From: Seonamhaeicola algicola
Lineage (GTDB): Bacteria; Bacteroidota; Bacteroidia; Flavobacteriales; Flavobacteriaceae
DNA length: 64,000 nt
Assembly (NCBI RefSeq): GCF_007997385.1
Contig: NZ_VOSC01000012.1
Location: 620,001-684,000, forward strand
Reading direction: 5' to 3'
In this document: positions 1 to 64,000 of the stretch, piece by piece
Position numbering within the stretch: position 1 is the first letter of the stretch
How the letters are laid out: each line of letters starts with the position of its first letter
Program-made: the position numbers and the translations under genes
The notes under the pieces: model-generated
What the model was told of the DNA's origin: nothing
What the model saw: the letters and a program-made list of their open reading frames with translations, nothing else
The model's database searches: none

Positions 1-2
1 CC

Positions 3-1211
3 ATTAGGCAAATTTTAAAAGGGAATTTTAAAGATTCATTACAACAATTTAAACAGCAAATGAAACAACTTGCTGAAAAAATGTTGTTTGAAGAAGCTCA
101 AAAAATAAAAGAAAAAATTGAGGTTTTAGAAAACTATCAAGCACGTTCAACCATTGTAAACCCTAAAATTAGCAATGTTGATGTGTTTTCAATTATGAGT
201 GATGAAACCTATGGTTATATTAATTTCTTGCAGTTATCTTACGGTTCAATAATTAGGTCGCATACCTTAGAAATTAAAAAGAAGCTTGATGAAACTGATG
301 AAGAATTGCTAACATTAGCAATTACCGAAATTAGGCAACGTTTTCATTCAAAATCAAAAGAAATTTACGTACCTTTTAAAGTACAATTAGGTGAAAACAT
401 AAAGGTTACAGTGCCAAAACTTGGTGATAAAAAGCATATTTTAGATTTATCTCTACGCAACGCAAAATATTACCGTATGGAGCGTTTTAAACAAGATAAA
501 ATTGTTGATCCTGATAGGCATGCTAACCGTATTATGGCGCAAATGAAAGCCGATTTACGTTTGCATGAAGAACCGCGCCATATTGAGTGTTTTGATAATT
601 CAAACATACAAGGAACCAATCCTGTAGCAGCTTGTGTAGTATTTAAAAACGGTAAACCTAGTAAAAAAGATTACAGGCATTTTAATATAAAAACAGTAGA
701 AGGTCCTGATGATTTTGCTTCAATGGAAGAAGTGGTTTATAGGCGTTACAAACGTTTGTTAGATGAAGATAAACCATTGCCTCAACTTATAATTATTGAT
801 GGTGGAAAAGGGCAACTATCTTCTGCATTAAAAAGTTTAGATGTTTTGGGGTTACGTGGTAAAATAGCAATTATTGGTATAGCAAAACGTTTAGAGGAAT
901 TGTTTTATCCAAATGACCCAATTCCATTATATTTAGATAAAAAAAGCGAAACGTTAAAAATAATTCAGCAATTACGTAATGAAGCACACCGTTTTGGTAT
1001 AGAGCATCATAGAAATAGGCGAAGTAAAAATGCGCTAAATACAGAGTTGGAAACTATTCCTGGTATTGGCGAAAAAACAGTTGTTGAGCTATTAAGGCAT
1101 TTTAAATCGGCTAAACGAGTTGCCAATGCTAAATTAGATGAGCTTGAGGGTGTTGTAGGTAATTCAAGAGCCGAAAAAGTATATAATTATTATCATGAGC
1201 AAAAACGTTGA
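3..1211 (+). CDS. uvrC: UvrABC system protein C, 3' part (5' end outside window)
   Basis: Subunit of the UvrABC nucleotide-excision repair nuclease that makes the dual incisions around a lesion. The reading frame is open to base 3 with no start, so the N-terminal GIY-YIG nuclease domain lies upstream of the window. Visible parts in order: the UVR helical hairpin that contacts UvrB (KMLFEEAQKIKEKIEVL), the RNase H-like C-terminal nuclease domain with ECFDNSNIQGT and IIIDGGKGQL supplying acidic catalytic residues and a downstream FGIEHHR segment, then tandem helix-hairpin-helix DNA binding (IPGIGEKTVVELL) at the C terminus. The first Met in this frame, at base 60, is internal. Identity is secure from these motifs. 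Confidence 0.97.
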   Translation: MRQILKGNFKDSLQQFKQQMKQLAEKMLFEEAQKIKEKIEVLENYQARSTIVNPKISNVDVFSIMSDETYGYINFLQLSYGSIIRSHTLEIKKKLDETDEELLTLAITEIRQRFHSKSKEIYVPFKVQLGENIKVTVPKLGDKKHILDLSLRNAKYYRMERFKQDKIVDPDRHANRIMAQMKADLRLHEEPRHIECFDNSNIQGTNPVAACVVFKNGKPSKKDYRHFNIKTVEGPDDFASMEEVVYRRYKRLLDEDKPLPQLIIIDGGKGQLSSALKSLDVLGLRGKIAIIGIAKRLEELFYPNDPIPLYLDKKSETLKIIQQLRNEAHRFGIEHHRNRRSKNALNTELETIPGIGEKTVVELLRHFKSAKRVANAKLDELEGVVGNSRAEKVYNYYHEQKR

Positions 1212-1257
1212 TAACTTACACGTAATCATAAAATTTAAACCATATAAAATATAAAGT

Positions 1258-3501
1258 TTGAAAAAAGCACTGTCAATATTATTAGTGTTGTTTGTTTTTG
1301 TTTCCGCGAAAGCGCAAACAGATACATTAAAACATAAAAAACCTAAAATAGGTTTGGTGTTAAGTGGTGGCGGTGCAAAAGGGCTGGCGCACATTGGTGT
1401 TTTAAAAGTTATTGATAGCCTTGGTATACATATTGATTATGTGTCTGGTTCAAGTATGGGGGCCATTGTTGGCTCTTTGTACGCGGCAGGTTATTCGGGT
1501 AAACAGCTTGATTCTATTTTTGTTGAAGCCGATTTTGATAAAATTATTACTGATGATTTACCAAGAGCTTCAAAAGATTTTTTTGAACGTAATAATGATG
1601 AGCGGTACGCAATAAAACTACCTTTTAACGATTTTAAATTAAAATTACCATCGGCGCTTTCAAGAGGGCAAAACGCCTATAATTTGTTGCTAAAATTACA
1701 TTTGCACACTAACGAAATTGAAGATTTCACCAAACTGCCAGTGCCATTTTTTTGTATAGCAACCAATATGGAAACAGGTAAGCAAATTCAGTTAGAGTCT
1801 GGTAATTTAACCCAAAGTGTTATGGCAAGTGGTGCCTTGCCTACCTTGTTTCAGCCGGTAGCTTTAAATGATAACCTTTTAATTGATGGCGGTGTGGTTA
1901 ATAATTATCCAGTTGATGAGCTACGAGCTAAAGGAATGGATGTAATTATTGGTGTTGATGTGCAAGATGGTTTAATGGATAGAACACAATTAACATCGGC
2001 ACCCGATGTGTTATTGCAAATAAATAACTTTCGCACTATTAAAGATATGGAAGTTAAAAGTAAAAAAACAGACATTTATATAAAACCAGATATAAAAGGT
2101 TATAGCGTGGTTTCTTTTGATGCAGGAAAAGAAATTATTGCCCTAGGAGAAGAGGCTTGTAATGCACAATTAAACCAATTAAAAGCATTGAGTAATTTAA
2201 GTGATAAGCAACATTCAAAAGAAAAAATAAAACCACACTTACAGGACAGTGTTTTAATTAATAATATAAAAATTAATGGTTTAAATAACTACACGCGTTC
2301 ATATGTTTTAGGTAAATTAAAAATTAAAAGCAATGAAAAAATTAGTTATGAAAGATTAACAAATGGTATTAATAACATAGTAGCCACAAATAATTTTGAT
2401 GCTTTTGAATATCAATTAAAAACATCAAAAAATAAAAATGGGTATGATTTTTTTGCAAATGTAAAAGAAACTCAAAACACAACATTTTTAAAATTTGGTT
2501 TGCATTATGATGATTTGTACAAAAGTGGAGCACTTTTAAATGTTACAAAAAAACGCTTTCTGTTTAAAAATGATATTGCTTCGTTTGATGTGGTTTTGGG
2601 TGATAATATTCGCTATAAATTTGATTATTTAATAGACAAAGGTTTTTATTGGAGTATAGGTTTACGCTCTAGTTTCAGTCATTTTAATAAAAATATAACA
2701 GCCTCATTGTTATTAAATGATACTGAAATTGATGCCATGGGCTTAAATAAAATAGGTGTTGAGTTACAAGACCAAACCAATCAGTTTTACTTACAAACAC
2801 TTTTTAGAAAAGACTTTGCCCTAAGTATTGGAGCAGAACATAAACGTTTAGAAATAACATCTGAAACATTGGCAACCAACAATGTTGATGAAGAGTTTGT
2901 TTTTGAAAACACTGATTATTTTAGTTTTTATAGTAATTTAAAACTAGACACCTATGATGATAAGTATTTTCCTAAAAATGGTGTGTATTTTAATGGCGAT
3001 TTGCATTGGTACTTATACGCATCGCATTTTAATAAAACGTTTGACGCTTTCAGCATTGCTAAAGCAGATATAGGGTATGCTTTTAGTATAACCGATAAAT
3101 TGGCAGTAAATTTAAAATCTGGAGGAGGCTTTAAATTAGGCGATAAAACTACCCAAACTCTAGATTTTGCTTTGGGTGGTTACGGTAATAATTTAATTAA
3201 CAATTTTGTGCCGTTTTTAGGGTATGATTTTATTTCATTAACAGGAAATAGTTACGTTAAAGCTTATGCGGGTTTAGATTATAATTGGCTTAAAAAACAC
3301 CACATAACTTTAGAAGCTAATTGGGCAAATATTGATGATGATATTTTTGATACAGGCGAGTGGTTTACGCTGCCAGATTACCGTGGTTACGCCTTAGGTT
3401 ACGCTGTTGATACGTTTGTTGGCCCAATTCAAGTAAAGTATAGTTACTCACCAGAGCAAACTAAAGGATTTTGGTATTTTACTTTAGGTTTTTGGTTTTA
3501 A
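1258..3501 (+). CDS. Patatin-like phospholipase with C-terminal outer-membrane barrel
   Basis: Predicted secreted serine phospholipase/esterase of the bacterial patatin family. Residues 1-19 form a Sec signal peptide ending AKA-Q. The patatin domain follows at about 30-320, with the oxyanion-hole loop SGGGAKG (36-42), nucleophile motif GSSMG (Ser66) and the dyad partner DGG (Asp210). Residues about 330-400 look like a POTRA-type domain, and the remainder is an alternating-strand beta-barrel ending in the aromatic tail FWF, as in the Bam-dependent patatin autotransporters (PlpD, type Vd). The start must be TTG: an in-frame TAA lies two codons upstream and the signal peptide begins immediately. 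It lies 46 bases after uvrC on the same strand. Substrate is unknown. Confidence 0.88.
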   Translation: MKKALSILLVLFVFVSAKAQTDTLKHKKPKIGLVLSGGGAKGLAHIGVLKVIDSLGIHIDYVSGSSMGAIVGSLYAAGYSGKQLDSIFVEADFDKIITDDLPRASKDFFERNNDERYAIKLPFNDFKLKLPSALSRGQNAYNLLLKLHLHTNEIEDFTKLPVPFFCIATNMETGKQIQLESGNLTQSVMASGALPTLFQPVALNDNLLIDGGVVNNYPVDELRAKGMDVIIGVDVQDGLMDRTQLTSAPDVLLQINNFRTIKDMEVKSKKTDIYIKPDIKGYSVVSFDAGKEIIALGEEACNAQLNQLKALSNLSDKQHSKEKIKPHLQDSVLINNIKINGLNNYTRSYVLGKLKIKSNEKISYERLTNGINNIVATNNFDAFEYQLKTSKNKNGYDFFANVKETQNTTFLKFGLHYDDLYKSGALLNVTKKRFLFKNDIASFDVVLGDNIRYKFDYLIDKGFYWSIGLRSSFSHFNKNITASLLLNDTEIDAMGLNKIGVELQDQTNQFYLQTLFRKDFALSIGAEHKRLEITSETLATNNVDEEFVFENTDYFSFYSNLKLDTYDDKYFPKNGVYFNGDLHWYLYASHFNKTFDAFSIAKADIGYAFSITDKLAVNLKSGGGFKLGDKTTQTLDFALGGYGNNLINNFVPFLGYDFISLTGNSYVKAYAGLDYNWLKKHHITLEANWANIDDDIFDTGEWFTLPDYRGYALGYAVDTFVGPIQVKYSYSPEQTKGFWYFTLGFWF

Positions 3502-3644
3502 CCAATTATTATGAAAAAAATATTAGTTTTTTTACGATATTTGTAATGTTATGATACTTTATTTTAAAGATTTATTACAATTTCTACACTACCTTATCAA
3601 GAGAAATCCTGAATAAGCCCGCTTTTTTTGTATATTTAATAGGT

Positions 3645-3671
3645 AACATGTAAAGTTAATATTTACATGTT
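3645..3671. promoter_or_regulatory. Perfect 10-bp inverted repeat upstream of hmgA (candidate operator)
   Basis: The half-sites AACATGTAAA and TTTACATGTT are perfect inverted copies separated by 7 bases, with the right edge 42 bases before the hmgA ATG. The inner half-sites TGTAAA and TTTACA equal those of the known TyrR/PhhR box, but the spacer is 7 rather than 6. A TTTG at 3627-3630 lies about where a -33 element would place a -7 element over the left half-site, which would suit repression. Function is inferred only from position and symmetry. Confidence 0.45.
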
Positions 3672-3713
3672 TATCAACCAGCGCTAATTTTTTCACATTT
3701 AAAAAATTAAAGT

Positions 3714-4871
3714 ATGCCTTTTTATCATAAATTAGGAAGCATTCCGCATAAACGCCATATACAATTTAAAAAACCAGACGGCAGTTTATATTATGAGCAG
3801 CTTTTTGGTACTATTGGTTTTGATGGTATGTCAACCAACAGCTACCATGAGCAACGCCCAACACAAGTAAAAGAAATAAAAAAACAATACAGTGTTGCAC
3901 CCAAAATAGCCTTAAAAAACAACATAAAATCATACCGTTTTAAAGGCTTTAAAGTAACACCCGAAAACGATTTTTTAGAAAGCCGAAAAACCGTTTTAGT
4001 AAATTCAGATTGTGCTATTGTATTAGCAGCACCTAAACAATCAACCAAAAATTATTTTTATAAAAATACAGATGCAGATGAGCTTATTTTTGTTCACAAA
4101 GGCACTGGTAAATTACGCACTATGTTGGGTAATTTAAATTTTAAGTACGGCGATTATTTACTAATACCACGCGGCGTAATCTATAAAATAGATTTTGATA
4201 CAGAAGATAACAGGCTTTTCATTGTAGAATCACACCGCCCCATTTATACACCAAAACGCTATCGTAACTGGTTTGGGCAATTACTAGAACATGCCCCATT
4301 TTGTGAGCGCGATATACGCAGGCCACAAGAGCTTGAAACCTACAATGAAAACGGAGACTTTACCATAAAAGTAAAAAAACAAGGCGATATTATAGAAATG
4401 GTTTACGCATCGCACCCATTTGATGTTGTTGGGTACGATGGTTACAACTATCCGTATGCCTTTTCAATTCATGATTTTGAGCCTATAACAGGCCGCATCC
4501 ATCAACCACCACCAGTACACCAAACCTTTGAAACAGATGCCTTTGTGGTGTGTAGTTTTGTACCGCGTTTGTATGACTATCATCCGCTATCCATTCCGGC
4601 ACCATACAACCATAGCAATATAGATTCTGATGAGGTTTTATATTATGTTGATGGCGATTTTATGAGTAGAAATGATGTAGAAGCTGGCCATATTTCACTA
4701 CATCCAGCAGGTATTCCGCATGGGCCACACCCAGGCGCTACAGAGCGCAGTATTGGTAAACAAAAAACCGAAGAATTAGCCGTTATGGTTGATACCTTCA
4801 AGCCTTTAATGGTAACAGAAGAAGCCATGAAAATTGCCGATGAAAGCTATCATAAATCATGGTTAGAGTAA
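3714..4871 (+). CDS. hmgA: Homogentisate 1,2-dioxygenase
   Basis: Fe(II) ring-cleavage dioxygenase that converts homogentisate to maleylacetoacetate in tyrosine/phenylalanine degradation, in the cytoplasm. At 385 residues it is shorter than the roughly 440-residue proteobacterial and eukaryotic enzymes, as is common in this phylum. Cupin-fold signatures are HQPPPVHQTFE (263-273), with probable iron ligands His300 and Glu307 (PYNHSNIDSDE) and His336 (GIPHGPHPG). Next on the same strand is hppD, the preceding pathway step, after a 113-base spacer holding a structured repeat. Maleylacetoacetate isomerase and fumarylacetoacetase are not in the window. A palindrome at 3645-3671 may control it. Confidence 0.95.
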   Translation: MPFYHKLGSIPHKRHIQFKKPDGSLYYEQLFGTIGFDGMSTNSYHEQRPTQVKEIKKQYSVAPKIALKNNIKSYRFKGFKVTPENDFLESRKTVLVNSDCAIVLAAPKQSTKNYFYKNTDADELIFVHKGTGKLRTMLGNLNFKYGDYLLIPRGVIYKIDFDTEDNRLFIVESHRPIYTPKRYRNWFGQLLEHAPFCERDIRRPQELETYNENGDFTIKVKKQGDIIEMVYASHPFDVVGYDGYNYPYAFSIHDFEPITGRIHQPPPVHQTFETDAFVVCSFVPRLYDYHPLSIPAPYNHSNIDSDEVLYYVDGDFMSRNDVEAGHISLHPAGIPHGPHPGATERSIGKQKTEELAVMVDTFKPLMVTEEAMKIADESYHKSWLE

Positions 4872-4880
4872 TTTTTTTAA

Positions 4881-4956
4881 GAAGCTATTTCCCGCTATCC
4901 GCTATATCTTTTTCTCGTACCTCAAAAAAGGATGCCGCTGCTATCGGGGCTAAAAA
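4881..4956 (+). repeat. Intergenic repeat, copy 1 (REP-like), between hmgA and hppD
   Basis: Two GC-richer boxes, TTCCCGCTATCC and CTATCGGGGCTAAAAA, flank TATCTTTTT and AAAAAGGATGCCG, with a variable centre. The same ordered boxes recur on the minus strand at 32041-32156. The inner T-rich and A-rich boxes can pair as a hairpin. Both copies lie in spacers between co-oriented genes and run in the direction of transcription. Function is unknown. Confidence 0.75.
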
Positions 4957-4984
4957 CAAATCAACAAAAAACAGATAAATAATT

Positions 4985-6145
4985 ATGAGTAAACATATAG
5001 AATCAGTAAACTACGGTTTAGAAAAAATATTTGAAGGCGCACAAGATTTTTTACCACTTCTTGGTACAGATTATGTAGAGCTTTACGTAGGTAACGCAAA
5101 ACAAGCAGCACATTATTATAAAACAGCTTTTGGGTTTCAATCATTTGCCTATAAAGGTTTAGAAACTGGTAGTAAAGACACTGTTTCATACGTATTAAAA
5201 CAAGATAAAATTCGTTTAGTTTTAACCACACCGCTAAATTCTAAAAATACAATAAATGAGCATATAGTAAAACATGGCGATGGTGTAAAAGTAATAGCAC
5301 TTTGGGTAGAAGATGCCAGAAAAGCTTATAACGAAACAACTAGCCGAGGCGCAAAATCATACATTGAGCCTTACGAGGAAACAGATGAACATGGTCAGGT
5401 TGTAAAAGCAGGTATTTACACCTACGGAGAAACCGTGCATATGTTTGTAGAACGTAAAAATTACAACGGTGTATTTATGCCAGGGTTTGTAACTTGGGAG
5501 TCTGATTATAAACCAGAACCTTTGGGTTTAAAATACGTAGATCATATGGTTGGTAACGTTGGTTGGGGCCAAATGAATACCTGGGTTAAATGGTATGAAG
5601 ACGTTATGGGCTTTGAAAACTTTTTATCATTTGATGATAAGCAAATACACACAGAGTATTCGGCACTAATGAGTAAAGTAATGAGTAATGGTAATGGGCG
5701 CATAAAATTTCCAATAAATGAACCTGCCGAAGGTAAAAAACGTTCGCAAATTGAAGAATATTTAGATTTTTATGAAAGTGCAGGCGTGCAGCATATAGCC
5801 GTAGCTACAGATGATATTATTAAAACCATAAAAGGTATGCGTGCAAGAGGTGTAGAGTTTTTATCAACACCACCCGATGCTTATTATGAGGCGGTGCCTG
5901 AGCGTTTACTAACGCACAACCATGAATTACGTGAAGATATTGAAACCCTAAAAAGTTTGGGTATAATGATTGATGCTGATGAGGAAGGTTACTTACTTCA
6001 AATTTTTACAAAACCAGTACAAGATAGGCCAACCTTATTTTTTGAAATTATACAACGCATGGGCGCACGTGGTTTTGGTGCAGGTAACTTTAAAGCACTT
6101 TTTGAGTCTATTGAAAGAGAACAAGCAAAACGCGGTACTTTGTAA
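4985..6145 (+). CDS. hppD: 4-hydroxyphenylpyruvate dioxygenase
   Basis: Fe(II)-dependent enzyme that converts 4-hydroxyphenylpyruvate to homogentisate, the substrate of the upstream hmgA product. Two VOC (glyoxalase-fold) modules are visible, at about 25-160 and 180-360. The facial triad is His187 (YVDHMVGN), His270 (VQHIAVAT) and Glu354 (LFFEIIQR), and the C-terminal helix that closes the active site reads GFGAGNFKALFESIE. Length (386) is normal. With hmgA it forms the core of tyrosine catabolism. A strong hairpin terminator follows at 6171, so it is probably the last gene of that unit. Confidence 0.97.
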   Translation: MSKHIESVNYGLEKIFEGAQDFLPLLGTDYVELYVGNAKQAAHYYKTAFGFQSFAYKGLETGSKDTVSYVLKQDKIRLVLTTPLNSKNTINEHIVKHGDGVKVIALWVEDARKAYNETTSRGAKSYIEPYEETDEHGQVVKAGIYTYGETVHMFVERKNYNGVFMPGFVTWESDYKPEPLGLKYVDHMVGNVGWGQMNTWVKWYEDVMGFENFLSFDDKQIHTEYSALMSKVMSNGNGRIKFPINEPAEGKKRSQIEEYLDFYESAGVQHIAVATDDIIKTIKGMRARGVEFLSTPPDAYYEAVPERLLTHNHELREDIETLKSLGIMIDADEEGYLLQIFTKPVQDRPTLFFEIIQRMGARGFGAGNFKALFESIEREQAKRGTL

Positions 6146-6170
6146 AAACGCTTGTAAATAAAAAAGTTAA

Positions 6171-6206
6171 AAAACGCCTTCAATGTGGTTTTGAAGGCGT
6201 TTTTTA
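6171..6206 (+). terminator. Rho-independent terminator after hppD
   Basis: A perfect 13-bp stem (AAAACGCCTTCAA at 6171-6183 with TTGAAGGCGTTTT at 6191-6203), loop of 7, followed by a T run. It lies 25 bases after the hppD stop. Confidence 0.92.
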
Positions 6207-6263
6207 TGTAACAAATTATCGTTAAGAACTTCTTACATAAAACAAGCTATATTGTTTTTTTTA

Positions 6264-6271
6264 TATTTTTG
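6264..6271 (+). promoter_or_regulatory. Candidate -7 element before the DUF3108/kynA unit
   Basis: TATTTTTG matches the Bacteroidota -7 consensus TAnnTTTG, 77 bases before the ATG at 6349 and just after the hppD terminator. No convincing TTTG -33 box at the usual 19-base spacing was found, so support is partial. Confidence 0.35.
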
Positions 6272-6348
6272 GAATAGTAATTGTAAATTCAGTAGATATA
6301 ACAATAAAAAATGCTTTAAAAAGTTAATAACATAACCCCACAGTCATC

Positions 6349-7128
6349 ATGAAAAAAACACTACTTATTATAATTACAATGTGCTGTATGCAAATGGTAA
6401 CTTCACAAGAGTCGTCATTTGGAGATGGCGAGTGGTTTAAATTTAGAATGAGTTACAGTAATTTTTTAAAAGCAGGTAATGCCACACTTACTGTAATTGA
6501 TACTAAGCTAGATAACAAAGATGTTTACCATGTTGTTGGTAAAGGCTGGACAACCGGTATGATAAAATGGTTTTTTAAAGTAAAAGATAGATATGAAAGC
6601 TATTTTGATAAAAAAACACTGTTGCCTTATAAATTTGTAAGAAATATTGATGAAGGTGGATATACCAAAGATATTGAAATAGACTTTGATCAAGTAAATC
6701 ATAAAGCCCACGTAAACGACAAAAAACATAAAAAAAAGTATGTTTTAGATACCAGACCCAACATACAAGATATGGTATCAACATTTTATTATTTAAGAAA
6801 TAACTTAAAAACTGATAATTTAAAAATTGGAGATGAGGTTAGAGTTGATATGTTTTTTGATAAAGAAAACTATGGCTTTAAATTAAGATATTTAGGCGAA
6901 GAAATTATTGATACAGATTTTGGCGAGGTTGAATCTCTAAAATTCAGGCCTTATGTTATGGCAGGTCGTGTGTTTAAAGAGGAAGAAAGTTTAACACTTT
7001 GGGTTTCAAAAGACAAAAATAAAGTACCTTTGCGTATAAAAGCAGATTTGGCTGTAGGATCGTTAAGAGCAGATTTAGATGCCTTTAAAGGTTTAAAGCA
7101 TCCCTTCAAAATAGTAGTGAAAAATTAA
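6349..7128 (+). CDS. DUF3108 domain-containing secreted protein
   Basis: A 259-residue exported protein with a Sec signal peptide (MKKTLLIIITMCCMQMVTS, then Q). The mature part is beta-rich and matches the DUF3108 pattern: an early FGDGEWFKFRMSY block, a central segment with YESYFDKKTLLPYKF and a late SLTLWVSKD block, as in proteins thought to fold like LolA/LolB-type half-barrels. Its function is not established. The stop overlaps the kynA start by one base (TAATG), so the two are probably translationally coupled, though a direct functional link to tryptophan degradation is not evident. Confidence 0.8.
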   Translation: MKKTLLIIITMCCMQMVTSQESSFGDGEWFKFRMSYSNFLKAGNATLTVIDTKLDNKDVYHVVGKGWTTGMIKWFFKVKDRYESYFDKKTLLPYKFVRNIDEGGYTKDIEIDFDQVNHKAHVNDKKHKKKYVLDTRPNIQDMVSTFYYLRNNLKTDNLKIGDEVRVDMFFDKENYGFKLRYLGEEIIDTDFGEVESLKFRPYVMAGRVFKEEESLTLWVSKDKNKVPLRIKADLAVGSLRADLDAFKGLKHPFKIVVKN

Positions 7129-8051
7129 TGGGTTCAAAAGTAAATATAACCAACCAACTTAATGAAAAATATAAGGCTATAGACCAAGATTTAAATGATC
7201 ATTTAGAAGGTCTTTTACATAGCAAACCTATTACTTACTGGGATTATATTCATACAGATGCACTTTTAAACCTGCAATTACCGCGTACTAATTTTCCTGA
7301 TGAAATGGTATTTATAATGTACCATCAAATTACAGAGTTGCTCTTTAAAATGATACTTACTGAAATTGAGCAAGTAGCAAAAAGTAACCAAATAACCGAA
7401 GCGGTTTTTACTGATAAAATAATGCGCATAAGCCGTTATTTTGATGTGCTTACATCATCATTCAGTATTATGAAAGATGGCATGAGTATAGAACAGTACA
7501 ATCAATTTAGGCAAACCTTAATACCTGCAAGTGGTTTTCAAAGTGCCCAGTACCGTAAAATTGAATTTGCTTCAACTGAATTAATCAATCTAATTGATAA
7601 ACGATTTAGGGCAGATTTTAATACAGAAACATCGTATGAAAATGCTTTTGAATACTTGTATTGGCAAGCCGCCGGTAAAGATTTCAAAACAGGTAAAAAA
7701 ACCTATACTTTAACAGTTTTTGAAGCACAATATAAAGAAGAGTTTCTTAGATTTAGCAAATTTTATAAAACAAATAATCTTTGGTCTAAATTTAAAAGTT
7801 TACCAAAAAAATCACAACAAAATAAAGCGCTAGTAGAAGCTATGCGCCATTATGATTTTACCGTTAATGTAAAATGGGTTATGGCGCATTACAACACCGC
7901 TAACCATTATTTAAATATAGGCGGAAAAACAGCTGAAGCTACTGGTGGTAGTGAGTGGGTAAAATATATGCATCCAAAATATCAAAAAAGAATATTTTTT
8001 CCAGAATTATGGACAACAAAAGAAATAGAGGCGTGGGGAACAAATATTTAG
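7128..8051 (+). CDS. kynA: Tryptophan 2,3-dioxygenase
   Basis: Haem enzyme that opens the indole ring of L-tryptophan to N-formylkynurenine, the first step of the kynurenine pathway. It is all-helical and 307 residues long, near the usual bacterial size. Diagnostic segments are YWDYIHTDALLNLQ (substrate pocket), FIMYHQITELLFKMI with His66 on the distal side, and near the C terminus AHYNTANHY, with His254 the likely proximal haem ligand, followed by EATGGSEWVKYM, the counterpart of the family GTGGSSG loop. It starts inside the stop codon of the DUF3108 gene, and its 3' end overlaps the M23 lipoprotein gene by 43 bases. It extends the tyrosine-degradation neighbourhood to tryptophan. Confidence 0.95.
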   Translation: MGSKVNITNQLNEKYKAIDQDLNDHLEGLLHSKPITYWDYIHTDALLNLQLPRTNFPDEMVFIMYHQITELLFKMILTEIEQVAKSNQITEAVFTDKIMRISRYFDVLTSSFSIMKDGMSIEQYNQFRQTLIPASGFQSAQYRKIEFASTELINLIDKRFRADFNTETSYENAFEYLYWQAAGKDFKTGKKTYTLTVFEAQYKEEFLRFSKFYKTNNLWSKFKSLPKKSQQNKALVEAMRHYDFTVNVKWVMAHYNTANHYLNIGGKTAEATGGSEWVKYMHPKYQKRIFFPELWTTKEIEAWGTNI

Positions 8052-9328
8052 CATTAACATGTTTTTTAATACTCATTTTAAATGCCTGTAAAAATGAGCC
8101 TAAACAAATTATAAAAGAAGACATTGCTGAGGTTGAAGAAGTACAATATGTATATGAATTTGGCTTTAAGCTTGATGATTACATAGTAAAAAGAGATACC
8201 ATAAAAAGTGGAGACACGTTTGGGGTTATTTTAGAAAGGAACAACATAGGCTACCCTAAAATTTTTCATATTGCTGAAAAAGCAAAAGATACTTTTGATA
8301 TAAGAAAACTACAAGTAGGAAAACCCTATACAATTCTATGCTCAAAAGATTCTTTAGAACTGCCACAATCATTCATATATCAGCCTAATAAAGAAGAGTA
8401 CGTTGTTATAAATTTTAAAGATTCTATTCATGCTTTTAAAAGTAGAAAACCCATAAAATACGTTGAAAAAACAGTTACGGGTGTTATTAACAGTAGTATT
8501 TCTGAAACTTTAGATGAAAAAGGTGTTAGCGCAGTACTAACCAATAAATTGGCAGATAATATTTATGCTTGGACAATAGATTTTAGGCGCCTGCAAAAAG
8601 GTGATAGGTTTAAAGTTATTTATACTGATAAGTATATTGATGATACTATTTATGGTGGAATTCATGATGTGAAGGCCGCTTTTTTTGAACATAACAAAGA
8701 ACCCTTTTATGCCTTTCAATTTGAAACCGATTCTGTTAAAGGTATTATAGATTACTTCAATGAAGAAGCCAAAAACTTGCGTCGTGCCTTTTTAAAAGCA
8801 CCGGTTAAGTTTAGTAGAATATCATCACGTTATAATTTAAGACGAAGAATTGCTGTATATGGTTTTAAAGTACGGCCACATAAAGGTACAGATTTTGCTG
8901 CGCCAATAGGTACGCCCATTATGGCAACTGCAAATGGTACGGTTACAAAGTCAGAGCGTCGTGGTGGTAACGGAAATTACGTTAAAATACGCCACAACGC
9001 CACCTACGAAACCCAATATTTACACATGAAAAAACGCAATGTAAAAGTGGGGCAGTTTGTAAAACAAGGCGATGTTATTGGTTGGGTTGGTATGACGGGT
9101 AATACTGGTGGCCCGCACGTATGTTATCGTTTTTGGGTAAATGGCAGACAAGTTGATCCGTTTAAACAAAAATTGCCTGAAGCTAAACCAATATCAGATT
9201 CTTTGAAAACTAAATATTTAGAGTTTATTAAACCCATAAAGGCGCAGTTAGATAGTATACACTTTGAAAACCAAGCGTCTCAAGAAAATTTAAATCAAAA
9301 CCAAAATTTAATTACCCAGAATTATTAA
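8009..9328 (+). CDS. M23 family peptidase lipoprotein (LytM/lysostaphin fold)
   Basis: Predicted envelope lipoprotein that cleaves or binds peptidoglycan cross-bridges. I chose the ATG at 8009: it gives KRNR, a hydrophobic stretch and lipobox LNAC (Cys27); a GTG at 8033 is possible, and the further-upstream ATG at 7955 would bury the leader. The M23 domain is C-terminal, with HKGTD (His291, Asp295), YLHM (His339) and GPHVCYRF (His370). The usual final HxH zinc motif is HVC, with Cys372 in place of the second His. The region of about 60-250 resembles the helical and SH3-like domains before M23 in related proteins. It overlaps kynA by 43 bases and ends 3 bases before pgi, so it is probably cotranscribed. 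Confidence 0.88.
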   Translation: MDNKRNRGVGNKYLALTCFLILILNACKNEPKQIIKEDIAEVEEVQYVYEFGFKLDDYIVKRDTIKSGDTFGVILERNNIGYPKIFHIAEKAKDTFDIRKLQVGKPYTILCSKDSLELPQSFIYQPNKEEYVVINFKDSIHAFKSRKPIKYVEKTVTGVINSSISETLDEKGVSAVLTNKLADNIYAWTIDFRRLQKGDRFKVIYTDKYIDDTIYGGIHDVKAAFFEHNKEPFYAFQFETDSVKGIIDYFNEEAKNLRRAFLKAPVKFSRISSRYNLRRRIAVYGFKVRPHKGTDFAAPIGTPIMATANGTVTKSERRGGNGNYVKIRHNATYETQYLHMKKRNVKVGQFVKQGDVIGWVGMTGNTGGPHVCYRFWVNGRQVDPFKQKLPEAKPISDSLKTKYLEFIKPIKAQLDSIHFENQASQENLNQNQNLITQNY

Positions 9329-9331
9329 CAC

Positions 9332-10951
9332 ATGGCATTACCAACAGTTAACCCAACTCAAACTCAAGCCTGGAAAAAGCTTCAAGACCATTTTAATAAA
9401 GTAGAAAATTTACACATGAAAGATTTATTTGCTCAAGATGCAAACAGGGCAGATAAATTTACCATTAAATGGCAAGATTTTTATGTAGATGTTTCTAAAA
9501 ACAGAATTACTGAAGAAACATTTAAATATTTATTAGAATTAGCTGATGATGTTAAGCTTAAAGAAGCAATACAAAGTCAGTTCTCAGGAGAAAAAATTAA
9601 TAAAACCGAAGGTAGAGCCGTATTACACACCGCTTTAAGAGCTCTAAAAACTGCCGTTGTAAATGTTGATGGTGTTAATGTAATACCTGAAGTTTATAGC
9701 GTTAGAGAAAAAATAGAGGCTTTTACCAATAAAGTGGTAAGTGGTTCAAAAAAAGGGTATACAGGTAAAGCGTTTACGCATGTTGTAAACATTGGTATTG
9801 GCGGATCAGATTTAGGGCCAGCCATGGTTGTAGATTCGCTTCAGTATTACAAAAACCATTTAACAACTTATTTTGTAAGTAATGTTGATGGTGATCATGT
9901 AAATGAAGTAATTAAAAAATTAAACCCTGAAACTACTTTATTTGTGGTAGTTTCTAAAACGTTTACCACACAAGAAACCTTATCAAATGCCAACACCATA
10001 AAAGAATGGTTTTTACAATCGGCATCACAAGATGATATAGCAAAACACTTTGTAGCAGTATCAACTAATTTAGAAGCGGTTAAAAATTTTGGTATAGCTT
10101 CAGAAAATATTTTCCCAATGTGGGATTGGGTTGGTGGTCGTTTTTCATTATGGAGCGCCGTTGGGCTTTCAATAAGTTTGGCAGTTGGTTATAATAATTA
10201 TGCTAGTTTATTAGAAGGTGCTCATGAAATGGATGAGCATTTTAAAAATGAAGATTTTGCATCAAACATTCCGGTGGTTTTAGGTTTAATAAGTATTTGG
10301 TATAATAACTTTTTTAAAGCTGAAAGTGAAGCTGTAATTGCATATTCGCAGTATTTAAATCAATTTGCTACCTATTTGCAACAAGGCATTATGGAAAGTA
10401 ATGGAAAAAGTGTTGATAGAAATGGTAATTTTATAGATTACCAAACAGGTACATTAATTTGGGGAGAACCCGGTACAAACTCGCAACATGCATTTTTTCA
10501 GCTAATTCACCAAGGAACCAAACTAATACCAGCTGATTTTATTGGGTTTGCAAAATCATTACACGGTAATCAAGACCACCAAGATAAATTAATATCAAAC
10601 TTTTTAGCACAAACTGAAGCCTTACTTAACGGTAAAACAAAAGAACAAGTAGAAGACGAAGGAACTTCAGAAACTATTTTGCCTTTTAAAATATTTGAAG
10701 GAAATAAACCAACAAACACAATTTTTGTAGAAAAATTAACACCTAAAAGTCTTGGAAAGCTAATAGCCATGTACGAACACAAGATTTTTGTACAAGGTAT
10801 TATTTGGAATATTTTTAGTTACGATCAGTTTGGAGTTGAACTAGGAAAACAGTTGGCAACAAAAATTTTACATGAATTTAACAATTTGGTAACAAACAAT
10901 CATGATTCTTCAACTGTTAATTTACTGACATATTACAAAAATATGAAGTAA
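9332..10951 (+). CDS. pgi: Glucose-6-phosphate isomerase
   Basis: Interconverts glucose 6-phosphate and fructose 6-phosphate in glycolysis and gluconeogenesis. The 539-residue length is typical. Signatures are the sugar-phosphate-binding [23 protein letters not shown], the first PGI pattern around [15 protein letters not shown], and [18 protein letters not shown]. The second PGI pattern near the C terminus is visible as [25 protein letters not shown] in overlapping parts. It follows the M23 gene with 3 bases between and is closed by a hairpin terminator at 10981. Confidence 0.97.
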
Positions 10952-10980
10952 AAAAAATACATTCTCATAATATTTACTTA

Positions 10981-11018
10981 AAAAAAGGTGCTAATTTTAA
11001 TAGGTTAGTGTCTTTTTT
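10981..11018 (+). terminator. Rho-independent terminator after pgi
   Basis: 14-base arms (10981-10994 and 11005-11018) starting AAAAAAGG and ending TCTTTTTT. They pair fully if three G-U wobbles are allowed, with a 10-base loop. It starts 30 bases after the pgi stop. Confidence 0.75.
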
Positions 11019-11078
11019 GCTTTAAAACTGTTATAGTTTTCTTAATATTTTCTTAATATTAAAACCTTACTCAAGAAG

Positions 11079-11086
11079 TAATTTTG
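11079..11086 (+). promoter_or_regulatory. Candidate -7 element for the TonB receptor operon
   Basis: TAATTTTG fits TAnnTTTG exactly and ends 36 bases before the ATG at 11123, after the pgi terminator. No exact TTTG -33 box is present; the region upstream is T-rich (TTTTCTTAA). Confidence 0.45.
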
Positions 11087-11122
11087 CAAGACTAATTAAA
11101 AAAATTAATCTTTTTAAAAATT

Positions 11123-13657
11123 ATGAGAAGAATTACTCAAAATTTAATAGTTGCTGTAGCACTTTTAGTGTCTGCCGTAGCTATGGCACAAAGTACCATT
11201 AGTGGTACTATTTTGGAAGCGGGAAGTAACATTCCGTTACCAGGAGCAAATGTTGTTGAAAAAGGTACTACAAACGGTGTAGTAACAGATTTTGATGGAA
11301 ATTTTACTATCAACACAAAATCTAACTCAGGTGAATTGGTAATATCTTTTATAGGGTATACCTCTAAAACTGTTCCTTTTTCTGCAGGCACTAAGTTAGG
11401 TACCATTACTTTAGAGTCTAGCCAAGTAGGTTTAGAAGAAGTACAAATTATTGCATCTGTGGCAGTAGATAGAAAAACACCTGTAGCTGTATCTACGGTA
11501 AAAGCTGCTGACATTGCTTTAAAATTAAGTACACAAGAATTTCCTGAAATTTTAAAATCTACTCCTGGTGTTTATGCAACTAGAGCTGGTGGTGGTTACG
11601 GTGACGGTAGAATTAACCTAAGAGGTTTTGATTCTGAAAACGTAGCAGTAATGATTAACGGTGTTCCAGTTAACGATATGGAAAATGGTCGTGTTTACTG
11701 GTCAAACTGGGCAGGTTTAGGTGATGTTACATCATCAATGCAAGTACAAAGAGGTTTAGGTGCTTCTAAAGTGGCTGTGCCTTCTGTTGGTGGTACAATT
11801 AATATTATTACTAAAAGTACTGATGCAGAACAAGGTGGTAACATATTTTCATCAATAGGTAATGATGGGTATTTAAAATATGGTATGACATACTCAACAG
11901 GTTTATCTGAAAAAGGTTTTGCAGCTACTGTAAGTGCTTCAAAAATAACAGGTGATGGTTATATTGATGGAGGTGAATTTTCAGGGTATAACTACTTTTT
12001 AAGTTTAACACAGCAAATAAATGATGCACACCGCTTAACATTCTCTGCTTTTGGTGCACAACAAACTCACGGACAGCGTTTTAATCGTTCAACTATAGCT
12101 GAATTACAGGCAACAGATTCTGGTCCACAAAAAGCTAACAAAGACTGGGGTTATAAAAACGGAGAAGTTTATCACCAATCATATAACTTTTACCATAAAC
12201 CGCAAATGTCATTAAACCATTTATGGAATATTAATGATCATTCTGCATTATCAACAGCATTATATGCTTCTTTTGGTTCAGGTGGTGGACGTAGAGATGA
12301 AGGTAATAAAATAGGCTCAAACGACTATAGAATAGGGCCAACAGGTTTACAGCCAATTGATTTTGATAAAATAGTAGCTGAAAACATGGAAAATGGTGTA
12401 AATGGTTCAACAGATATCATTTCATCATCTAGAAACTCGCATGAGTGGTACGGTATCTTATCTTCTTATAAAAATACTATTAATGATAAATTAGTGGTTT
12501 CTGGAGGTTTAGATGCTCGTTATTATGTTGGTTCTCACTGGTATGAAGTTGATGACTTATTAGGAGGTCAATTCTTTTTAGATAACGAAAGTGATACTTT
12601 TGCTTTTGGAAAGCCATTAACTGTGGGTGATAGATATAATAAAGATTATGACGGTATTGTAAATAGATACGGTGTTTTTGGTCAAGCAGAATATCAAGTT
12701 AATGATGTTTTAAACTTATTCTTTGCTGCCGATATATCTAACACTAATTACAAAAAAGAAGAGTTTATGAACAGTGAAATAACTGGAAGTAGAACTTCTG
12801 ATGATGTAGATTTCTTAGGATACAGTGTTAAAGGTGGTGGTAACTACAATATTGATAACCAAAATAACGTATTTTTAAATGTTGGTTATTTTTCTAAAGC
12901 ACCTTTCTTAGTAAACGTATTCTTAAATGAAGATACTTTAGAGTTAAACGAAGATGCCGTAAACGAAAAAGTATTTAGTTTTGAATTAGGCTATGGCTTT
13001 AGAAGTGAAAAATTAAGTGCAAACGTAAACTTATACCATACTAATTGGTTAGATAAATCTTATGCCGGATCAATTCCAGCTGGTGATGAGATTTTCTTCT
13101 ACAACTTATTAGGTATTGATGCTTTACATCAAGGTCTTGAGGTAGATTTTAAATATAAAGCTACACAAGAATTAACAGTAACAGGTATGGCTTCTATAGG
13201 TAACTGGGAATGGAAAAGTAATGTTTCTGCAATTGTAAGAGACCAAGCAGGTGATGAGTTAGATACCATTGAAGTTTATGCAGATGGTTTAAAAGTTGGT
13301 GATGCAGCACAAACAACCTTTGCTTTAGGTTTAGATTATAAATTAGCAGCTAAATCTAACATATATGCAGATTATAACTTTGCAGGAAACAACTATGCAT
13401 CATATGATGTAACAAACAGAGGTAGTGAAGATTTACCAGATGTTTGGCAATTACCAGATTTTGGTTTATTTGATTTAGGTTTACGTCATACGTTCCAAAT
13501 GGGATCTTTTGAAGCTACATTAAACGGTAAAATCAACAACGTATTCAATACTGAATATATTTCTGATGCTAACGATATTGATGGAACTTCGGCAACTGCA
13601 CAAGTATATTACGGAGCAGGTAGAACCTACAGTGTAGGATTAAGACTAGAATTTTAA
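11123..13657 (+). CDS. TonB-dependent receptor with carboxypeptidase-like N-domain
   Basis: Outer-membrane active transporter of 844 residues. Signal peptide 1-22 ends AMAQ. A beta-sandwich carboxypeptidase-like regulatory domain spans about 23-105 (STISGTILEAGSNIPLPGA, TDFDGNF), the plug is at about 118-235 (NLRGFDSENVAVMINGVPV, then VYWSNWAGLGD and GGTINIITK), and the rest is a barrel ending in SVGLRLEF. The plug motif WSNWxG recurs in the second receptor at 17922, so the two belong to one subfamily. A lipoprotein follows after 12 bases, an arrangement like SusC with a surface partner, although that partner does not look like SusD. The ligand is not known; neighbouring nucleases suggest breakdown products of nucleic acids (inference). 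Confidence 0.92.
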   Translation: MRRITQNLIVAVALLVSAVAMAQSTISGTILEAGSNIPLPGANVVEKGTTNGVVTDFDGNFTINTKSNSGELVISFIGYTSKTVPFSAGTKLGTITLESSQVGLEEVQIIASVAVDRKTPVAVSTVKAADIALKLSTQEFPEILKSTPGVYATRAGGGYGDGRINLRGFDSENVAVMINGVPVNDMENGRVYWSNWAGLGDVTSSMQVQRGLGASKVAVPSVGGTINIITKSTDAEQGGNIFSSIGNDGYLKYGMTYSTGLSEKGFAATVSASKITGDGYIDGGEFSGYNYFLSLTQQINDAHRLTFSAFGAQQTHGQRFNRSTIAELQATDSGPQKANKDWGYKNGEVYHQSYNFYHKPQMSLNHLWNINDHSALSTALYASFGSGGGRRDEGNKIGSNDYRIGPTGLQPIDFDKIVAENMENGVNGSTDIISSSRNSHEWYGILSSYKNTINDKLVVSGGLDARYYVGSHWYEVDDLLGGQFFLDNESDTFAFGKPLTVGDRYNKDYDGIVNRYGVFGQAEYQVNDVLNLFFAADISNTNYKKEEFMNSEITGSRTSDDVDFLGYSVKGGGNYNIDNQNNVFLNVGYFSKAPFLVNVFLNEDTLELNEDAVNEKVFSFELGYGFRSEKLSANVNLYHTNWLDKSYAGSIPAGDEIFFYNLLGIDALHQGLEVDFKYKATQELTVTGMASIGNWEWKSNVSAIVRDQAGDELDTIEVYADGLKVGDAAQTTFALGLDYKLAAKSNIYADYNFAGNNYASYDVTNRGSEDLPDVWQLPDFGLFDLGLRHTFQMGSFEATLNGKINNVFNTEYISDANDIDGTSATAQVYYGAGRTYSVGLRLEF

Positions 13658-13669
13658 AAAAAATAGAAA

Positions 13670-14785
13670 ATGAAAAAATTAATTTACGTTTGCGCTATAG
13701 CTCTAAGTGCAATAATTGTTGGGTGTAACCCACTTGAAGATATCCATGAAGATGTCAACAAAAATAGTTCTTTAGAAATATCAGGAGATGTAGTTTATAC
13801 ATTAGAAGACGATGATTATGAAGATTTAGATTTAAATTTTGGTAACTTCAGTTCTAATGATGATGCTAAAGATTTATTACCAGATTTTTTAAGTGATAAA
13901 TACCCGGCTTTAGGTAAAGGATCATCTGCTTTAATAACTTATAAGTTATACAATCGTGTAGATACTTATGAAGCTGATGTTTATGAATTGTCTGATGAAG
14001 AACATAACGCAATTACAGGAAAAACATTTGGTAATTTTGATAGATCAAACCATATTTATGATTACTTAGAAGCTACATACCCTGATGCTGAAGACGGTGA
14101 TTTTGTTTCATTAAGATACCGTTTTTATAATGGTTCTGAAAGTACATTAACTGATGGTTTTGCATTTGAAAATGGAGAATGGATTAAGTTTACTGGCTTT
14201 ACTGAAGACCAATACCAAGCTATGGGTGAAGGTTTTCCAAACTTCTCAAGTGAAGACGAAGCTAACGTAAAAATACCAATTGCTTTAGTTGACGTTTATA
14301 AATTTGATCCTAAAAGCGCTGGTGATATTGTATTAGCAATGTATGAATTATACCAAGGTGGTGGTGTAACAAGAAGCTTTACAGCTGCTTATGTATATAA
14401 CGGCTCAGAGTTTTTACCTTACGAAAATGAATTAGATGTTACATTGCAATTTGGCCATGACGGAACTACATGGGTACCAGATAACACAATTAAATATACA
14501 TTAGAAGCTAGTGATTATCCTTTAATAGTTGAAGCTTTAAGCGATAAATACCCAGCAGCAACTGGAAGTATGGATAACTATGGTAACTTTGAAAGAAGAC
14601 CTGGTAATGCTGCAGAGTGGACACCTGCAATGATTGCAGAAGCCATGGATGTTGTATTAAGCAAATTAAATCCAGATGCTGAAGAAGGTCAAAAATATGT
14701 TGTAACATATGATATTTACAACGGTTCTAGCGGAACTGAAGATATAGCTGTTATAAAAACAGATGGTGTTTGGGTTTTACAATAA
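13670..14785 (+). CDS. Acidic lipoprotein with four degenerate tandem repeats, partner of the TonB receptor
   Basis: A 371-residue lipoprotein with lipobox IVGC (Cys19). I do not recognise a named family. The mature protein is rich in Asp, Glu, Tyr and Asn and appears to consist of four related units of roughly 70-95 residues at about 43-104, 105-175, 176-272 and 277-371. Each carries some of: an opening YTLE..DY or LS..E, a GNF segment, then DKYPA or TYPDAE, then a YKLYN/YRFYNGS/YELYQGG/YDIYNGSS strand and a closing G.W. It starts 12 bases after the receptor and has its own terminator, so the two form a bicistronic unit. A ligand-binding surface role is inferred from that pairing. Confidence 0.8.
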   Translation: MKKLIYVCAIALSAIIVGCNPLEDIHEDVNKNSSLEISGDVVYTLEDDDYEDLDLNFGNFSSNDDAKDLLPDFLSDKYPALGKGSSALITYKLYNRVDTYEADVYELSDEEHNAITGKTFGNFDRSNHIYDYLEATYPDAEDGDFVSLRYRFYNGSESTLTDGFAFENGEWIKFTGFTEDQYQAMGEGFPNFSSEDEANVKIPIALVDVYKFDPKSAGDIVLAMYELYQGGGVTRSFTAAYVYNGSEFLPYENELDVTLQFGHDGTTWVPDNTIKYTLEASDYPLIVEALSDKYPAATGSMDNYGNFERRPGNAAEWTPAMIAEAMDVVLSKLNPDAEEGQKYVVTYDIYNGSSGTEDIAVIKTDGVWVLQ

Positions 14786-14804
14786 AAACCTACTTTTACA
14801 AAAT

Positions 14805-14838
14805 AAAACCTCTTCCCAATTGGGTAAGAGGTTTTTTT
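14805..14838 (+). terminator. Rho-independent terminator after the acidic lipoprotein
   Basis: AAAACCTCTT (14805-14814) pairs with AAGAGGTTTT (14826-14835), extended by CCC/GGG and followed by a T run. It lies 19 bases after the stop and 15 bases before the next start. Confidence 0.88.
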
Positions 14839-14852
14839 AACAAAAAAATTAA

Positions 14853-16205
14853 ATGAAAAAACTAATATTATTTTTTCTAATAGCAGTAACTTTTTTTACA
14901 TGTAGTAGTTCTAGCTCTGATGATACACCAACACCAGAACCAGAGCCAAACCAAGTACCAATTGCTGTAAATGATGTTGCATCAACAACTGAAGATCAAA
15001 AAATAGATATTGCAGGTTTATTAGATAATGATACAGTAGTTGATAAAGCAAGAATTACATCTTTTGATGCTACAAGTGAAAAAGGAGGTACCATTGTAGA
15101 TAATAGAGATGGAACCTATGAATACACACCTCCTACAGGCTACATAGGTGAAGATACATTTACATATACCCTTTGCGATAGAGATGAAACACCAGATTGT
15201 TCAACAGCAACGGTCACCATAACTATTAGTGATGAAGGTGAACCTGTTGCGGTAAATGATGCTATTTTTGCTTTGTATAATAGTACAAAAACAATAACAA
15301 CACTTTTAGATAATGACCAATTAATTGACGATGCTATTATAAACAGTGTTGATGATACAGCCTCAACAGGTACAGTGGTTTTAAATGAAGATGGTTCGGT
15401 TAGTTATACACCTCAAAACAATTTTAAAGGTGAAGATACTTTTACATATACTATTTGTGATGATGATACGCCAACAGCTCAATGCTCAACAGGAACAGTT
15501 ACTGTAACCGTAATTGAGGCAATTAGTTTTAATATTCCTACTGAAATTGAAAATTATTATGAAGGTGTTATTTTTTCTCAAGACAAAGATTTAACATATT
15601 CTGAAACCCAGAGTTTAACGGTATCAAAACACACTACTATTTTATCATATGGTCAGCGTCATAATTATTTATATAACGCTGATGAAGATTTATCTAATGT
15701 AGATAATGTAGTTTTAGTATACTCAGGTGAAAGTAGGTATTGGGAAGAATATGCCTCACCAACCAATTCACATTCTCCGCAAACATTTAATACAGAGCAT
15801 ATTTACCCGCAATCACTTCTAACGGCTGAAGATGCTGTTACAGACTTACACCATTTAAGAGCTTGTGATGAAAATGTAAATAGTGAAAGAAGTAACTACC
15901 CATATAGAGATGGTAGTGGTGGTTATTTATTAACAAATCAAGAATGGTTTCCAGGAGATGAATGGAAAGGCGATGTAGCACGTATGATACTTTATTTAAA
16001 TGTACGTTATGGTGAAACGTTTAATAAAGTAGGTTCATTAGAGTTGTTTTTAAAATGGAATATAGAAGATCCTGTTTCTGCTTTTGAAATGCAACGCAAT
16101 GAGGTTATTTATGCAGCGCAAGGTAACCGTAATCCATTTATTGATAACCCATACTTGGCAACCCTTATTTGGGGTGGTAATGATGCTGAAAATAAATGGC
16201 AATAA
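14853..16205 (+). CDS. Endonuclease I family lipoprotein with Ig/cadherin-like repeats
   Basis: Predicted surface or periplasmic nuclease of 450 residues. Lipobox FFTC (Cys17) is followed by a Ser/Asp/Pro linker. Two copies of a beta-sandwich repeat of about 90 residues (about 34-130 and 132-225) share AVND at the start and GEDTFTYT near the end. The C-terminal half is an endonuclease I (EndA/Vvn type) domain with NTEHIYPQS (His316 in the beta-beta-alpha metal motif), DLHHLR (His333/334) and NSERSNYPY. This family cuts DNA, and some members also RNA. No type IX C-terminal domain is present. It sits between two TonB receptor pairs and has its own terminator. Confidence 0.88.
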   Translation: MKKLILFFLIAVTFFTCSSSSSDDTPTPEPEPNQVPIAVNDVASTTEDQKIDIAGLLDNDTVVDKARITSFDATSEKGGTIVDNRDGTYEYTPPTGYIGEDTFTYTLCDRDETPDCSTATVTITISDEGEPVAVNDAIFALYNSTKTITTLLDNDQLIDDAIINSVDDTASTGTVVLNEDGSVSYTPQNNFKGEDTFTYTICDDDTPTAQCSTGTVTVTVIEAISFNIPTEIENYYEGVIFSQDKDLTYSETQSLTVSKHTTILSYGQRHNYLYNADEDLSNVDNVVLVYSGESRYWEEYASPTNSHSPQTFNTEHIYPQSLLTAEDAVTDLHHLRACDENVNSERSNYPYRDGSGGYLLTNQEWFPGDEWKGDVARMILYLNVRYGETFNKVGSLELFLKWNIEDPVSAFEMQRNEVIYAAQGNRNPFIDNPYLATLIWGGNDAENKWQ

Positions 16206-16223
16206 AAATTATTTTTTGTAATT

Positions 16224-16254
16224 AAACCGCTTCTTTTAAAGAAGCGGTTTTTTT
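16224..16254 (+). terminator. Rho-independent terminator after endonuclease I
   Basis: AAACCGCTTC (16224-16233) pairs perfectly with GAAGCGGTTT (16241-16250), 7-base loop, followed by a T run. Confidence 0.92.
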
Positions 16255-16301
16255 ATAGATTAAAATCACTATTTTTGATTTTAAATTTAATTCTAATAAT
16301 C

Positions 16302-16736
16302 ATGTATAATACTGTACTTAATTTACATTCATATTGGGCCTTTTTGGTAATAGTTGTTTTAGTAATTGCCGTTGTTAATGCTTTAATAAAATCGGCTGGT
16401 GCTAAAGAGTATAGTGCAAAAGATTTTAGAATTTCTTTATTCACTTTAATTATATCTCATATCCAATTATTAATAGGTATTGTTTTATACTTTGTGTCTC
16501 CAAGATTTCAGCTTTGGGGTGAATTAGGTGGTGGCGTTATGGGTAATAGCTTAGCCAGATTATATTTAGTAGAACATCCTTTTGTAAATATTATTGCCAT
16601 AGCATTAATAACCATTGGTTATTCAAAACACAAAAAGAAATTAACTTCTAAAGGAAAATTAAAAACTATAGCAATTTTTTATACTATAGCATTAGTGTTG
16701 TTGTTATCTAGAATTCCTTGGAGTACTTGGTTTTAA
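16302..16736 (+). CDS. Small four-helix membrane protein with conserved histidines
   Basis: About 144 residues with four predicted transmembrane helices. I start at the ATG at 16302 (MYNTVLNLHSYWAF) because the upstream in-frame ATG adds only an odd hydrophobic extension. His residues sit at helix ends in LHSYW, ISHIQ, VEHPF and SKHKK, an arrangement that could hold haem. Similar proteins in this phylum are, from memory, sometimes labelled cytochrome B, but no function is proven. It follows the endonuclease I terminator and converges on the phosphatase gene at 16739 with only 2 bases between. Confidence 0.72.
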   Translation: MYNTVLNLHSYWAFLVIVVLVIAVVNALIKSAGAKEYSAKDFRISLFTLIISHIQLLIGIVLYFVSPRFQLWGELGGGVMGNSLARLYLVEHPFVNIIAIALITIGYSKHKKKLTSKGKLKTIAIFYTIALVLLLSRIPWSTWF

Positions 16737-16738
16737 TA

Positions 16739-17791
16739 CTACTCTTTTATTTCTTTAATTAAATAAATATATACCGGAAAGTGGTCACTATACCCATTGG
16801 TGAAACCTGCTTTTGTAAAGCTTCTGTAAGGGTAACCTTTATAAGCGCCCGTACTATTTATTAAGTACTGTGCATTAAAAATGCTGGCTTTATATAGTTT
16901 TAAACCTTGAGTTTTTGTGTCTATTAGTGGTTTTGTAACCATTATTTGGTCAAATAAACTCCAAACATCGCGGTATGCTACGGTGCCTAAGCCATTTTTA
17001 TAAATTGTTGTAAACGGATTATAAATACCTTTTAAACCAACATTACTTTTGTTTTCTTTAGCATTCAATACCTTTTTAACACTGTTATTAGTAGGGTTAT
17101 CATTTAAATCGCCCATAATAAAAATTTTAGCATAAGGGTCTTCGGTTTGCAAAGAATCAATAATACGCTTGTTTAATTTGGCAGCAGCAACACGTTTAGG
17201 GTTACTGCGGGCTTCACCACCACGTCTAGACGGCCAATGGTTAACAATAACATGAATTAATTCATTTTCTAATAAGCCACTAACTAAAAGTTGGTCTCTT
17301 GTTTGCACACGTTCACGTGTTTTATCATCATAAATTTTGAGTTCAAATGTTTTTGAATTTAAAGGTTTAAAAACACTTTTTTGGTATAATAAACCAACAT
17401 CAATACCACGAGCATCAGGCGCATCATAGTGTATAATACCATAATCTTTTTTAATTAAAGCAGTGTCATTAACTAAATCTTCAACCACTTTCCTGTTTTC
17501 AACTTCACAAATGCCAATAATACTTGGGGTATTTTGGGTTTTTTCACTGCCAATATCTGCTAAAACTTTTGCCATATTTTTTACTTTTTGTTTGTAAATG
17601 GCATCTCTATTACCCTTAATTTCCATTATTGGGCTGTACTCATCAAGCTTAGTTGGGTCATTAATAGTATCAAATAAATTTTCAAGATTATAAAATGCAA
17701 TGGTGTGAATTTTATAGTTTTTTTCTTGTGCTTCAACTGTGTTAAGTAATGTAAAAACTGTAAGTAAAGCGTAAATTTTTATAAATTTCAT
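16739..17791 (-). CDS. Secreted endonuclease/exonuclease/phosphatase family protein
   Basis: A 350-residue metal-dependent phosphohydrolase of the DNase I-like fold, exported by a Sec signal peptide (MKFIKIYALLTVFTLLNTVEA, then Q). Catalytic motifs of the superfamily are in order: AFYNLENLFD, GICEVEN (metal-binding Glu), RGIDVGLLY, VNHWPSRRGG (catalytic His region), IMGDLNDNP and the terminal YSDHFPVY. Substrate could be nucleic acid or other phosphodiesters. It is divergent from the TonB receptor at 17922 and is a paralogue of the leaderless protein at 22152-23120; the two flank the receptor/DUF5689 pair. Confidence 0.9.
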   Translation of the reverse strand: MKFIKIYALLTVFTLLNTVEAQEKNYKIHTIAFYNLENLFDTINDPTKLDEYSPIMEIKGNRDAIYKQKVKNMAKVLADIGSEKTQNTPSIIGICEVENRKVVEDLVNDTALIKKDYGIIHYDAPDARGIDVGLLYQKSVFKPLNSKTFELKIYDDKTRERVQTRDQLLVSGLLENELIHVIVNHWPSRRGGEARSNPKRVAAAKLNKRIIDSLQTEDPYAKIFIMGDLNDNPTNNSVKKVLNAKENKSNVGLKGIYNPFTTIYKNGLGTVAYRDVWSLFDQIMVTKPLIDTKTQGLKLYKASIFNAQYLINSTGAYKGYPYRSFTKAGFTNGYSDHFPVYIYLIKEIKE

Positions 17792-17867
17792 TTGTATTAA
17801 ATAAGAATATAAAAGTAGTAAACAAAAGCTAAGCCAAAGTTAAGAGTTTAAACTAAAAGCTTTGAAT

Positions 17868-17898
17868 TTTGTTTTTAATAAGAAATAGTTTACTTTAA
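17868..17898 (+). promoter_or_regulatory. Candidate promoter of the second TonB receptor operon
   Basis: TTTG at 17868-17871, exactly 19 bases, then TACTTTAA at 17891-17898. This fits the Bacteroidota -33/-7 architecture (TTTG-N19-TAnnTTTG) with two mismatches in the last two bases. It ends 23 bases before the ATG. Confidence 0.5.
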
Positions 17899-17921
17899 CG
17901 TACGTAAATTATTTACTTTAA

Positions 17922-20720
17922 ATGAATAAAGTTTTACTGCTTTGCTGCTTTTTTATACACGCCGTTTGTATATCACAAAATACCGTTGTTAAAGGCAGTG
18001 TAAAAGAAACTTTTACTTTTCAGCCCATTGATGGTGTTTTAGTGGCCATTGAACACACAAACCTTAAAACCTTAACCAACAATTTAGGTTCTTTTCAGTT
18101 TAATGAAAACTTACCTTTAGGTGAGCAAGTACTTACCATTTCAAAAACAGGGTACTTACCTAAACGGTTTCCAATTGTTATTAATGAAGGTGAAGAAGTA
18201 AGTATTTTTGATATGACTTTAGATAGAGATACTTCGGAAATTGAAGATTTATTTACCATAACACTTTCTGATGATGAGCTGAATGATGATACTAGTGGTG
18301 CCGATAATATTTCAGGACTTTTAGCGTCATCATTAGATGTTTTTCAACGTACAGCTGCGTTTGAATTTAGTGCTTCTTTTTTTCGCGTTCGCGGATTAGA
18401 TTCTAATAACGGTACAGTATTAATTAATGGTATTGAAATGAACAAAGCCTTTAACGGCAGGCCACAATGGAGTAATTGGGGAGGCATTAATGATGTATTA
18501 CGCAACCAAGAATTAGCGTTAGGTTTAGCGCCTTCAAATTACACATTTGGTGGTGCTATGGGTAGTACAAATATTAATATTAGGCCTACTGAAGCTAGAC
18601 CTGGCGGAAGAATAACATACTCCTCTTCAAACCGAAGTTACACCAACAGGCTCATGGCAACGTATGCTACAGGCTTACTTAAAAACAATTGGGCATACAC
18701 AATTTCTGTTGGAAGACGTTGGGGCAATGAAGGTTATCAAGATGCAACAAGCTACAATGCAAATTCATTATTTACCGCAGTTGAAAAGAAATTTAATAAC
18801 AAACACAGTTTAAATTTTGCAGCTATTTATACACCAAACAGGCGCGGAAAATCTTCACCAAACACACAGGAAGTTTACAATTTAAAAGACATAAAATACA
18901 ATGAATATTGGGGTTGGCAAGATGGCGAAAAACGTAATTCTAGAATTAAAGAAGTTAATGAGCCTATTATAATGCTTAATCATTACTGGAGTTTAAATAA
19001 TAAAACTACTATAAATACTAATATTGGTTACCAATTTGGTAAACTTGGTAATAGCCGATTAGATTATAATGGTACCGATTTAATTGATAATTTCCCTGTG
19101 GGTGGTGGGGCTAACCCAAGCCCAACGTACTACCAAAAATTACCTAGTTATTTTGAACGTAATTTTCCTAATAATTTACAATTTGCTTATACTGCTTTAC
19201 AAGCATTTCAAAATGATGGTCAGATAGATTGGAATGCCATGTACCAAGCCAACATTAATAATACAAACAATGGAGGTAATGCTATTTATGCATTGTATGA
19301 AGATAGAGTTGATGATACCCAGTTTTCAATAAATTCAATTTTAAATAAAACATTAAATGACAATATAGTTTTAAACGCATCTGTAGGATATCAACATTTA
19401 AAGTCTGAAAATTTTGCCGAAGTTCTAGATCTTTTAGGTGCCAAAACCTATTTAGATGTTGATGGGTTTGCTACCGAAATTAATGAAGCACAAAATAATT
19501 TGTTAAACCCAAATAGATTGGTTGGTAAAGGTGATATTTTTAAATACCATTACAATATTTTAGCACAAACAATTAGTGGTTTTGCCCAGGCACAATTTAG
19601 TTACAATAAACTCGATTTTTATGTGGCAACCCACTTTAAACAAACCCAATATCAAAGAGAAGGAATTTATCAAAATGGTGGCTTTCCAAATAATTCATTA
19701 GGAAAAGGTCAAAGTTTATCTTTCACAGGTTTAGGGGCAAAATTTGGTGGCACTTATAAAATATCAGGCAGGCATTTATTCAATGCAAATGCAGGGTACA
19801 TTTCTAGGGCACCAACGGTGCAAAACACATTTTCAAATGCTCGTGAGAACCATAATGTAGTTCCTAATATTTCTGAAGAAAATATAACATTGGCCGATGT
19901 AAGTTATATTTACAGGTCGCCAGTAATTAATGCAAAAACAACAGCATATTATACCAAAATGGCTAATGCTAGTGAAATTTCATTCTTTTTTGCCGATGGT
20001 ATTGGTGGTGATAATGCGGTATTTGTTCAAGAAATTTTACAAGGTATAGAAAAACAACATATAGGTGTAGAGTTTGGTATTGATGCTCAAATTACATCTA
20101 GTATAAAACTAAAAGGGGTGGCAGCAGTAGGGCAATTTACGTATGCTAATAATCCCAATTTATTTTTATCTACTGAGCCTGATGCCGATGCAGAAAATGC
20201 AGGTTTTATAAATGGTTTTAAAAGTTTTGGGCAATCAAAACTTAAAAATTATAAACTAGCAACTGGTCCGCAAACAGCGTATTCAATTGGTTTTGAGTAC
20301 AGAGATCCTGAATTTTGGTGGTTTGGTGCAACGGCAAACTTTTTTGCTAATACTTATCTAGATGTAAGTCCGTTAACACGGTCTTCAAATTTTAATACAG
20401 ATTTTGATGGTAATGTGTTTAATGATTACAACGAAGATTTGGCCAAAGATTTGTTAAAACAAGAACGTTTTGATGATTATTTGGTAGTAAACTTGGTAGG
20501 AGGAAAATCATGGAAAATAGGCAAGTATTATGTAGGCTTTTTTGCCAGTGTAAATAACCTTTTAGACGCCGTATATAAAACTGGCGGTTTTGAACAAGGA
20601 AGAAGCGCCAATTATAGAGAGTTAAGAGATGATAAAGCACTAACTACTCCCGTTTTTGGACCCAAATATTGGTACGGAAGGGGCACAACATATTTTTTAA
20701 ACTTAAACTTAAGATTTTAA
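17922..20720 (+). CDS. TonB-dependent receptor (second copy of the subfamily)
   Basis: A 932-residue outer-membrane transporter. Signal peptide 1-19 (CISQ at the end), carboxypeptidase-like regulatory domain at about 20-105 (VVKGSVKETFTFQPIDGV), plug at about 120-230 with RVRGLDSNNGTVLINGIEM, QWSNWGG and GGAMGSTNINIR, and a long barrel ending FLNLNLRF. Its plug resembles that of the receptor at 11123. The next gene, a DUF5689 lipoprotein, starts 3 bases after the stop. The divergent secreted phosphatase and convergent phosphatase paralogue suggest import of a phosphorylated hydrolysis product (inference; the ligand is unknown). Confidence 0.92.
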   Translation: MNKVLLLCCFFIHAVCISQNTVVKGSVKETFTFQPIDGVLVAIEHTNLKTLTNNLGSFQFNENLPLGEQVLTISKTGYLPKRFPIVINEGEEVSIFDMTLDRDTSEIEDLFTITLSDDELNDDTSGADNISGLLASSLDVFQRTAAFEFSASFFRVRGLDSNNGTVLINGIEMNKAFNGRPQWSNWGGINDVLRNQELALGLAPSNYTFGGAMGSTNINIRPTEARPGGRITYSSSNRSYTNRLMATYATGLLKNNWAYTISVGRRWGNEGYQDATSYNANSLFTAVEKKFNNKHSLNFAAIYTPNRRGKSSPNTQEVYNLKDIKYNEYWGWQDGEKRNSRIKEVNEPIIMLNHYWSLNNKTTINTNIGYQFGKLGNSRLDYNGTDLIDNFPVGGGANPSPTYYQKLPSYFERNFPNNLQFAYTALQAFQNDGQIDWNAMYQANINNTNNGGNAIYALYEDRVDDTQFSINSILNKTLNDNIVLNASVGYQHLKSENFAEVLDLLGAKTYLDVDGFATEINEAQNNLLNPNRLVGKGDIFKYHYNILAQTISGFAQAQFSYNKLDFYVATHFKQTQYQREGIYQNGGFPNNSLGKGQSLSFTGLGAKFGGTYKISGRHLFNANAGYISRAPTVQNTFSNARENHNVVPNISEENITLADVSYIYRSPVINAKTTAYYTKMANASEISFFFADGIGGDNAVFVQEILQGIEKQHIGVEFGIDAQITSSIKLKGVAAVGQFTYANNPNLFLSTEPDADAENAGFINGFKSFGQSKLKNYKLATGPQTAYSIGFEYRDPEFWWFGATANFFANTYLDVSPLTRSSNFNTDFDGNVFNDYNEDLAKDLLKQERFDDYLVVNLVGGKSWKIGKYYVGFFASVNNLLDAVYKTGGFEQGRSANYRELRDDKALTTPVFGPKYWYGRGTTYFLNLNLRF

Positions 20721-20723
20721 AAC

Positions 20724-22142
20724 ATGAAAAAAATAGCAACGTTTTTACTTGTATTAAGTATTTTATTTTGTGCTTGTATTAAAGACGAAGATTATGGAGT
20801 ACCCGATGTTTCAATAACCGAACCCGAAATATCTCAAAGCAAAATAACCACATTTAAAGCCATAAAAAGTTTATATGAACAGGCTGTAAATGGAGGGAAT
20901 ACAACTGTATTAATTAGAGATGATGTGTATATTCAAGGTTATGTAGTATCATCAGATAAGGCGGGTAATTTTTTTGAAGAACTCATAATTCAAAACAAAA
21001 CCAATGCTAGTAACCCAGATGATAACCCAAGGTTGGGTTTTAAAATAGATATTAATAAAAGTAACTTGTCAGACACCTACCAATTCGGTCAAAAAGTATA
21101 TGTAAAACTTCAAAACTTAACAATTGGTAATAACAATGGCGTTATTACTATTGGAAAAGGCGATGGTGTAAACGTTAAACAAATTCAAGCTTCAGAATAC
21201 AAAAATATTGTACTTAGAAGTAACACTATAGCCAATATTGAACCTAAAGAAGTTGCTTTAGAAAACTTAACCGAAGCTGATGAAAACACATTAATAAAAT
21301 TAAATAATATGCAGCTTAATAGATTTGAATTAGGTGCTACGTTTGCTAGTGAATCTTTTGATGAGTTTGATGGCTTGCGCTTGCTAGAAAATTGCAATTC
21401 TGGTATACAAATGCTAATGCAAACAAGTACGTTTGCTGATTTTAAATCGCTATTAGTACCTCAAGGAAGTGGCAGTATCACAGGTGTTTTTAGTAGAGAT
21501 TTTGGTGATGATTTTAATGTAATTTTACCAATAACATCAAAAAGTGTAAGCTTTGATAGTACAGAACGGTGTGACCCAAGTGAACAAACCTGCGGAATTG
21601 CTGATGCTTTTGGAGCTAGTAATTTGTTTTTTGAAGACTTTGAATCTCAACGTAATAACCGACTTATTGAGGGCAACGGCTGGACCAATTTTATAGAAGC
21701 AGGTTCTGAAGGGTGGGAAGCATGGTCATCAACATCAACCAATGCTTCATTAGGGCGTTCTGCAAGATTTCAGTCAGCTAGTTCGGGTAATATTAAAAAT
21801 ATTGGTTGGCTTATAACACCAGCAATTAATTTAGATGTTCAAGATGGTGAAACACTTCGTTTTAAAACATCAAACAGTAGAGCCGATAGCAGCTTTATGG
21901 AAGTTTTAATTTCAAATAATTGGGATGGTACAACAACTAATATAACAACCGCCACTTGGCATGTTTTAACCAGTGCTTATGTGGTTAAAGATACTGATGG
22001 TTTTGTTGAGTGGTTCCCATCGGGCAATGTAGATTTGTCATGTTTATCGGGTACTGTTTATATTGCTTTTAAATATACTGGAGGCGGACAAGAAAGTTTT
22101 GATGGTGTTTATGAATTAGATGATATTAGTATTGATTTTTAA
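20724..22142 (+). CDS. DUF5689 surface lipoprotein with C-terminal jelly-roll domain
   Basis: A 472-residue lipoprotein (lipobox FCAC, Cys18) cotranscribed with the TonB receptor, 3 bases downstream. The N-terminal half (about 45-280) matches DUF5689, which looks like OB-fold strands (VYIQGYVVSSDKAGNFFEEL, GQKVYVKLQNL). The C-terminal half (about 300-472) is a beta-jelly-roll of the choice-of-anchor or cleaved-adhesin kind (FFEDFES, GWTNF, IGWLITPAINL, YELDDISIDF). Such proteins accompany TonB receptors and extracellular nucleases in this phylum. Role as a substrate-binding partner is inferred from position. Confidence 0.82.
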   Translation: MKKIATFLLVLSILFCACIKDEDYGVPDVSITEPEISQSKITTFKAIKSLYEQAVNGGNTTVLIRDDVYIQGYVVSSDKAGNFFEELIIQNKTNASNPDDNPRLGFKIDINKSNLSDTYQFGQKVYVKLQNLTIGNNNGVITIGKGDGVNVKQIQASEYKNIVLRSNTIANIEPKEVALENLTEADENTLIKLNNMQLNRFELGATFASESFDEFDGLRLLENCNSGIQMLMQTSTFADFKSLLVPQGSGSITGVFSRDFGDDFNVILPITSKSVSFDSTERCDPSEQTCGIADAFGASNLFFEDFESQRNNRLIEGNGWTNFIEAGSEGWEAWSSTSTNASLGRSARFQSASSGNIKNIGWLITPAINLDVQDGETLRFKTSNSRADSSFMEVLISNNWDGTTTNITTATWHVLTSAYVVKDTDGFVEWFPSGNVDLSCLSGTVYIAFKYTGGGQESFDGVYELDDISIDF

Positions 22143-22151
22143 CCTTAAAAC

Positions 22152-23120
22152 TTACCTCTTAAAAACCGCATACACAGGAAAGTGATCACTATAACCACCA
22201 TTGTATTTTTTGCCAACATAGGTTCTAAATGGTACGCCTTTGTAGCGTCCTTTAAAGGTTTTTAAAAAATCTTCGTCAAAAATATTAGCTTTATAAAACT
22301 CAAAGGCATCTTGTGAGTTTTCAAAAAAATTAGTGGTAAAAAATATTTGATCAAATAAGCTCCATTGTTTAAAACGGCTAACCGTACCGCGGTTGTATGA
22401 ACGTAGTGTTTCAAATGGGTTGTATAAATTATAGTTTTGTACTAAATTAATAATGCTATTGTTTTGGGGTTCATCATTAAAATCGCCCATAATAATAATT
22501 TTAGCATTAGCATCTTCTTCTTTTAAATTTGAAATAATGATACCTACTTTTTTTGATGAAGCCATACGTTTATGTTCACTTTCTAAAGTACCCTCGCGTC
22601 TAGATGACCAATGGTTTACAATAATATGCACAGGCTCATTATCTAAAAAACCGCTTACTAGTAGTACGTCGCGTGTATAATCGGGCATACCATCATCATC
22701 CATTAAAGGCACTACAAAATTATCAGAGTGTGTTACTTCAAAAGCATCTTTATCATAAATAAACGCTACGTCAATGCCACGTTCATCTGGCGATTCGTAA
22801 TGTACATAGCTATAATTATAAAATTCTAAATGTTTTGATGCTAGTAAATCTTCAATAACCTTGGCGTTTTCAACTTCGGCTAACCCAACAATAGCAGGGT
22901 GTTTTCCTGTTTCGTGTCTTCCAATATTAGAAATTGCAAAACCTAATTTTCGTAATTTATTTTTATAACGTTTTGGTGTCCATTTTTTAGCTGAATATGG
23001 CAAAAAATCATTGTCGTTTGTGTGGGCATCATCATCTAAATCAAACAAATTTTCAAGATTATAAAATGCCAATGTTTGCATGTTATCTTGCACAGGAATA
23101 TCATCAAATAAATCACTCAT
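22152..23120 (-). CDS. Endonuclease/exonuclease/phosphatase family protein, no signal peptide
   Basis: A 322-residue paralogue of the protein at 16739, with the same motif order: AFYNLENLFD, GLAEVEN, RGIDVAFIY, VNHWSSRREG, IMGDFNDEP and YSDHFPVY. The N terminus (MSDLFDDIPVQDN) is acidic and polar with no export signal, so it is probably cytoplasmic. It converges on the DUF5689 gene with a 9-base gap and is divergent from hflX. A plausible reading is two-stage hydrolysis, outside by the paralogue and inside by this one. Confidence 0.88.
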   Translation of the reverse strand: MSDLFDDIPVQDNMQTLAFYNLENLFDLDDDAHTNDNDFLPYSAKKWTPKRYKNKLRKLGFAISNIGRHETGKHPAIVGLAEVENAKVIEDLLASKHLEFYNYSYVHYESPDERGIDVAFIYDKDAFEVTHSDNFVVPLMDDDGMPDYTRDVLLVSGFLDNEPVHIIVNHWSSRREGTLESEHKRMASSKKVGIIISNLKEEDANAKIIIMGDFNDEPQNNSIINLVQNYNLYNPFETLRSYNRGTVSRFKQWSLFDQIFFTTNFFENSQDAFEFYKANIFDEDFLKTFKGRYKGVPFRTYVGKKYNGGYSDHFPVYAVFKR

Positions 23121-23171
23121 AAATTAAAAATTGAGTCTAAAAATATAAAAATTAATGTGATAACAATTGTG

Positions 23172-23179
23172 TAACTTTG
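23172..23179 (+). promoter_or_regulatory. Candidate -7 element for hflX
   Basis: TAACTTTG, an exact TAnnTTTG match, ends 16 bases before the hflX ATG. The -33 position is A-rich rather than TTTG. Confidence 0.45.
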
Positions 23180-23195
23180 TACAATATTAATTTAT

Positions 23196-24419
23196 ATGAT
23201 AGAAAAGAAAGATGTAGCTTTAGAAAAAGCTGTTTTAATAGGAATTATTACTAAAGATCAAGACGAAGTTCAATCTAAAGAATATTTAGATGAGTTAGAG
23301 TTTTTAACCTACACAGCAGGCGGAGAGGTTGTAAAACGCTTCACACAAAAAATGGAAAAACCAGACTCTAGAACTTTTATTGGTTCTGGTAAAATGGAAG
23401 ATGTACGCCAATTTATTGATGAACACCACGTAGGAACGGCTATTTTTGATGATGAACTATCTGCCGCACAAGAGCGCAACATAAGCAAAATACTTAACGT
23501 AAAAGTATTAGATAGAACCAATTTAATATTAGATATTTTTGCACAACGTGCCCAAACAAGTTATGCACGTACCCAAGTAGAATTGGCGCAATGCGAATAT
23601 TTATTACCAAGATTACGTGGTATGTGGACGCACCTTGAACGCCAAAAAGGAGGTATTGGAATGCGCGGACCCGGTGAAACCGAAATTGAAACCGATAGGC
23701 GTATTGTACGCGATAAAATAGCACTGCTTAAACAACGCATAAAAACCATTGATAAACAAATGGCTGTACAGCGTGGTAACCGTGGAAAAATGGTGCGTGT
23801 GGCATTGGTTGGTTATACAAACGTTGGCAAATCTACACTTATGAATGTAGTAAGCAAAAGCGAAGTTTTTGCCGAAAATAAATTATTTGCTACCCTTGAT
23901 ACTACGGTACGTAAAGTGGTTATACAAAACTTACCTTTTTTATTAAGTGATACGGTTGGTTTTATTAGAAAATTACCAACGCAATTGGTTGAGAGTTTTA
24001 AAAGTACTTTAGATGAAGTGAGAGAAGCCGATTTGTTATTACATGTAGTTGACATTTCGCACCCTAATTTTGAAGAACACATTGCTTCGGTTAATAAAAT
24101 TTTAGGCGAAATTGATAGTAGTGATAAACCTACTATTATGGTATTTAATAAAATTGATGCTTACAAGCCTGAGCCTATTGATGAAGACGACTTAGAAACT
24201 GAACGTACCAAAGCTAATTACACACTAGAAGAGTGGAAAAAAACGTGGATGAACAAAATAGGTAATAATGCTTTGTTTATTTCGGCGTTAAATAAAAAGA
24301 ATTTAGATGATTTTAAAAAGCGTGTGTATGATGAGGTTAGAGAAATTCACGTAACACGCTTTCCGTATAACAACTTTTTGTATCCAGATTATAACGAATT
24401 TGATGTAGATGATGCATAA
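23196..24419 (+). CDS. hflX: Ribosome-associated GTPase HflX
   Basis: Obg/HflX-superfamily GTPase that binds the 50S subunit and rescues or splits stalled ribosomes under stress. An N-terminal HflX domain of about 195 residues contains the diagnostic GGIGMRGPGETEIETDRR block (152-169), followed by the G domain with GYTNVGKST (206-214), a DTVGF switch II and NKID specificity motif. Length 407 is normal. The stop overlaps the start of the downstream penicillin-binding protein gene by about 11 bases, so the two are probably cotranscribed. Confidence 0.96.
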   Translation: MIEKKDVALEKAVLIGIITKDQDEVQSKEYLDELEFLTYTAGGEVVKRFTQKMEKPDSRTFIGSGKMEDVRQFIDEHHVGTAIFDDELSAAQERNISKILNVKVLDRTNLILDIFAQRAQTSYARTQVELAQCEYLLPRLRGMWTHLERQKGGIGMRGPGETEIETDRRIVRDKIALLKQRIKTIDKQMAVQRGNRGKMVRVALVGYTNVGKSTLMNVVSKSEVFAENKLFATLDTTVRKVVIQNLPFLLSDTVGFIRKLPTQLVESFKSTLDEVREADLLLHVVDISHPNFEEHIASVNKILGEIDSSDKPTIMVFNKIDAYKPEPIDEDDLETERTKANYTLEEWKKTWMNKIGNNALFISALNKKNLDDFKKRVYDEVREIHVTRFPYNNFLYPDYNEFDVDDA

Positions 24420-26688
24420 AAAACCCTTAAAACACCATATAAACCTAAAATTATTAAAACAAAAATGGGTAAAATGGCTGTTAGTTTTTGGGGCTAGCAT
24501 TTTTGTATTCTTTTTAAGCATTTATTTATGTACACTTTGGGGTGTTTTTGGTAAACTTCCTACCACCCAAGATTTAAAAACTATTGAGCAAGCACAGGCT
24601 ACACAATTACTAGATTGTAATGGTAAACTTATAGGTAAATATTATATTTATGATAGGCAACCATTACCGTTTAATGCCTTTCCAAAACACCTTATTAATG
24701 CTTTAATTGCTACCGAAGATGTGCGTTTTTATGAACACAATGGTGTAGATAATGTGAGCCTATTAAGGGTGTTTTTTAAAAATATTTTATTGGGTAATAA
24801 ATCGGCAGGTGGTGGTAGCACCATAACGTTGCAATTGGCAAAAAATCTTTATGGAAGAAAACAGTATGCTATGTTTAGTATGCTTATAAATAAGTTTAAA
24901 GAATCTATTGTAGCCAAACGCATTGAACGTGTATATTCAAAAGAAGATATACTTACCATGTATTTAAATACGGTGCCATTTCCAGATAATACCTATGGTG
25001 TTGAAAGTGCAGCGCAAAAGTTTTTTAATAAAGCGGCTAAACATTTAACAGTTGAAGAGGCAGCCACATTAGTTGGTACATTAAAAGCTACCAGCTACTA
25101 CAACCCACGCAAACATTTAGAGCAAAGTAAAAGCCGCCGGAATATAGTTTTGCAGCAAATGGAAAAGTATAGTTACTTAACTGAAGTAGCAACCGACTCT
25201 TTAAGTAATTTACCTCTAACATTACATTATAAATCATTTAATCATGATGTTGGTTTAGCGCCTTATTTTAGAGCGGCAATTAAAAAAGAAGTTTTAACAA
25301 TTTTAGATACTTTAAAGAATAAAGATGGCGAACATTATAATTTGTATAAAGATGGTTTAATAGTGCATACCACGTTAGATTCTACTATGCAAGCTATGGC
25401 AGAATCTGCTATGAAAATGCATCTTAAAAAACTTCAAAAAACACATGAAAGTGCTTTTGGTAAACTGGCCCCATGGCTATCAAATTCAAAATTAATTCAA
25501 TCTGAAATAAAAAAACTAGCACGTTATAAAACTTTAAAAGAAGCAGGTTTAACAACACAACAAATTTCAGATTCTTTAGCTGTAAAACAACCCATTGAGC
25601 TGTTTAGTTGGGAAGGTGATACTGTTAGAAATGTATCAATTATTGATAGTTTAAAACATTATTTGAAATTTTTAAATACGGGTATGTTATCCATAGAACC
25701 TTCAACAGGTGCTATAAAAACATATGTTGGTGGTATAGATTATAGGTTTTTTAAGTACGACCATGTATCGCAAAGCGAACGCCAAATAGGTTCAACATTT
25801 AAACCTTTTGTTTATACGGCTGCTATTGAAAACGGTATGAAACCATGCACTTATTTTCCATTATCAGCTGTAACATATACTAATTTTGATGACTGGACAC
25901 CTACAAATTCAGGTAATAAAAATGAAGATCCTTACATAAATTACAATCTTGAAAAGGCATTAAGTAATTCTGTAAACACCATAGCGGTTAAAGTATTTAA
26001 TGAGGTTGGTATACCAAAGGTTATTACCCAAGCCAAAAAGCTTGGAATTACAAAAGATTTACCAGAAGAACCTTCATTAGCATTAGGCGTTGCCGAAATT
26101 AATTTAAAAGAGCTAACTGGTGTTTACGCTAGTTATGTTAATAATAGCCTACCTGTAAAACCCTATGCTATTACTAAAATTACCGATAAAAACGGACGTG
26201 TTATAATTGATTTTAAACCCGAAGTTTCAAGTGAAAAAGCTTATAGTGATTACACAAGGCAAATCATGCTAGAAATTATGAAAACTACCGTAAATTATGG
26301 TACTGCCTCTAGGTTGCGTAATGTTTACGGTTTGCAAAATGCCATTGCCGGAAAAACAGGTACTACACAAAATAATAAAGATGGATGGTTTGTTGCTTTA
26401 ACACCAAAATTAGTTACTGTTACTTGGGTAGGAAATGATAATCATGCTATAGGTTTTAAAACTACCAGTATTGGTCAAGGCGCCAATTCAGCACTGCCTA
26501 TTTTTGCTAACTTTTATAAACAATTGAATGCCAATTCTAAATTTAATACTATAACTAAAAGTATGTTTGAAAAACCAAAAGCACAGGTTTTACAGGATTT
26601 AGATTGTGAACCCGAGAAAAGAGATGGTTTTTTAAAGCGATTATTTAAAGGAAAAAAACAAAAGAAAAAGAAGTTTGATGTTAATTAA
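24409..26688 (+). CDS. Class A penicillin-binding protein (PBP1A-type)
   Basis: Bifunctional peptidoglycan synthase anchored in the inner membrane. After a basic N terminus, one transmembrane helix lies at about 22-44. The glycosyltransferase 51 domain carries ATEDVRFYEHNG (catalytic Glu103) and GGSTITLQLAKNLY. The transpeptidase domain carries GSTFKPF (nucleophile Ser462, Lys465), a SNSVN motif and KTGTT (649-653). The length of 759 is usual. It overlaps the end of hflX; ATG codons at 24409 and 24412 are both usable. Polymerises glycan strands and cross-links stem peptides in the periplasm. Confidence 0.94.
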   Translation: MMHKKPLKHHINLKLLKQKWVKWLLVFGASIFVFFLSIYLCTLWGVFGKLPTTQDLKTIEQAQATQLLDCNGKLIGKYYIYDRQPLPFNAFPKHLINALIATEDVRFYEHNGVDNVSLLRVFFKNILLGNKSAGGGSTITLQLAKNLYGRKQYAMFSMLINKFKESIVAKRIERVYSKEDILTMYLNTVPFPDNTYGVESAAQKFFNKAAKHLTVEEAATLVGTLKATSYYNPRKHLEQSKSRRNIVLQQMEKYSYLTEVATDSLSNLPLTLHYKSFNHDVGLAPYFRAAIKKEVLTILDTLKNKDGEHYNLYKDGLIVHTTLDSTMQAMAESAMKMHLKKLQKTHESAFGKLAPWLSNSKLIQSEIKKLARYKTLKEAGLTTQQISDSLAVKQPIELFSWEGDTVRNVSIIDSLKHYLKFLNTGMLSIEPSTGAIKTYVGGIDYRFFKYDHVSQSERQIGSTFKPFVYTAAIENGMKPCTYFPLSAVTYTNFDDWTPTNSGNKNEDPYINYNLEKALSNSVNTIAVKVFNEVGIPKVITQAKKLGITKDLPEEPSLALGVAEINLKELTGVYASYVNNSLPVKPYAITKITDKNGRVIIDFKPEVSSEKAYSDYTRQIMLEIMKTTVNYGTASRLRNVYGLQNAIAGKTGTTQNNKDGWFVALTPKLVTVTWVGNDNHAIGFKTTSIGQGANSALPIFANFYKQLNANSKFNTITKSMFEKPKAQVLQDLDCEPEKRDGFLKRLFKGKKQKKKKFDVN

Positions 26689-26702
26689 GCTAATTAAAAT
26701 AA

Positions 26703-27401
26703 TCAGTTTTCTTTTTTAAACATATTACTTACATTATTTAAAACATCACCTTTTACTAACCAAGAAATGCCAAAAGGAATGATGGCTGTGGTTTCAAAAA
26801 CAAACACATAATAATCTGTAAAGCCAATATGTATATTCAGTTTTTCAAAAATTATTAAAACAATAATTAGTGTAATAGATAACCACACTAAGTTACCACA
26901 TATTTTATAAATTTTGTTGTTAATGTCATTAGTGCTTCGGGTAAATTTGTATTTAGACATCCACCCCATTGTAAACATAAAAATGCCAGCAGCTACTAAA
27001 TGAATGGTGTTTTTAAAGTCGTTATTATGCCCTAGCAAAGGGAAATTTTCATCTCTGCAAATAATATCAACTGAAGCGCTTAAACTACCCTTACAACATG
27101 TTGGAATAAATACAACTACTAAAGCAGCAATACCACCAATATTGGTAAGCACATCGTCACTAATTTTTTCAGAATTTGTATCAAAAGTATAGCCTTTATA
27201 TGATAGTAAAAACAAGCCAAAAGCTGATAGAATTATAATAAAAATAAGCGATGGCAATGGTTTGTAGTAATAATGACTTATTGAAGCTAATAGTTCACCT
27301 TCAGTAAAATAAAGTAAAAAAGGAAGAAATAAACCTAAAAAACCAATAAGTTTTCTAATTCTGTAATCAGCAATTTTTAGGTCTTCGTTTTGGGGTTTCA
27401 A
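26703..27401 (-). CDS. Multi-spanning membrane protein, DUF998-like
   Basis: A 232-residue integral membrane protein with about six predicted helices. The motifs SISHYYYKPLPS, a central FIPT followed by Cys-Cys, and a conserved His in NTIHLVAAGIF resemble a family of six-helix proteins I associate with DUF998, but I am not certain of that name. It converges on the penicillin-binding protein gene (14-base gap) and lies downstream of the terminator of the DUF3078 gene. No function can be proposed. Confidence 0.7.
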   Translation of the reverse strand: MKPQNEDLKIADYRIRKLIGFLGLFLPFLLYFTEGELLASISHYYYKPLPSLIFIIILSAFGLFLLSYKGYTFDTNSEKISDDVLTNIGGIAALVVVFIPTCCKGSLSASVDIICRDENFPLLGHNNDFKNTIHLVAAGIFMFTMGWMSKYKFTRSTNDINNKIYKICGNLVWLSITLIIVLIIFEKLNIHIGFTDYYVFVFETTAIIPFGISWLVKGDVLNNVSNMFKKEN

Positions 27402-27438
27402 TGTTTAGTACTTTATCAAATGAATAGTTTAAAATTAA

Positions 27439-27468
27439 AAAAACCTCTTAACTAATTAAGAGGTTTTT
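27439..27468 (-). terminator. Rho-independent terminator after the DUF3078 gene
   Basis: A perfect 13-bp stem, AAAAACCTCTTAA at 27439-27451 with TTAAGAGGTTTTT at 27456-27468, 4-base loop. Read on the minus strand it is followed by a T run, 21 bases after the DUF3078 stop. Confidence 0.9.
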
Positions 27469-27489
27469 GGTTAATTTATTTAAAATGTT

Positions 27490-28419
27490 TTAAAACTTGT
27501 AGCTTAAACCAAGTGTCCAGTAAGTTTGTAAATCGTTATCAACATCATCAAAACCAGTTGCTGTTGCAGGGTCTTGTGCTAAAGCATAGTTTAATGCCTC
27601 TTGTTTGTTGTTACGTAAACCAAAATCAAAACCAACACCAATCATTTTCCAAAGTGTGTAGCTAAATGAGTTTGTCCACGTCCAGTTTGATAAATCGCTA
27701 GATTTGTAACTTTGGAAAGCCGATAGGTTTGTTTTAAAGTTTATAGCACCAAGTTGCCTTGTGTAGTCTGCTACTATTTTAGCACCCATAGATGAATCAA
27801 AAACAGCATCATTATCAGCAAATACAAAGTTGTAGTTTAATGGATGAATTACTACTATTAAGTTTTCAATAGGCGTCCAAGTAGCACCAACACCAACATC
27901 TAAATAACCAGGGTCATTAAAATTGTTTAAAAGTGTTGTTCTGTATTCAAGTAAACCTGAAACTGCTAAAGTTTTAGTAAGATTTCTACCGTAAAGCGAT
28001 GAAAGGTTAAAAACATCAGTAGTTGGTTCAAAACTATCATCGGCATCAGTACCGTTGTCTTTGTCATCTAACTTTACCCAAGCTAAATTGGTGTTTAAAG
28101 CGTTTCTCCAGAAAAATTTCTCTTCAATTAAGTTAGCAAATGCGTTAAAAGTAAAACCAATATTACCAGAGTTGTTGTTGGGTTTATCTTGTGCGTACCA
28201 ATTGTTAAAACCAGATAAACTTCCGCCAATGGTACCAAATGCTCCTGTTCTCCACCCTGGAAGGGCATCAATTTTAGCTTGAATAGCATTTGCTTCGGCT
28301 TGTGCTTTGTCAGCTATAGCTTGTTTTTCAGCTTTTTGTGCTTTTAATTCTTCCTTGGTTTGTGCGTTAATGGAAATAACTCCTAAAAACAACATACCTA
28401 ATACTAGTACTTTTTTCAT
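27490..28419 (-). CDS. DUF3078 outer-membrane protein
   Basis: A 309-residue exported protein. Signal peptide MKKVLVLGMLFLGVISINA is followed by an Ala/Lys/Gln-rich coiled coil at about 20-50, then a beta-barrel-like region with alternating aromatic strands ending in TLGLSYKF. The WRTGAFGTIGGSLSGFNNWY block is typical of DUF3078, a family found mainly in Bacteroidota. It has its own candidate promoter and terminator and so appears separate from the suf genes upstream. Function unknown. Confidence 0.85.
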   Translation of the reverse strand: MKKVLVLGMLFLGVISINAQTKEELKAQKAEKQAIADKAQAEANAIQAKIDALPGWRTGAFGTIGGSLSGFNNWYAQDKPNNNSGNIGFTFNAFANLIEEKFFWRNALNTNLAWVKLDDKDNGTDADDSFEPTTDVFNLSSLYGRNLTKTLAVSGLLEYRTTLLNNFNDPGYLDVGVGATWTPIENLIVVIHPLNYNFVFADNDAVFDSSMGAKIVADYTRQLGAINFKTNLSAFQSYKSSDLSNWTWTNSFSYTLWKMIGVGFDFGLRNNKQEALNYALAQDPATATGFDDVDNDLQTYWTLGLSYKF

Positions 28420-28444
28420 GTAACGTAATTTTGTTTTGTTTATG

Positions 28445-28452
28445 CAAATATA
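28445..28452 (-). promoter_or_regulatory. Candidate -7 element for the DUF3078 gene
   Basis: On the minus strand the sequence reads TATATTTG, an exact TAnnTTTG match, 25 bases upstream of the ATG. No clear -33 box. Confidence 0.4.
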
Positions 28453-28492
28453 CGTGTTAGACCCAAGTTTTGGTTTAGGTCACAGAAAAATA

Positions 28493-28999
28493 TTACTTTT
28501 TTTTGTAAAGTGGTACAGCAGAACATGCCTCACCATACATAATAGATTTAGCTACAGGTTTTAGTTTGCTAATAGCCATTAAATAAGCGTTTTGTGGTAC
28601 TGGTTTATTGGTGCAGCCTTTTATAATAACGGGTGCATTTTTGTATTTTGAAGTGTCAAGATTATTAATAATATCTTGATAAATAACTGTTTCTAAGGTG
28701 TTTAAATTTCCTACTACTATTTTTTTAGCATAGGGTTCTAAGTTTACAGTTAAAAGCATGTATGCCCAACCAGGTATTATGGCATCAGTACTACAGGTTA
28801 AGGCTACATAGGTGTTTTGGTATTGCTCCCAATTGTGGTTTTTAACCTGTTCTCTAAAGTCTTTTTCGCGTAGAACGAAACCTTCAAAAAGCCAATCTTT
28901 AATATCAAAAACAATGCGTGCTCCTTTAGGATAAAAATCCTCAAGATCAAAAGTTATTAATTTGCTATTAGCAACACGATTTACTATTTCGTTGGCCAT
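28493..28999 (-). CDS. DUF2480 family protein in the suf cluster
   Basis: A 168-residue cytoplasmic protein matching DUF2480, a family found in Bacteroidota and usually in suf operons. No enzymatic motif is recognised. It has three Cys residues in conserved-looking contexts: LTCSTD (Cys69), IKGCTNKPVP (Cys129) and GEACSAVPLY (Cys159), the last almost at the C terminus. It lies 35 bases after the SufT-like gene and ends the run of suf genes. A role in Fe-S cluster assembly or transfer is inferred from neighbours and cysteines. Confidence 0.85.
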   Translation of the reverse strand: MANEIVNRVANSKLITFDLEDFYPKGARIVFDIKDWLFEGFVLREKDFREQVKNHNWEQYQNTYVALTCSTDAIIPGWAYMLLTVNLEPYAKKIVVGNLNTLETVIYQDIINNLDTSKYKNAPVIIKGCTNKPVPQNAYLMAISKLKPVAKSIMYGEACSAVPLYKKK

Positions 29000-29034
29000 T
29001 GTAAATATTTAAAAGTTTAGTGTTTTAACGTAAA

Positions 29035-29361
29035 TTATAACATTCCTAACTCTAATTTGGCTTCTTCGCTCATTAGGTCTTGGCTCCAAGGTGGATCAAA
29101 AGTTATTTCAACTTCACAATTATTAACATCGTTTAAAGACTTTACCTTTTCTTCAACCTCTAGTGGCAATGTTTCGGCAACAGGGCAGTTTGGTGTGGTA
29201 AGGGTCATTAAAATTTTAACGTCGTAATCTTCGTTTACAAAAACGTCATAAATTAATCCTAATTCGTAAATATCTACCGGAATTTCAGGGTCATAAATAG
29301 TTTTTAAAACATTAACTATTTTTTCGCCTAAAGCATTTGTATCTATTGTTGAGTCACTCAT
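29035..29361 (-). CDS. DUF59/MIP18 family Fe-S assembly protein (SufT-like)
   Basis: A 108-residue cytoplasmic protein with the DUF59 fold. Hallmarks are DPEIPVDIYELGLIY (24-38) and the Cys motif TTPNCPVAE (Cys59). Members support maturation of Fe-S proteins (SufT, the eukaryotic CIA protein MIP18, PaaD). It lies 86 bases after sufE, in a spacer containing two small hairpins, and is followed by the DUF2480 gene. Confidence 0.92.
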   Translation of the reverse strand: MSDSTIDTNALGEKIVNVLKTIYDPEIPVDIYELGLIYDVFVNEDYDVKILMTLTTPNCPVAETLPLEVEEKVKSLNDVNNCEVEITFDPPWSQDLMSEEAKLELGML

Positions 29362-29379
29362 AAAGCATATTCTTTTACC

Positions 29380-29440
29380 GTTTCCACGAAAGCGGAAAAC
29401 CTTATTGTTAATATAAATCCTACTTTGGCAGGAAATTCAA
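29380..29440 (-). repeat. Two small imperfect hairpins between sufE and the SufT-like gene
   Basis: On the plus strand, 29380-29400 reads GTTTCCAC, GAAA, GCGGAAAAC, an 8-pair stem with one bulge and a G-U wobble when transcribed from the minus strand. The segment 29417-29438 pairs AATCCT with AGGAAATT around ACTTTGGC. Neither has a T run, so they do not look like terminators. They resemble the short CG-core palindromes scattered between genes in flavobacterial genomes. Confidence 0.45.
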
Positions 29441-29447
29441 AATACAA

Positions 29448-29870
29448 TTATTTTAATTGTGTTTGGTACGCAATGGCGTACATTTTTAGTTGTTTTACCA
29501 TACTAACCAAACCGTTTGCTCGGGTAGGCGATAGGTGTTCTTTTAGTCCAATTTTATCAATAAAACTGGTGTCTGCATCAATAATATCTTTTGGATGCTG
29601 ATTTGAAAATGCTCTAATTAAAATAGCAATTATACCTTTTGTAATTATGGCATCACTATCGGCTGTGAAAACTAGTTTATCATCATCCATTTCGGCATGT
29701 ACCCAAACTTTACTTTGGCAACCTTTAATAATATTATTATCGGTTTTATATTGGTGGTTAATTAAGGGTAATTCTTTCCCTAAATCAATCATATATTGGT
29801 AACGTTCTTCCCAATCTTCAAACATTGAGAATTCGTCTATTATTTCATTTTGAATATCTTCAATCGTCAC
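29448..29870 (-). CDS. sufE: SufE family sulfur acceptor
   Basis: Accepts persulfide sulfur from SufS and passes it to the SufBCD scaffold. From the GTG at 29870 the protein begins VTIEDIQNEI and has 140 residues, the family norm, placing the acceptor cysteine at position 51 (IKGCQSKVW), the same number as in E. coli SufE. An upstream in-frame ATG at 29900 would add ten residues, but an exact TAnnTTTG box lies between the two, so I prefer the GTG. It follows the META gene (39 bases) and precedes the SufT-like gene. Confidence 0.93.
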   Translation of the reverse strand: MTIEDIQNEIIDEFSMFEDWEERYQYMIDLGKELPLINHQYKTDNNIIKGCQSKVWVHAEMDDDKLVFTADSDAIITKGIIAILIRAFSNQHPKDIIDADTSFIDKIGLKEHLSPTRANGLVSMVKQLKMYAIAYQTQLK

Positions 29871-29886
29871 GGTGTCAAATTTTAAA

Positions 29887-29894
29887 CAAAAATA
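29887..29894 (-). promoter_or_regulatory. Candidate internal promoter for sufE
   Basis: TATTTTTG on the minus strand is an exact -7 match, with TTGA 19 bases upstream as a weak -33 box. It ends 16 bases before the proposed GTG start and lies just after the META gene, and may give sufE, sufT-like and DUF2480 their own transcript. Confidence 0.45.
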
Positions 29895-29909
29895 CAACAA
29901 GAAAAATTG

Positions 29910-30701
29910 CTATTCAATGTTTTGTGCTATTGATAAGATTTCTTTAACAACTTTTGCAATTTTTGGATGCGGATTTTCATGGTCAAACGGTTGTGTTTCA
30001 TACGTTTCACCATTTAAAGTAATGGTTAGTTTAGCAAGCGCTGCACCATCAAATTGATGTTTTTTACTTGGTGGCTGTAATGTATCTAGTGTTTTTAAAT
30101 CTATGCTATCAATTAAATTTTTAAGGGTTTCCCATTTAGATTTAGTATAACGCTTTTTTTCACCTTCTGCTTCACGCGTAGTGCTAATTTTGGCAAAATT
30201 ATTATCAATTTTAATTTGTTTAAAGTAACCTCTTGATGTTTGCGTGTATTCAAAATTAATACTAGGTTTAACGTTATTTACTACAGCTTCAAGTATTGTT
30301 TCAGTATTATTAAAAAGTATTAAACTATCGTTTTTTACAGTTATTTTGTTGGCACCTTGCAATGCCCTTAAAATGTTTTTTTCTAAGGTGTTTTTGTGGG
30401 GTGCACACATTTTTCGTGTGGTTGCTAATGGGCCTAATTTTATGGTTTCATTATCTGTTTTATAGTTGCCAAAAAAATTATTACAGCCTGCAAAACCAGA
30501 TACTTGTTTGGTTTTAGTATTAAATTCTATAAATAAACAATGCGTAGTTACATTGTTGCCATTTACAGTTTTTATAGTGTATTTATTTTGAAGTGTGATG
30601 TTTTGATAGGTGTTTTTTTCTGAAATATTTAAAACCGTTTCTGTTTTTGGTGTTCCGCATTTTAACACAAAAATGCTGAAAATTATTAGCGTATATTTCA
30701 T
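29910..30701 (-). CDS. META domain lipoprotein
   Basis: A 263-residue exported lipoprotein (lipobox VLKC, Cys15). The META/HslJ-like domain occupies about 30-140 with FAGCNNFFGNYK and GPLATTRKMC, typical of the family; the roughly 120-residue C-terminal extension has no family I recognise (SRGYFKQIKI, GAALAKLTI). META proteins are envelope proteins of ill-defined role, in some species linked to heat or antibiotic resistance. It lies between sufS and sufE on the same strand, although an envelope protein has no obvious part in cytoplasmic Fe-S assembly. Confidence 0.82.
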   Translation of the reverse strand: MKYTLIIFSIFVLKCGTPKTETVLNISEKNTYQNITLQNKYTIKTVNGNNVTTHCLFIEFNTKTKQVSGFAGCNNFFGNYKTDNETIKLGPLATTRKMCAPHKNTLEKNILRALQGANKITVKNDSLILFNNTETILEAVVNNVKPSINFEYTQTSRGYFKQIKIDNNFAKISTTREAEGEKKRYTKSKWETLKNLIDSIDLKTLDTLQPPSKKHQFDGAALAKLTITLNGETYETQPFDHENPHPKIAKVVKEILSIAQNIE

Positions 30702-30819
30702 TTATATTACTTTGAATTTACTAACTAATTTACAAAAAACATACCGCAAATTTATGAGGTTGATTTTCATTAATTAAAATACTTCAGAATTAAAAAATCT
30801 TTTTGGCTGTTTTAAGATG

Positions 30820-32034
30820 TTAAGACAACATCATTTTAGCTTTTTTTATCCCTTCTGCCAAAATATCAATTTCAGCTTTGGTATTATAAAATGCAAACGA
30901 AGCACGCACTGTGCCTGGTATTTTATAAAAATCCATGATGGGTTGCGCGCAATGGTGGCCTGTTCGTACAGCAATTCCTAATTTGTCTAAAATGGAGCCC
31001 ACATCATACGGGTGAATACCTTCTAAATTAAACGATAATACAGATGTTTTTTGTTTTGAAGTACCATAAATTTTCAAGCCTTCAATATCTAAAAGTTTTT
31101 TAGTAGCGTACTGCAATAAGTCATTTTCATAATTTGCAATAGCTTCAAAACCAATACTGTTCATGTAATCAATGGCAGTACCAAAAACAATACCACCAGC
31201 AATGTTTGGTGTGCCGGCTTCAAATTTATGTGGTAAATCGGCGTATGTGGTTTTTTCAAAAGTAACTTCGGCAATCATTTCGCCACCACCTTGGTATGGC
31301 GGCAGTTTTTTTAACCAAGCTTCTTTACCATAAAGCATACCAACCCCGGTTGGACCACACATTTTATGAGCAGATGTTACATAAAAATCTACATTTAAAG
31401 CTTGAACATCTGGTTTTAAATGTGGGCATGCTTGAGCGCCATCAATTAAAACGGCGGCACCAACAGCGTGTGCTTTTTCTATAATTGTTTCAATGGGGTT
31501 TATAGTACCCAAAGCGTTTGAAATATGGTTACAAAAAACCAATTTTGTATTTTTTGATAGTAGTTTGTCATACGCGGTCATTACCAATTCACCTTCATTA
31601 TTCATTGGAATAACGTTTAGTGTGGCACCGGTACGCTCGCACAACATTTGCCAAGGTACAATATTACTGTGATGCTCTAAAGCTGAAACAATAATGTTAT
31701 CGCCTTTTTTTAATGACGAAGAAAAACCATTGGCTACTAAGTTAATACTATGTGTTGTGCCTGATGTAAATATGATTTCATGAGAAAATTTAGCATTAAA
31801 ATGTGCTTGTATTTTTTTTCGGGATTCCTCATACAAATCTGTAGCTTCCTGACTTAGAGTGTGAACACCACGATGAATATTTGCGTTGTAGTTTGAATAA
31901 TAATTTACAATAGCATTTATTACTTGTTGTGGTGTTTGCGAGGTAGCAGCATTATCAAAATATACTAAAGGTTTTCCGTTTACTTTACGTGAAAGTATTG
32001 GAAAATCTTTTCTTATGTTTTCAACGTTTAACAT
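30820..32034 (-). CDS. sufS: Cysteine desulfurase SufS
   Basis: PLP enzyme, group II, that removes sulfur from cysteine as a persulfide for Fe-S cluster assembly. The fold-type I signature is TSAHKMCGPTGVG with PLP-binding Lys224. The catalytic loop VRTGHHCAQP carries the persulfide Cys362. Other family marks are YFDNAATSQTP at the N terminus and ALEHHSNIVPW. It is 404 residues, normal for SufS. It follows sufD after a 151-base spacer that contains the second copy of the intergenic repeat, and precedes the META gene. Confidence 0.96.
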   Translation of the reverse strand: MLNVENIRKDFPILSRKVNGKPLVYFDNAATSQTPQQVINAIVNYYSNYNANIHRGVHTLSQEATDLYEESRKKIQAHFNAKFSHEIIFTSGTTHSINLVANGFSSSLKKGDNIIVSALEHHSNIVPWQMLCERTGATLNVIPMNNEGELVMTAYDKLLSKNTKLVFCNHISNALGTINPIETIIEKAHAVGAAVLIDGAQACPHLKPDVQALNVDFYVTSAHKMCGPTGVGMLYGKEAWLKKLPPYQGGGEMIAEVTFEKTTYADLPHKFEAGTPNIAGGIVFGTAIDYMNSIGFEAIANYENDLLQYATKKLLDIEGLKIYGTSKQKTSVLSFNLEGIHPYDVGSILDKLGIAVRTGHHCAQPIMDFYKIPGTVRASFAFYNTKAEIDILAEGIKKAKMMLS

Positions 32035-32040
32035 GGTTGT

Positions 32041-32156
32041 TTTTTAGCCCCGATAGAAACGGCATCCTTTTTTGTTTTGGGTAAAAACCTTATAAATTGG
32101 CTTTTAGATAGCACAAAACAAAAAAGATACAGTGGATAGCGGGAATTAGCTACTAA
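32041..32156 (-). repeat. Intergenic repeat, copy 2 (REP-like), between sufD and sufS
   Basis: Read on the minus strand, it has the same ordered boxes as 4881-4956: TTCCCGCTATCC, TATCTTTTT, a variable middle, AAAAAGGATGCCG, then CTATCGGGGCTAAAAA. The middle is about 40 bases longer here, and an inner perfect 13-bp stem (CTTTTTTGTTTTG with CAAAACAAAAAAG) is present. Its downstream end is only 6 bases from the sufS start. Confidence 0.75.
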
Positions 32157-32185
32157 TAAAAATTTTATACTGAAATTACTCAGTA

Positions 32186-33499
32186 TTACAAATCGAAACC
32201 AATATTAACACCCAATTGGTTTGCTATAATTTTAGTAATGCGTTGTTTTAGTTCTGGTATTTTAACTGAGCTTAAAACGTTATTACTAAATGCATACATT
32301 AGTAATGCTTTGGCTTCTTTTTCTGGTATACCGCGAGAACGCATGTAAAACAATGCACTTTCATCTAACTGGCCAATGGTACAACCGTGTGAGCATTTTA
32401 CATCATCTGCAAAAATTTCTAGTTGTGGTTTGGTATTTATTGTTGCTTTATCGCTTACTAAAATATTATTATTGGCTTGAAAAGCGTTTGTTTTTTGGGC
32501 TTCTTTTTCAACAACTACTTTGCCGTTGAATACGCCTGTGGCACTATCTGAAAATATACCTTTATAATCTTGATGACTTTCGCAGTTTGGCTCAATGTGG
32601 TGTACAAGGGTATTGTGGTCTACGTGTTGTTTGTTGCCAATAATGGTAACGCCTTTTAGTGTTGAGTCTATACGTTCGCCTTCTTGATAGAAATTAAGGT
32701 TATTACGTGTTAATTTACCACCAAAAGAGAAGGTGTGTACAGAGGCAAAACTTTCTTGTTTTTGTTTTATGAAGGTGTTATCAATTAATGATGCGTTTTG
32801 CACATCGTTTTGTATTTTATAATAATCTACAATAGCGCGTTTTTTGGCAAAAATTTCGGTAACACTGTTGGTTAAAACCGGGTTGCTTGTTAGGCTTTGA
32901 TGGCGCTCAATAATTTGCACGTGTGCATTTTCTTCAACAACAATTAAGTTACGTGGTTGTAGCATGCTTGCGCACTCTAAACCTGTTGAAAAATGTATAA
33001 TTTGAATAGGCTTATCGGCTATTTTGTTTTTTGGTATGTGTATGTAGGCGCCTTCTTTAGAAAATGCTGTGTTTAATGATGATAAGCCATCTGTAGTGGC
33101 TGCTTTATTAAAGTAATTTTCAATTACTAACCTGTATTTTGGTTTTGTTAATGCGGCAGACATAAGGCAAACATCAATACCATCATGCGTGGTTGCAGAT
33201 AGGTGCGATGAGTATTTGCCATCTACAAATACAATTTTATAAGTGTCTATATCATGAATGAAATACTTTTTTACATCCTTATAATCTAAAGCGTCTTCTT
33301 TTTTTGGAAAAACGCTGTAGTCTTCTTTTAAAATTTTGTTTAAAGATGTGTATTTCCAAGCTTCATCTTTTTTTGTTGGAAAGCCTTTGGTTTCAAAGGT
33401 TTTTATAGCTTCGTTACGAACATCGTTAACGTAGGCGTTACCTTCGGTTTGGTTTTCAAAAACTATGAAAGATGATAATAATTTGTCTTTTAAATCCAT
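32186..33499 (-). CDS. sufD: Fe-S cluster assembly protein SufD
   Basis: Scaffold subunit that pairs with SufB in the SufBC2D complex on which clusters are built. The 437-residue protein shows the beta-helix core with NLIVVEENAHVQIIERH and the conserved C-terminal region EIFADDVKCSHGCTIGQLD followed by YMRSRGIP, matching the SufB/D family. It lies 91 bases after sufC on the same strand. Confidence 0.95.
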   Translation of the reverse strand: MDLKDKLLSSFIVFENQTEGNAYVNDVRNEAIKTFETKGFPTKKDEAWKYTSLNKILKEDYSVFPKKEDALDYKDVKKYFIHDIDTYKIVFVDGKYSSHLSATTHDGIDVCLMSAALTKPKYRLVIENYFNKAATTDGLSSLNTAFSKEGAYIHIPKNKIADKPIQIIHFSTGLECASMLQPRNLIVVEENAHVQIIERHQSLTSNPVLTNSVTEIFAKKRAIVDYYKIQNDVQNASLIDNTFIKQKQESFASVHTFSFGGKLTRNNLNFYQEGERIDSTLKGVTIIGNKQHVDHNTLVHHIEPNCESHQDYKGIFSDSATGVFNGKVVVEKEAQKTNAFQANNNILVSDKATINTKPQLEIFADDVKCSHGCTIGQLDESALFYMRSRGIPEKEAKALLMYAFSNNVLSSVKIPELKQRITKIIANQLGVNIGFDL

Positions 33500-33590
33500 T
33501 CTTTTAAGTTGAAATGTTTAAACGTTTAAAAGCAAAAAGGTGATGTTAACTTTAAACCTTGCAAACTTTTTACTTTTAACTTAGAGTTGG

Positions 33591-34340
33591 TTATGCCATC
33601 TCTTGTTTAATCCAATCGTATCCTTTTTCTTCAAGTTCGTGAGCCAGTTCTTTAGTGCCCGATTTTACTATTTTACCGTTATGTAAAACGTGTACAAAAT
33701 CTGGTACAATATAATCTAACAAGCGCTGGTAGTGCGTAATTACAATTACAGCATTGTCTTTGCTTTTTAGTTTGTTTACGCCGTTTGCAACAATACGAAG
33801 CGCATCAATATCTAAACCAGAGTCTGTTTCATCAAGAATAGCTAGTTTAGGTTCTAACATAGCCATTTGAAAAATTTCATTACGCTTTTTTTCACCACCC
33901 GAGAAGCCTTCGTTTAAAGAGCGCGATAAAAATTTACGGTCTATTTCTAATAAATCAGATTTTTCGCGGATTAGTTTTAGCATGTCTTTTGCAGGCATGT
34001 CTTCTAAACCTTTAGCTTTACGTGTTTCGTTAATTGCTGTTTTTATAAAGTTTGTTACCGATACACCTGGGATTTCTACAGGATACTGAAATGATAGAAA
34101 TATACCTTTATGAGCGCGTTCTTCGGCTGCTAATTCTTCAATATCTTCACCATCAAAAATTATGCTTCCTTCAGATACTTCGTATTCTTCTTTTCCTGCA
34201 ATTACTGATGAAAGCGTACTTTTACCAGAACCATTAGGTCCCATAATAGCATGTACTTCGCCTGGTTTTACTTCTAGATTTATACCTTTTAAAATGCTTT
34301 TATCTTCAACACTTGCGTGTAGGTTTTCTATCTTTAACAT
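33591..34340 (-). CDS. sufC: Fe-S cluster assembly ATPase SufC
   Basis: ABC-type ATPase of the SufBCD complex; soluble, not a transporter. Walker A GPNGSGKST (34-42), signature SGGEKKRNE, Walker B LAILDETDSGLD, H-loop VITHYQRLL. At 249 residues it has the usual length. The gene is between sufB (48 bases) and sufD. Confidence 0.97.
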   Translation of the reverse strand: MLKIENLHASVEDKSILKGINLEVKPGEVHAIMGPNGSGKSTLSSVIAGKEEYEVSEGSIIFDGEDIEELAAEERAHKGIFLSFQYPVEIPGVSVTNFIKTAINETRKAKGLEDMPAKDMLKLIREKSDLLEIDRKFLSRSLNEGFSGGEKKRNEIFQMAMLEPKLAILDETDSGLDIDALRIVANGVNKLKSKDNAVIVITHYQRLLDYIVPDFVHVLHNGKIVKSGTKELAHELEEKGYDWIKQEMA

Positions 34341-34388
34341 ATGTATTGGCTTCGTTTTTTTGTAATATTTTAATTTGAAATTATTGGT

Positions 34389-35837
34389 TTAACCAACGCT
34401 TCCTTCTAAACTTATTTCTAATAATTTTTGTGCTTCAACAGCAAACTCCATTGGTAATTTATTTAATACTTCTTTACTAAAACCGTTTACTATTAGTGCA
34501 ATGGCTTTTTCAGTATCTATACCACGTTGGTTACAATAAAATATTTGGTCTTCACCAATTTTACTTGTAGTAGCTTCGTGCTCTATTTGTGCTGTTTTGT
34601 TTTTTGCTTCAATGTAAGGGAAGGTGTGTGCACCACACTCGTTGCCCATTAATAAACTATCACATTGAGAAAAGTTACGTGCGTTTTCAGCTCTGGAGTG
34701 AATTTGCACCAATCCGCGGTATGAGTTTTGCGATTTTCCTGCTGAAATACCTTTTGATATAATGGTTGACTTGGTGTTTTTTCCAAGGTGAATCATTTTT
34801 GTTCCGGTATCAGCTTGTTGGTAATTATTGGTTACAGCTATAGAATAAAATTCGCCCACAGAATTATCACCTTTTAATACACACGATGGGTATTTCCAAG
34901 TTACTGCAGAACCAGTTTCTACTTGTGTCCATGAAATTTTTGCATTGGTTTCGCACAGGCCTCTTTTGGTTACAAAATTGTAAACACCACCTTTACCTTC
35001 GGCATTTCCAGGAAACCAGTTTTGTACTGTAGAGTATTTTATTTCGGCATCATCAAGTGCAATTAGCTCAACAACAGCTGCGTGTAATTGGTTTTCGTCT
35101 CTGCTTGGTGCTGTACAACCCTCAAGATAACTTACGTAGCTGCCTTGATCAGCAATTACTAATGTGCGCTCAAATTGGCCTGTTCCTGCTTGGTTTATAC
35201 GGAAATATGTTGATAGTTCCATAGGGCATCTTACGCCTTTTGGTATGTAGCAAAAACTACCATCACTAAAAACAGCACTGTTTAATGCGGCATAAAAATT
35301 ATCTTTTTGTGGCACTACAGTGCCAATATATTTTTTTACAAGGTCTGGATGTTTTTTTATGGCTTCAGAAATACTCATAAAAATAATACCTTGTTCTGCA
35401 AGTGTTTCTTTAAAGGTTGTTGCTACTGAAACAGAATCAACAACTACATCCATAGCCACACCTGCTAATTTTTTTTGCTCGTCTAATGAAATACCAAGTT
35501 TATCAAAAGTTGCCAGTAATTCAGGGTCAACTTCATCTAAACTATCATATTTTGGTTTACTGTTTGGTGCAGAATAATATGAAATGGCTTGAAAATCTGG
35601 TTTTTCATAGTTTACATTTGCCCATTCAGGTTCAGTCATGCTTTCCCAAACACGAAATGCTTCTAAGCGCCATTCAGTCATCCATTCTGGTTCTTCTTTC
35701 TTTTTTGAAATAGCGCGTACAATGTCTTCGTTTAAACCATTAGGAAACGTTTCAGATTCTATGTCTGTATAGAAACCATATTCGTATTCTTTGGTTTTTA
35801 ATTCTTCTCTTAAATCGTCCTCTGTATATTTGCTCAT
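34389..35837 (-). CDS. sufB: Fe-S cluster assembly protein SufB
   Basis: Main scaffold subunit of SufBC2D on which the nascent cluster is formed. Strong matches in this 482-residue protein are [47 protein letters not shown] (a conserved cysteine region) and [16 protein letters not shown]-type sequence, here [16 protein letters not shown]. It follows the A-type carrier gene after 52 bases. Confidence 0.97.
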
Positions 35838-35889
35838 TGTTCGAGTTTAATTTTTTTAAAAGTCTTCTTTTGTGAAGATTTATATAGGC

Positions 35890-36219
35890 TTACAGTGAAA
35901 ATGATTCACCACAACCGCAAGTTCTGTTGGCATTGGGGTTATTAAAAACAAAACCTGTACCATTTAAACCGCCCGAGTATTCTAGTGTTGTACCAATTAA
36001 GTACAAAAAGCTTTTTTTGTCTACAATAATTTTTACACCGTTGTCTTCAAAAACTTTATCATCTTCTTGTTGCTGTTTATCAAACTTTAAATCGTATGAT
36101 AACCCTGAGCAACCACCACTTTTAACTCCAACGCGAACAAAATCTGTAGTAGCGTTATAACCGTCTTCAGTCATAAGCTCTATCACTTTTTTCTTTGCTG
36201 TTTCTGAAACTTTAATCAT
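35890..36219 (-). CDS. HesB/IscA family A-type Fe-S carrier (SufA-like)
   Basis: A 109-residue cytoplasmic carrier that transfers Fe-S clusters to target proteins, first gene of the suf run. The three cluster ligands are visible: KSGGCSGL (Cys37) and TCGCGESF (Cys101, Cys103). I place the start at 36219 (MIKVSETAKKK), the position usual in the family. An upstream in-frame ATG at 36264 adds a poor 15-residue extension and lies upstream of the candidate promoter box at 36254-36261. Confidence 0.94.
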   Translation of the reverse strand: MIKVSETAKKKVIELMTEDGYNATTDFVRVGVKSGGCSGLSYDLKFDKQQQEDDKVFEDNGVKIIVDKKSFLYLIGTTLEYSGGLNGTGFVFNNPNANRTCGCGESFSL

Positions 36220-36253
36220 ACCTTTTGTGTTTAGATTTGCTCTAAATTGACTG

Positions 36254-36261
36254 CAAATATA
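36254..36261 (-). promoter_or_regulatory. Candidate -7 element for the suf operon
   Basis: TATATTTG on the minus strand, an exact TAnnTTTG match, 34 bases upstream of the chosen start of the A-type carrier. The -33 region has no TTTG. Confidence 0.45.
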
Positions 36262-36312
36262 CAATATAAGTCAGCGATAACCATGTTACCTAACATTATA
36301 TTAATAAATGTT

Positions 36313-36516
36313 CTAATAAGTTTTTCTTATATAGGTAAAATGATGTTTTTTTATGACTTTTTCTGAAGTTTTCGCAACAGGAACAATATCGCCATGTGTG
36401 TTGTATGTAAAGTGCTGTTTACAATTTTTACATATAAGGTGAGGCGAATCATCTACACGGAAAAAATTATGCCCATAGGCATAACAATATAAGTTTGCTG
36501 TAGATTTGTGCTTCAT
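36313..36516 (-). CDS. Small Cys/His protein, putative zinc-binding (family copy 1)
   Basis: A 67-residue basic protein with Cys11 and His16 (LYCYAYGHNF) and the pair Cys29/Cys32 (LICKNCKQ). The pattern C-x4-H-x12-C-x2-C recurs, with spacer x16, in the proteins at 42201 and 42526, which are clearly related to each other and more distantly to this one. The spacing could bind one zinc, resembling the small phage-associated DUF1660 zinc proteins by motif only. It stands alone between the suf genes and the cytochrome operon, on the minus strand. Function is unknown. Confidence 0.7.
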   Translation of the reverse strand: MKHKSTANLYCYAYGHNFFRVDDSPHLICKNCKQHFTYNTHGDIVPVAKTSEKVIKKHHFTYIRKTY

Positions 36517-36611
36517 TCTGAGGGATTAAACCTCCAAAATAAAAAAATGATTAAAATTTTTGCTGCGTAAAAACCGTACTTTACTAAAAAATGTAATTTT
36601 TATTAGAAAAA

Positions 36612-37661
36612 TTAGTTTTTTATAAAGTCAAAATCAGTTAACGTTAGTAAAAAAGCTTTTAAATTGGCTTTGTCTTCATTGGTAAGTTGTACGCCTCCTT
36701 GGGCAATTTTTTTCATTAATGGATCAATGGTTGATGAGTTTTTTAAACCTTCGCTGTAGTGGTTTATTACTTCTTCTAATGTTGAAAATCTGCCATCATG
36801 CATATATGGTGCTGTGAAAGCTAAATTTCTAATGGATGGTGTTTTGAATTTTCCGTTATCAGCAGGATCACCCGTTATGGCTCCCAAACCTAAATCTGTA
36901 AATTCACTATCTAAGCCATTATTGTGAAAAAGATTATCTGTCCATAACGGATTGTTTTCAGTGCCATGACAATGAAAACAATCGCCTCTGTTTTCATCCA
37001 TAAAAACGTTAAATCCGTTTTGTTCTTGAGGCGTTAAAGTAGTTAAACCCAAAAGAAATTTATCAAATTTTGAAGTGGCTGAAATTAAAGTACGCTCAAA
37101 TTGGGCAATGGCTTTTGTAACTAAAGTAGAATCTATTTTTGAGGTTCCGAAGGCTTGTTTGAATAATTCTGGATATTCAGGGTGACTGTTTAAGCTTTGT
37201 TCAACGTTTTGCCAAGTGTTTCCCATTTCGTTAACATCAATAACTGGCTGAATTGCTTGGTGTTCTAAACTAAAAACACTGCCGTCCCAAAAGAATTTTT
37301 CATCATAATTCCACGCAAGGTTAAAAAGAGGCATGGCATTACGTTTGCTTAAAGTTTGGTTAACGCCATTGCTAAAGCGGTTACTATCGGTAAAAGCATT
37401 TTGTGGTAAGTGGCAATTGGCACAAGCAATAGTGTTGTTTATTGATAAAATAGGATCAAAAAATAGTTTTTTACCCAAAGCAATGCCTTCTTTGGTTTGT
37501 TGGTTATCAATTGGTATTACAGGGTTTAGTATTCTGGCCTCAAACAATTGGGGTATTTCCAAAGGGCTTGGTGTAGGTGTATAGCTATCAACGGTTTCGG
37601 TGTTGCACGCTAATAAAACCAAAAACAGTAAAGTAGCAATATGTGGAAACTTTGCATTCAA
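36612..37661 (-). CDS. Di-haem cytochrome c peroxidase/MauG family lipoprotein (MbnH-like)
   Basis: A 349-residue exported di-haem protein (lipobox LLAC, Cys19). Haem c sites are CANCH (Cys80-His84) and CFHCH (Cys228-His232); the TAPYMHDGRF segment (283-292) is where the distal ligand of the second haem lies in this family. Members are either peroxide-reducing peroxidases or MauG-type enzymes that oxidise protein Trp or Tyr. Its gene is 7 bases after an MbnP-family gene, which favours the MbnH role: making a kynurenine-modified copper site in the partner. It is the last gene of a four-lipoprotein operon. Confidence 0.9.
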   Translation of the reverse strand: MNAKFPHIATLLFLVLLACNTETVDSYTPTPSPLEIPQLFEARILNPVIPIDNQQTKEGIALGKKLFFDPILSINNTIACANCHLPQNAFTDSNRFSNGVNQTLSKRNAMPLFNLAWNYDEKFFWDGSVFSLEHQAIQPVIDVNEMGNTWQNVEQSLNSHPEYPELFKQAFGTSKIDSTLVTKAIAQFERTLISATSKFDKFLLGLTTLTPQEQNGFNVFMDENRGDCFHCHGTENNPLWTDNLFHNNGLDSEFTDLGLGAITGDPADNGKFKTPSIRNLAFTAPYMHDGRFSTLEEVINHYSEGLKNSSTIDPLMKKIAQGGVQLTNEDKANLKAFLLTLTDFDFIKN

Positions 37662-37668
37662 AAAAAAA

Positions 37669-38433
37669 TTAGTTTATTGATTTTAAGTTGAATACACTTT
37701 GTCCGTTATCAAACATCATAATTTGTGCATTAGTATTGGGCATTAACGTTTGGTGTAGTTGGTTTAAATTCCATGTGTGTGGGTTTTTAAACCATTCGGC
37801 AATATTCATTTCAATATTAAAAGTAGTATTATCTGAAATTGAAACAGGTCCTAAATTTACTTTTATAAAAGTGTCTTTAGGAAATGTTGGTGTATCGCCA
37901 GAGGCATCAACAGCTCTAATGGCATGAAAGTTATAACCAATAGTTTCATCACTTTCATTTTTAAATTTTCCGTCTAGTTGCATGTAATGGTAGCCGCCAC
38001 CAAGCATTTCTGGGACACCAAAAATTGCGGTGTTTAAATCTTCATAAGCAGCGCTTATATTTTTTTCATTTTTGAAACCAAATATAAAAGACATATTATT
38101 ATAATTGCCAGTTAATATGGGTGCTGTTGGTGCAAAAGTTAAATTTTTATTATTAGTTACATCAACTAAATTATGAGCGTTTATTACAATAAGCTCGCCG
38201 TTTGATGTTTCTAAAGTCACATCAGATATTACATAGCGCAAGCGTTCAATCTTTAATTGTTCACCGTTTTTGGTGGTGAATTTAAAGGTGTTAAAATCTG
38301 CATTTGTTACAGGAACACCATCCCAAGTGTGCGAAAAATTCAAGGTTATATTTTTGCTTTCTATTGTTTCTTCAGAATCAGTACATGATAGTACTGTTAA
38401 TATAATGAGTAATGTGAAAATTATTTTTTTCAT
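37669..38433 (-). CDS. MbnP family copper-binding lipoprotein
   Basis: A 254-residue lipoprotein (lipobox VLSC, Cys17). The family opening FSHTWDGVPV (33-42), the LRYVISDVTL segment, GGGYHYMQLDG (145-155) and the closing NPHTWNLNQLHQTLMPN match MbnP/CorA-type copper proteins. In characterised members one Trp is converted to kynurenine by an MbnH enzyme and takes part in copper binding. Candidate residues here are Trp37, Trp214 and Trp221 with His35, His149, His170, His219 and His227. It is immediately upstream of the di-haem gene (7 bases) and 11 bases after the propeller gene, supporting one operon. Confidence 0.85.
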   Translation of the reverse strand: MKKIIFTLLIILTVLSCTDSEETIESKNITLNFSHTWDGVPVTNADFNTFKFTTKNGEQLKIERLRYVISDVTLETSNGELIVINAHNLVDVTNNKNLTFAPTAPILTGNYNNMSFIFGFKNEKNISAAYEDLNTAIFGVPEMLGGGYHYMQLDGKFKNESDETIGYNFHAIRAVDASGDTPTFPKDTFIKVNLGPVSISDNTTFNIEMNIAEWFKNPHTWNLNQLHQTLMPNTNAQIMMFDNGQSVFNLKSIN

Positions 38434-38444
38434 TTTTTTTGAAA

Positions 38445-39782
38445 TTATTTCAGTCTGAAAATTAAAAGGTCTGTAAAGCCTTGGTTTGTTATGTTGAAAT
38501 TTGAACTGCTAGATTCGCCAACGGCAATTACCTCGCCATTGGTTAATTCAATGGCGCTGTAAGCTAAATCTACATTGCTGCCACCAACGGTTTGTTGCCA
38601 TACTAAATTGCCGTTACTATTGAGTTTTACAATCCAAGCATCATTTTGTCCGTTGTTTTTTAAAACATCATTATTGCTGCTTCTGGTATTTCCTGCAATT
38701 AAAAAACCATTATCTGCAGTTTTTGAAATAGCGCGTGCAGCATCAAAGTTGTTGCCGCCAATAGTTTTTTCCCAAAGTAATTGCCCGTTTGTATTAATTT
38801 TTATAATCCATAAATCTGCAGCACCGTTGTTTTTTGTAATATCAATATCATTACTTCGTGTATCACCAACAATAATAAAATTGCCGTCGGATATTTGGGT
38901 AATGGCTCTGGCCTCATCAATTTGCGAACCTCCAAACGATTTTTCCCATATAAAATCACCATTTTCAGATATTTTAACTACCCAAAAATCATAGGTGCCT
39001 TTATTGTTTTTCACATCAAAATCAAAACTATCAGAAGAGCCAACAAGTATAAAGTCATTGGTGTTGGTTTGTGTAATGTCGTAAGGTGTATCGGTAAATG
39101 TGCCGCCAAAATATTTGCTCCATTGTAGGTTGCCGTTAGCATCAAGTTTTATAGCCCAATAATCGCCACCGGCATGTCTTTTTGCAGAAAGTTTTGTATT
39201 ACCCTGTCCGTTTGAGGCAGAAACATCTAAAACTCCTGTAATTAAAAAGCCATTATCATTGGTTTGAATTAAAGATGTGCCAGTATCGGCACCAGAAAAC
39301 CCAAACGATTTCTCCCAAATAATATCACCAGAGCTGTTGGTTTTTATCATCCAAAAATCATCAAAGCCGTTGTTGTTTGAAACATCTAAATCATTGCTTT
39401 TACTAGCGCCTAAAATAGCAAAACCACCATCATGGGTTTCAATGATGCAATTTCCACGATCATCATTGGTGCCTCCATAGTTTTTTTGCCATTGTAACTT
39501 GTGTTGATTGTTAAATTTTAGTAGCCAATAATCAAATGAGTTGTTTGTTTTTGAGGTAACATTACCATCGGTACTTTGCGTGTAGCCTAAAACTGCATAA
39601 CCACCATCTTGGGTTTGAGTAACTGAGCGAGCGCTTTCGTTTTTAGAGCCACCTAAAGTTGTAATTATCACGCTTTCAGTTGGGGTGCTTATACTATTTT
39701 CTGAATTGTTTTCTTCTGAACAGTTAAAAACAAAAATTAGAAAAAAAATGTAAGTGTAGTATGTTTTTGAGGCTTGAAACAT
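38445..39782 (-). CDS. Seven-repeat beta-propeller lipoprotein
   Basis: A 445-residue lipoprotein (lipobox VFNC, Cys21). The mature part consists of seven repeats of roughly 50-60 residues, each with a GG..DxA..I..T.DGGF.I.G.T start and a final D.W..K....G...W.K strand (YWLLK, FWMIK, YWAIK, FWVVK, LWIIK, AWIVK, LLIFR). This predicts a seven-bladed propeller. No catalytic motif. It is coupled to the choice-of-anchor B gene (5 bases) and the MbnP-like gene (11 bases). A binding or scaffold role at the cell surface is inferred. Confidence 0.82.
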   Translation of the reverse strand: MFQASKTYYTYIFFLIFVFNCSEENNSENSISTPTESVIITTLGGSKNESARSVTQTQDGGYAVLGYTQSTDGNVTSKTNNSFDYWLLKFNNQHKLQWQKNYGGTNDDRGNCIIETHDGGFAILGASKSNDLDVSNNNGFDDFWMIKTNSSGDIIWEKSFGFSGADTGTSLIQTNDNGFLITGVLDVSASNGQGNTKLSAKRHAGGDYWAIKLDANGNLQWSKYFGGTFTDTPYDITQTNTNDFILVGSSDSFDFDVKNNKGTYDFWVVKISENGDFIWEKSFGGSQIDEARAITQISDGNFIIVGDTRSNDIDITKNNGAADLWIIKINTNGQLLWEKTIGGNNFDAARAISKTADNGFLIAGNTRSSNNDVLKNNGQNDAWIVKLNSNGNLVWQQTVGGSNVDLAYSAIELTNGEVIAVGESSSSNFNITNQGFTDLLIFRLK

Positions 39783-39787
39783 TTTGA

Positions 39788-41053
39788 TTAGGTTCCAGAT
39801 TTTCTAACTATAAAAAGGCCGTTAGTGCCATCGCTAATAATTATGTTACCGCTTGGTAAATATGGGTAAACTGTCCAAGCGCCATCAAAACCTGTGTTGT
39901 CATCATCAGGGTAGGTGTCAAAAAAACCAATTTCTGTAAATGATTTATTGTTTATTGCTGAAATATCTAAAACACGCATGCCAGCATTGTAGTTGGCAAG
40001 AAAGAAATTGTTGTTTAAAGTATACCCGTTGTGGTCTATAGCAGTTGTGGGGCCAAAGTAATCAAAGTGTACTAGTGGGTTATCTAAATCTGTAAAATCA
40101 AAAATAATAGTTTTGGTATTAATTCCAAGTCTTAGTTCATCAAGTTCGTCACCTAAAATAAAATAGGTCATATCTGAAGTAAACCAACCTTGGTGTGCAT
40201 ATCTAACATTATTGTAAGTTATTTTAGAAATAATGGTGGGGTTGTTTTTATCGGTTACATTAGCAATAACCACTTCGTTTTCGTTACTGCCAATTAAAAT
40301 TTCATCACCAAAATAATCGGCATCTGGCCCGTTGTAAGTTACAACTTGGGCGTCGTGTGAGTAGCCTCCAGCGCCAAAACCGCCTTCCATAACGGGGTTT
40401 TTAGGGTCTTGAATATTTATAAAAATAGGGCCGCCAGCAAATGCGTTGCTTCTGTTGCCTCCAACAATGTAAGCGTAACCGCTAGTTTCATTAATAACTA
40501 TATTGTGAGCTCTACCAAAACCTGTAAAATGTGTGTCGGCAGTAAAAGTTTCAGGCGGATTGCTTACGTTTCGTAGTCTGGTTAAATCAAAAACTTGCAT
40601 ACCGTGGCTATCTTCACCCACATTATTATCAGCTACAATAAAAGCGTGGTTGTTGTACACTTTAACATCACGCCAAGGGCTTGCAATGGTTGCAGTTGGT
40701 AATTTGCCTAAATATAAAGGGTTTAATGCATCGGTAATGTCTACAAAGGCTACGCCGTTATCGGTACACATAAGTGCATATTCTTTGTTGGTTTCAGTAT
40801 CAACCCAACCCCAAGAGTCATTACCTGCGTTAGCATTAAAAACACTTAGCGGTAAATTGGCCATTAAATCATAATCATTACATGGGTAAATATCCGCAAA
40901 ACCATTAGTGCATGCCGCTAAAACTTCAGTGTTTGTGTTAGTATCATTATTTATGGGTAAATTATTATCTCTTTCACAAGCAAATAAAAACGAAAAAATA
41001 CCTGCTATAATTGCAAAATATTTGAAAGTTATCTTCTTTTTATAGTAAATCAT
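39788..41053 (-). CDS. Choice-of-anchor B family lipoprotein (LVIVD-type propeller)
   Basis: First gene of the four-lipoprotein operon, 421 residues, lipobox LFAC (Cys26). The WGWVDTETNKEYALM, VFDLTRLRNVSNPP, YSHDAQVVTYNGPD and MRVLDISAI segments are those of choice-of-anchor B proteins, whose LVIVD repeats form a propeller. Three conserved His blocks (RAHNIV, YSHDAQ, YAHQGWF) could bind metal. Its neighbours, a second propeller, MbnP and an MbnH-like enzyme, suggest a part in copper handling at the surface, but this is inference. Confidence 0.85.
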   Translation of the reverse strand: MIYYKKKITFKYFAIIAGIFSFLFACERDNNLPINNDTNTNTEVLAACTNGFADIYPCNDYDLMANLPLSVFNANAGNDSWGWVDTETNKEYALMCTDNGVAFVDITDALNPLYLGKLPTATIASPWRDVKVYNNHAFIVADNNVGEDSHGMQVFDLTRLRNVSNPPETFTADTHFTGFGRAHNIVINETSGYAYIVGGNRSNAFAGGPIFINIQDPKNPVMEGGFGAGGYSHDAQVVTYNGPDADYFGDEILIGSNENEVVIANVTDKNNPTIISKITYNNVRYAHQGWFTSDMTYFILGDELDELRLGINTKTIIFDFTDLDNPLVHFDYFGPTTAIDHNGYTLNNNFFLANYNAGMRVLDISAINNKSFTEIGFFDTYPDDDNTGFDGAWTVYPYLPSGNIIISDGTNGLFIVRKSGT

Positions 41054-41152
41054 GCTGCTGCATTTTATTTTAAAAACGTTTTAATTGCTGTTATTATTTT
41101 CAACATAATTAAAACTATTTGTAAAGTAACAAATTTAACCTAATAAAACTAT

Positions 41153-41160
41153 TATTTTTG
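41153..41160 (+). promoter_or_regulatory. Candidate -7 element for thiL, giving a leaderless mRNA
   Basis: TATTTTTG, an exact TAnnTTTG match, ends 4 bases before the thiL ATG at 41165. Transcription starting 5-8 bases downstream would begin at or next to the start codon. No TTTG -33 box at 19 bases. Confidence 0.42.
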
Positions 41161-41164
41161 CATT

Positions 41165-42211
41165 ATGATAGAGGATAAAAATCAACAAAGAACACAGTTA
41201 AGTGATTTAGGTGAGTTTGGACTTATTGATCATTTAACTAAAAATTTTAAGGTAAAGCAAACATCTACTATTAAAAGTATTGGTGATGATGCAGCAGTGT
41301 TAAATTTTAAAAATAATAATGTTGTTGTTTCAACAGATTTGCTAGTTGAAGGTGTGCATTTTGATTTAAGCTACATGCCGCTTAAGCATTTAGGTTATAA
41401 AGCTGTAATAGTAAACTTGTCAGATATTTATGCAATGAATGCAACGGCTACTCAAGTAACAGTTTCAATTGCGGTATCAAACAGGTTTCCGTTGGAGGCT
41501 TTAGAAGCTGTTTATGCAGGTATTGAAACTGCTGCTAAAATTTATAATGTTGATGTTGTTGGTGGCGATACTACTTCAAGCAAAACAGGTTTGCTAATAT
41601 CAGTAACTGCCATTGGTGAAGTTGAACCAAGTAATGAAGTTTACAGAAACGGTGCAAAGCCTAATGATTTGTTAGTTGTTTCGGGTGATTTAGGTGGTGC
41701 TTACATGGGTTTACAGGTACTTGAAAGAGAAAAAGAAGTTTATAAAGTGAACCCTAATAATCAGCCAGATTTAGAACCTTATACTTATATTGTTGAGCGC
41801 CAATTAAAGCCTGAAGCACGAAAGGATGTTGTAAAACTTTTAAGCGATTTAAAAGTAAAACCAACTGCAATGATTGATGTTAGTGATGGTTTATCATCAG
41901 AAATTTTACATTTATGTAAACAAAGTAATGTTGGTTGCGATTTGTATGAAAATAAAATTCCTCTAGATCCGCAAGTTATTTCTACTTGCGAAGAATTTAA
42001 TATTGATAGCACTACTGTTGCTTTAAATGGTGGTGAAGATTATGAGTTGCTATTTACTATTTCGCAAGAAGATTACCCGAAAATAAAGGCAAATCCTAGT
42101 TTAACGGTTATTGGTTTTATGAGAGAAAAAGAGGCAGGCGTACACCTTGTTACCAGAGCGGAAACAAAAGTTGAAATTAAAGCCCAAGGTTGGAAAAATT
42201 TTAATGCCTAA
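41165..42211 (+). CDS. thiL: Thiamine-monophosphate kinase
   Basis: ATP-dependent kinase that makes thiamine diphosphate from thiamine monophosphate. The PurM/ThiL-like fold shows IGDDAAVL (39-46), STDLLVEGVHFDL, VNLSDIYAMNA, VVGGDTTSS and LNGGEDYELLF, all ThiL hallmarks. Length 348 is typical. It stands alone on the plus strand; its 3' end overlaps the convergent mini-protein gene by 11 bases. There is no recognisable TPP riboswitch in the 111-base upstream gap. Confidence 0.96.
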   Translation: MIEDKNQQRTQLSDLGEFGLIDHLTKNFKVKQTSTIKSIGDDAAVLNFKNNNVVVSTDLLVEGVHFDLSYMPLKHLGYKAVIVNLSDIYAMNATATQVTVSIAVSNRFPLEALEAVYAGIETAAKIYNVDVVGGDTTSSKTGLLISVTAIGEVEPSNEVYRNGAKPNDLLVVSGDLGGAYMGLQVLEREKEVYKVNPNNQPDLEPYTYIVERQLKPEARKDVVKLLSDLKVKPTAMIDVSDGLSSEILHLCKQSNVGCDLYENKIPLDPQVISTCEEFNIDSTTVALNGGEDYELLFTISQEDYPKIKANPSLTVIGFMREKEAGVHLVTRAETKVEIKAQGWKNFNA

Positions 42212-42443
42212 ACACAAGTAACTCTGGGTGAAGTTTTTGGTATTTTAATTGACGGCGATAATGAATATTTTCTAAAACCCTATTTATATCTTTATACTTA
42301 GGTGTTAGCTCTGTTAAATTACCACTGCCGCTTGTTGTATATTCTTTTCCGCAGTTTTTACAGGTGTATTCTTTTACGTGAAATGTTATATTTTTACTAA
42401 CTCTTAAATCGTGTCCAAATACTTTGCAATGAAGGTGTTTCAT
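42201..42443 (-). CDS. Small Cys/His protein, putative zinc-binding (family copy 2)
   Basis: An 80-residue protein with Cys6 and His11 (LHCKVFGHDL) and Cys28/Cys31 (YTCKNCGKEY), followed by GNLTELTPKYKDIN and a basic tail. It is closely similar to copy 3 at 42526 (shared FHVKEYTC or YHVKEYTC and ELTPK), so the two are probably a local duplication. The 3' end overlaps thiL by 11 bases. A zinc-ribbon-like fold is inferred from C-x4-H-x16-C-x2-C. Function is unknown. Confidence 0.78.
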   Translation of the reverse strand: MKHLHCKVFGHDLRVSKNITFHVKEYTCKNCGKEYTTSGSGNLTELTPKYKDINRVLENIHYRRQLKYQKLHPELLVFRH

Positions 42444-42525
42444 AAAATTTTAGCTATTAAAAAATCTGTGCTTGGGGAAGACTTCTTAAAAGTAAAAAAT
42501 CACGATAAAAAATATTAATGAAATG

Positions 42526-42792
42526 TTAATAAATCGATGAAAGTGTATTTTTTCTCTTTAAACGTTGAGTTTTTGATAAATGAATCTTTTCTAAAATAGA
42601 GTTAATTTCTTTAAACTTAGGTGTTAGTTCAATTAAGTTGCCGTTGCTATTGGTGGTTAGCTGTTTTTTACAATGTGAACAGGTGTACTCTTTAACGTGG
42701 TAAGTTACGTGTTTTGTTATTTGGTAATCATGACCAAAAATAGAGCAGTACACTTTGGGTAGTAAAGCTGTTTTTTTAATATTTTCATTCAT
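42526..42792 (-). CDS. Small Cys/His protein, putative zinc-binding (family copy 3)
   Basis: An 88-residue protein with an N-terminal extension relative to copy 2. Cys16 and His21 (VYCSIFGHDY), Cys38 and Cys41 (YTCSHCKKQL), then GNLIELTPKFKEIN and a basic, Lys/Arg-rich tail. Spacing of the four putative ligands is identical to copy 2. It lies between copy 2 and an alpha/beta hydrolase on the same strand. The conserved ELTPK-x-K-[DE]-IN segment after the CxxC pair is outside the metal site and marks the family. Confidence 0.78.
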   Translation of the reverse strand: MNENIKKTALLPKVYCSIFGHDYQITKHVTYHVKEYTCSHCKKQLTTNSNGNLIELTPKFKEINSILEKIHLSKTQRLKRKNTLSSIY

Positions 42793-42849
42793 GGTAATTG
42801 GGGTTATGAATATAAACCTACAAAAAAAATATTAAATATCGACAAATAG

Positions 42850-43629
42850 TTAATTATTTTCGATGAAATGCATTATATTCGCTAAACAAGCACTTTCATT
42901 TTCAATAAAACTCATGTGTCCGCCATCTAAAACTACAACATTTACATTAGTGTCTTTAGTTTGAGAAATTAGGTTATTGTAATTCAAAATAGGATCGTTT
43001 TTTCCAATAATCATCATCTTTTTATAAGGCGAAAAATGAAGTAAAACTTCGCGGTCTTCACGTATTTTCATGCCTTCTAAAGCAGCAACAATACCTTGTA
43101 AAGGTGTTTTTTGGCAGTCTTTTATAAGTTGTTTTATTTGAGTTGCAAATTTTTTATGATTTTCTGGTATAAATAAATTTGAAACAGCATGCCTTATAAA
43201 TGTTTTGTGATTTTGTTTAACGGCAATAATACCGCGCGCTCTGTTTTGTTTTTTTTCGGGAGTATCTGCACTTGCTGTAGAGTTAAGTAAACATAAACCT
43301 TTTACATTATCTGGGTTTTTTTCGGCAAAAGCCAAAGCCACATAACCACCCATTGAATGGCCAATAAATGTAGATTTTCTAATTCTTAAATGTTTTAGTA
43401 CGGCTTCAACAGCTTCAGCCATGAGTTCCATGGTGTGAATATAGCCTAAACATTCGGTGTTGCCATGGCCTAATAAATCTATACAAACAACTCTGTTTTT
43501 TTTAGCTAGTTTTGGTACAAATGTGTCCCAAATTTTTGAACTTTCTAAAAACCCATGAAGTAAAACAATGGCGCTACCTTTGCCTGTTTCGGTATAAAAA
43601 ATGTTTATGCCTTTGTGCTTTAAAATCAT
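42850..43629 (-). CDS. Alpha/beta hydrolase
   Basis: A 259-residue cytoplasmic hydrolase of the alpha/beta fold. The oxyanion strand is LLHGFLES (24-31), the nucleophile elbow GHSMGG (Ser92), an Asp in GKNDPILN and the catalytic His in DGGHMSF (His238). The sequence resembles the MenH/BioH-like esterase group but no substrate can be inferred. It is the last but one of a minus-strand run with the ACT-like gene upstream (47 bases). Confidence 0.9.
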   Translation of the reverse strand: MILKHKGINIFYTETGKGSAIVLLHGFLESSKIWDTFVPKLAKKNRVVCIDLLGHGNTECLGYIHTMELMAEAVEAVLKHLRIRKSTFIGHSMGGYVALAFAEKNPDNVKGLCLLNSTASADTPEKKQNRARGIIAVKQNHKTFIRHAVSNLFIPENHKKFATQIKQLIKDCQKTPLQGIVAALEGMKIREDREVLLHFSPYKKMMIIGKNDPILNYNNLISQTKDTNVNVVVLDGGHMSFIENESACLANIMHFIENN

Positions 43630-43676
43630 CTCTCAATAAATTAGCGGCAAAGGTAAAATACATTGTTTTAAATGCC

Positions 43677-44333
43677 TTAAGTTTTTACCCTTTTTATGGC
43701 AGCAAAGGCTTTGTCTACATATTCATCTTCTACCAAAATTGTAAACTCGTTTGTTGTTGAAAGTACTTCGTAAAGTACAATGCCTTCCCAGGCTAATCGT
43801 TTGAAGAAATGATAATATAGTCCGGCAATTTTAGAGTTGTCTTGCGGCAGGTTAATGCTAATAGCAGACAAGCCGCTTTGTACGGCTAAAAATGTTTCAT
43901 TGTTAAGATTGGTTTCAACAAAATCTTTTAAACTACTTGAAATTATAATGTTGCTTTCATGAATACCTCTTGTAAACGTATAAAAAAGCTTGTTTTCTTC
44001 GTTTATACGTTCTAAAATTTTTGAGTGATTATCAATTAGAGTATCAGAGTTTTTTACTGTAAAATCTGTTAAGTTTGAGCGCACCGTTATATCTCCTAAG
44101 TTTTTAATAACACGTTTCATTTTAACCGAATTACTTAATGCTGGTGGCGGACTGTAACGCCTTAAAGCCATCATAATAGCCCCTGGTTTTACATCTTTTT
44201 TAAGCATTTTGCTTATAGGTTCTGTTAATTCTACAGCTAGGGCGCTATAGTTAATTATGTTTCTAGATAAAGCTTCTTCTAAGTAAGGTTGTGTAATTAA
44301 AATATCTTCAACACAGTTTGATACGGTCTTCAT
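43677..44333 (-). CDS. Protein with probable C-terminal ACT domain, divergent from aspartate kinase
   Basis: A 218-residue cytoplasmic protein. The N-terminal part (1-90) is helical and basic, with KPGAIMMALRRYSPPP. The C-terminal stretch (about 150-216) reads like an ACT domain as in aspartate kinases: SGLSAISINLP, GLYYHFFKRLAWEGI, EVLSTTNEFTILVED. The gene is divergent from the aspartate kinase gene with a 143-base shared spacer. A regulatory role, perhaps amino-acid sensing, is inferred from domain and position. I do not know a name for it. Confidence 0.65.
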   Translation of the reverse strand: MKTVSNCVEDILITQPYLEEALSRNIINYSALAVELTEPISKMLKKDVKPGAIMMALRRYSPPPALSNSVKMKRVIKNLGDITVRSNLTDFTVKNSDTLIDNHSKILERINEENKLFYTFTRGIHESNIIISSSLKDFVETNLNNETFLAVQSGLSAISINLPQDNSKIAGLYYHFFKRLAWEGIVLYEVLSTTNEFTILVEDEYVDKAFAAIKRVKT

Positions 44334-44405
44334 GTTAACTATTTAACAATTTGTGTAAAAGTAAACATTTTTTTATAAAAATAAGTTTTTAGTCACTTTG
44401 TATTT

Positions 44406-44413
44406 TAGTTTTG
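44406..44413 (+). promoter_or_regulatory. Candidate -7 element for aspartate kinase
   Basis: TAGTTTTG, an exact TAnnTTTG match, 63 bases before the ATG at 44477. A T-rich stretch (AAGTTTTTAG) lies near the -33 position without an exact TTTG. Confidence 0.35.
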
Positions 44414-44476
44414 TACTTCAAAATAATGAAAATGAAATAAATAGATGTTGCATCTATTACATATAATACTATAAAT

Positions 44477-45799
44477 ATGAAGGTTTTAAAATTTGGTGGT
44501 ACATCGGTAGGTTCAGTTAAAAACATGAATAACGTAAAATCTATAATTACTGATGGTGATAAAAAAATAGTGGTATTATCTGCTATGTCTGGTACTACCA
44601 ATGCGTTAGTAAGTATAGCTAATAAAATAGCTACCTTAAATAAGGTGGATGCTATTACAGAAATTAATAATTTACACGCCAAATATATTGATGTTGTAAA
44701 TGAATTAATTACAGATAATACAATTAAAGCAAATGTTGAAGCTTATGTAGTTGAGCGTTTTGATTTCTTAAAATCATGTGCTGAAAATTCATTTACAAAA
44801 ACTGTTGAAAACGAAATTTTAGCACAAGGTGAATTACTTTCTACCTTTATGTTTACTAAATTTTTACAACAAGAAGGTATTAACGCGCAATTGTTACCGG
44901 CTTTAAGTTTTATGAAAACTAACGCTGTTAAAGAACCAGCTATTGCTGCTATTAAAAAAGATTTACAGCATGTTATAGATAACACACCTGCCGCTGATAT
45001 TTATATTACCCAAGGCTTTATTTGTTTAAATGCTGAAGGAAATGTATCTAACCTACAACGTGGAGGTAGTGATTATACAGCCACTATAATTGGAGCAGTT
45101 ATAAATGCTGAAGAAGTGCAAATTTGGACAGATATTGATGGCATGCATAACAATGATCCTAGGTTTGTTGAAGGCACAAAACCAATATCTAATTTGTCTT
45201 TTGATGAAGCTGCGGAGTTGGCTTATTTTGGTGCTAAAATATTACACCCACAAACGGTATTGCCTGTTAGAGAAGATGGTATTCCGGTGCGATTAAAAAA
45301 TACTATGGATCCTGCTGCTTTTGGTACTTTAATTAGTGGAAACCATGTTGAAAACGGTATTAAAGCTGTGGCGGCAAAAGATAATATTACTGCCATAAGA
45401 ATTAAATCTGGAAGAATGCTTTTAGCACACGGTTTTTTAAGAAAAGTATTTGAAATATTTGAAACTTATGAAACATCAATTGATATGATTACAACATCGG
45501 AAGTTGCGGTGTCTTTAACTATTGATGATGATAGAAACCTTGATAAAATTGTAGCTGAGTTAGAAACGTTTTCATCTATTGAAATTGATAAAAACCAAAG
45601 TATTGTGTGTTTAGTAGGGCATTCAATTGCAGACCACCAAGATACTTTTAAGTTATTTCAAATTTTACAAGATGTAAAAATAAGGATGATTTCTTATGGT
45701 GGTAGCCGAAATAATATTTCGTTGTTAATTGATACTAAAAATAAAGTAGAAACTTTGCAAAAACTAAATGCATATTTATTTGAGTTAGTCGCCATTTAA
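44477..45799 (+). CDS. lysC: Aspartate kinase (monofunctional)
   Basis: Catalyses phosphorylation of aspartate, the entry to lysine, threonine, methionine and diaminopimelate synthesis. The kinase domain starts with KFGGTSVGS (5-13) and includes QRGGSDYTATIIGA and WTDIDGMHNNDPRF. The C-terminal 140 residues form two ACT domains (ITAIRIKSGRM; SIVCLVGHSIADHQ). At 440 residues there is no fused homoserine dehydrogenase. The gene has its own spacer and terminator. The divergent ACT protein may modulate it (inference). Confidence 0.95.
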   Translation: MKVLKFGGTSVGSVKNMNNVKSIITDGDKKIVVLSAMSGTTNALVSIANKIATLNKVDAITEINNLHAKYIDVVNELITDNTIKANVEAYVVERFDFLKSCAENSFTKTVENEILAQGELLSTFMFTKFLQQEGINAQLLPALSFMKTNAVKEPAIAAIKKDLQHVIDNTPAADIYITQGFICLNAEGNVSNLQRGGSDYTATIIGAVINAEEVQIWTDIDGMHNNDPRFVEGTKPISNLSFDEAAELAYFGAKILHPQTVLPVREDGIPVRLKNTMDPAAFGTLISGNHVENGIKAVAAKDNITAIRIKSGRMLLAHGFLRKVFEIFETYETSIDMITTSEVAVSLTIDDDRNLDKIVAELETFSSIEIDKNQSIVCLVGHSIADHQDTFKLFQILQDVKIRMISYGGSRNNISLLIDTKNKVETLQKLNAYLFELVAI

Positions 45800-45836
45800 A
45801 CAACGTAAAATTTTAAACACGGTTTTTGCAACATAG

Positions 45837-45866
45837 AAAGAGGGATTTTTAAAAAATCCCTCTTTT
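45837..45866. terminator. Bidirectional hairpin terminator between lysC and pepP
   Basis: AAAGAGGGATTT and AAATCCCTCTTT form a 12-bp or longer stem with an A/T loop, followed by T runs on both strands (stronger on plus). It separates two convergent genes. Confidence 0.85.
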
Positions 45867-45877
45867 GTTTTTTTCCG

Positions 45878-47167
45878 TTAATTCATTAAGTCTTCAATTT
45901 CATCAACTTCAATGGGTATATTTTTCATAAGGTTTATTGGGGCGCCACTTTTTTGAATTACAACGTCATCTTCAATTCTAATACCAAAACCTTCTGCAGG
46001 AATATAAATTGCAGGCTCCACGGTAAATACCATGTTTTCTTGCATGGGCTCGGTTAAAATACCATAGTCGTGTGTGTCTAATCCCATGTGGTGGCTAGTA
46101 CCGTGCATTAAATATTTTTTGTAGGCAGGCCAGTCAGGATTTTCGTTCTGTACATCGGCTTTGTCTAGCAGCCCTAGGCCTAATAATTCAGAAGTCATAA
46201 TTTTACCAACTTCAATATGGTAGGCTTCCCAAAGCGTTCCTGGAACTAACATTTTTGTAGCTTCATTTTTAACTCTTAAAACGGCATTGTATACTGCTTT
46301 TTGTCTTTCAGAAAACTTACCAGAAACTGGAATAGTTCTGGTCATATCACTAGAGTAATTAGCGTACTCAGCACCAACATCCATTAAAAGTAAATCGCCT
46401 GCTTTACATTGTTTGTTGTTTTCAATGTAGTGCAGTACATTGGCATTGTTGCCACTGGCAACTATTGGTGTGTAAGCAAACCCTTTTGATTTGTTTTTAA
46501 TAAATTCGTGTATGTATTCTGCTTCAATTTCATATTCCCAAACACCAGGTTTTACAAAGTTTAAAATACGTTTAAAACCTTTTTCGGTAATATTACATGC
46601 TTTTTGAATTAAGTCTATTTCAATGGTGTCTTTAACAGAGCGTAAATGTTGTAATATTGGTGCGCTTTTAGCAACATTATGTGCTGGGTATTTTTGCTTT
46701 AGCCATTTAGTGTATCGGTCTTCGCGGGTTTCAACTTCAACATTGGCACGGTAATGTTCATTTGTGTTAATGTATACAGTGTCACATTGCGTCATTAATT
46801 CAAACATAATGCGTTCCATGTCTTGTAACCAATAAACTGTTTTAATACCGCTAACTTCAAAGGCCTTTTCTTTGGTTAGTTTTTCGCCTTCCCAAACAGC
46901 AATATGCTCATTAGTTTCTTTTAGAAATAAAATTTCTCTGTGTTTTTCTTTAGGGCAATCAGGAAAAATTACTAAAATGCTTTCTTCTTGATCAACACCA
47001 CTTAAATAAAAAATATCTCTGTGTTGCTGAAATGGCAGCGTACTGTCTGCACTTATCGGGTATATATCATTAGAATTAAAAACAGCTAAACTATTGGGTT
47101 TCATTTTTGAACCAAAGTTTTTACGGTTTTTTATAAAAAGGCTACTATCTATAGGTGAATATTTCAT
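45878..47167 (-). CDS. pepP: Xaa-Pro aminopeptidase (M24B)
   Basis: Removes N-terminal residues preceding proline. The C-terminal pita-bread domain carries the dinuclear Mn2+ ligands: Asp263 (LLMDVGAEY), Asp274 (SSDMTRT), His359 (GTSHHMG), Glu384 (TVEPAIY) and Glu399 (RIEDDVV). An N-terminal AMP_N domain of about 135 residues precedes it. Length 429 is normal. It is convergent with lysC and divergent from the metalloprotease gene. Confidence 0.94.
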   Translation of the reverse strand: MKYSPIDSSLFIKNRKNFGSKMKPNSLAVFNSNDIYPISADSTLPFQQHRDIFYLSGVDQEESILVIFPDCPKEKHREILFLKETNEHIAVWEGEKLTKEKAFEVSGIKTVYWLQDMERIMFELMTQCDTVYINTNEHYRANVEVETREDRYTKWLKQKYPAHNVAKSAPILQHLRSVKDTIEIDLIQKACNITEKGFKRILNFVKPGVWEYEIEAEYIHEFIKNKSKGFAYTPIVASGNNANVLHYIENNKQCKAGDLLLMDVGAEYANYSSDMTRTIPVSGKFSERQKAVYNAVLRVKNEATKMLVPGTLWEAYHIEVGKIMTSELLGLGLLDKADVQNENPDWPAYKKYLMHGTSHHMGLDTHDYGILTEPMQENMVFTVEPAIYIPAEGFGIRIEDDVVIQKSGAPINLMKNIPIEVDEIEDLMN

Positions 47168-47231
47168 GTTAAGTACATATTAAGTTTTTAATTATGTAAA
47201 AATAAAAAGAAAAAGTAGATTAATTATTGGT

Positions 47232-47239
47232 TATATTTG
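47232..47239 (+). promoter_or_regulatory. Candidate -7 element for the secreted metalloprotease
   Basis: TATATTTG, an exact TAnnTTTG match, 41 bases before the ATG at 47281. No clear -33 box. Confidence 0.4.
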
Positions 47240-47280
47240 TGGCTATTTTAAGTGTTTGATTTTTAATTAATTAAGTTGTT

Positions 47281-49101
47281 ATGAAAGAAATAGGTAAGAA
47301 ACTTCTTTTGGGGATTTTGTTTTTTACACTCGTTATAGGTAAGAAATCAGAGGCGCAAATTCATATGAAAAAAGTCTCTTTAGAAAATCAAGTACAAAAA
47401 AGTGATATGGTAATTGAAGGTAAAGTAGTTAATAAATACGCTACTTGGGATGCAAACTACAGTTTAATATACACCATAAATACAATTGAAGTATTTAAAG
47501 TATTTAAAGGCAATATTGCCAAGTATATTGATGTTGTAACAGTTGGCGGGGTAGTTGGCCTAAATGCTGTAGTAGTTAACCCCAGTTTAAATTTGCAAAC
47601 AGGCGATGTTGGGGTGTTTACTTTAAATTCAAACACTATTAAGTTTTCAAAAAAAGCCAATAACTCAAGGTTTAAGCCATATGCATTAAATCAAGGTTTT
47701 TATAAATACAATTTAATAGATAATGTGGCGGCAAATGCATTAACTAAAAAAAAGGGTATAACAAAAAGTTTATACAGTGAAATTACCAAATATACCAAAA
47801 AGCCCTATAAAGAGGTTACGTATTTTAATGTTGAAACCATAATAGCTAAGAACAAGACTGCTAAAGCTAGTTTGTTAGCACCAAGCAGCTTAGTTTTAAA
47901 TAAAACAGTAGTGAGTGCTGGTAATAAAGATGTTTTAACAATCTCGGGGTCAGATTTTGGAAATACCCAGGGTATAGTGTGGTTTAGTAATGCTAATGAT
48001 GGAGGCGCTACTTTTATCAGGGCTTTAGATTCTCAGGTTTTAAGTTGGAATGATACGCAAATTACTGTTGAAGTGCCATCATTTGCTGGAACAGGAAATA
48101 TGTATGTTGAAGATGCTGTTGGAGATCCTTCGCCCCAAACACCAATTACTGTAAGTTATGCAGAGTATAATGTAGAATATGATATTGATGACCAAACCCA
48201 AAATAATCCACCTGGTTCAAATGGGCCTCAACCATTAATAGCTTATCAGGTACAACATTCTTCTTTTTCTGGAACAGATGATAATGTAACTTGGCATATG
48301 GAAACCGGTTTTAATAATGATGCACAAGTTGCTGGTGCTAAAGCTGCTTTTCAAAGGGCTTTTGATACCTGGATTTGTGATACACAGTTAAACTGGTCTA
48401 TAGGTACACCAACAAACACTGATGTTATTGCCGATGATGGTATAAATATTATACGTTTTGATAATGGTGAGTTAGATGATCCTACATTGGGTATTTGTTA
48501 CACATATTATTCAGGTTGTGTTAATGGTGGTGTTTTAAATTGGTATGTGAGGGGTCATGACATTGAGTTTGATGCAGATGAGCCTTGGCACACAGGTTTA
48601 GATTTGCCAGATTTAGGAGAGTTTGATTTTCAAAGTGTAGCATTGCATGAATTAGGCCATGGACACCAATTAGGCCACGTTAATGATACTAATGATTTAA
48701 TGAATTATGCAATATCTATTTCAGAAGATCAACGTGTTATAGGGCCAACCAATAGTACTGCAGCTAATGTTATACAAGATAGGAGTTTGTCTAGTGTTTG
48801 CGGCAGAGTTGCTTTGGTTAATAATGCTTCATGTCCTTTAAGTACTGAAGAAAACCGGTTGCAAGAAGCAATAACACTGTATCCTAACCCATCAACAGGT
48901 AAGTTTCAAATACACAATGCATCTCATGTAGGCTTAACTAAGGCCGTAATTTATGATTTAAGTGGACGTAAAATATCTACTCATAAATTAAACAATAATC
49001 ACATAATTGAAATTAATATGTTAAACACATCTTCGGGTGTTTATTTTGTTAATATACATTCTGATTTTGCAACAATAACTAAAAAGTTAATAGTAGAATA
49101 A
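47281..49101 (+). CDS. Secreted matrixin-like metalloprotease with TIG domain and type IX sorting domain
   Basis: A 606-residue exported protease. The signal peptide (to about residue 25, EAQ) is followed by a roughly 170-residue beta-rich region, an IPT/TIG-like domain at about 205-300 (VVSAGNKDVLTISGSDFG), then the catalytic domain with HELGHGHQLGH (His456, Glu457, His460, His466) and a Met-turn in DLMNYA (Met474). The metzincin consensus HExxHxxGxxH has Gln instead of Gly at the eighth position. The last 80 residues are a type A type IX sorting domain: LYPNPSTGKFQI, IYDLSGRKI, SSGVYFVNI, KKLIVE. It should therefore be exported across the outer membrane and be attached or released. Confidence 0.88.
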   Translation: MKEIGKKLLLGILFFTLVIGKKSEAQIHMKKVSLENQVQKSDMVIEGKVVNKYATWDANYSLIYTINTIEVFKVFKGNIAKYIDVVTVGGVVGLNAVVVNPSLNLQTGDVGVFTLNSNTIKFSKKANNSRFKPYALNQGFYKYNLIDNVAANALTKKKGITKSLYSEITKYTKKPYKEVTYFNVETIIAKNKTAKASLLAPSSLVLNKTVVSAGNKDVLTISGSDFGNTQGIVWFSNANDGGATFIRALDSQVLSWNDTQITVEVPSFAGTGNMYVEDAVGDPSPQTPITVSYAEYNVEYDIDDQTQNNPPGSNGPQPLIAYQVQHSSFSGTDDNVTWHMETGFNNDAQVAGAKAAFQRAFDTWICDTQLNWSIGTPTNTDVIADDGINIIRFDNGELDDPTLGICYTYYSGCVNGGVLNWYVRGHDIEFDADEPWHTGLDLPDLGEFDFQSVALHELGHGHQLGHVNDTNDLMNYAISISEDQRVIGPTNSTAANVIQDRSLSSVCGRVALVNNASCPLSTEENRLQEAITLYPNPSTGKFQIHNASHVGLTKAVIYDLSGRKISTHKLNNNHIIEINMLNTSSGVYFVNIHSDFATITKKLIVE

Positions 49102-49127
49102 CGAGCATTTTCATTAATAAAAATACT

Positions 49128-49156
49128 AAAAGAGATGCGTTATGTGTCTCTTTTTG
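49128..49156 (+). terminator. Rho-independent terminator after the metalloprotease
   Basis: AAAAGAGATGC (49128-49138) pairs with GTGTCTCTTTT (49144-49154) using two G-U wobbles, 5-base loop, followed by more T. It is 26 bases after the stop. Confidence 0.8.
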
Positions 49157-49237
49157 AGTTTATGATAAATATCATAGTTTAAAAACTAAGTATTATTACT
49201 TAAAATAATTCTAAATTAGAAAATAAGCAAGTTACTT

Positions 49238-49269
49238 ATTGTCTATCAACTATTAGTAATTTACCTTTG
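49238..49269 (+). promoter_or_regulatory. Candidate promoter of sdhCAB
   Basis: TACCTTTG at 49262-49269 matches TAnnTTTG exactly, with ATTG at 49238-49241, 20 bases upstream, as a near -33 box. It ends 26 bases before the sdhC ATG. Confidence 0.55.
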
Positions 49270-49295
49270 TAACATACTACTAAATTATATAAATA

Positions 49296-49955
49296 ATGAG
49301 CGGATTTTTAAAATCTTCGATTGGGAGGAAAGTAGCCATGGCGCTATCTGCATTCTTCTTAATGTTTTTTTTACTTCAACATTTTGCAATAAATATGTTA
49401 TCGGTTTTTAGCCCAGAAACGTTCAATGAAGTATCTTATTTTATGGGAAATAATCCTTTAGTTCAATATGGTTTACAGCCAGTTTTACTTTTTGGTGTTG
49501 TTTTTCATTTTGTTATGGGATTTATTTTAGAATTGAAAAACAAAAAAGCCCAAGGTGTTGCCTATGCAAAAAATAATGGCGCAGCTAACTCATCATGGGT
49601 AAGTAGAAACATGATTTACACTGGTGTGGCAATTCTATTGTTTATGATTTTTCATTTTAATGATTTTTGGGTTCCTGAAATTGTTGAAAAATATGTAGAA
49701 GGAAAAAGTCAAGTTGGAAAAGATTTTCATGCGCATGTAGTACACATGTTTGAAAATCCAATACGCGTTGGTGTGTATGTTTTAGCTTTTGTTTTTTTAG
49801 CGTTGCATTTAATGCATGGGTTTACATCGGCATTTCAGTCTGTTGGCGGAACTGCAGGTCGTAAAAAAACATTACAAAACATTGGTAAAGCATATTCTAT
49901 AATTATTCCTTTAGGGTTTGTAATTATAGCTATATATCACCATTTTAATCACTAA
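49296..49955 (+). CDS. sdhC: Succinate dehydrogenase cytochrome b subunit
   Basis: Membrane anchor of the quinone-linked complex II. Five transmembrane helices are visible in 219 residues, the pattern of single-subunit (type B) anchors that carry two haems b. Likely axial or quinone-site His residues lie in LLQHFAINM, VVFHFVMGF, MIFHFNDFW, HVVHMF and LALHLMHGF. First gene of an operon with sdhA 12 bases later. Confidence 0.93.
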   Translation: MSGFLKSSIGRKVAMALSAFFLMFFLLQHFAINMLSVFSPETFNEVSYFMGNNPLVQYGLQPVLLFGVVFHFVMGFILELKNKKAQGVAYAKNNGAANSSWVSRNMIYTGVAILLFMIFHFNDFWVPEIVEKYVEGKSQVGKDFHAHVVHMFENPIRVGVYVLAFVFLALHLMHGFTSAFQSVGGTAGRKKTLQNIGKAYSIIIPLGFVIIAIYHHFNH

Positions 49956-49967
49956 TAACATACAAAT

Positions 49968-51983
49968 ATGAGTGTTTTAGATTCAAAAGTACCAGAAGGT
50001 CCTCTTAAAGATAAATGGACGTCTTATAAAGATAAAATTAACTTAGTAAATCCTGCTAATAAACGATTAATTGATGTTATTGTTGTTGGTACAGGATTAG
50101 CTGGTGGTTCAGCAGCTGCTACACTTGCAGAGTTGGGCTACAACGTAAAAGCATTTGCTTATCAAGATTCTCCGCGTCGTGCGCATTCAATTGCTGCGCA
50201 AGGAGGTATAAACGCCGCTAAAAACTATCAAGGTGATGGCGATTCAACATACAGATTATTTTATGATACCGTAAAAGGTGGCGATTACCGCTCACGTGAG
50301 GCTAACGTATACCGTTTAGCTGAGGTTTCTGCAAATATTATAGACCAATGTGTGGCCCAAGGCGTGCCTTTTGCTCGTGATTATGGCGGATTATTAGATA
50401 ACCGTTCATTTGGTGGTGTATTAGTATCAAGAACATTTTATGCCAAAGGACAAACGGGCCAGCAATTATTACTAGGTGCATATTCGGCAATGAACCGCCA
50501 AATAGCACGTGGTAAAATTCAAATGTACAACCGTCATGAAATGTTAGATGTTGTAATTGTTGATGGTAAAGCAAGAGGTATTATTGCAAGAAACTTAATA
50601 ACTGGTGAAATTGAACGCCATTCAGCTCATGCTGTTGTGGTTGCATCAGGTGGTTATGGTAACGTATTTTTCTTGTCAACAAATGCTATGGGGTCAAATG
50701 TGTCTGCAGGTTGGAAAATTCATAAAAAAGGTGCGTTTTTCGCAAACCCATGTTACACACAAATTCACCCAACATGTATTCCGCGTTCAGGAGATTATCA
50801 GTCTAAATTAACATTAATGTCTGAGTCTTTACGTAATGATGGTCGTATTTGGGTGCCCAAAAACATGGAAGACGTTATTGCCATTAGAGAAGGACGAAAA
50901 AAACCTACAGATTTATCTGAAGAAGAAAGAGATTATTATTTAGAGCGTCGTTACCCAGCCTTTGGTAATTTAGTACCACGTGATGTTGCTTCGCGTGCAG
51001 CTAAAGAACGTTGCGATGCTGGTTACGGTGTAAATGCTACTGGAGAAGCTGTGTATTTAGATTTTGCTTCGGCAATACAACGCTATGGTAAAGAGCAAGC
51101 CAAAATACATGGTATTGCAAATCCTTCAGAAGCTAAAATATATGAGCTTGGGCAAAAAATTGTTGAAGCTAAGTACGGAAACTTGTTCCAAATGTATGAG
51201 AAAATCGTAGATGAAAATCCATACGAAACACCAATGATGATTTATCCAGCAGTTCACTACACCATGGGAGGTGTTTGGGTAGATTATAACCTAATGACAA
51301 CTGTACCTGGTTTATATTGTATTGGTGAGGCAAACTTCTCTGATCATGGAGCTAACAGGCTAGGGGCTTCAGCACTAATGCAAGGTTTAGCCGATGGGTA
51401 TTTTGTATTGCCTTACACCATTGGAGATTATTTATCTGATGATATTAGAACAGGTAAAATACCAACAGATACACCAGAATTTGATGCTGCTGAAAAAGAA
51501 GTTAAAGATAGAATTGATTTCTTTATAAATAATAAAGGAACAAAATCTGTTGACTATTTCCACAAGAAACTAGGAAAAGTAATGTGGGATAAATGCGGTA
51601 TGTCTAGAAATGAACAAGGCTTAAAAGAAGCTATGGTTGAAATTAAAGCCATCCGTGAAGAATTTTGGAAAGAAGTATCAGTGCCTGGTGGCGCAAATGA
51701 AATGAATCCTGAATTAGAAAAAGCAGGACGCGTTGCAGACTTTTTAGAGTTAGGTGAATTATTTGCTAAAGATGCTTTAACAAGAGAAGAATCTTGTGGT
51801 GGACATTTTAGAGAAGAATCTGCTGAAGAATCAGGACCTCAAAAAGGCGAGGCAAAGCGTAATGATAAAGATTTTGCATTTGTATCTGCTTGGGAATATA
51901 AAGGAGAACCAGCTGATGCGGTACTTCATAAAGAAGAATTAGAATTTAAGGATATTGAATTAAAACAACGTTCATATAAATAA
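49968..51983 (+). CDS. sdhA: Succinate dehydrogenase/fumarate reductase flavoprotein subunit
   Basis: Oxidises succinate to fumarate with covalent FAD. Rossmann motif [10 protein letters not shown] (41-50), FAD-attachment site [11 protein letters not shown] with His73, capping region, and [21 protein letters not shown]. The length of 671 exceeds that of the E. coli SdhA (588) but agrees with type B enzymes of this phylum and Bacillus-like/epsilonproteobacterial FrdA types. Lies 12 bases after sdhC and 7 bases before sdhB. Confidence 0.96.
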
Positions 51984-51990
51984 GAAAGAT

Positions 51991-52746
51991 ATGTCAGGAA
52001 AAGGAATGAATTTAACATTAAAGATTTGGCGTCAAAAAGATGCTAAATCAAAAGGTAAGATGGAAACTTACAAGGTAAATGATATTTCAGAACATATGTC
52101 TTTCCTTGAAATGATGGATGTTTTGAATGAACAATTAATTGCTGAAGGCCAAGAGCCTGTTGCCTTTGATCATGATTGTCGTGAAGGCATTTGCGGTATG
52201 TGCTCAATGTATATAAATGGTGAAGCTCATGGGCCAGATAGGGGCGTAACAACTTGCCAATTACATATGCGTATGTTTAAAGATGGTGACACTATAACCA
52301 TAGAGCCTTTTAGAGCTGCAGCTTTCCCTGTAATTAAAGATTTGGTAGTAGATAGAACTTCATTTGAGCGTATACAACAAGCTGGTGGTTACATTTCAGT
52401 AAATACATCTGGTAATACACAAGATGCCAACGCTATTCCAATTTCAAAACATGCAGCAGACGAGGCTATGGATGCAGCAACATGTATTGGTTGTGGGGCA
52501 TGTGTGGCAACATGTAAAAACTCATCTGCCATGTTATTTGTTGGTGCTAAAGTTTCACAATATGCTTTATTGCCGCAAGGACAAGTTGAAGCTGCAGACC
52601 GTGTTAAAAATATGGTAGCGCAAATGGATTTAGAAGGTTTTGGTAACTGTACAAATACAGGTGCTTGTGAGGTTGAATGCCCTAAAGGAATTTCATTAGA
52701 TAATATTGCAAGAATGAATAGAGAGCTAATTAAGGCGTCTATTTAA
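51991..52746 (+). CDS. sdhB: Succinate dehydrogenase/fumarate reductase iron-sulfur subunit
   Basis: Carries electrons from FAD to the quinone site. The [2Fe-2S] cluster motif is [13 protein letters not shown] (Cys63, Cys68, Cys71) with Cys89; the [4Fe-4S] and [3Fe-4S] motifs are [13 protein letters not shown] and [14 protein letters not shown]. At 251 residues it has the expected length. A terminator closes the operon 24 bases downstream. Confidence 0.96.
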
Positions 52747-52770
52747 GCAAAAAATATAAATTATTTCGAA

Positions 52771-52805
52771 AAAAACCATACCTTGTATTAGGTATGGTTT
52801 TTGTT
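52771..52805 (+). terminator. Rho-independent terminator after sdhCAB
   Basis: A perfect 12-bp stem, AAAAACCATACC (52771-52782) with GGTATGGTTTTT (52791-52802), 8-base loop, followed by T-rich sequence. Confidence 0.9.
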
Positions 52806-52839
52806 TTTAATACAAAACGTTAACTGAAAATTGCTGAAT

Positions 52840-54015
52840 ATGAAAAAAACTACAATAGTTAAATATGTGTTTGCTTTCTTTTTTATGTGCTTTTTATCCG
52901 GTTTCTCACAGCAGGAAAAAGTAGTTTTAGAAGGTTTGGTAAAAGATGAAAATAACTATGAAGTGCCTTATGCTGCCGTAGGTATTCCAAAAAAATATTT
53001 AGGTACAGCCACTACCGAAGACGGTAGTTTTTATTTACAACTTAGTAAAAGTAATCTAGCTGATAGTCTAGAAGTATCTAGTATTGGATATTTAACTTAT
53101 AAAATCAAAGTTGAAGATTTTTTAAACTTAAGTGAAAAAGTTATTGTTTTAAAAGAGGATATTGTATCGTTAGATGAGGTAAACATTTTAGCAGCATCAG
53201 ATTATGTTAAAACAGCTTTTAAAAACATAAAAAATACATCTTTAAGTAGCAATCATCAGCTCAATATGCTATACAGAAGATTTTCAACAGAAGCTGAAAA
53301 AGCATGCTTTCTAGTTGAGCATTATATAAAAGTGCTAGATAGAGGTTTAAATTCACCACAATACACAAGAGTTGAAGTTATTGAAGGGAGAAAATCTGCA
53401 GACTACAGGTTTGTTAAAGATAAATATCCTGGGCATCAAGTACTTAATGTAGCTAATACAAATCCTGTTAGAAAAGGTATAAACAAAAATAATTATAATT
53501 GGACTAAAATAGGAGATACTTCTTATGACGGTGAAGATATTGTAATTATTGAGGGTAAAGGCAAAAAAAATAAATGGCAATGGTTAAAACTATATATTGG
53601 TGTTGATACTAAAGGTATTTATAAAATAGAATCATCAAATTTAAATTCTATATGGATATATAAAAAAGGCCCTAATGGAAAATTAATTTTAAGCTACCAT
53701 AATAGAGTTTGGGCAAAAGATATGTCTATTAATGCTATGCAAAAAAAGCTCTTACAAACAACTAGTAATAAGGTTCCAGTGTCTTACAGGCATGAGGTTT
53801 TTGTGTTAGGAGTTGAAACCAACAAAAAGAAAATTAAAGTTGGAAATTATGAAGGTTATAAAAAAGATATGGGTGATATTGATGTAAAATATAATCCTAA
53901 TTTTTGGAACAACTTTAGCTTACCTCCAGAAACAGCCTTTTATAAAAAAAGCGTCAAGCAGTTAGAGTCTATTTATGGTGTGCCTCTTGAGCAGCAATTC
54001 AAAGCCGTAAACTAA
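52840..54015 (+). CDS. Carboxypeptidase-like regulatory domain-containing exported protein
   Basis: A 391-residue exported protein. I start at ATG 52840 (MKKTTIVKYVFAFFFMCFLSGFSQ); an upstream TTG in the same frame is less likely. After the signal peptide comes a carboxypeptidase-like domain at about 27-105 (VVLEGLVKDENNYEVPYAAV, TTEDGSFYL), then a region with LLYRRFS-like sequence, here MLYRRFSTEAEK. This resembles the family of Bacteroidota proteins with a similar N-domain but no barrel. No catalytic motif is recognised. It precedes an M28 peptidase (27 bases) on the same strand. Confidence 0.78.
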   Translation: MKKTTIVKYVFAFFFMCFLSGFSQQEKVVLEGLVKDENNYEVPYAAVGIPKKYLGTATTEDGSFYLQLSKSNLADSLEVSSIGYLTYKIKVEDFLNLSEKVIVLKEDIVSLDEVNILAASDYVKTAFKNIKNTSLSSNHQLNMLYRRFSTEAEKACFLVEHYIKVLDRGLNSPQYTRVEVIEGRKSADYRFVKDKYPGHQVLNVANTNPVRKGINKNNYNWTKIGDTSYDGEDIVIIEGKGKKNKWQWLKLYIGVDTKGIYKIESSNLNSIWIYKKGPNGKLILSYHNRVWAKDMSINAMQKKLLQTTSNKVPVSYRHEVFVLGVETNKKKIKVGNYEGYKKDMGDIDVKYNPNFWNNFSLPPETAFYKKSVKQLESIYGVPLEQQFKAVN

Positions 54016-54042
54016 TAAAGAGTATAAACCCAAGCTACCTAA

Positions 54043-54945
54043 ATGTTTAAAATTAAGCTTTTATTAGTATTTTTCGTGCTGTTTAAAACAGCGTTTGGTT
54101 ACTCTCAAAATGAAAAGAATATATGTTTTAGTCACGAAAATTTATTAAGGCATATAAAAACATTATCTTCTGATGCTTTTGAAGGAAGGCGTACAGGAAC
54201 ACAAGGTGCCAATAAAGCTAAAAAGTATATAATTAATCAGTATCATACATTACAAGTTAAGCCTTTTAAGCAAGGATATCAGCAAACATTTTTATTTAAC
54301 AAAGGAAAAAAACAGTACAAAGGCGTAAATGTTATTGGCTATATTAAAGGAACATGCGTACCTAATAAGTATATTGTAATTAGTGCACACTATGATCATG
54401 AAGGTATTAAGAACGGAAAAATTTACAATGGTGCAGATGATAACGCTTCTGGTTTGAGTGCATTATTCAGTTTTGCCGAATATTTTAAAACGCATCCGCC
54501 AAAACACTCCGTTATTTTAGCGGCTTTTGATGCTGAGGAATTAGGACTTAAAGGGTCTAGTTACTTTGTAAATAATTTAAATGTTCCATACCATAAAATT
54601 CTACTAAATATTAATATGGATATGATTAGTAGAAGTAATACCAATACTTTGCACGTGGCCGGTTCAAATATTTATAAGCAATTTATACAAGCAGTTTGTT
54701 GCGTGGCGCATGAAAACTTTACTTTAAAAAGCGGGCACGATGGTTTTGATGAAAATGATAGTTGGGTATATGCCTCAGATCATGCTAATTTTCATAAAAA
54801 AGATATTCCGTTTTTATATTTTGGAGTAGATGATCATGATGATTACCATGAACCTACTGATGATTTTGAAAACATTCACCCAACGTTTTACATTGAAGCT
54901 GTAAAAACAATCATTTCAGTGTTTAATAAAATTGATAAAAGTTAG
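54043..54945 (+). CDS. M28 family peptidase (exported)
   Basis: A 300-residue zinc aminopeptidase-type enzyme. The signal peptide ends about residue 21 (FGYSQ). Zinc ligands of the M28 fold: His116 (ISAHYDHEG), Asp133 (GADDNASG), Glu166 (DAEELGL; Glu165 is the general base), Asp193 (NMDMISR) and His269 (DYHEPTDDFENI). It probably forms a bicistronic unit with the gene upstream. It converges on the membrane fusion gene with a 2-base gap. Confidence 0.92.
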   Translation: MFKIKLLLVFFVLFKTAFGYSQNEKNICFSHENLLRHIKTLSSDAFEGRRTGTQGANKAKKYIINQYHTLQVKPFKQGYQQTFLFNKGKKQYKGVNVIGYIKGTCVPNKYIVISAHYDHEGIKNGKIYNGADDNASGLSALFSFAEYFKTHPPKHSVILAAFDAEELGLKGSSYFVNNLNVPYHKILLNINMDMISRSNTNTLHVAGSNIYKQFIQAVCCVAHENFTLKSGHDGFDENDSWVYASDHANFHKKDIPFLYFGVDDHDDYHEPTDDFENIHPTFYIEAVKTIISVFNKIDKS

Positions 54946-54947
54946 TA

Positions 54948-56099
54948 TTAGTGTGCATGACCACTGCCTTCAAAATTATCACCAAGCATAAAGCCACCAG
55001 CTATTAAAATATCTTTATCAGCAAATTCATTTGCGTTAATTATTTCTGTGTGAGTTTCGGTTTGTGAGCCAAGTTTTAAAGCTATTTTTTCAAAATAATA
55101 TTGGTTGTTTTTCTTTTCTTTTAAAACTAAAGCAAAAGCACCTTCTTCATCTTCATTAACAGCGTTATTTGCTAAAGCTAAATTTGTAGTGGTAGTGGTT
55201 AAAATTAAAGCTTCTACAAACATACCTACAATAAAATTGGTATTGGCTTCATTTAAAATGTGTGCATGAACCTTTACAACCCTAGTTTTGTCATTAATAG
55301 TTGTACCTACAAGGTGTACATTGGCATTAAAAGTTTCATTAGAAGCCTCAGGAATTTTAAAGCGTATATTTTGCCCTTTTTTAATGCGTAAAATATCTTT
55401 TTCAAACACTGAAAGTTCTAAATGAATATGATCTGTATCAATAATTTCCATTATTACATCATCAGCTGCTACATGCATACCGTTACTAATATTAACTTTT
55501 GTTATATAGCCTTCAATAGGAGAATATATATTGATTTTTGAAGATATATGTCCTTTTTCAACACGTAAAGGATTTATATGAAGCATTAATAGTTTTTTAC
55601 GTAAACCGTTATAATGGGCTAAGTTACTTTTATATGTGCTTTCAGCTTTTAAGTAATTTTTTTGCGATGTAATATTTTCATCAAAAAGTGTTTTTTGTCT
55701 ATTAAATTCAGCTTTTAAATAATTGAGTTGTTCTGAAATTTCTAAATAATCTTGCTGTAATTCTATAAAATCAGGATTTTCAATGGTAGCTAAAACTTGT
55801 CCTTTTTTTACTTTATCGCCTACTAAAAGTGGTGTTTTTGTTATATAACCACCCATATAAGTGCTTATAACAGCTTTGTTTTTTGGAGGTACATCAATAG
55901 TACCATTTACTTTAATGCCTTTGGTAAATGTATAATTAGTTAATTTACCCAATTGCATATTGTTACTGTTAAATTGATGTTGTGTTATAACTAAATTGTT
56001 ATTTTGGGTGTCTTCATTTGAAGCATTGCTATTGTTTTTTTCAGTGTTTTCGCAAGCCATTATAATAAGCGCGAATAAAAAGGTGTATATAGGTTTCAT
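54948..56099 (-). CDS. RND efflux membrane fusion lipoprotein (CusB/CzcB-like)
   Basis: A 383-residue periplasmic adaptor, lipobox IMAC (Cys16). Barrel-sandwich halves are at TYMGGYITKTPLLVGDKVKKGQ and IYSPIEGYITKVNISNGMHV; a helical hairpin between them (LEISEQLNYLKAEF) and beta-barrel domain follow. Few His near the ends (GSGHAH at the C terminus) could bind metal. The start overlaps the stop of the pump gene (TAATG). It couples inner and outer membrane parts of the pump. Confidence 0.92.
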   Translation of the reverse strand: MKPIYTFLFALIIMACENTEKNNSNASNEDTQNNNLVITQHQFNSNNMQLGKLTNYTFTKGIKVNGTIDVPPKNKAVISTYMGGYITKTPLLVGDKVKKGQVLATIENPDFIELQQDYLEISEQLNYLKAEFNRQKTLFDENITSQKNYLKAESTYKSNLAHYNGLRKKLLMLHINPLRVEKGHISSKINIYSPIEGYITKVNISNGMHVAADDVIMEIIDTDHIHLELSVFEKDILRIKKGQNIRFKIPEASNETFNANVHLVGTTINDKTRVVKVHAHILNEANTNFIVGMFVEALILTTTTTNLALANNAVNEDEEGAFALVLKEKKNNQYYFEKIALKLGSQTETHTEIINANEFADKDILIAGGFMLGDNFEGSGHAH

Positions 56100-59000
56100 T
56101 ATTGTAAAATTAAGTGGTTTATAGCTATTATTGTTAGGTTGTATTTATTTAGGTTTTCAAGGTAAGTGAGTTCAATTTCCGTAGCGGTTTCAAGGCTTTG
56201 TATGTATTGAAAAAAGTCAATTTCACCTTCTTTAAATGAGCGTTGTGCTGTTTTTATAATTTCTTTAGAAAGCTTTTTTCCTTGGGCATTATAATAATTT
56301 ACAGCAGCTTCATGTTGTTTTAGTTTTGCTGATAATGATTTATATGCTGCGTTTAACTTTATTTTATACTCTTTTTTTTCAGCCTCTGCAGCTTCTATAG
56401 CTAGTTTGCTTGCTTTAATTTTTGAAGCATTTCCGCTAAAGAAAATAGGAATTTTTAATCCCAATTGATAGCCTTTAATATTTGTGTTTAAAGTATTGTT
56501 GGTACCCTGAAAATATTCGGCAGTTATATCTGGTAGTAAATTTTGTTTTTCTTTATTATTTAAAGCTTTGTAATAAGAAGTAGTGGTATTATACAAGGAT
56601 AGGCCGATATTGTTTTCAATTGAAATAGATTGTAACTCTACTTTTTGTAGTGTATTGTCAATAATTGTAATAGAATCTAATTGAACTAGTTTTTTTAAAT
56701 CTTCGTTAGCCAGCACAATGTCTTGTTGTGCTTGTTTGTAAAGCATTTCTAGTTGTTTTTGTTTTGATTTAGCGCTAATCATTTCTAAATAGTTAGTTTC
56801 TCCTAATTCAAAACGTCTGTGTGAAGCTTTTTCAAACTGATTGTAAAGGCTATCTAAAAACTTGTAGGTTTTAGCTTTGTTTTTAGCATAAACAAGATTG
56901 GAATATGCAGTGAGAACATTACGTTTAAGGTTTTTTAAAGCTATGTTATATTCTGTTTGTTGAAGATTAAATTCGGCTTGTTTTACTTTTTTATCAGCAA
57001 AATAAATTGTTGGAAACTTAAACGTTTGTGAAATGCCAAAAACATTTAAAGGTTCATTATTTATGGCTAAATTATTTTCATCATAACTGTAATAAATTGA
57101 TGTCTTGTCAAAGTTAAAAGCGCTACCAATTAATGATTTTGATTCTTTACTTTTTAATGCAGAAGCTTTTAATGCAGCGTTGTTTTTAATAGCTAAATGT
57201 ATGGCTTCATCAACAGTTAAATTTTTTTGTTGTGCGTGTATTTGTAAAGAAAGTAATGTTACAATTACTAAGGTACTTATTTTTTTGTTCATTTTTAATT
57301 CGATTTTTTTCTCAAACCATGCGTATAAAACGGGTAAAACTATTAATGTTAAAATAGTTGCTGTAACCAATCCGCCAATAACTACGGTTGCTAATGGCCG
57401 CTGAACTTCGGCACCGGCGTTGGTTGAAATTGCCATAGGAAGAAACCCAAGTGTAGCTGCCGATGCTGTTAATAAAACAGGGCGTAGGCGTTCAGTTGTT
57501 CCACGTTTTATGCGTTCATCAATATTTGAAATGCCTATTTTTTTAAGTTCTTTAAAATGCTCAATAAGTACAATGCCATTAAGTACAGCTATACCAAAAA
57601 GCGCTATAAAACCAACACCTGCCGAAATACTAAAGGGCATACCTCTAAACCATAAAAGGAGCACACCTCCAACAGCCGAAAGTGGAATAGCGGTGTATAC
57701 CATGGCGGCTTCTTTTACAGAGCCAAAAGCAAAATATAGTAAAATGAATATGAGTACAAGTACAATAGGTACAGCTACCATTAATCTGTTTTTAGCGCTT
57801 TCAAGATTTTCAAATTGGCCGCCATAGGTAATATTATAACCTGCAGGTAGTTTTACCTGTTCATCAACAATTGCTTTAACATCATTAACAACCGATTGTA
57901 AATCTCTGTTTCGTACATTAATTCCAACTACAATCCGTCTGCGTGTATCATCTCTAGAAATTTTAGCAGGACCTGTGGTGTATTTTATTTCGGCTAACTC
58001 ACTTAATGGAATTTTTGTACCACTAGGCGTGTCTACATATAAATTTTGAAGGTTTTCAATAGTTGTTCTGTGGTTGGCATCTAATCTAACCACCATATCA
58101 AAACGTTTTTCGCCTTCAAATACATTACCTACTATTTTACCTGCAAACCCCATTGAAATAAGTTGGTTTACATCTGCAATGTTTAAACCATAACGAGCAA
58201 TTTTATTTCTGTTATAATTTACACTCATTTGAGGTAAGCCTTCAACCTTTTCAATTATAATATCTGAAGCACCTTCAATATGCTGAATGCGTGTTTTAAT
58301 TTCATCGGCTTTACTAGCTAAAATTGATAAATCTTCTCCAAAAATTTTAACGGCCACATCGGCACGTACACCAGTAATTAGTTCATTAAAGCGCATTTCA
58401 ATAGGTTGTGTAAATTCTACTTCCATTCCAGGAATTATGGTAAGTGCTTCTTTAAATTTATCGGCTAGTTCATCTTTACTATCAGCAGAAACCCATTCGT
58501 TTTTAGGTTTTAGTTTTATAATTACATCACTTTCTTCCATACTCATTGGGTCTGTTGGTACTTCGGCTGCACCAATACGGCTTACTACCTGTACAACTTC
58601 AGGGAAGTTTTCTAATAATACCTGTTCTATTTTTGTTGTAATTTCAATAGTTTTTCCTAATGAAGTGCCTGTTTTTAGTACTGGCTGAATTACAAAGTCA
58701 CCTTCATCTAAAGTTGGTACAAACTCACCGCCCATAGTTGTAAAAACCCATATGCTTATTGCTAATAATGTGCCTGCAAATGATAGTACTATTTTTTTGT
58801 TTTTTAAAGACCAATTGATGGTAGGCTTATAAAGTTTATTTAAAAAATTCATGAGCCTATTAGCTATGTTCTTTTTAGTTTGTTTGCTAGGTTTTAAAAA
58901 TATTGAAGAAACTACCGGAACATATGTTAAACAGAAAATTATGGCACCCATAAGCGCAAAACTAAAGGTTAGTGCCATAGGCTTAAACATTTTACCTTCA

Positions 59001-60415
59001 ACACCACTTAATGAGAGAATGGGTATAAACACTATAAGAATAATGATTTGACCAAAAATTGCCGAATTCATCATTTTTGAAGCACTTTTTAAAGTAATAG
59101 AGTCAATGGCTTGTTGCTGTTCGTTTTTAGAAAGCGCATTTGCAGTGGTGCTTTGTGTTGTTATTTTAAAAGCAATGAATTCTACAATAATTACTGCGCC
59201 ATCTATAATAATTCCAAAATCAATAGCACCCATGCTCATAAGGTTAGCATCAATACCAAAAATATTCATTAACGAAATGGCAAATAATAAACTTAACGGA
59301 ATTACAGATGCTACAACAAGCCCAGACCTTATGTTTCCTAATAGTAGTACAACAACAAAAATAACAATAAGTGAGCCTAAAATTAGGTTTTCGGCAACGG
59401 TAAAGGTTGTTTTATTTATTAACTCACTACGCTCTAAAAAACCGTTAATGTAGATGCCTTGGGGTAATGATTTTTGCACAGATGCTACGCGTTTTTTTAC
59501 AGCATTAATTACTTTTTTAGAGTTGCCATCTTTTAACATCATTACTTGCCCAAGTACTTTTTCGCCTTCGCCATTGCCTGTAATAGCGCCAAAGCGTGTG
59601 GCGCTTCCAAAGTGTACTTTGGCTACGTCTTTTATAAAAATAGGAATGCCATTATTTTTAACAACAATATTTTCAATATCGGCTTTTGAGTTTACTAAAC
59701 CTTCACCACGAATAAAAAAAGCTTTGTTATTTTTTTCAATATAACCACCACCTGCAACACTATTATTTTTTTCTAAAGCATTAAAAATATCAATGTAACT
59801 AATATTCATGGCGTTTAATTTTTGCGGATTTAAGGAAACTTCATATTGTTTTAAATAACCGCCCCACGTGTTTACTTCTACTACACCCGGAATGCCAGAA
59901 AGTTGGCGTTTTACAATCCAGTCTTGAATAGTGCGTATTTGGGTAGCAGAATATTGGTTTTTATATGCTGGTTTTACATCTAAAATGTATTGGTAAATTT
60001 CGCCTAAGCCTGTTGTAATTGGGCCCATTTCAGGTGTGCCAAAACCTTCGGGTATTTTTTCGCTAGCCGATTTTATTTTTTCTGAAATTAACTGTCTTGG
60101 TAAATAGGTGCCAAGGTTGTCTTCAAAAACAATAGTAACTACTGATAGCCCAAATTTTGAAACAGAACGTATTTCTTTTACACCCGGTAAGTTGGCCATT
60201 TCTAACTCTACCGGATATGTTATAAATTGTTCAACATCTTGGGTAGATAAATTTTTTGATGTTGTAATTATTTGTACTTGATTATTGGTTATATCTGGTA
60301 CGGCGCCAATTGAAATTTGGGTTAGTGAGTATAAACCAAAACCTATAACTGAACCTATAAAAAGGAATATGAATAGCTTATTTTTTAAGCTAAATTTTAT
60401 AATGTTTTCTAGCAT
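56099..60415 (-). CDS. CzcA-type heavy-metal RND pump fused to a TolC-like outer membrane factor
   Basis: A 1438-residue fusion. Residues 1 to about 1035 are a heavy-metal RND pump of the CusA/CzcA class: TM1 with NKLFIFLFIGSVIGFGLY, a proton-relay helix with DFGIIIDGAVIIVEF (399-413), and a second set of six helices ending VLPVLYAWFEKK. The DFG...DGAVIIVE form matches CzcA-type (Zn, Co, Cd, Ni) pumps rather than CusA, although the usual Asn after Glu is Phe413. At Met1042 a complete signal peptide begins (MNKKISTLVIVTLLSLQIHA), followed by an outer membrane efflux domain (TVDEAIHLAIKNN, coiled-coil helices, to 1438). No stop separates the two. Genes before and after are the His-rich protein and the membrane fusion lipoprotein. 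Confidence 0.92.
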   Translation of the reverse strand: MLENIIKFSLKNKLFIFLFIGSVIGFGLYSLTQISIGAVPDITNNQVQIITTSKNLSTQDVEQFITYPVELEMANLPGVKEIRSVSKFGLSVVTIVFEDNLGTYLPRQLISEKIKSASEKIPEGFGTPEMGPITTGLGEIYQYILDVKPAYKNQYSATQIRTIQDWIVKRQLSGIPGVVEVNTWGGYLKQYEVSLNPQKLNAMNISYIDIFNALEKNNSVAGGGYIEKNNKAFFIRGEGLVNSKADIENIVVKNNGIPIFIKDVAKVHFGSATRFGAITGNGEGEKVLGQVMMLKDGNSKKVINAVKKRVASVQKSLPQGIYINGFLERSELINKTTFTVAENLILGSLIVIFVVVLLLGNIRSGLVVASVIPLSLLFAISLMNIFGIDANLMSMGAIDFGIIIDGAVIIVEFIAFKITTQSTTANALSKNEQQQAIDSITLKSASKMMNSAIFGQIIILIVFIPILSLSGVEGKMFKPMALTFSFALMGAIIFCLTYVPVVSSIFLKPSKQTKKNIANRLMNFLNKLYKPTINWSLKNKKIVLSFAGTLLAISIWVFTTMGGEFVPTLDEGDFVIQPVLKTGTSLGKTIEITTKIEQVLLENFPEVVQVVSRIGAAEVPTDPMSMEESDVIIKLKPKNEWVSADSKDELADKFKEALTIIPGMEVEFTQPIEMRFNELITGVRADVAVKIFGEDLSILASKADEIKTRIQHIEGASDIIIEKVEGLPQMSVNYNRNKIARYGLNIADVNQLISMGFAGKIVGNVFEGEKRFDMVVRLDANHRTTIENLQNLYVDTPSGTKIPLSELAEIKYTTGPAKISRDDTRRRIVVGINVRNRDLQSVVNDVKAIVDEQVKLPAGYNITYGGQFENLESAKNRLMVAVPIVLVLIFILLYFAFGSVKEAAMVYTAIPLSAVGGVLLLWFRGMPFSISAGVGFIALFGIAVLNGIVLIEHFKELKKIGISNIDERIKRGTTERLRPVLLTASAATLGFLPMAISTNAGAEVQRPLATVVIGGLVTATILTLIVLPVLYAWFEKKIELKMNKKISTLVIVTLLSLQIHAQQKNLTVDEAIHLAIKNNAALKASALKSKESKSLIGSAFNFDKTSIYYSYDENNLAINNEPLNVFGISQTFKFPTIYFADKKVKQAEFNLQQTEYNIALKNLKRNVLTAYSNLVYAKNKAKTYKFLDSLYNQFEKASHRRFELGETNYLEMISAKSKQKQLEMLYKQAQQDIVLANEDLKKLVQLDSITIIDNTLQKVELQSISIENNIGLSLYNTTTSYYKALNNKEKQNLLPDITAEYFQGTNNTLNTNIKGYQLGLKIPIFFSGNASKIKASKLAIEAAEAEKKEYKIKLNAAYKSLSAKLKQHEAAVNYYNAQGKKLSKEIIKTAQRSFKEGEIDFFQYIQSLETATEIELTYLENLNKYNLTIIAINHLILQ

Positions 60416-60498
60416 AATTCATTTTGCTGAATAATTAAAAAAGTAACATGTTCAAATTGTTAAATTTGAATTGTTTGTAAATGTATTTAGACGGTGAA

Positions 60499-60891
60499 TT
60501 ATGCTAATTTAGGTGGTTGAAAAACTGTGGGTTTCTCAAAAGAAGAAATAGGCTCTTTGTAAAAAAAGTTTAATTGCGTGTTTTGATGCATTTGGTTTTG
60601 AAGCGGAAACTCTAAACTTGTAACTAAAATACATGCAAAATTAACTTGGCAAAAAATATGTTGATGACTTTTAAAGGGTAAGTCGTCATGCTCTTCATGA
60701 TCATTTTGTGTAGAAACGGCTTGCTCACCGTAATGTTCATACAAAAACTCTAAAAACGTATCGCCATACATTTCTTGATGATACTGGGCATGCTCTATTA
60801 AAACACCTAGTTTAGATAGCTCTTCAATGTTTATATTTAAACTTTGAAAAAGCATTAAAATAGAATATACTATGGCTGCCGTTTTGCTCAT
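60499..60891 (-). CDS. His-rich small protein of the metal efflux operon
   Basis: A 130-residue protein with a hydrophobic N-terminal segment (AAIVYSILMLFQSL), which may be a signal peptide or anchor, then IEHAQYHQEMYGDTFLEFLYEHYG and a His/Asp/Glu-rich stretch DHEEHDDLPFKSHQH followed by FCQVNFAC. These could bind a metal ion. Similar small genes precede CzcA-type pumps in this phylum, so a periplasmic metal chaperone or sensor role is inferred. It lies 83 bases upstream of the pump gene. Confidence 0.75.
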   Translation of the reverse strand: MSKTAAIVYSILMLFQSLNINIEELSKLGVLIEHAQYHQEMYGDTFLEFLYEHYGEQAVSTQNDHEEHDDLPFKSHQHIFCQVNFACILVTSLEFPLQNQMHQNTQLNFFYKEPISSFEKPTVFQPPKLA

Positions 60892-60898
60892 ACTTTTG

Positions 60899-60906
60899 CA
60901 AAATTA
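60899..60906 (-). promoter_or_regulatory. Candidate -7 element for the metal efflux operon
   Basis: TAATTTTG on the minus strand matches TAnnTTTG and ends 7 bases upstream of the ATG at 60891, predicting a leaderless or nearly leaderless transcript. No exact -33 box. Confidence 0.42.
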
Positions 60907-60940
60907 CAAAAAATAAATACTGAAAATATTTAAAGAAAAC

Positions 60941-63900
60941 TTAAAAATAAGCTTTAAGCTGCACTGCACCTGTGTGTATGGTACTGCTTGTGGGGGTTTT
61001 TCGGCCAAAATAGCTTAAATTTAAATCTAAAAACTTAGTTATTTTTTTTTGTGCAAGCAGTGTCCATGTAAAATTTTTACCAGGTTGTAAACCTTCTAAC
61101 ATTTGGTAAGCTACGGGTGTATTTGCATTGCCATTGTATGTGTTTGAAAAATAATTAAACTCACCATTTATAGCGCTTTTAACGTTTTTAGAAAACATAA
61201 AAGAAACACCGTATTTGTGTTGCTTAAGTGTTTCAAAACTACCAATGGTGTTTTCTTTTTTTGCGTATTCATAAAACACATCAAAACTAGAATTATCATT
61301 AAATAAATATGATAATTTGGGGTTTAGGCTTTCTTCTTTAAAATTATAATTTTTGCTTGAAAAGTTTTCGCTAACACTTTCATTATTTGCTAATGTGGTT
61401 AGTGTGTTAAATAACCAATTGTTAGTTATTTTATGGTTGAAGTTTATTTGATGGCTTTTTAAATTATTTTTAATAAAACCAACCGATAGTATGTTTCGTG
61501 TTTGGTTATTTAAATAGGTGTATGATGTTGTGTAGTGTTGTTGCCCACGGTTAAAAAATAGTACATTTCTAAAGTTTAATTGTAAACCTAGTTGATCATC
61601 AGTATTATTTTCAAACGGATTTACATTAAAAGCATTGCCTTCGCGTTTCATTTTTCTATCAATTAAATAACTGGTTTGATTGTAAAAATGCGACCAAAAT
61701 TGCTGTGATTTATTTTTACTAACACGCCATTGTTGCGGGTTAATGGTTAAAGTTTGGCTTAAACGGTTTTGGTGAGTTTTTATAAATATACGGTTTGGTA
61801 AAAGCACTCTTATATACTTGCCTTGATCTTGAAACTGCGCTGTTTCAAACTCTTCTAATTCTTGTATTCCGTTTTCATTATAGTCTATCCATGTGTAGTT
61901 GCCTTGGCCAGCTTCAACTTCAACATATGTAAAATCTTGTTGTGGTAAGGTGCCCGAGTTGGTTTCAAAAACAGTATGCCATTGCACAATATTTTTAAAT
62001 AATTTTTGATTGAATTGTAGTCTTGAATTTACAGATTGCTCATTATCAACACCTGCTTCTTCACTTTTTAAATGGCGGTAATTAGCATATAATAATAAGT
62101 TGGTGTTTTTGTTTTGAATAAGTTTAGAATTTAAATAATACGTATGCGATGTGTTTACCTTTTGCAATTGGTTGTTTCTAATACTATCATTAACTCTGTT
62201 TTTATAGCCAACTTCAACAAAAACCTTACTGCTATCTCCAACGCCAACATACGTTTGGTATGATGTAAATTTTTGGCTTAAAGGTGTTAATGTGTTGGTA
62301 CTGTCTTGTTGTTTATTGTTTTCAATAGCTAATTTAGTACCAATCCAAGCTTTTTTTAAGCTGTAGGTTATAGTATTGTATGAGCGAAAAAAAGTAGATG
62401 TATTTATGTTTGAAGCGGCATTTAAGTAGCTGCTGTTTGAAGCAATTGTAAAGTTATTTAAAATAACATTAGCATTGGCAACATGCCTATTGCCTTTAAA
62501 ACCATCAGAAAAATTTAAATGCTCAAATTGGTAGTTTATAATGCCTTTTTTATGATGGTTAAATTGCACACCCGAAAATAAAAGACTTTGGTTGCCTGTA
62601 ACATTTACTGTTGTGTTATTGGTAGATGATAAATTCCAATCGCGCGAAAACTCTGGGTTATACAAGCGTTCAATGGTTTTAAAGTTTTCTTGAATGTAAT
62701 CAGTATTTGCAAAAACATGCACATTCCAAACACTATCATTTTTTGTTAATTTATGGTTTATGTTAAATTTACCGGCAAACCCGTTATTATTGTCATCATC
62801 AATATTTGAAAACAGATTTAAATCGTTTTTGCTTCCCGCTAATTCAAATGCCATTTGTGTGTTGTTGCTTGGTTTATAGCTTCCGTTTATAACAGCCAAT
62901 TGTAGTTTAGTTGGTGCTACAAGTTGCACAATAGGTTCATAATTACCTTGGCCAATGCCCACATACTCATAAATATTATTAATAGCGTTGCTGTTACTAA
63001 TAACATAGCTGCCTAAGTTGGTGCCAACTTGGGTAAATGTAACGCGGTAAAGTACATCATTGGGGTTATTTGAAAAAACAAAAGCCTCAATACCGTTAAT
63101 AAGTTCTTTTTTATATAGAATACGGTTTTCGTTAGCCGATTCTTCAATTTCTGAAGGTGCAACCATTTGCGTTCTATCATCACCTGCTGCTGATAAAATT
63201 TGTACTTGTTCTTCTGATAGATTTTGTTGTAATGGTTGGTTTTTTGCATCGTTTTCAGAATATACTGAAACGCCAATTTTCAATTTTTCATTTTCAATAC
63301 GGCCACCACCAAAGCCAACAAAGCGCGAGTAATTACGTTCGCTAAACTGATAATCAACAGTAATACGCATTTCAGAAGTAATAGGAAATGTAGCATTAAA
63401 AATAATTTCGCCAGCATTATAATCAATAATATAATCTTGGTCTTCACCACGTTTTACAGCTACGCCATTAACGTAAACGGTTTCACTACCCGAAACAATA
63501 AGTACAAAAAGCTCACCGTTTGGCCCTTGTAACTTGTAGGGGCCTTGGTTGCCCTCTTGTGCTGTAAACTGGCTACGGGTAAATTGACCACGTACTATAG
63601 CACCAGCAGCAAATAGGTTAGTTTTGGTGTTTTGGCCTTCTATATTGGCATTAATTGATAGGCCTTGTACGCGTTTTGAAAAATTTGCAAAAGTAGAATT
63701 GCTATTTTGTAAATCAATATCGCCCGCTCGTATATTCCAAGTATCACTAAATAACTCAATAAAAACTTGGTCAAACTCATCTAAACGTTGGCTATAGCCA
63801 CTTTCTTGTAAAGGTATGTTAGCATCTTGTATTGAGGCTCTAAGTGACACTTTTTCGTTTAATTTCCCTGTAATTTGTAAATCTAATTCACTATTAACTA

Positions 63901-64000
63901 CAGCATTTTGGTTGTTTCCAATGGTTACACCTCTAGAAATACTGCCCGATGTTGTTAAACCATCAAAAGGCGTAAATGTATTTTGTGTATTGGGTTGGGT
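60941..64000 (-). CDS. Large outer-membrane beta-barrel protein (5' end outside window)
   Basis: At least 1019 residues; the frame is open to the last base of the window, so the N terminus is missing (the GTG codon at 63850 is internal). It begins with GLTTSGSISRGVTIGNNQNA and LDLQITGKLNEKVSLRASI, and then FIELFSDTWNIRAGDIDLQN, followed by a beta-sandwich insertion with VSGSETVYVNGVAVKRGED and DYNAGEIIF. From there to the end alternating aromatic strands predict a large barrel, ending GAVQLKAYF. I do not recognise the family. A TonB plug is not seen. It is transcribed towards the metal efflux operon, 49 bases upstream of it. Confidence 0.7.
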   Translation of the reverse strand, partial: TQPNTQNTFTPFDGLTTSGSISRGVTIGNNQNAVVNSELDLQITGKLNEKVSLRASIQDANIPLQESGYSQRLDEFDQVFIELFSDTWNIRAGDIDLQNSNSTFANFSKRVQGLSINANIEGQNTKTNLFAAGAIVRGQFTRSQFTAQEGNQGPYKLQGPNGELFVLIVSGSETVYVNGVAVKRGEDQDYIIDYNAGEIIFNATFPITSEMRITVDYQFSERNYSRFVGFGGGRIENEKLKIGVSVYSENDAKNQPLQQNLSEEQVQILSAAGDDRTQMVAPSEIEESANENRILYKKELINGIEAFVFSNNPNDVLYRVTFTQVGTNLGSYVISNSNAINNIYEYVGIGQGNYEPIVQLVAPTKLQLAVINGSYKPSNNTQMAFELAGSKNDLNLFSNIDDDNNNGFAGKFNINHKLTKNDSVWNVHVFANTDYIQENFKTIERLYNPEFSRDWNLSSTNNTTVNVTGNQSLLFSGVQFNHHKKGIINYQFEHLNFSDGFKGNRHVANANVILNNFTIASNSSYLNAASNINTSTFFRSYNTITYSLKKAWIGTKLAIENNKQQDSTNTLTPLSQKFTSYQTYVGVGDSSKVFVEVGYKNRVNDSIRNNQLQKVNTSHTYYLNSKLIQNKNTNLLLYANYRHLKSEEAGVDNEQSVNSRLQFNQKLFKNIVQWHTVFETNSGTLPQQDFTYVEVEAGQGNYTWIDYNENGIQELEEFETAQFQDQGKYIRVLLPNRIFIKTHQNRLSQTLTINPQQWRVSKNKSQQFWSHFYNQTSYLIDRKMKREGNAFNVNPFENNTDDQLGLQLNFRNVLFFNRGQQHYTTSYTYLNNQTRNILSVGFIKNNLKSHQINFNHKITNNWLFNTLTTLANNESVSENFSSKNYNFKEESLNPKLSYLFNDNSSFDVFYEYAKKENTIGSFETLKQHKYGVSFMFSKNVKSAINGEFNYFSNTYNGNANTPVAYQMLEGLQPGKNFTWTLLAQKKITKFLDLNLSYFGRKTPTSSTIHTGAVQLKAYF

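Follow-up and report, generated by a model that had tools for sequence, protein, structure and literature searches.

Organisation of the locus

The analysed window, a stretch of 64,000 bp of the Seonamhaeicola algicola genome, carries four lipoprotein genes on the minus strand. They encode a choice-of-anchor B protein, which is a predicted propeller (CAB, positions 39788-41053), a protein with seven DxW..K-type repeats (PROP, 38445-39782), an MbnP-like protein of a divergent clade (37669-38433) and a di-haem protein related to MbnH and MauG (36612-37661), the listed reading frame of which opens with TTG. The ORF coordinates give intergenic gaps of 5, 11 and 7 bases, in agreement with the initial annotation of the sequence, and its reading of all four products as lipoproteins is borne out by a lipobox-like cysteine in each protein that is conserved among relatives: C19 in 56 of 57 MbnH, C17 in all 57 MbnP, C21 in 56 of 57 PROP, and C26 in CAB, with a conservation of at least 90% across 34 rows. 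The 57-locus residue counts exclude L041, L088, L090 and L091, where canonical pairs (with an MxWxW motif in MbnP) lie away from the operon. An acidic export signal is described for Bacteroidetes in the accessible part of PMC5080379. At least two acidic residues at positions +2 to +7 were found in 42 of 99 CAB, 56 of 99 PROP, 51 of 67 MbnP and 40 of 66 MbnH proteins, these being raw counts in which the cysteine was chosen by a crude rule, which at times picks a residue of the signal peptide instead; this is suggestive of a surface location for the operon lipoproteins.

The operon lies upstream of iscA-sufBCD in the same direction, together spanning window positions 32186-41053, and the same holds in the listed relatives where both were seen; with a short gap, the two may be transcribed together. 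Also on the minus strand, between the MbnH gene and iscA, lies an ORF of 67 residues that contains a CKNC motif (36313-36516); of 98 related loci, six have a similar stretch, and each of the six carries a divergent pair. As initially noted, no methanobactin genes accompany the operon, and the MbnB/TglH family (PF05114), taken as the mark of a methanobactin operon, has no match in the entire genome. Pfam and NCBIfam profile matches include no SCO1 or TonB gene among the four, and when a single TonB receptor served as probe, nothing matched it within the 18 kb of window sequence that was read, and just two of the 99 operon loci (L174 and L252) gave a match.

Conservation and chromosomal address

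In Flavobacteriaceae the operon occupies one fixed place, in the order thiL / CAB-PROP-[MbnP-MbnH]-iscA-sufB-sufC-sufD. Among 199 sampled genomes of the family, 99 have MbnP and 105 have CAB (E <= 1e-60). The order CAB-PROP-MbnP-MbnH was found in 56 of 60 stretches, the other four being canonical pairs located elsewhere, and recurs well beyond chance. The best 80 of 452 relatives all have PROP-MbnP-MbnH, and 79 of them have CAB as well, L132 beginning at a contig edge; these 80 are labelled as Flavobacteriaceae or its genera, plus a few broader or odd labels.

A set of 99 loci that contain CAB together with PROP, chosen for fetching and not drawn at random, comprises 61 with a divergent MbnP, 6 with a canonical one and 32 without the MbnP-MbnH pair; L178, L240, L243 and L265, which have CAB and no detected PROP, were left out. 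MbnH is present in 66 of the 67 MbnP-bearing loci, the remaining one being truncated by a contig end, and in L269 about 4 kb separates MbnP from MbnH. Many marine flavobacteria carry two propeller-like lipoproteins at one address, often together with a swappable MbnP/MbnH pair, related to those that make a copper site in methanotrophs. In the survey of Bacteroidota that had been proposed from the sequence, the operon is widely conserved in Flavobacteriaceae, and elsewhere in the phylum neither CAB nor PROP was found within about 6 kb of any of the 52 MbnP loci fetched. The phylum sample includes 110 genomes with CAB, and in 84 of these a comparison of the tables by eye showed no MbnP match.

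The MbnH-like enzyme

The assignment of the last two genes to the MbnP and MbnH families was upheld by Pfam matches over the cut-offs. The enzyme scores 194.1 bits against CCP_MauG (PF03150; cut-off 25.6); its best NCBIfam match is the MbnH family TIGR04039, at 242.2 bits below the cut-off of 362.85, and its best PDB match is 6E1C (E 1.6e-48). In MbnH and MauG the distal haem ligand is Tyr instead of Met. The window protein contains two haem-binding motifs (CANCH and CFHCH), Trp125 and Tyr302, the last of which aligns with 6E1C. Two CxxCH motifs are present in all 66 operon MbnH proteins, and Tyr occupies the distal position in 64 of them (58 recognised by motif and six as printed), the other two being unresolved and none having Met. 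The S. algicola genome contains six MauG/CCP genes over the PF03150 cut-off, two of which adjoin its two MbnP genes.

An altered site in the MbnP-like protein

The MbnP-like protein scores 91.6 bits against PF20243 (cut-off 27), and the six best Foldseek matches of its structure model are all chains of MbnP 7L6G (TM 0.49-0.53), the best with E 1.3e-6 and TM 0.53; in this model segments 135-141 and 143-146 have pLDDT below 50. It has no NCBIfam match, including to the four-Cys MbnP type TIGR04052, and Cys17 is its sole cysteine. Canonical relatives and 7L6G share an MxWxW motif, and Manesis et al. in 2021 reportedly found its first Trp converted to kynurenine, with His, Met and solvent as the copper ligands. 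The first WxW Trp aligns with position 138, which is Trp in 50 of 57 loci and Phe in seven, including the window; the residue two positions before it is Ala136 here. Among 127 non-redundant divergent MbnPs, Phe138 occurs in 31 and Met at W-2 in none, and the second WxW Trp is mostly Val. Of the cultured relatives, Algibacter luteus (L100) has Trp138 and Winogradskyella haliclonae (L120) has Phe138. His149 is invariant in the divergent clade and absent from canonical MbnP; His170, which is retained from the canonical histidines, and Met231 are likewise invariant in the clade, and Trp221 is found in 126 of 126 sequences.

This alignment contradicts the earlier proposal of a kynurenine mark at Trp37, Trp214 or Trp221, and all three were rejected as the family site. 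Trp221 is possibly a different target of MbnH, separate from that site. With Phe at position 138, either His149 and His170 would bind metal without kynurenine, or MbnH would act on another residue, for example Trp221. On the MbnH tree position 138 changed at least three times by forced changes, and six times by the fewest changes, with MbnH retained. MbnH positions 95, 96, 124, 130 and 134 differ between the Trp138 and Phe138 groups; the window enzyme, from a Phe138 locus, has the commoner Trp-type letters, and this co-variation was read as ancestry.

The two propeller-type lipoproteins

Both propeller-type partners named in the initial annotation were recovered, CAB by its family match and propeller-like model and PROP by its seven repeats. 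CAB scores 542.5 bits against TIGR04312 (cut-off 100). Its model (pLDDT 86) matches propellers, the best in the PDB being the Sphingobium TCM1 phosphotriesterase 5HRM (TM 0.64), a binuclear metal enzyme; identity to it is 14%, the sequence match is not significant (E 0.47), and the alignment of its GGFH stretch with the His183 region of CAB is very weak. His183, His233, His287 and His341 are near-invariant, each missing from at most one of the 122 aligned CABs. In the model they are spaced about 50 residues apart, each on an inner strand or immediately ahead of one, an arrangement in which the four may cluster in space as a central site. A Trp-Gly-Trp motif is found in all 118 ungapped rows of the 122.

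The conserved His and Trp residues of CAB are kept both with and without the pair and 84 of the 110 CAB-positive genomes are free of MbnP, so CAB does not depend on the pair. Identical residues in pairless loci also gave no support to CAB as an MbnH substrate, and this candidate was dropped. At least two CABs per genome were counted in 29 of 67 pair-bearing and 0 of 31 pairless cases (98 of 99 loci mapped, L179 being unmapped), a link that is not significant after tree correction, where about two of five pairs differ (p 0.5). CAB tandem repeats (L033, L038, L059, L064 and others) reach nine copies per genome, and long CABs with HYR or MAM domains had a type IX sorting tail in both of the two tested.

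PROP has only weak propeller and SBBP matches, under the cut-offs, in Pfam and NCBIfam, and the seventh of its repeats is degenerate. Three positions stand out in the 99 loci. A His165-Asp-His167 motif is present in all 32 loci without the pair and in none of the 67 with it; conversely, Arg309 is present in all 67 pair-bearing loci and in none of the pairless ones, and His203 is found in all 99. The window PROP has Ala165 and Thr167 where pairless loci have His-x-His, and it has Arg309. His is absent from positions 165 and 167 in all 15 PROP paralogues encoded away from the operon; three of them have His in the His203 column and one has Arg in the Arg309 column.

Inheritance of the MbnP-MbnH pair

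A tree of 88 MbnH rows, built by a quick method and including 27 of the 61 divergent operons, places the divergent-operon enzymes (27) and the canonical-operon enzymes (6) in separate single clades, each with a starred support of 99. The canonical-operon group lies with free pairs of Flavobacteriaceae. The presence of two MbnH clades at this address indicates that the pair arrived twice or that one type displaced the other.

Presence of the pair requires one change on the PROP tree, seven on the CAB tree (three forced) and eight on a host-marker tree of SufB, ThiL, IscA and SufC, where starred branches force five of the eight and 97 of the 99 loci had enough markers. PROP and the pair therefore appear to travel together. 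The switch between His-Asp-His and MbnP-MbnH is a single event on the PROP tree (support 93, unstarred), so that the contrast of 32 and 67 loci does not amount to 99 observations, and either form may have come first. On the host tree, five of five independent pairs agree between the His-Asp-His motif and the presence of the pair (p 0.0625), and these look like joint transfers of PROP and the pair.

Comparison with known systems

As in the methanotroph proteins (7L6G and 6E1C), an MbnP fold is encoded here beside a MauG-like di-haem enzyme with two CxxCH motifs and the Tyr. In contrast to them, the operon comes without an MbnB gene and adds two propeller lipoproteins, and the MbnP-like protein has no cysteine except that of the lipobox and belongs to a clade that has lost MxWxW, with Phe138 in this genome. 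That the MbnP/MbnH pair is spread well past the methanobactin producers was already published, according to the available part of PMC3621798, and MbnPH-like genes of other bacteria share operons with copper TonB receptors and chaperones, as an excerpt of PMC9426467 reports.

CorA, a Cu(I) protein of the cell surface that copper represses, contains two His and kynurenine. In the CorA/CorB and MopE/SACCP systems a surface-associated copper protein with two His ligands is encoded with a MauG-like enzyme (PMC3912023, seen in extract), much as the putative copper protein is here; they differ from the window protein, which has no Trp at the aligned position. Neither CorA nor MopE appeared in the phmmer result or in the list of 50 Foldseek matches of MbnP, out of 546. 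In the mtoX-SCO1-mauG operon, a Cu-dependent methanethiol oxidase (SBP56) with conserved His, and also Trp, is encoded beside SCO1 and MauG genes (PMC5739008, in the part available); the four genes described here include no SCO1, and the 50 fold matches listed for CAB, out of 1438, did not include SBP56.

The pair, its wide spread (PMC3621798, as excerpted) and the enzyme class were already known. The papers searched described neither the set of four genes nor its constant position, and contained nothing on the occurrence of two MbnH lineages there or on the changed MbnP site. A search of titles and abstracts found no paper on the four-gene operon; it mostly did not extend to subscription papers, which may describe it.

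Possible role of the operon

The reading favoured here, with a probability of about 0.4, is that of an envelope, probably surface, metal-handling assembly in which a constant CAB is combined with an exchangeable PROP-MbnP-MbnH copper cassette. CAB would bind metal at a histidine site in its centre. MbnH would oxidise its partner MbnP, which would hold a copper ion, and PROP would dock the two and hand metal to CAB; in the 32 of 99 pairless loci, PROP's own His-Asp-His and His203 would replace the pair. Consistent with this are the fixed address and order, the two MbnH clades, the co-inheritance on the PROP tree and the pattern of His-Asp-His, Arg309 and His203, as well as the CAB histidines with the 5HRM-like fold, the CAB copy numbers and the different neighbours of the free pairs described below. 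By analogy, the methanethiol oxidase encoded beside SCO1 and MauG may serve as a precedent (PMC5739008, in part). Against it stand the single origin of the His-Asp-His switch, the non-significant CAB copy link, the independence of CAB from the pair, the lack of SCO1 and TonB genes among the four, and a 5HRM-like fold that suits other metals and hydrolysis equally. A related reading, possible but on the doubtful side, places two alternating metal sites at one address, either the His-Asp-His/His site of PROP or an MbnP finished by a MauG-like enzyme of one of two lineages; as MbnP in the window lineage lacks the usual kynurenine residue, MbnH would need a new target here.

Surface copper acquisition or sensing, the role suggested in the initial annotation, is rather unlikely; in this reading MbnP would capture scarce copper, MbnH would finish its site and the propellers would present or relay the metal. 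The TonB receptor and chaperone operons of other bacteria (PMC9426467, in part) and CorA (PMC3912023, in part) offer precedents, and the invariant His149 and His170 would form a CorA-like ligand pair; yet the window protein has Phe for the first WxW Trp, as do 31 of 127 divergent proteins, all 127 lack the Met, the pair is missing from 32 of 99 loci, and the TonB probe found nothing in the 18 kb read and matched only two of the 99 loci. The repeated change of position 138 (at least three times) under a retained MbnH, while Trp221 stayed in 126 of 126, would suit an enzyme that modifies some other residue, either Trp221 or a tryptophan in one of the two propeller-type proteins, such as those of the conserved Trp-Gly-Trp of CAB (118 of 118), to make a redox cofactor instead of a kynurenine copper site. 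This is quite unlikely, given that Trp221 may be structural and that nearly all conserved Trp residues of PROP and CAB are kept in pairless loci, and so need another reason. A plain di-haem peroxidase guarding envelope proteins, beside an MbnP that has lost metal binding, would fit the disappearance of the Met ligand from the clade and of the Trp from the window protein. It is very unlikely in view of the distal Tyr in place of Met in 64 of 66 operon enzymes, aligned with MbnH 6E1C, the invariance of His149 and His170, and the presence of MbnH in 66 of 67 MbnP loci, the last being cut by a contig end.

MbnP and MbnH became known through the copper biology of methanotrophs. The pairless, canonical and divergent forms of the operon occur in flavobacteria, several of them cultured, and so provide natural controls; their comparison can reveal roles of MauG-like enzymes beyond methanotrophs and the function of the large choice-of-anchor B family.

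A second MbnP-MbnH operon type

A second, canonical MbnP-MbnH pair is present on another contig of the same genome (L088:7396-10795; L001 is the same place). It is flanked upstream by a 127-residue protein with a CNGKC motif and downstream by a 333-residue protein with an LCDLCSC motif, neither of which has a Pfam match. Both flanking genes accompany all 25 free Flavobacteriaceae pairs in L003-L031 and none of the four PROP-linked loci there, and the free pair with these two proteins is a second conserved MbnPH operon type. Homologues were found in 45 loci for the CNGKC protein and in 39 for the 333-residue protein.
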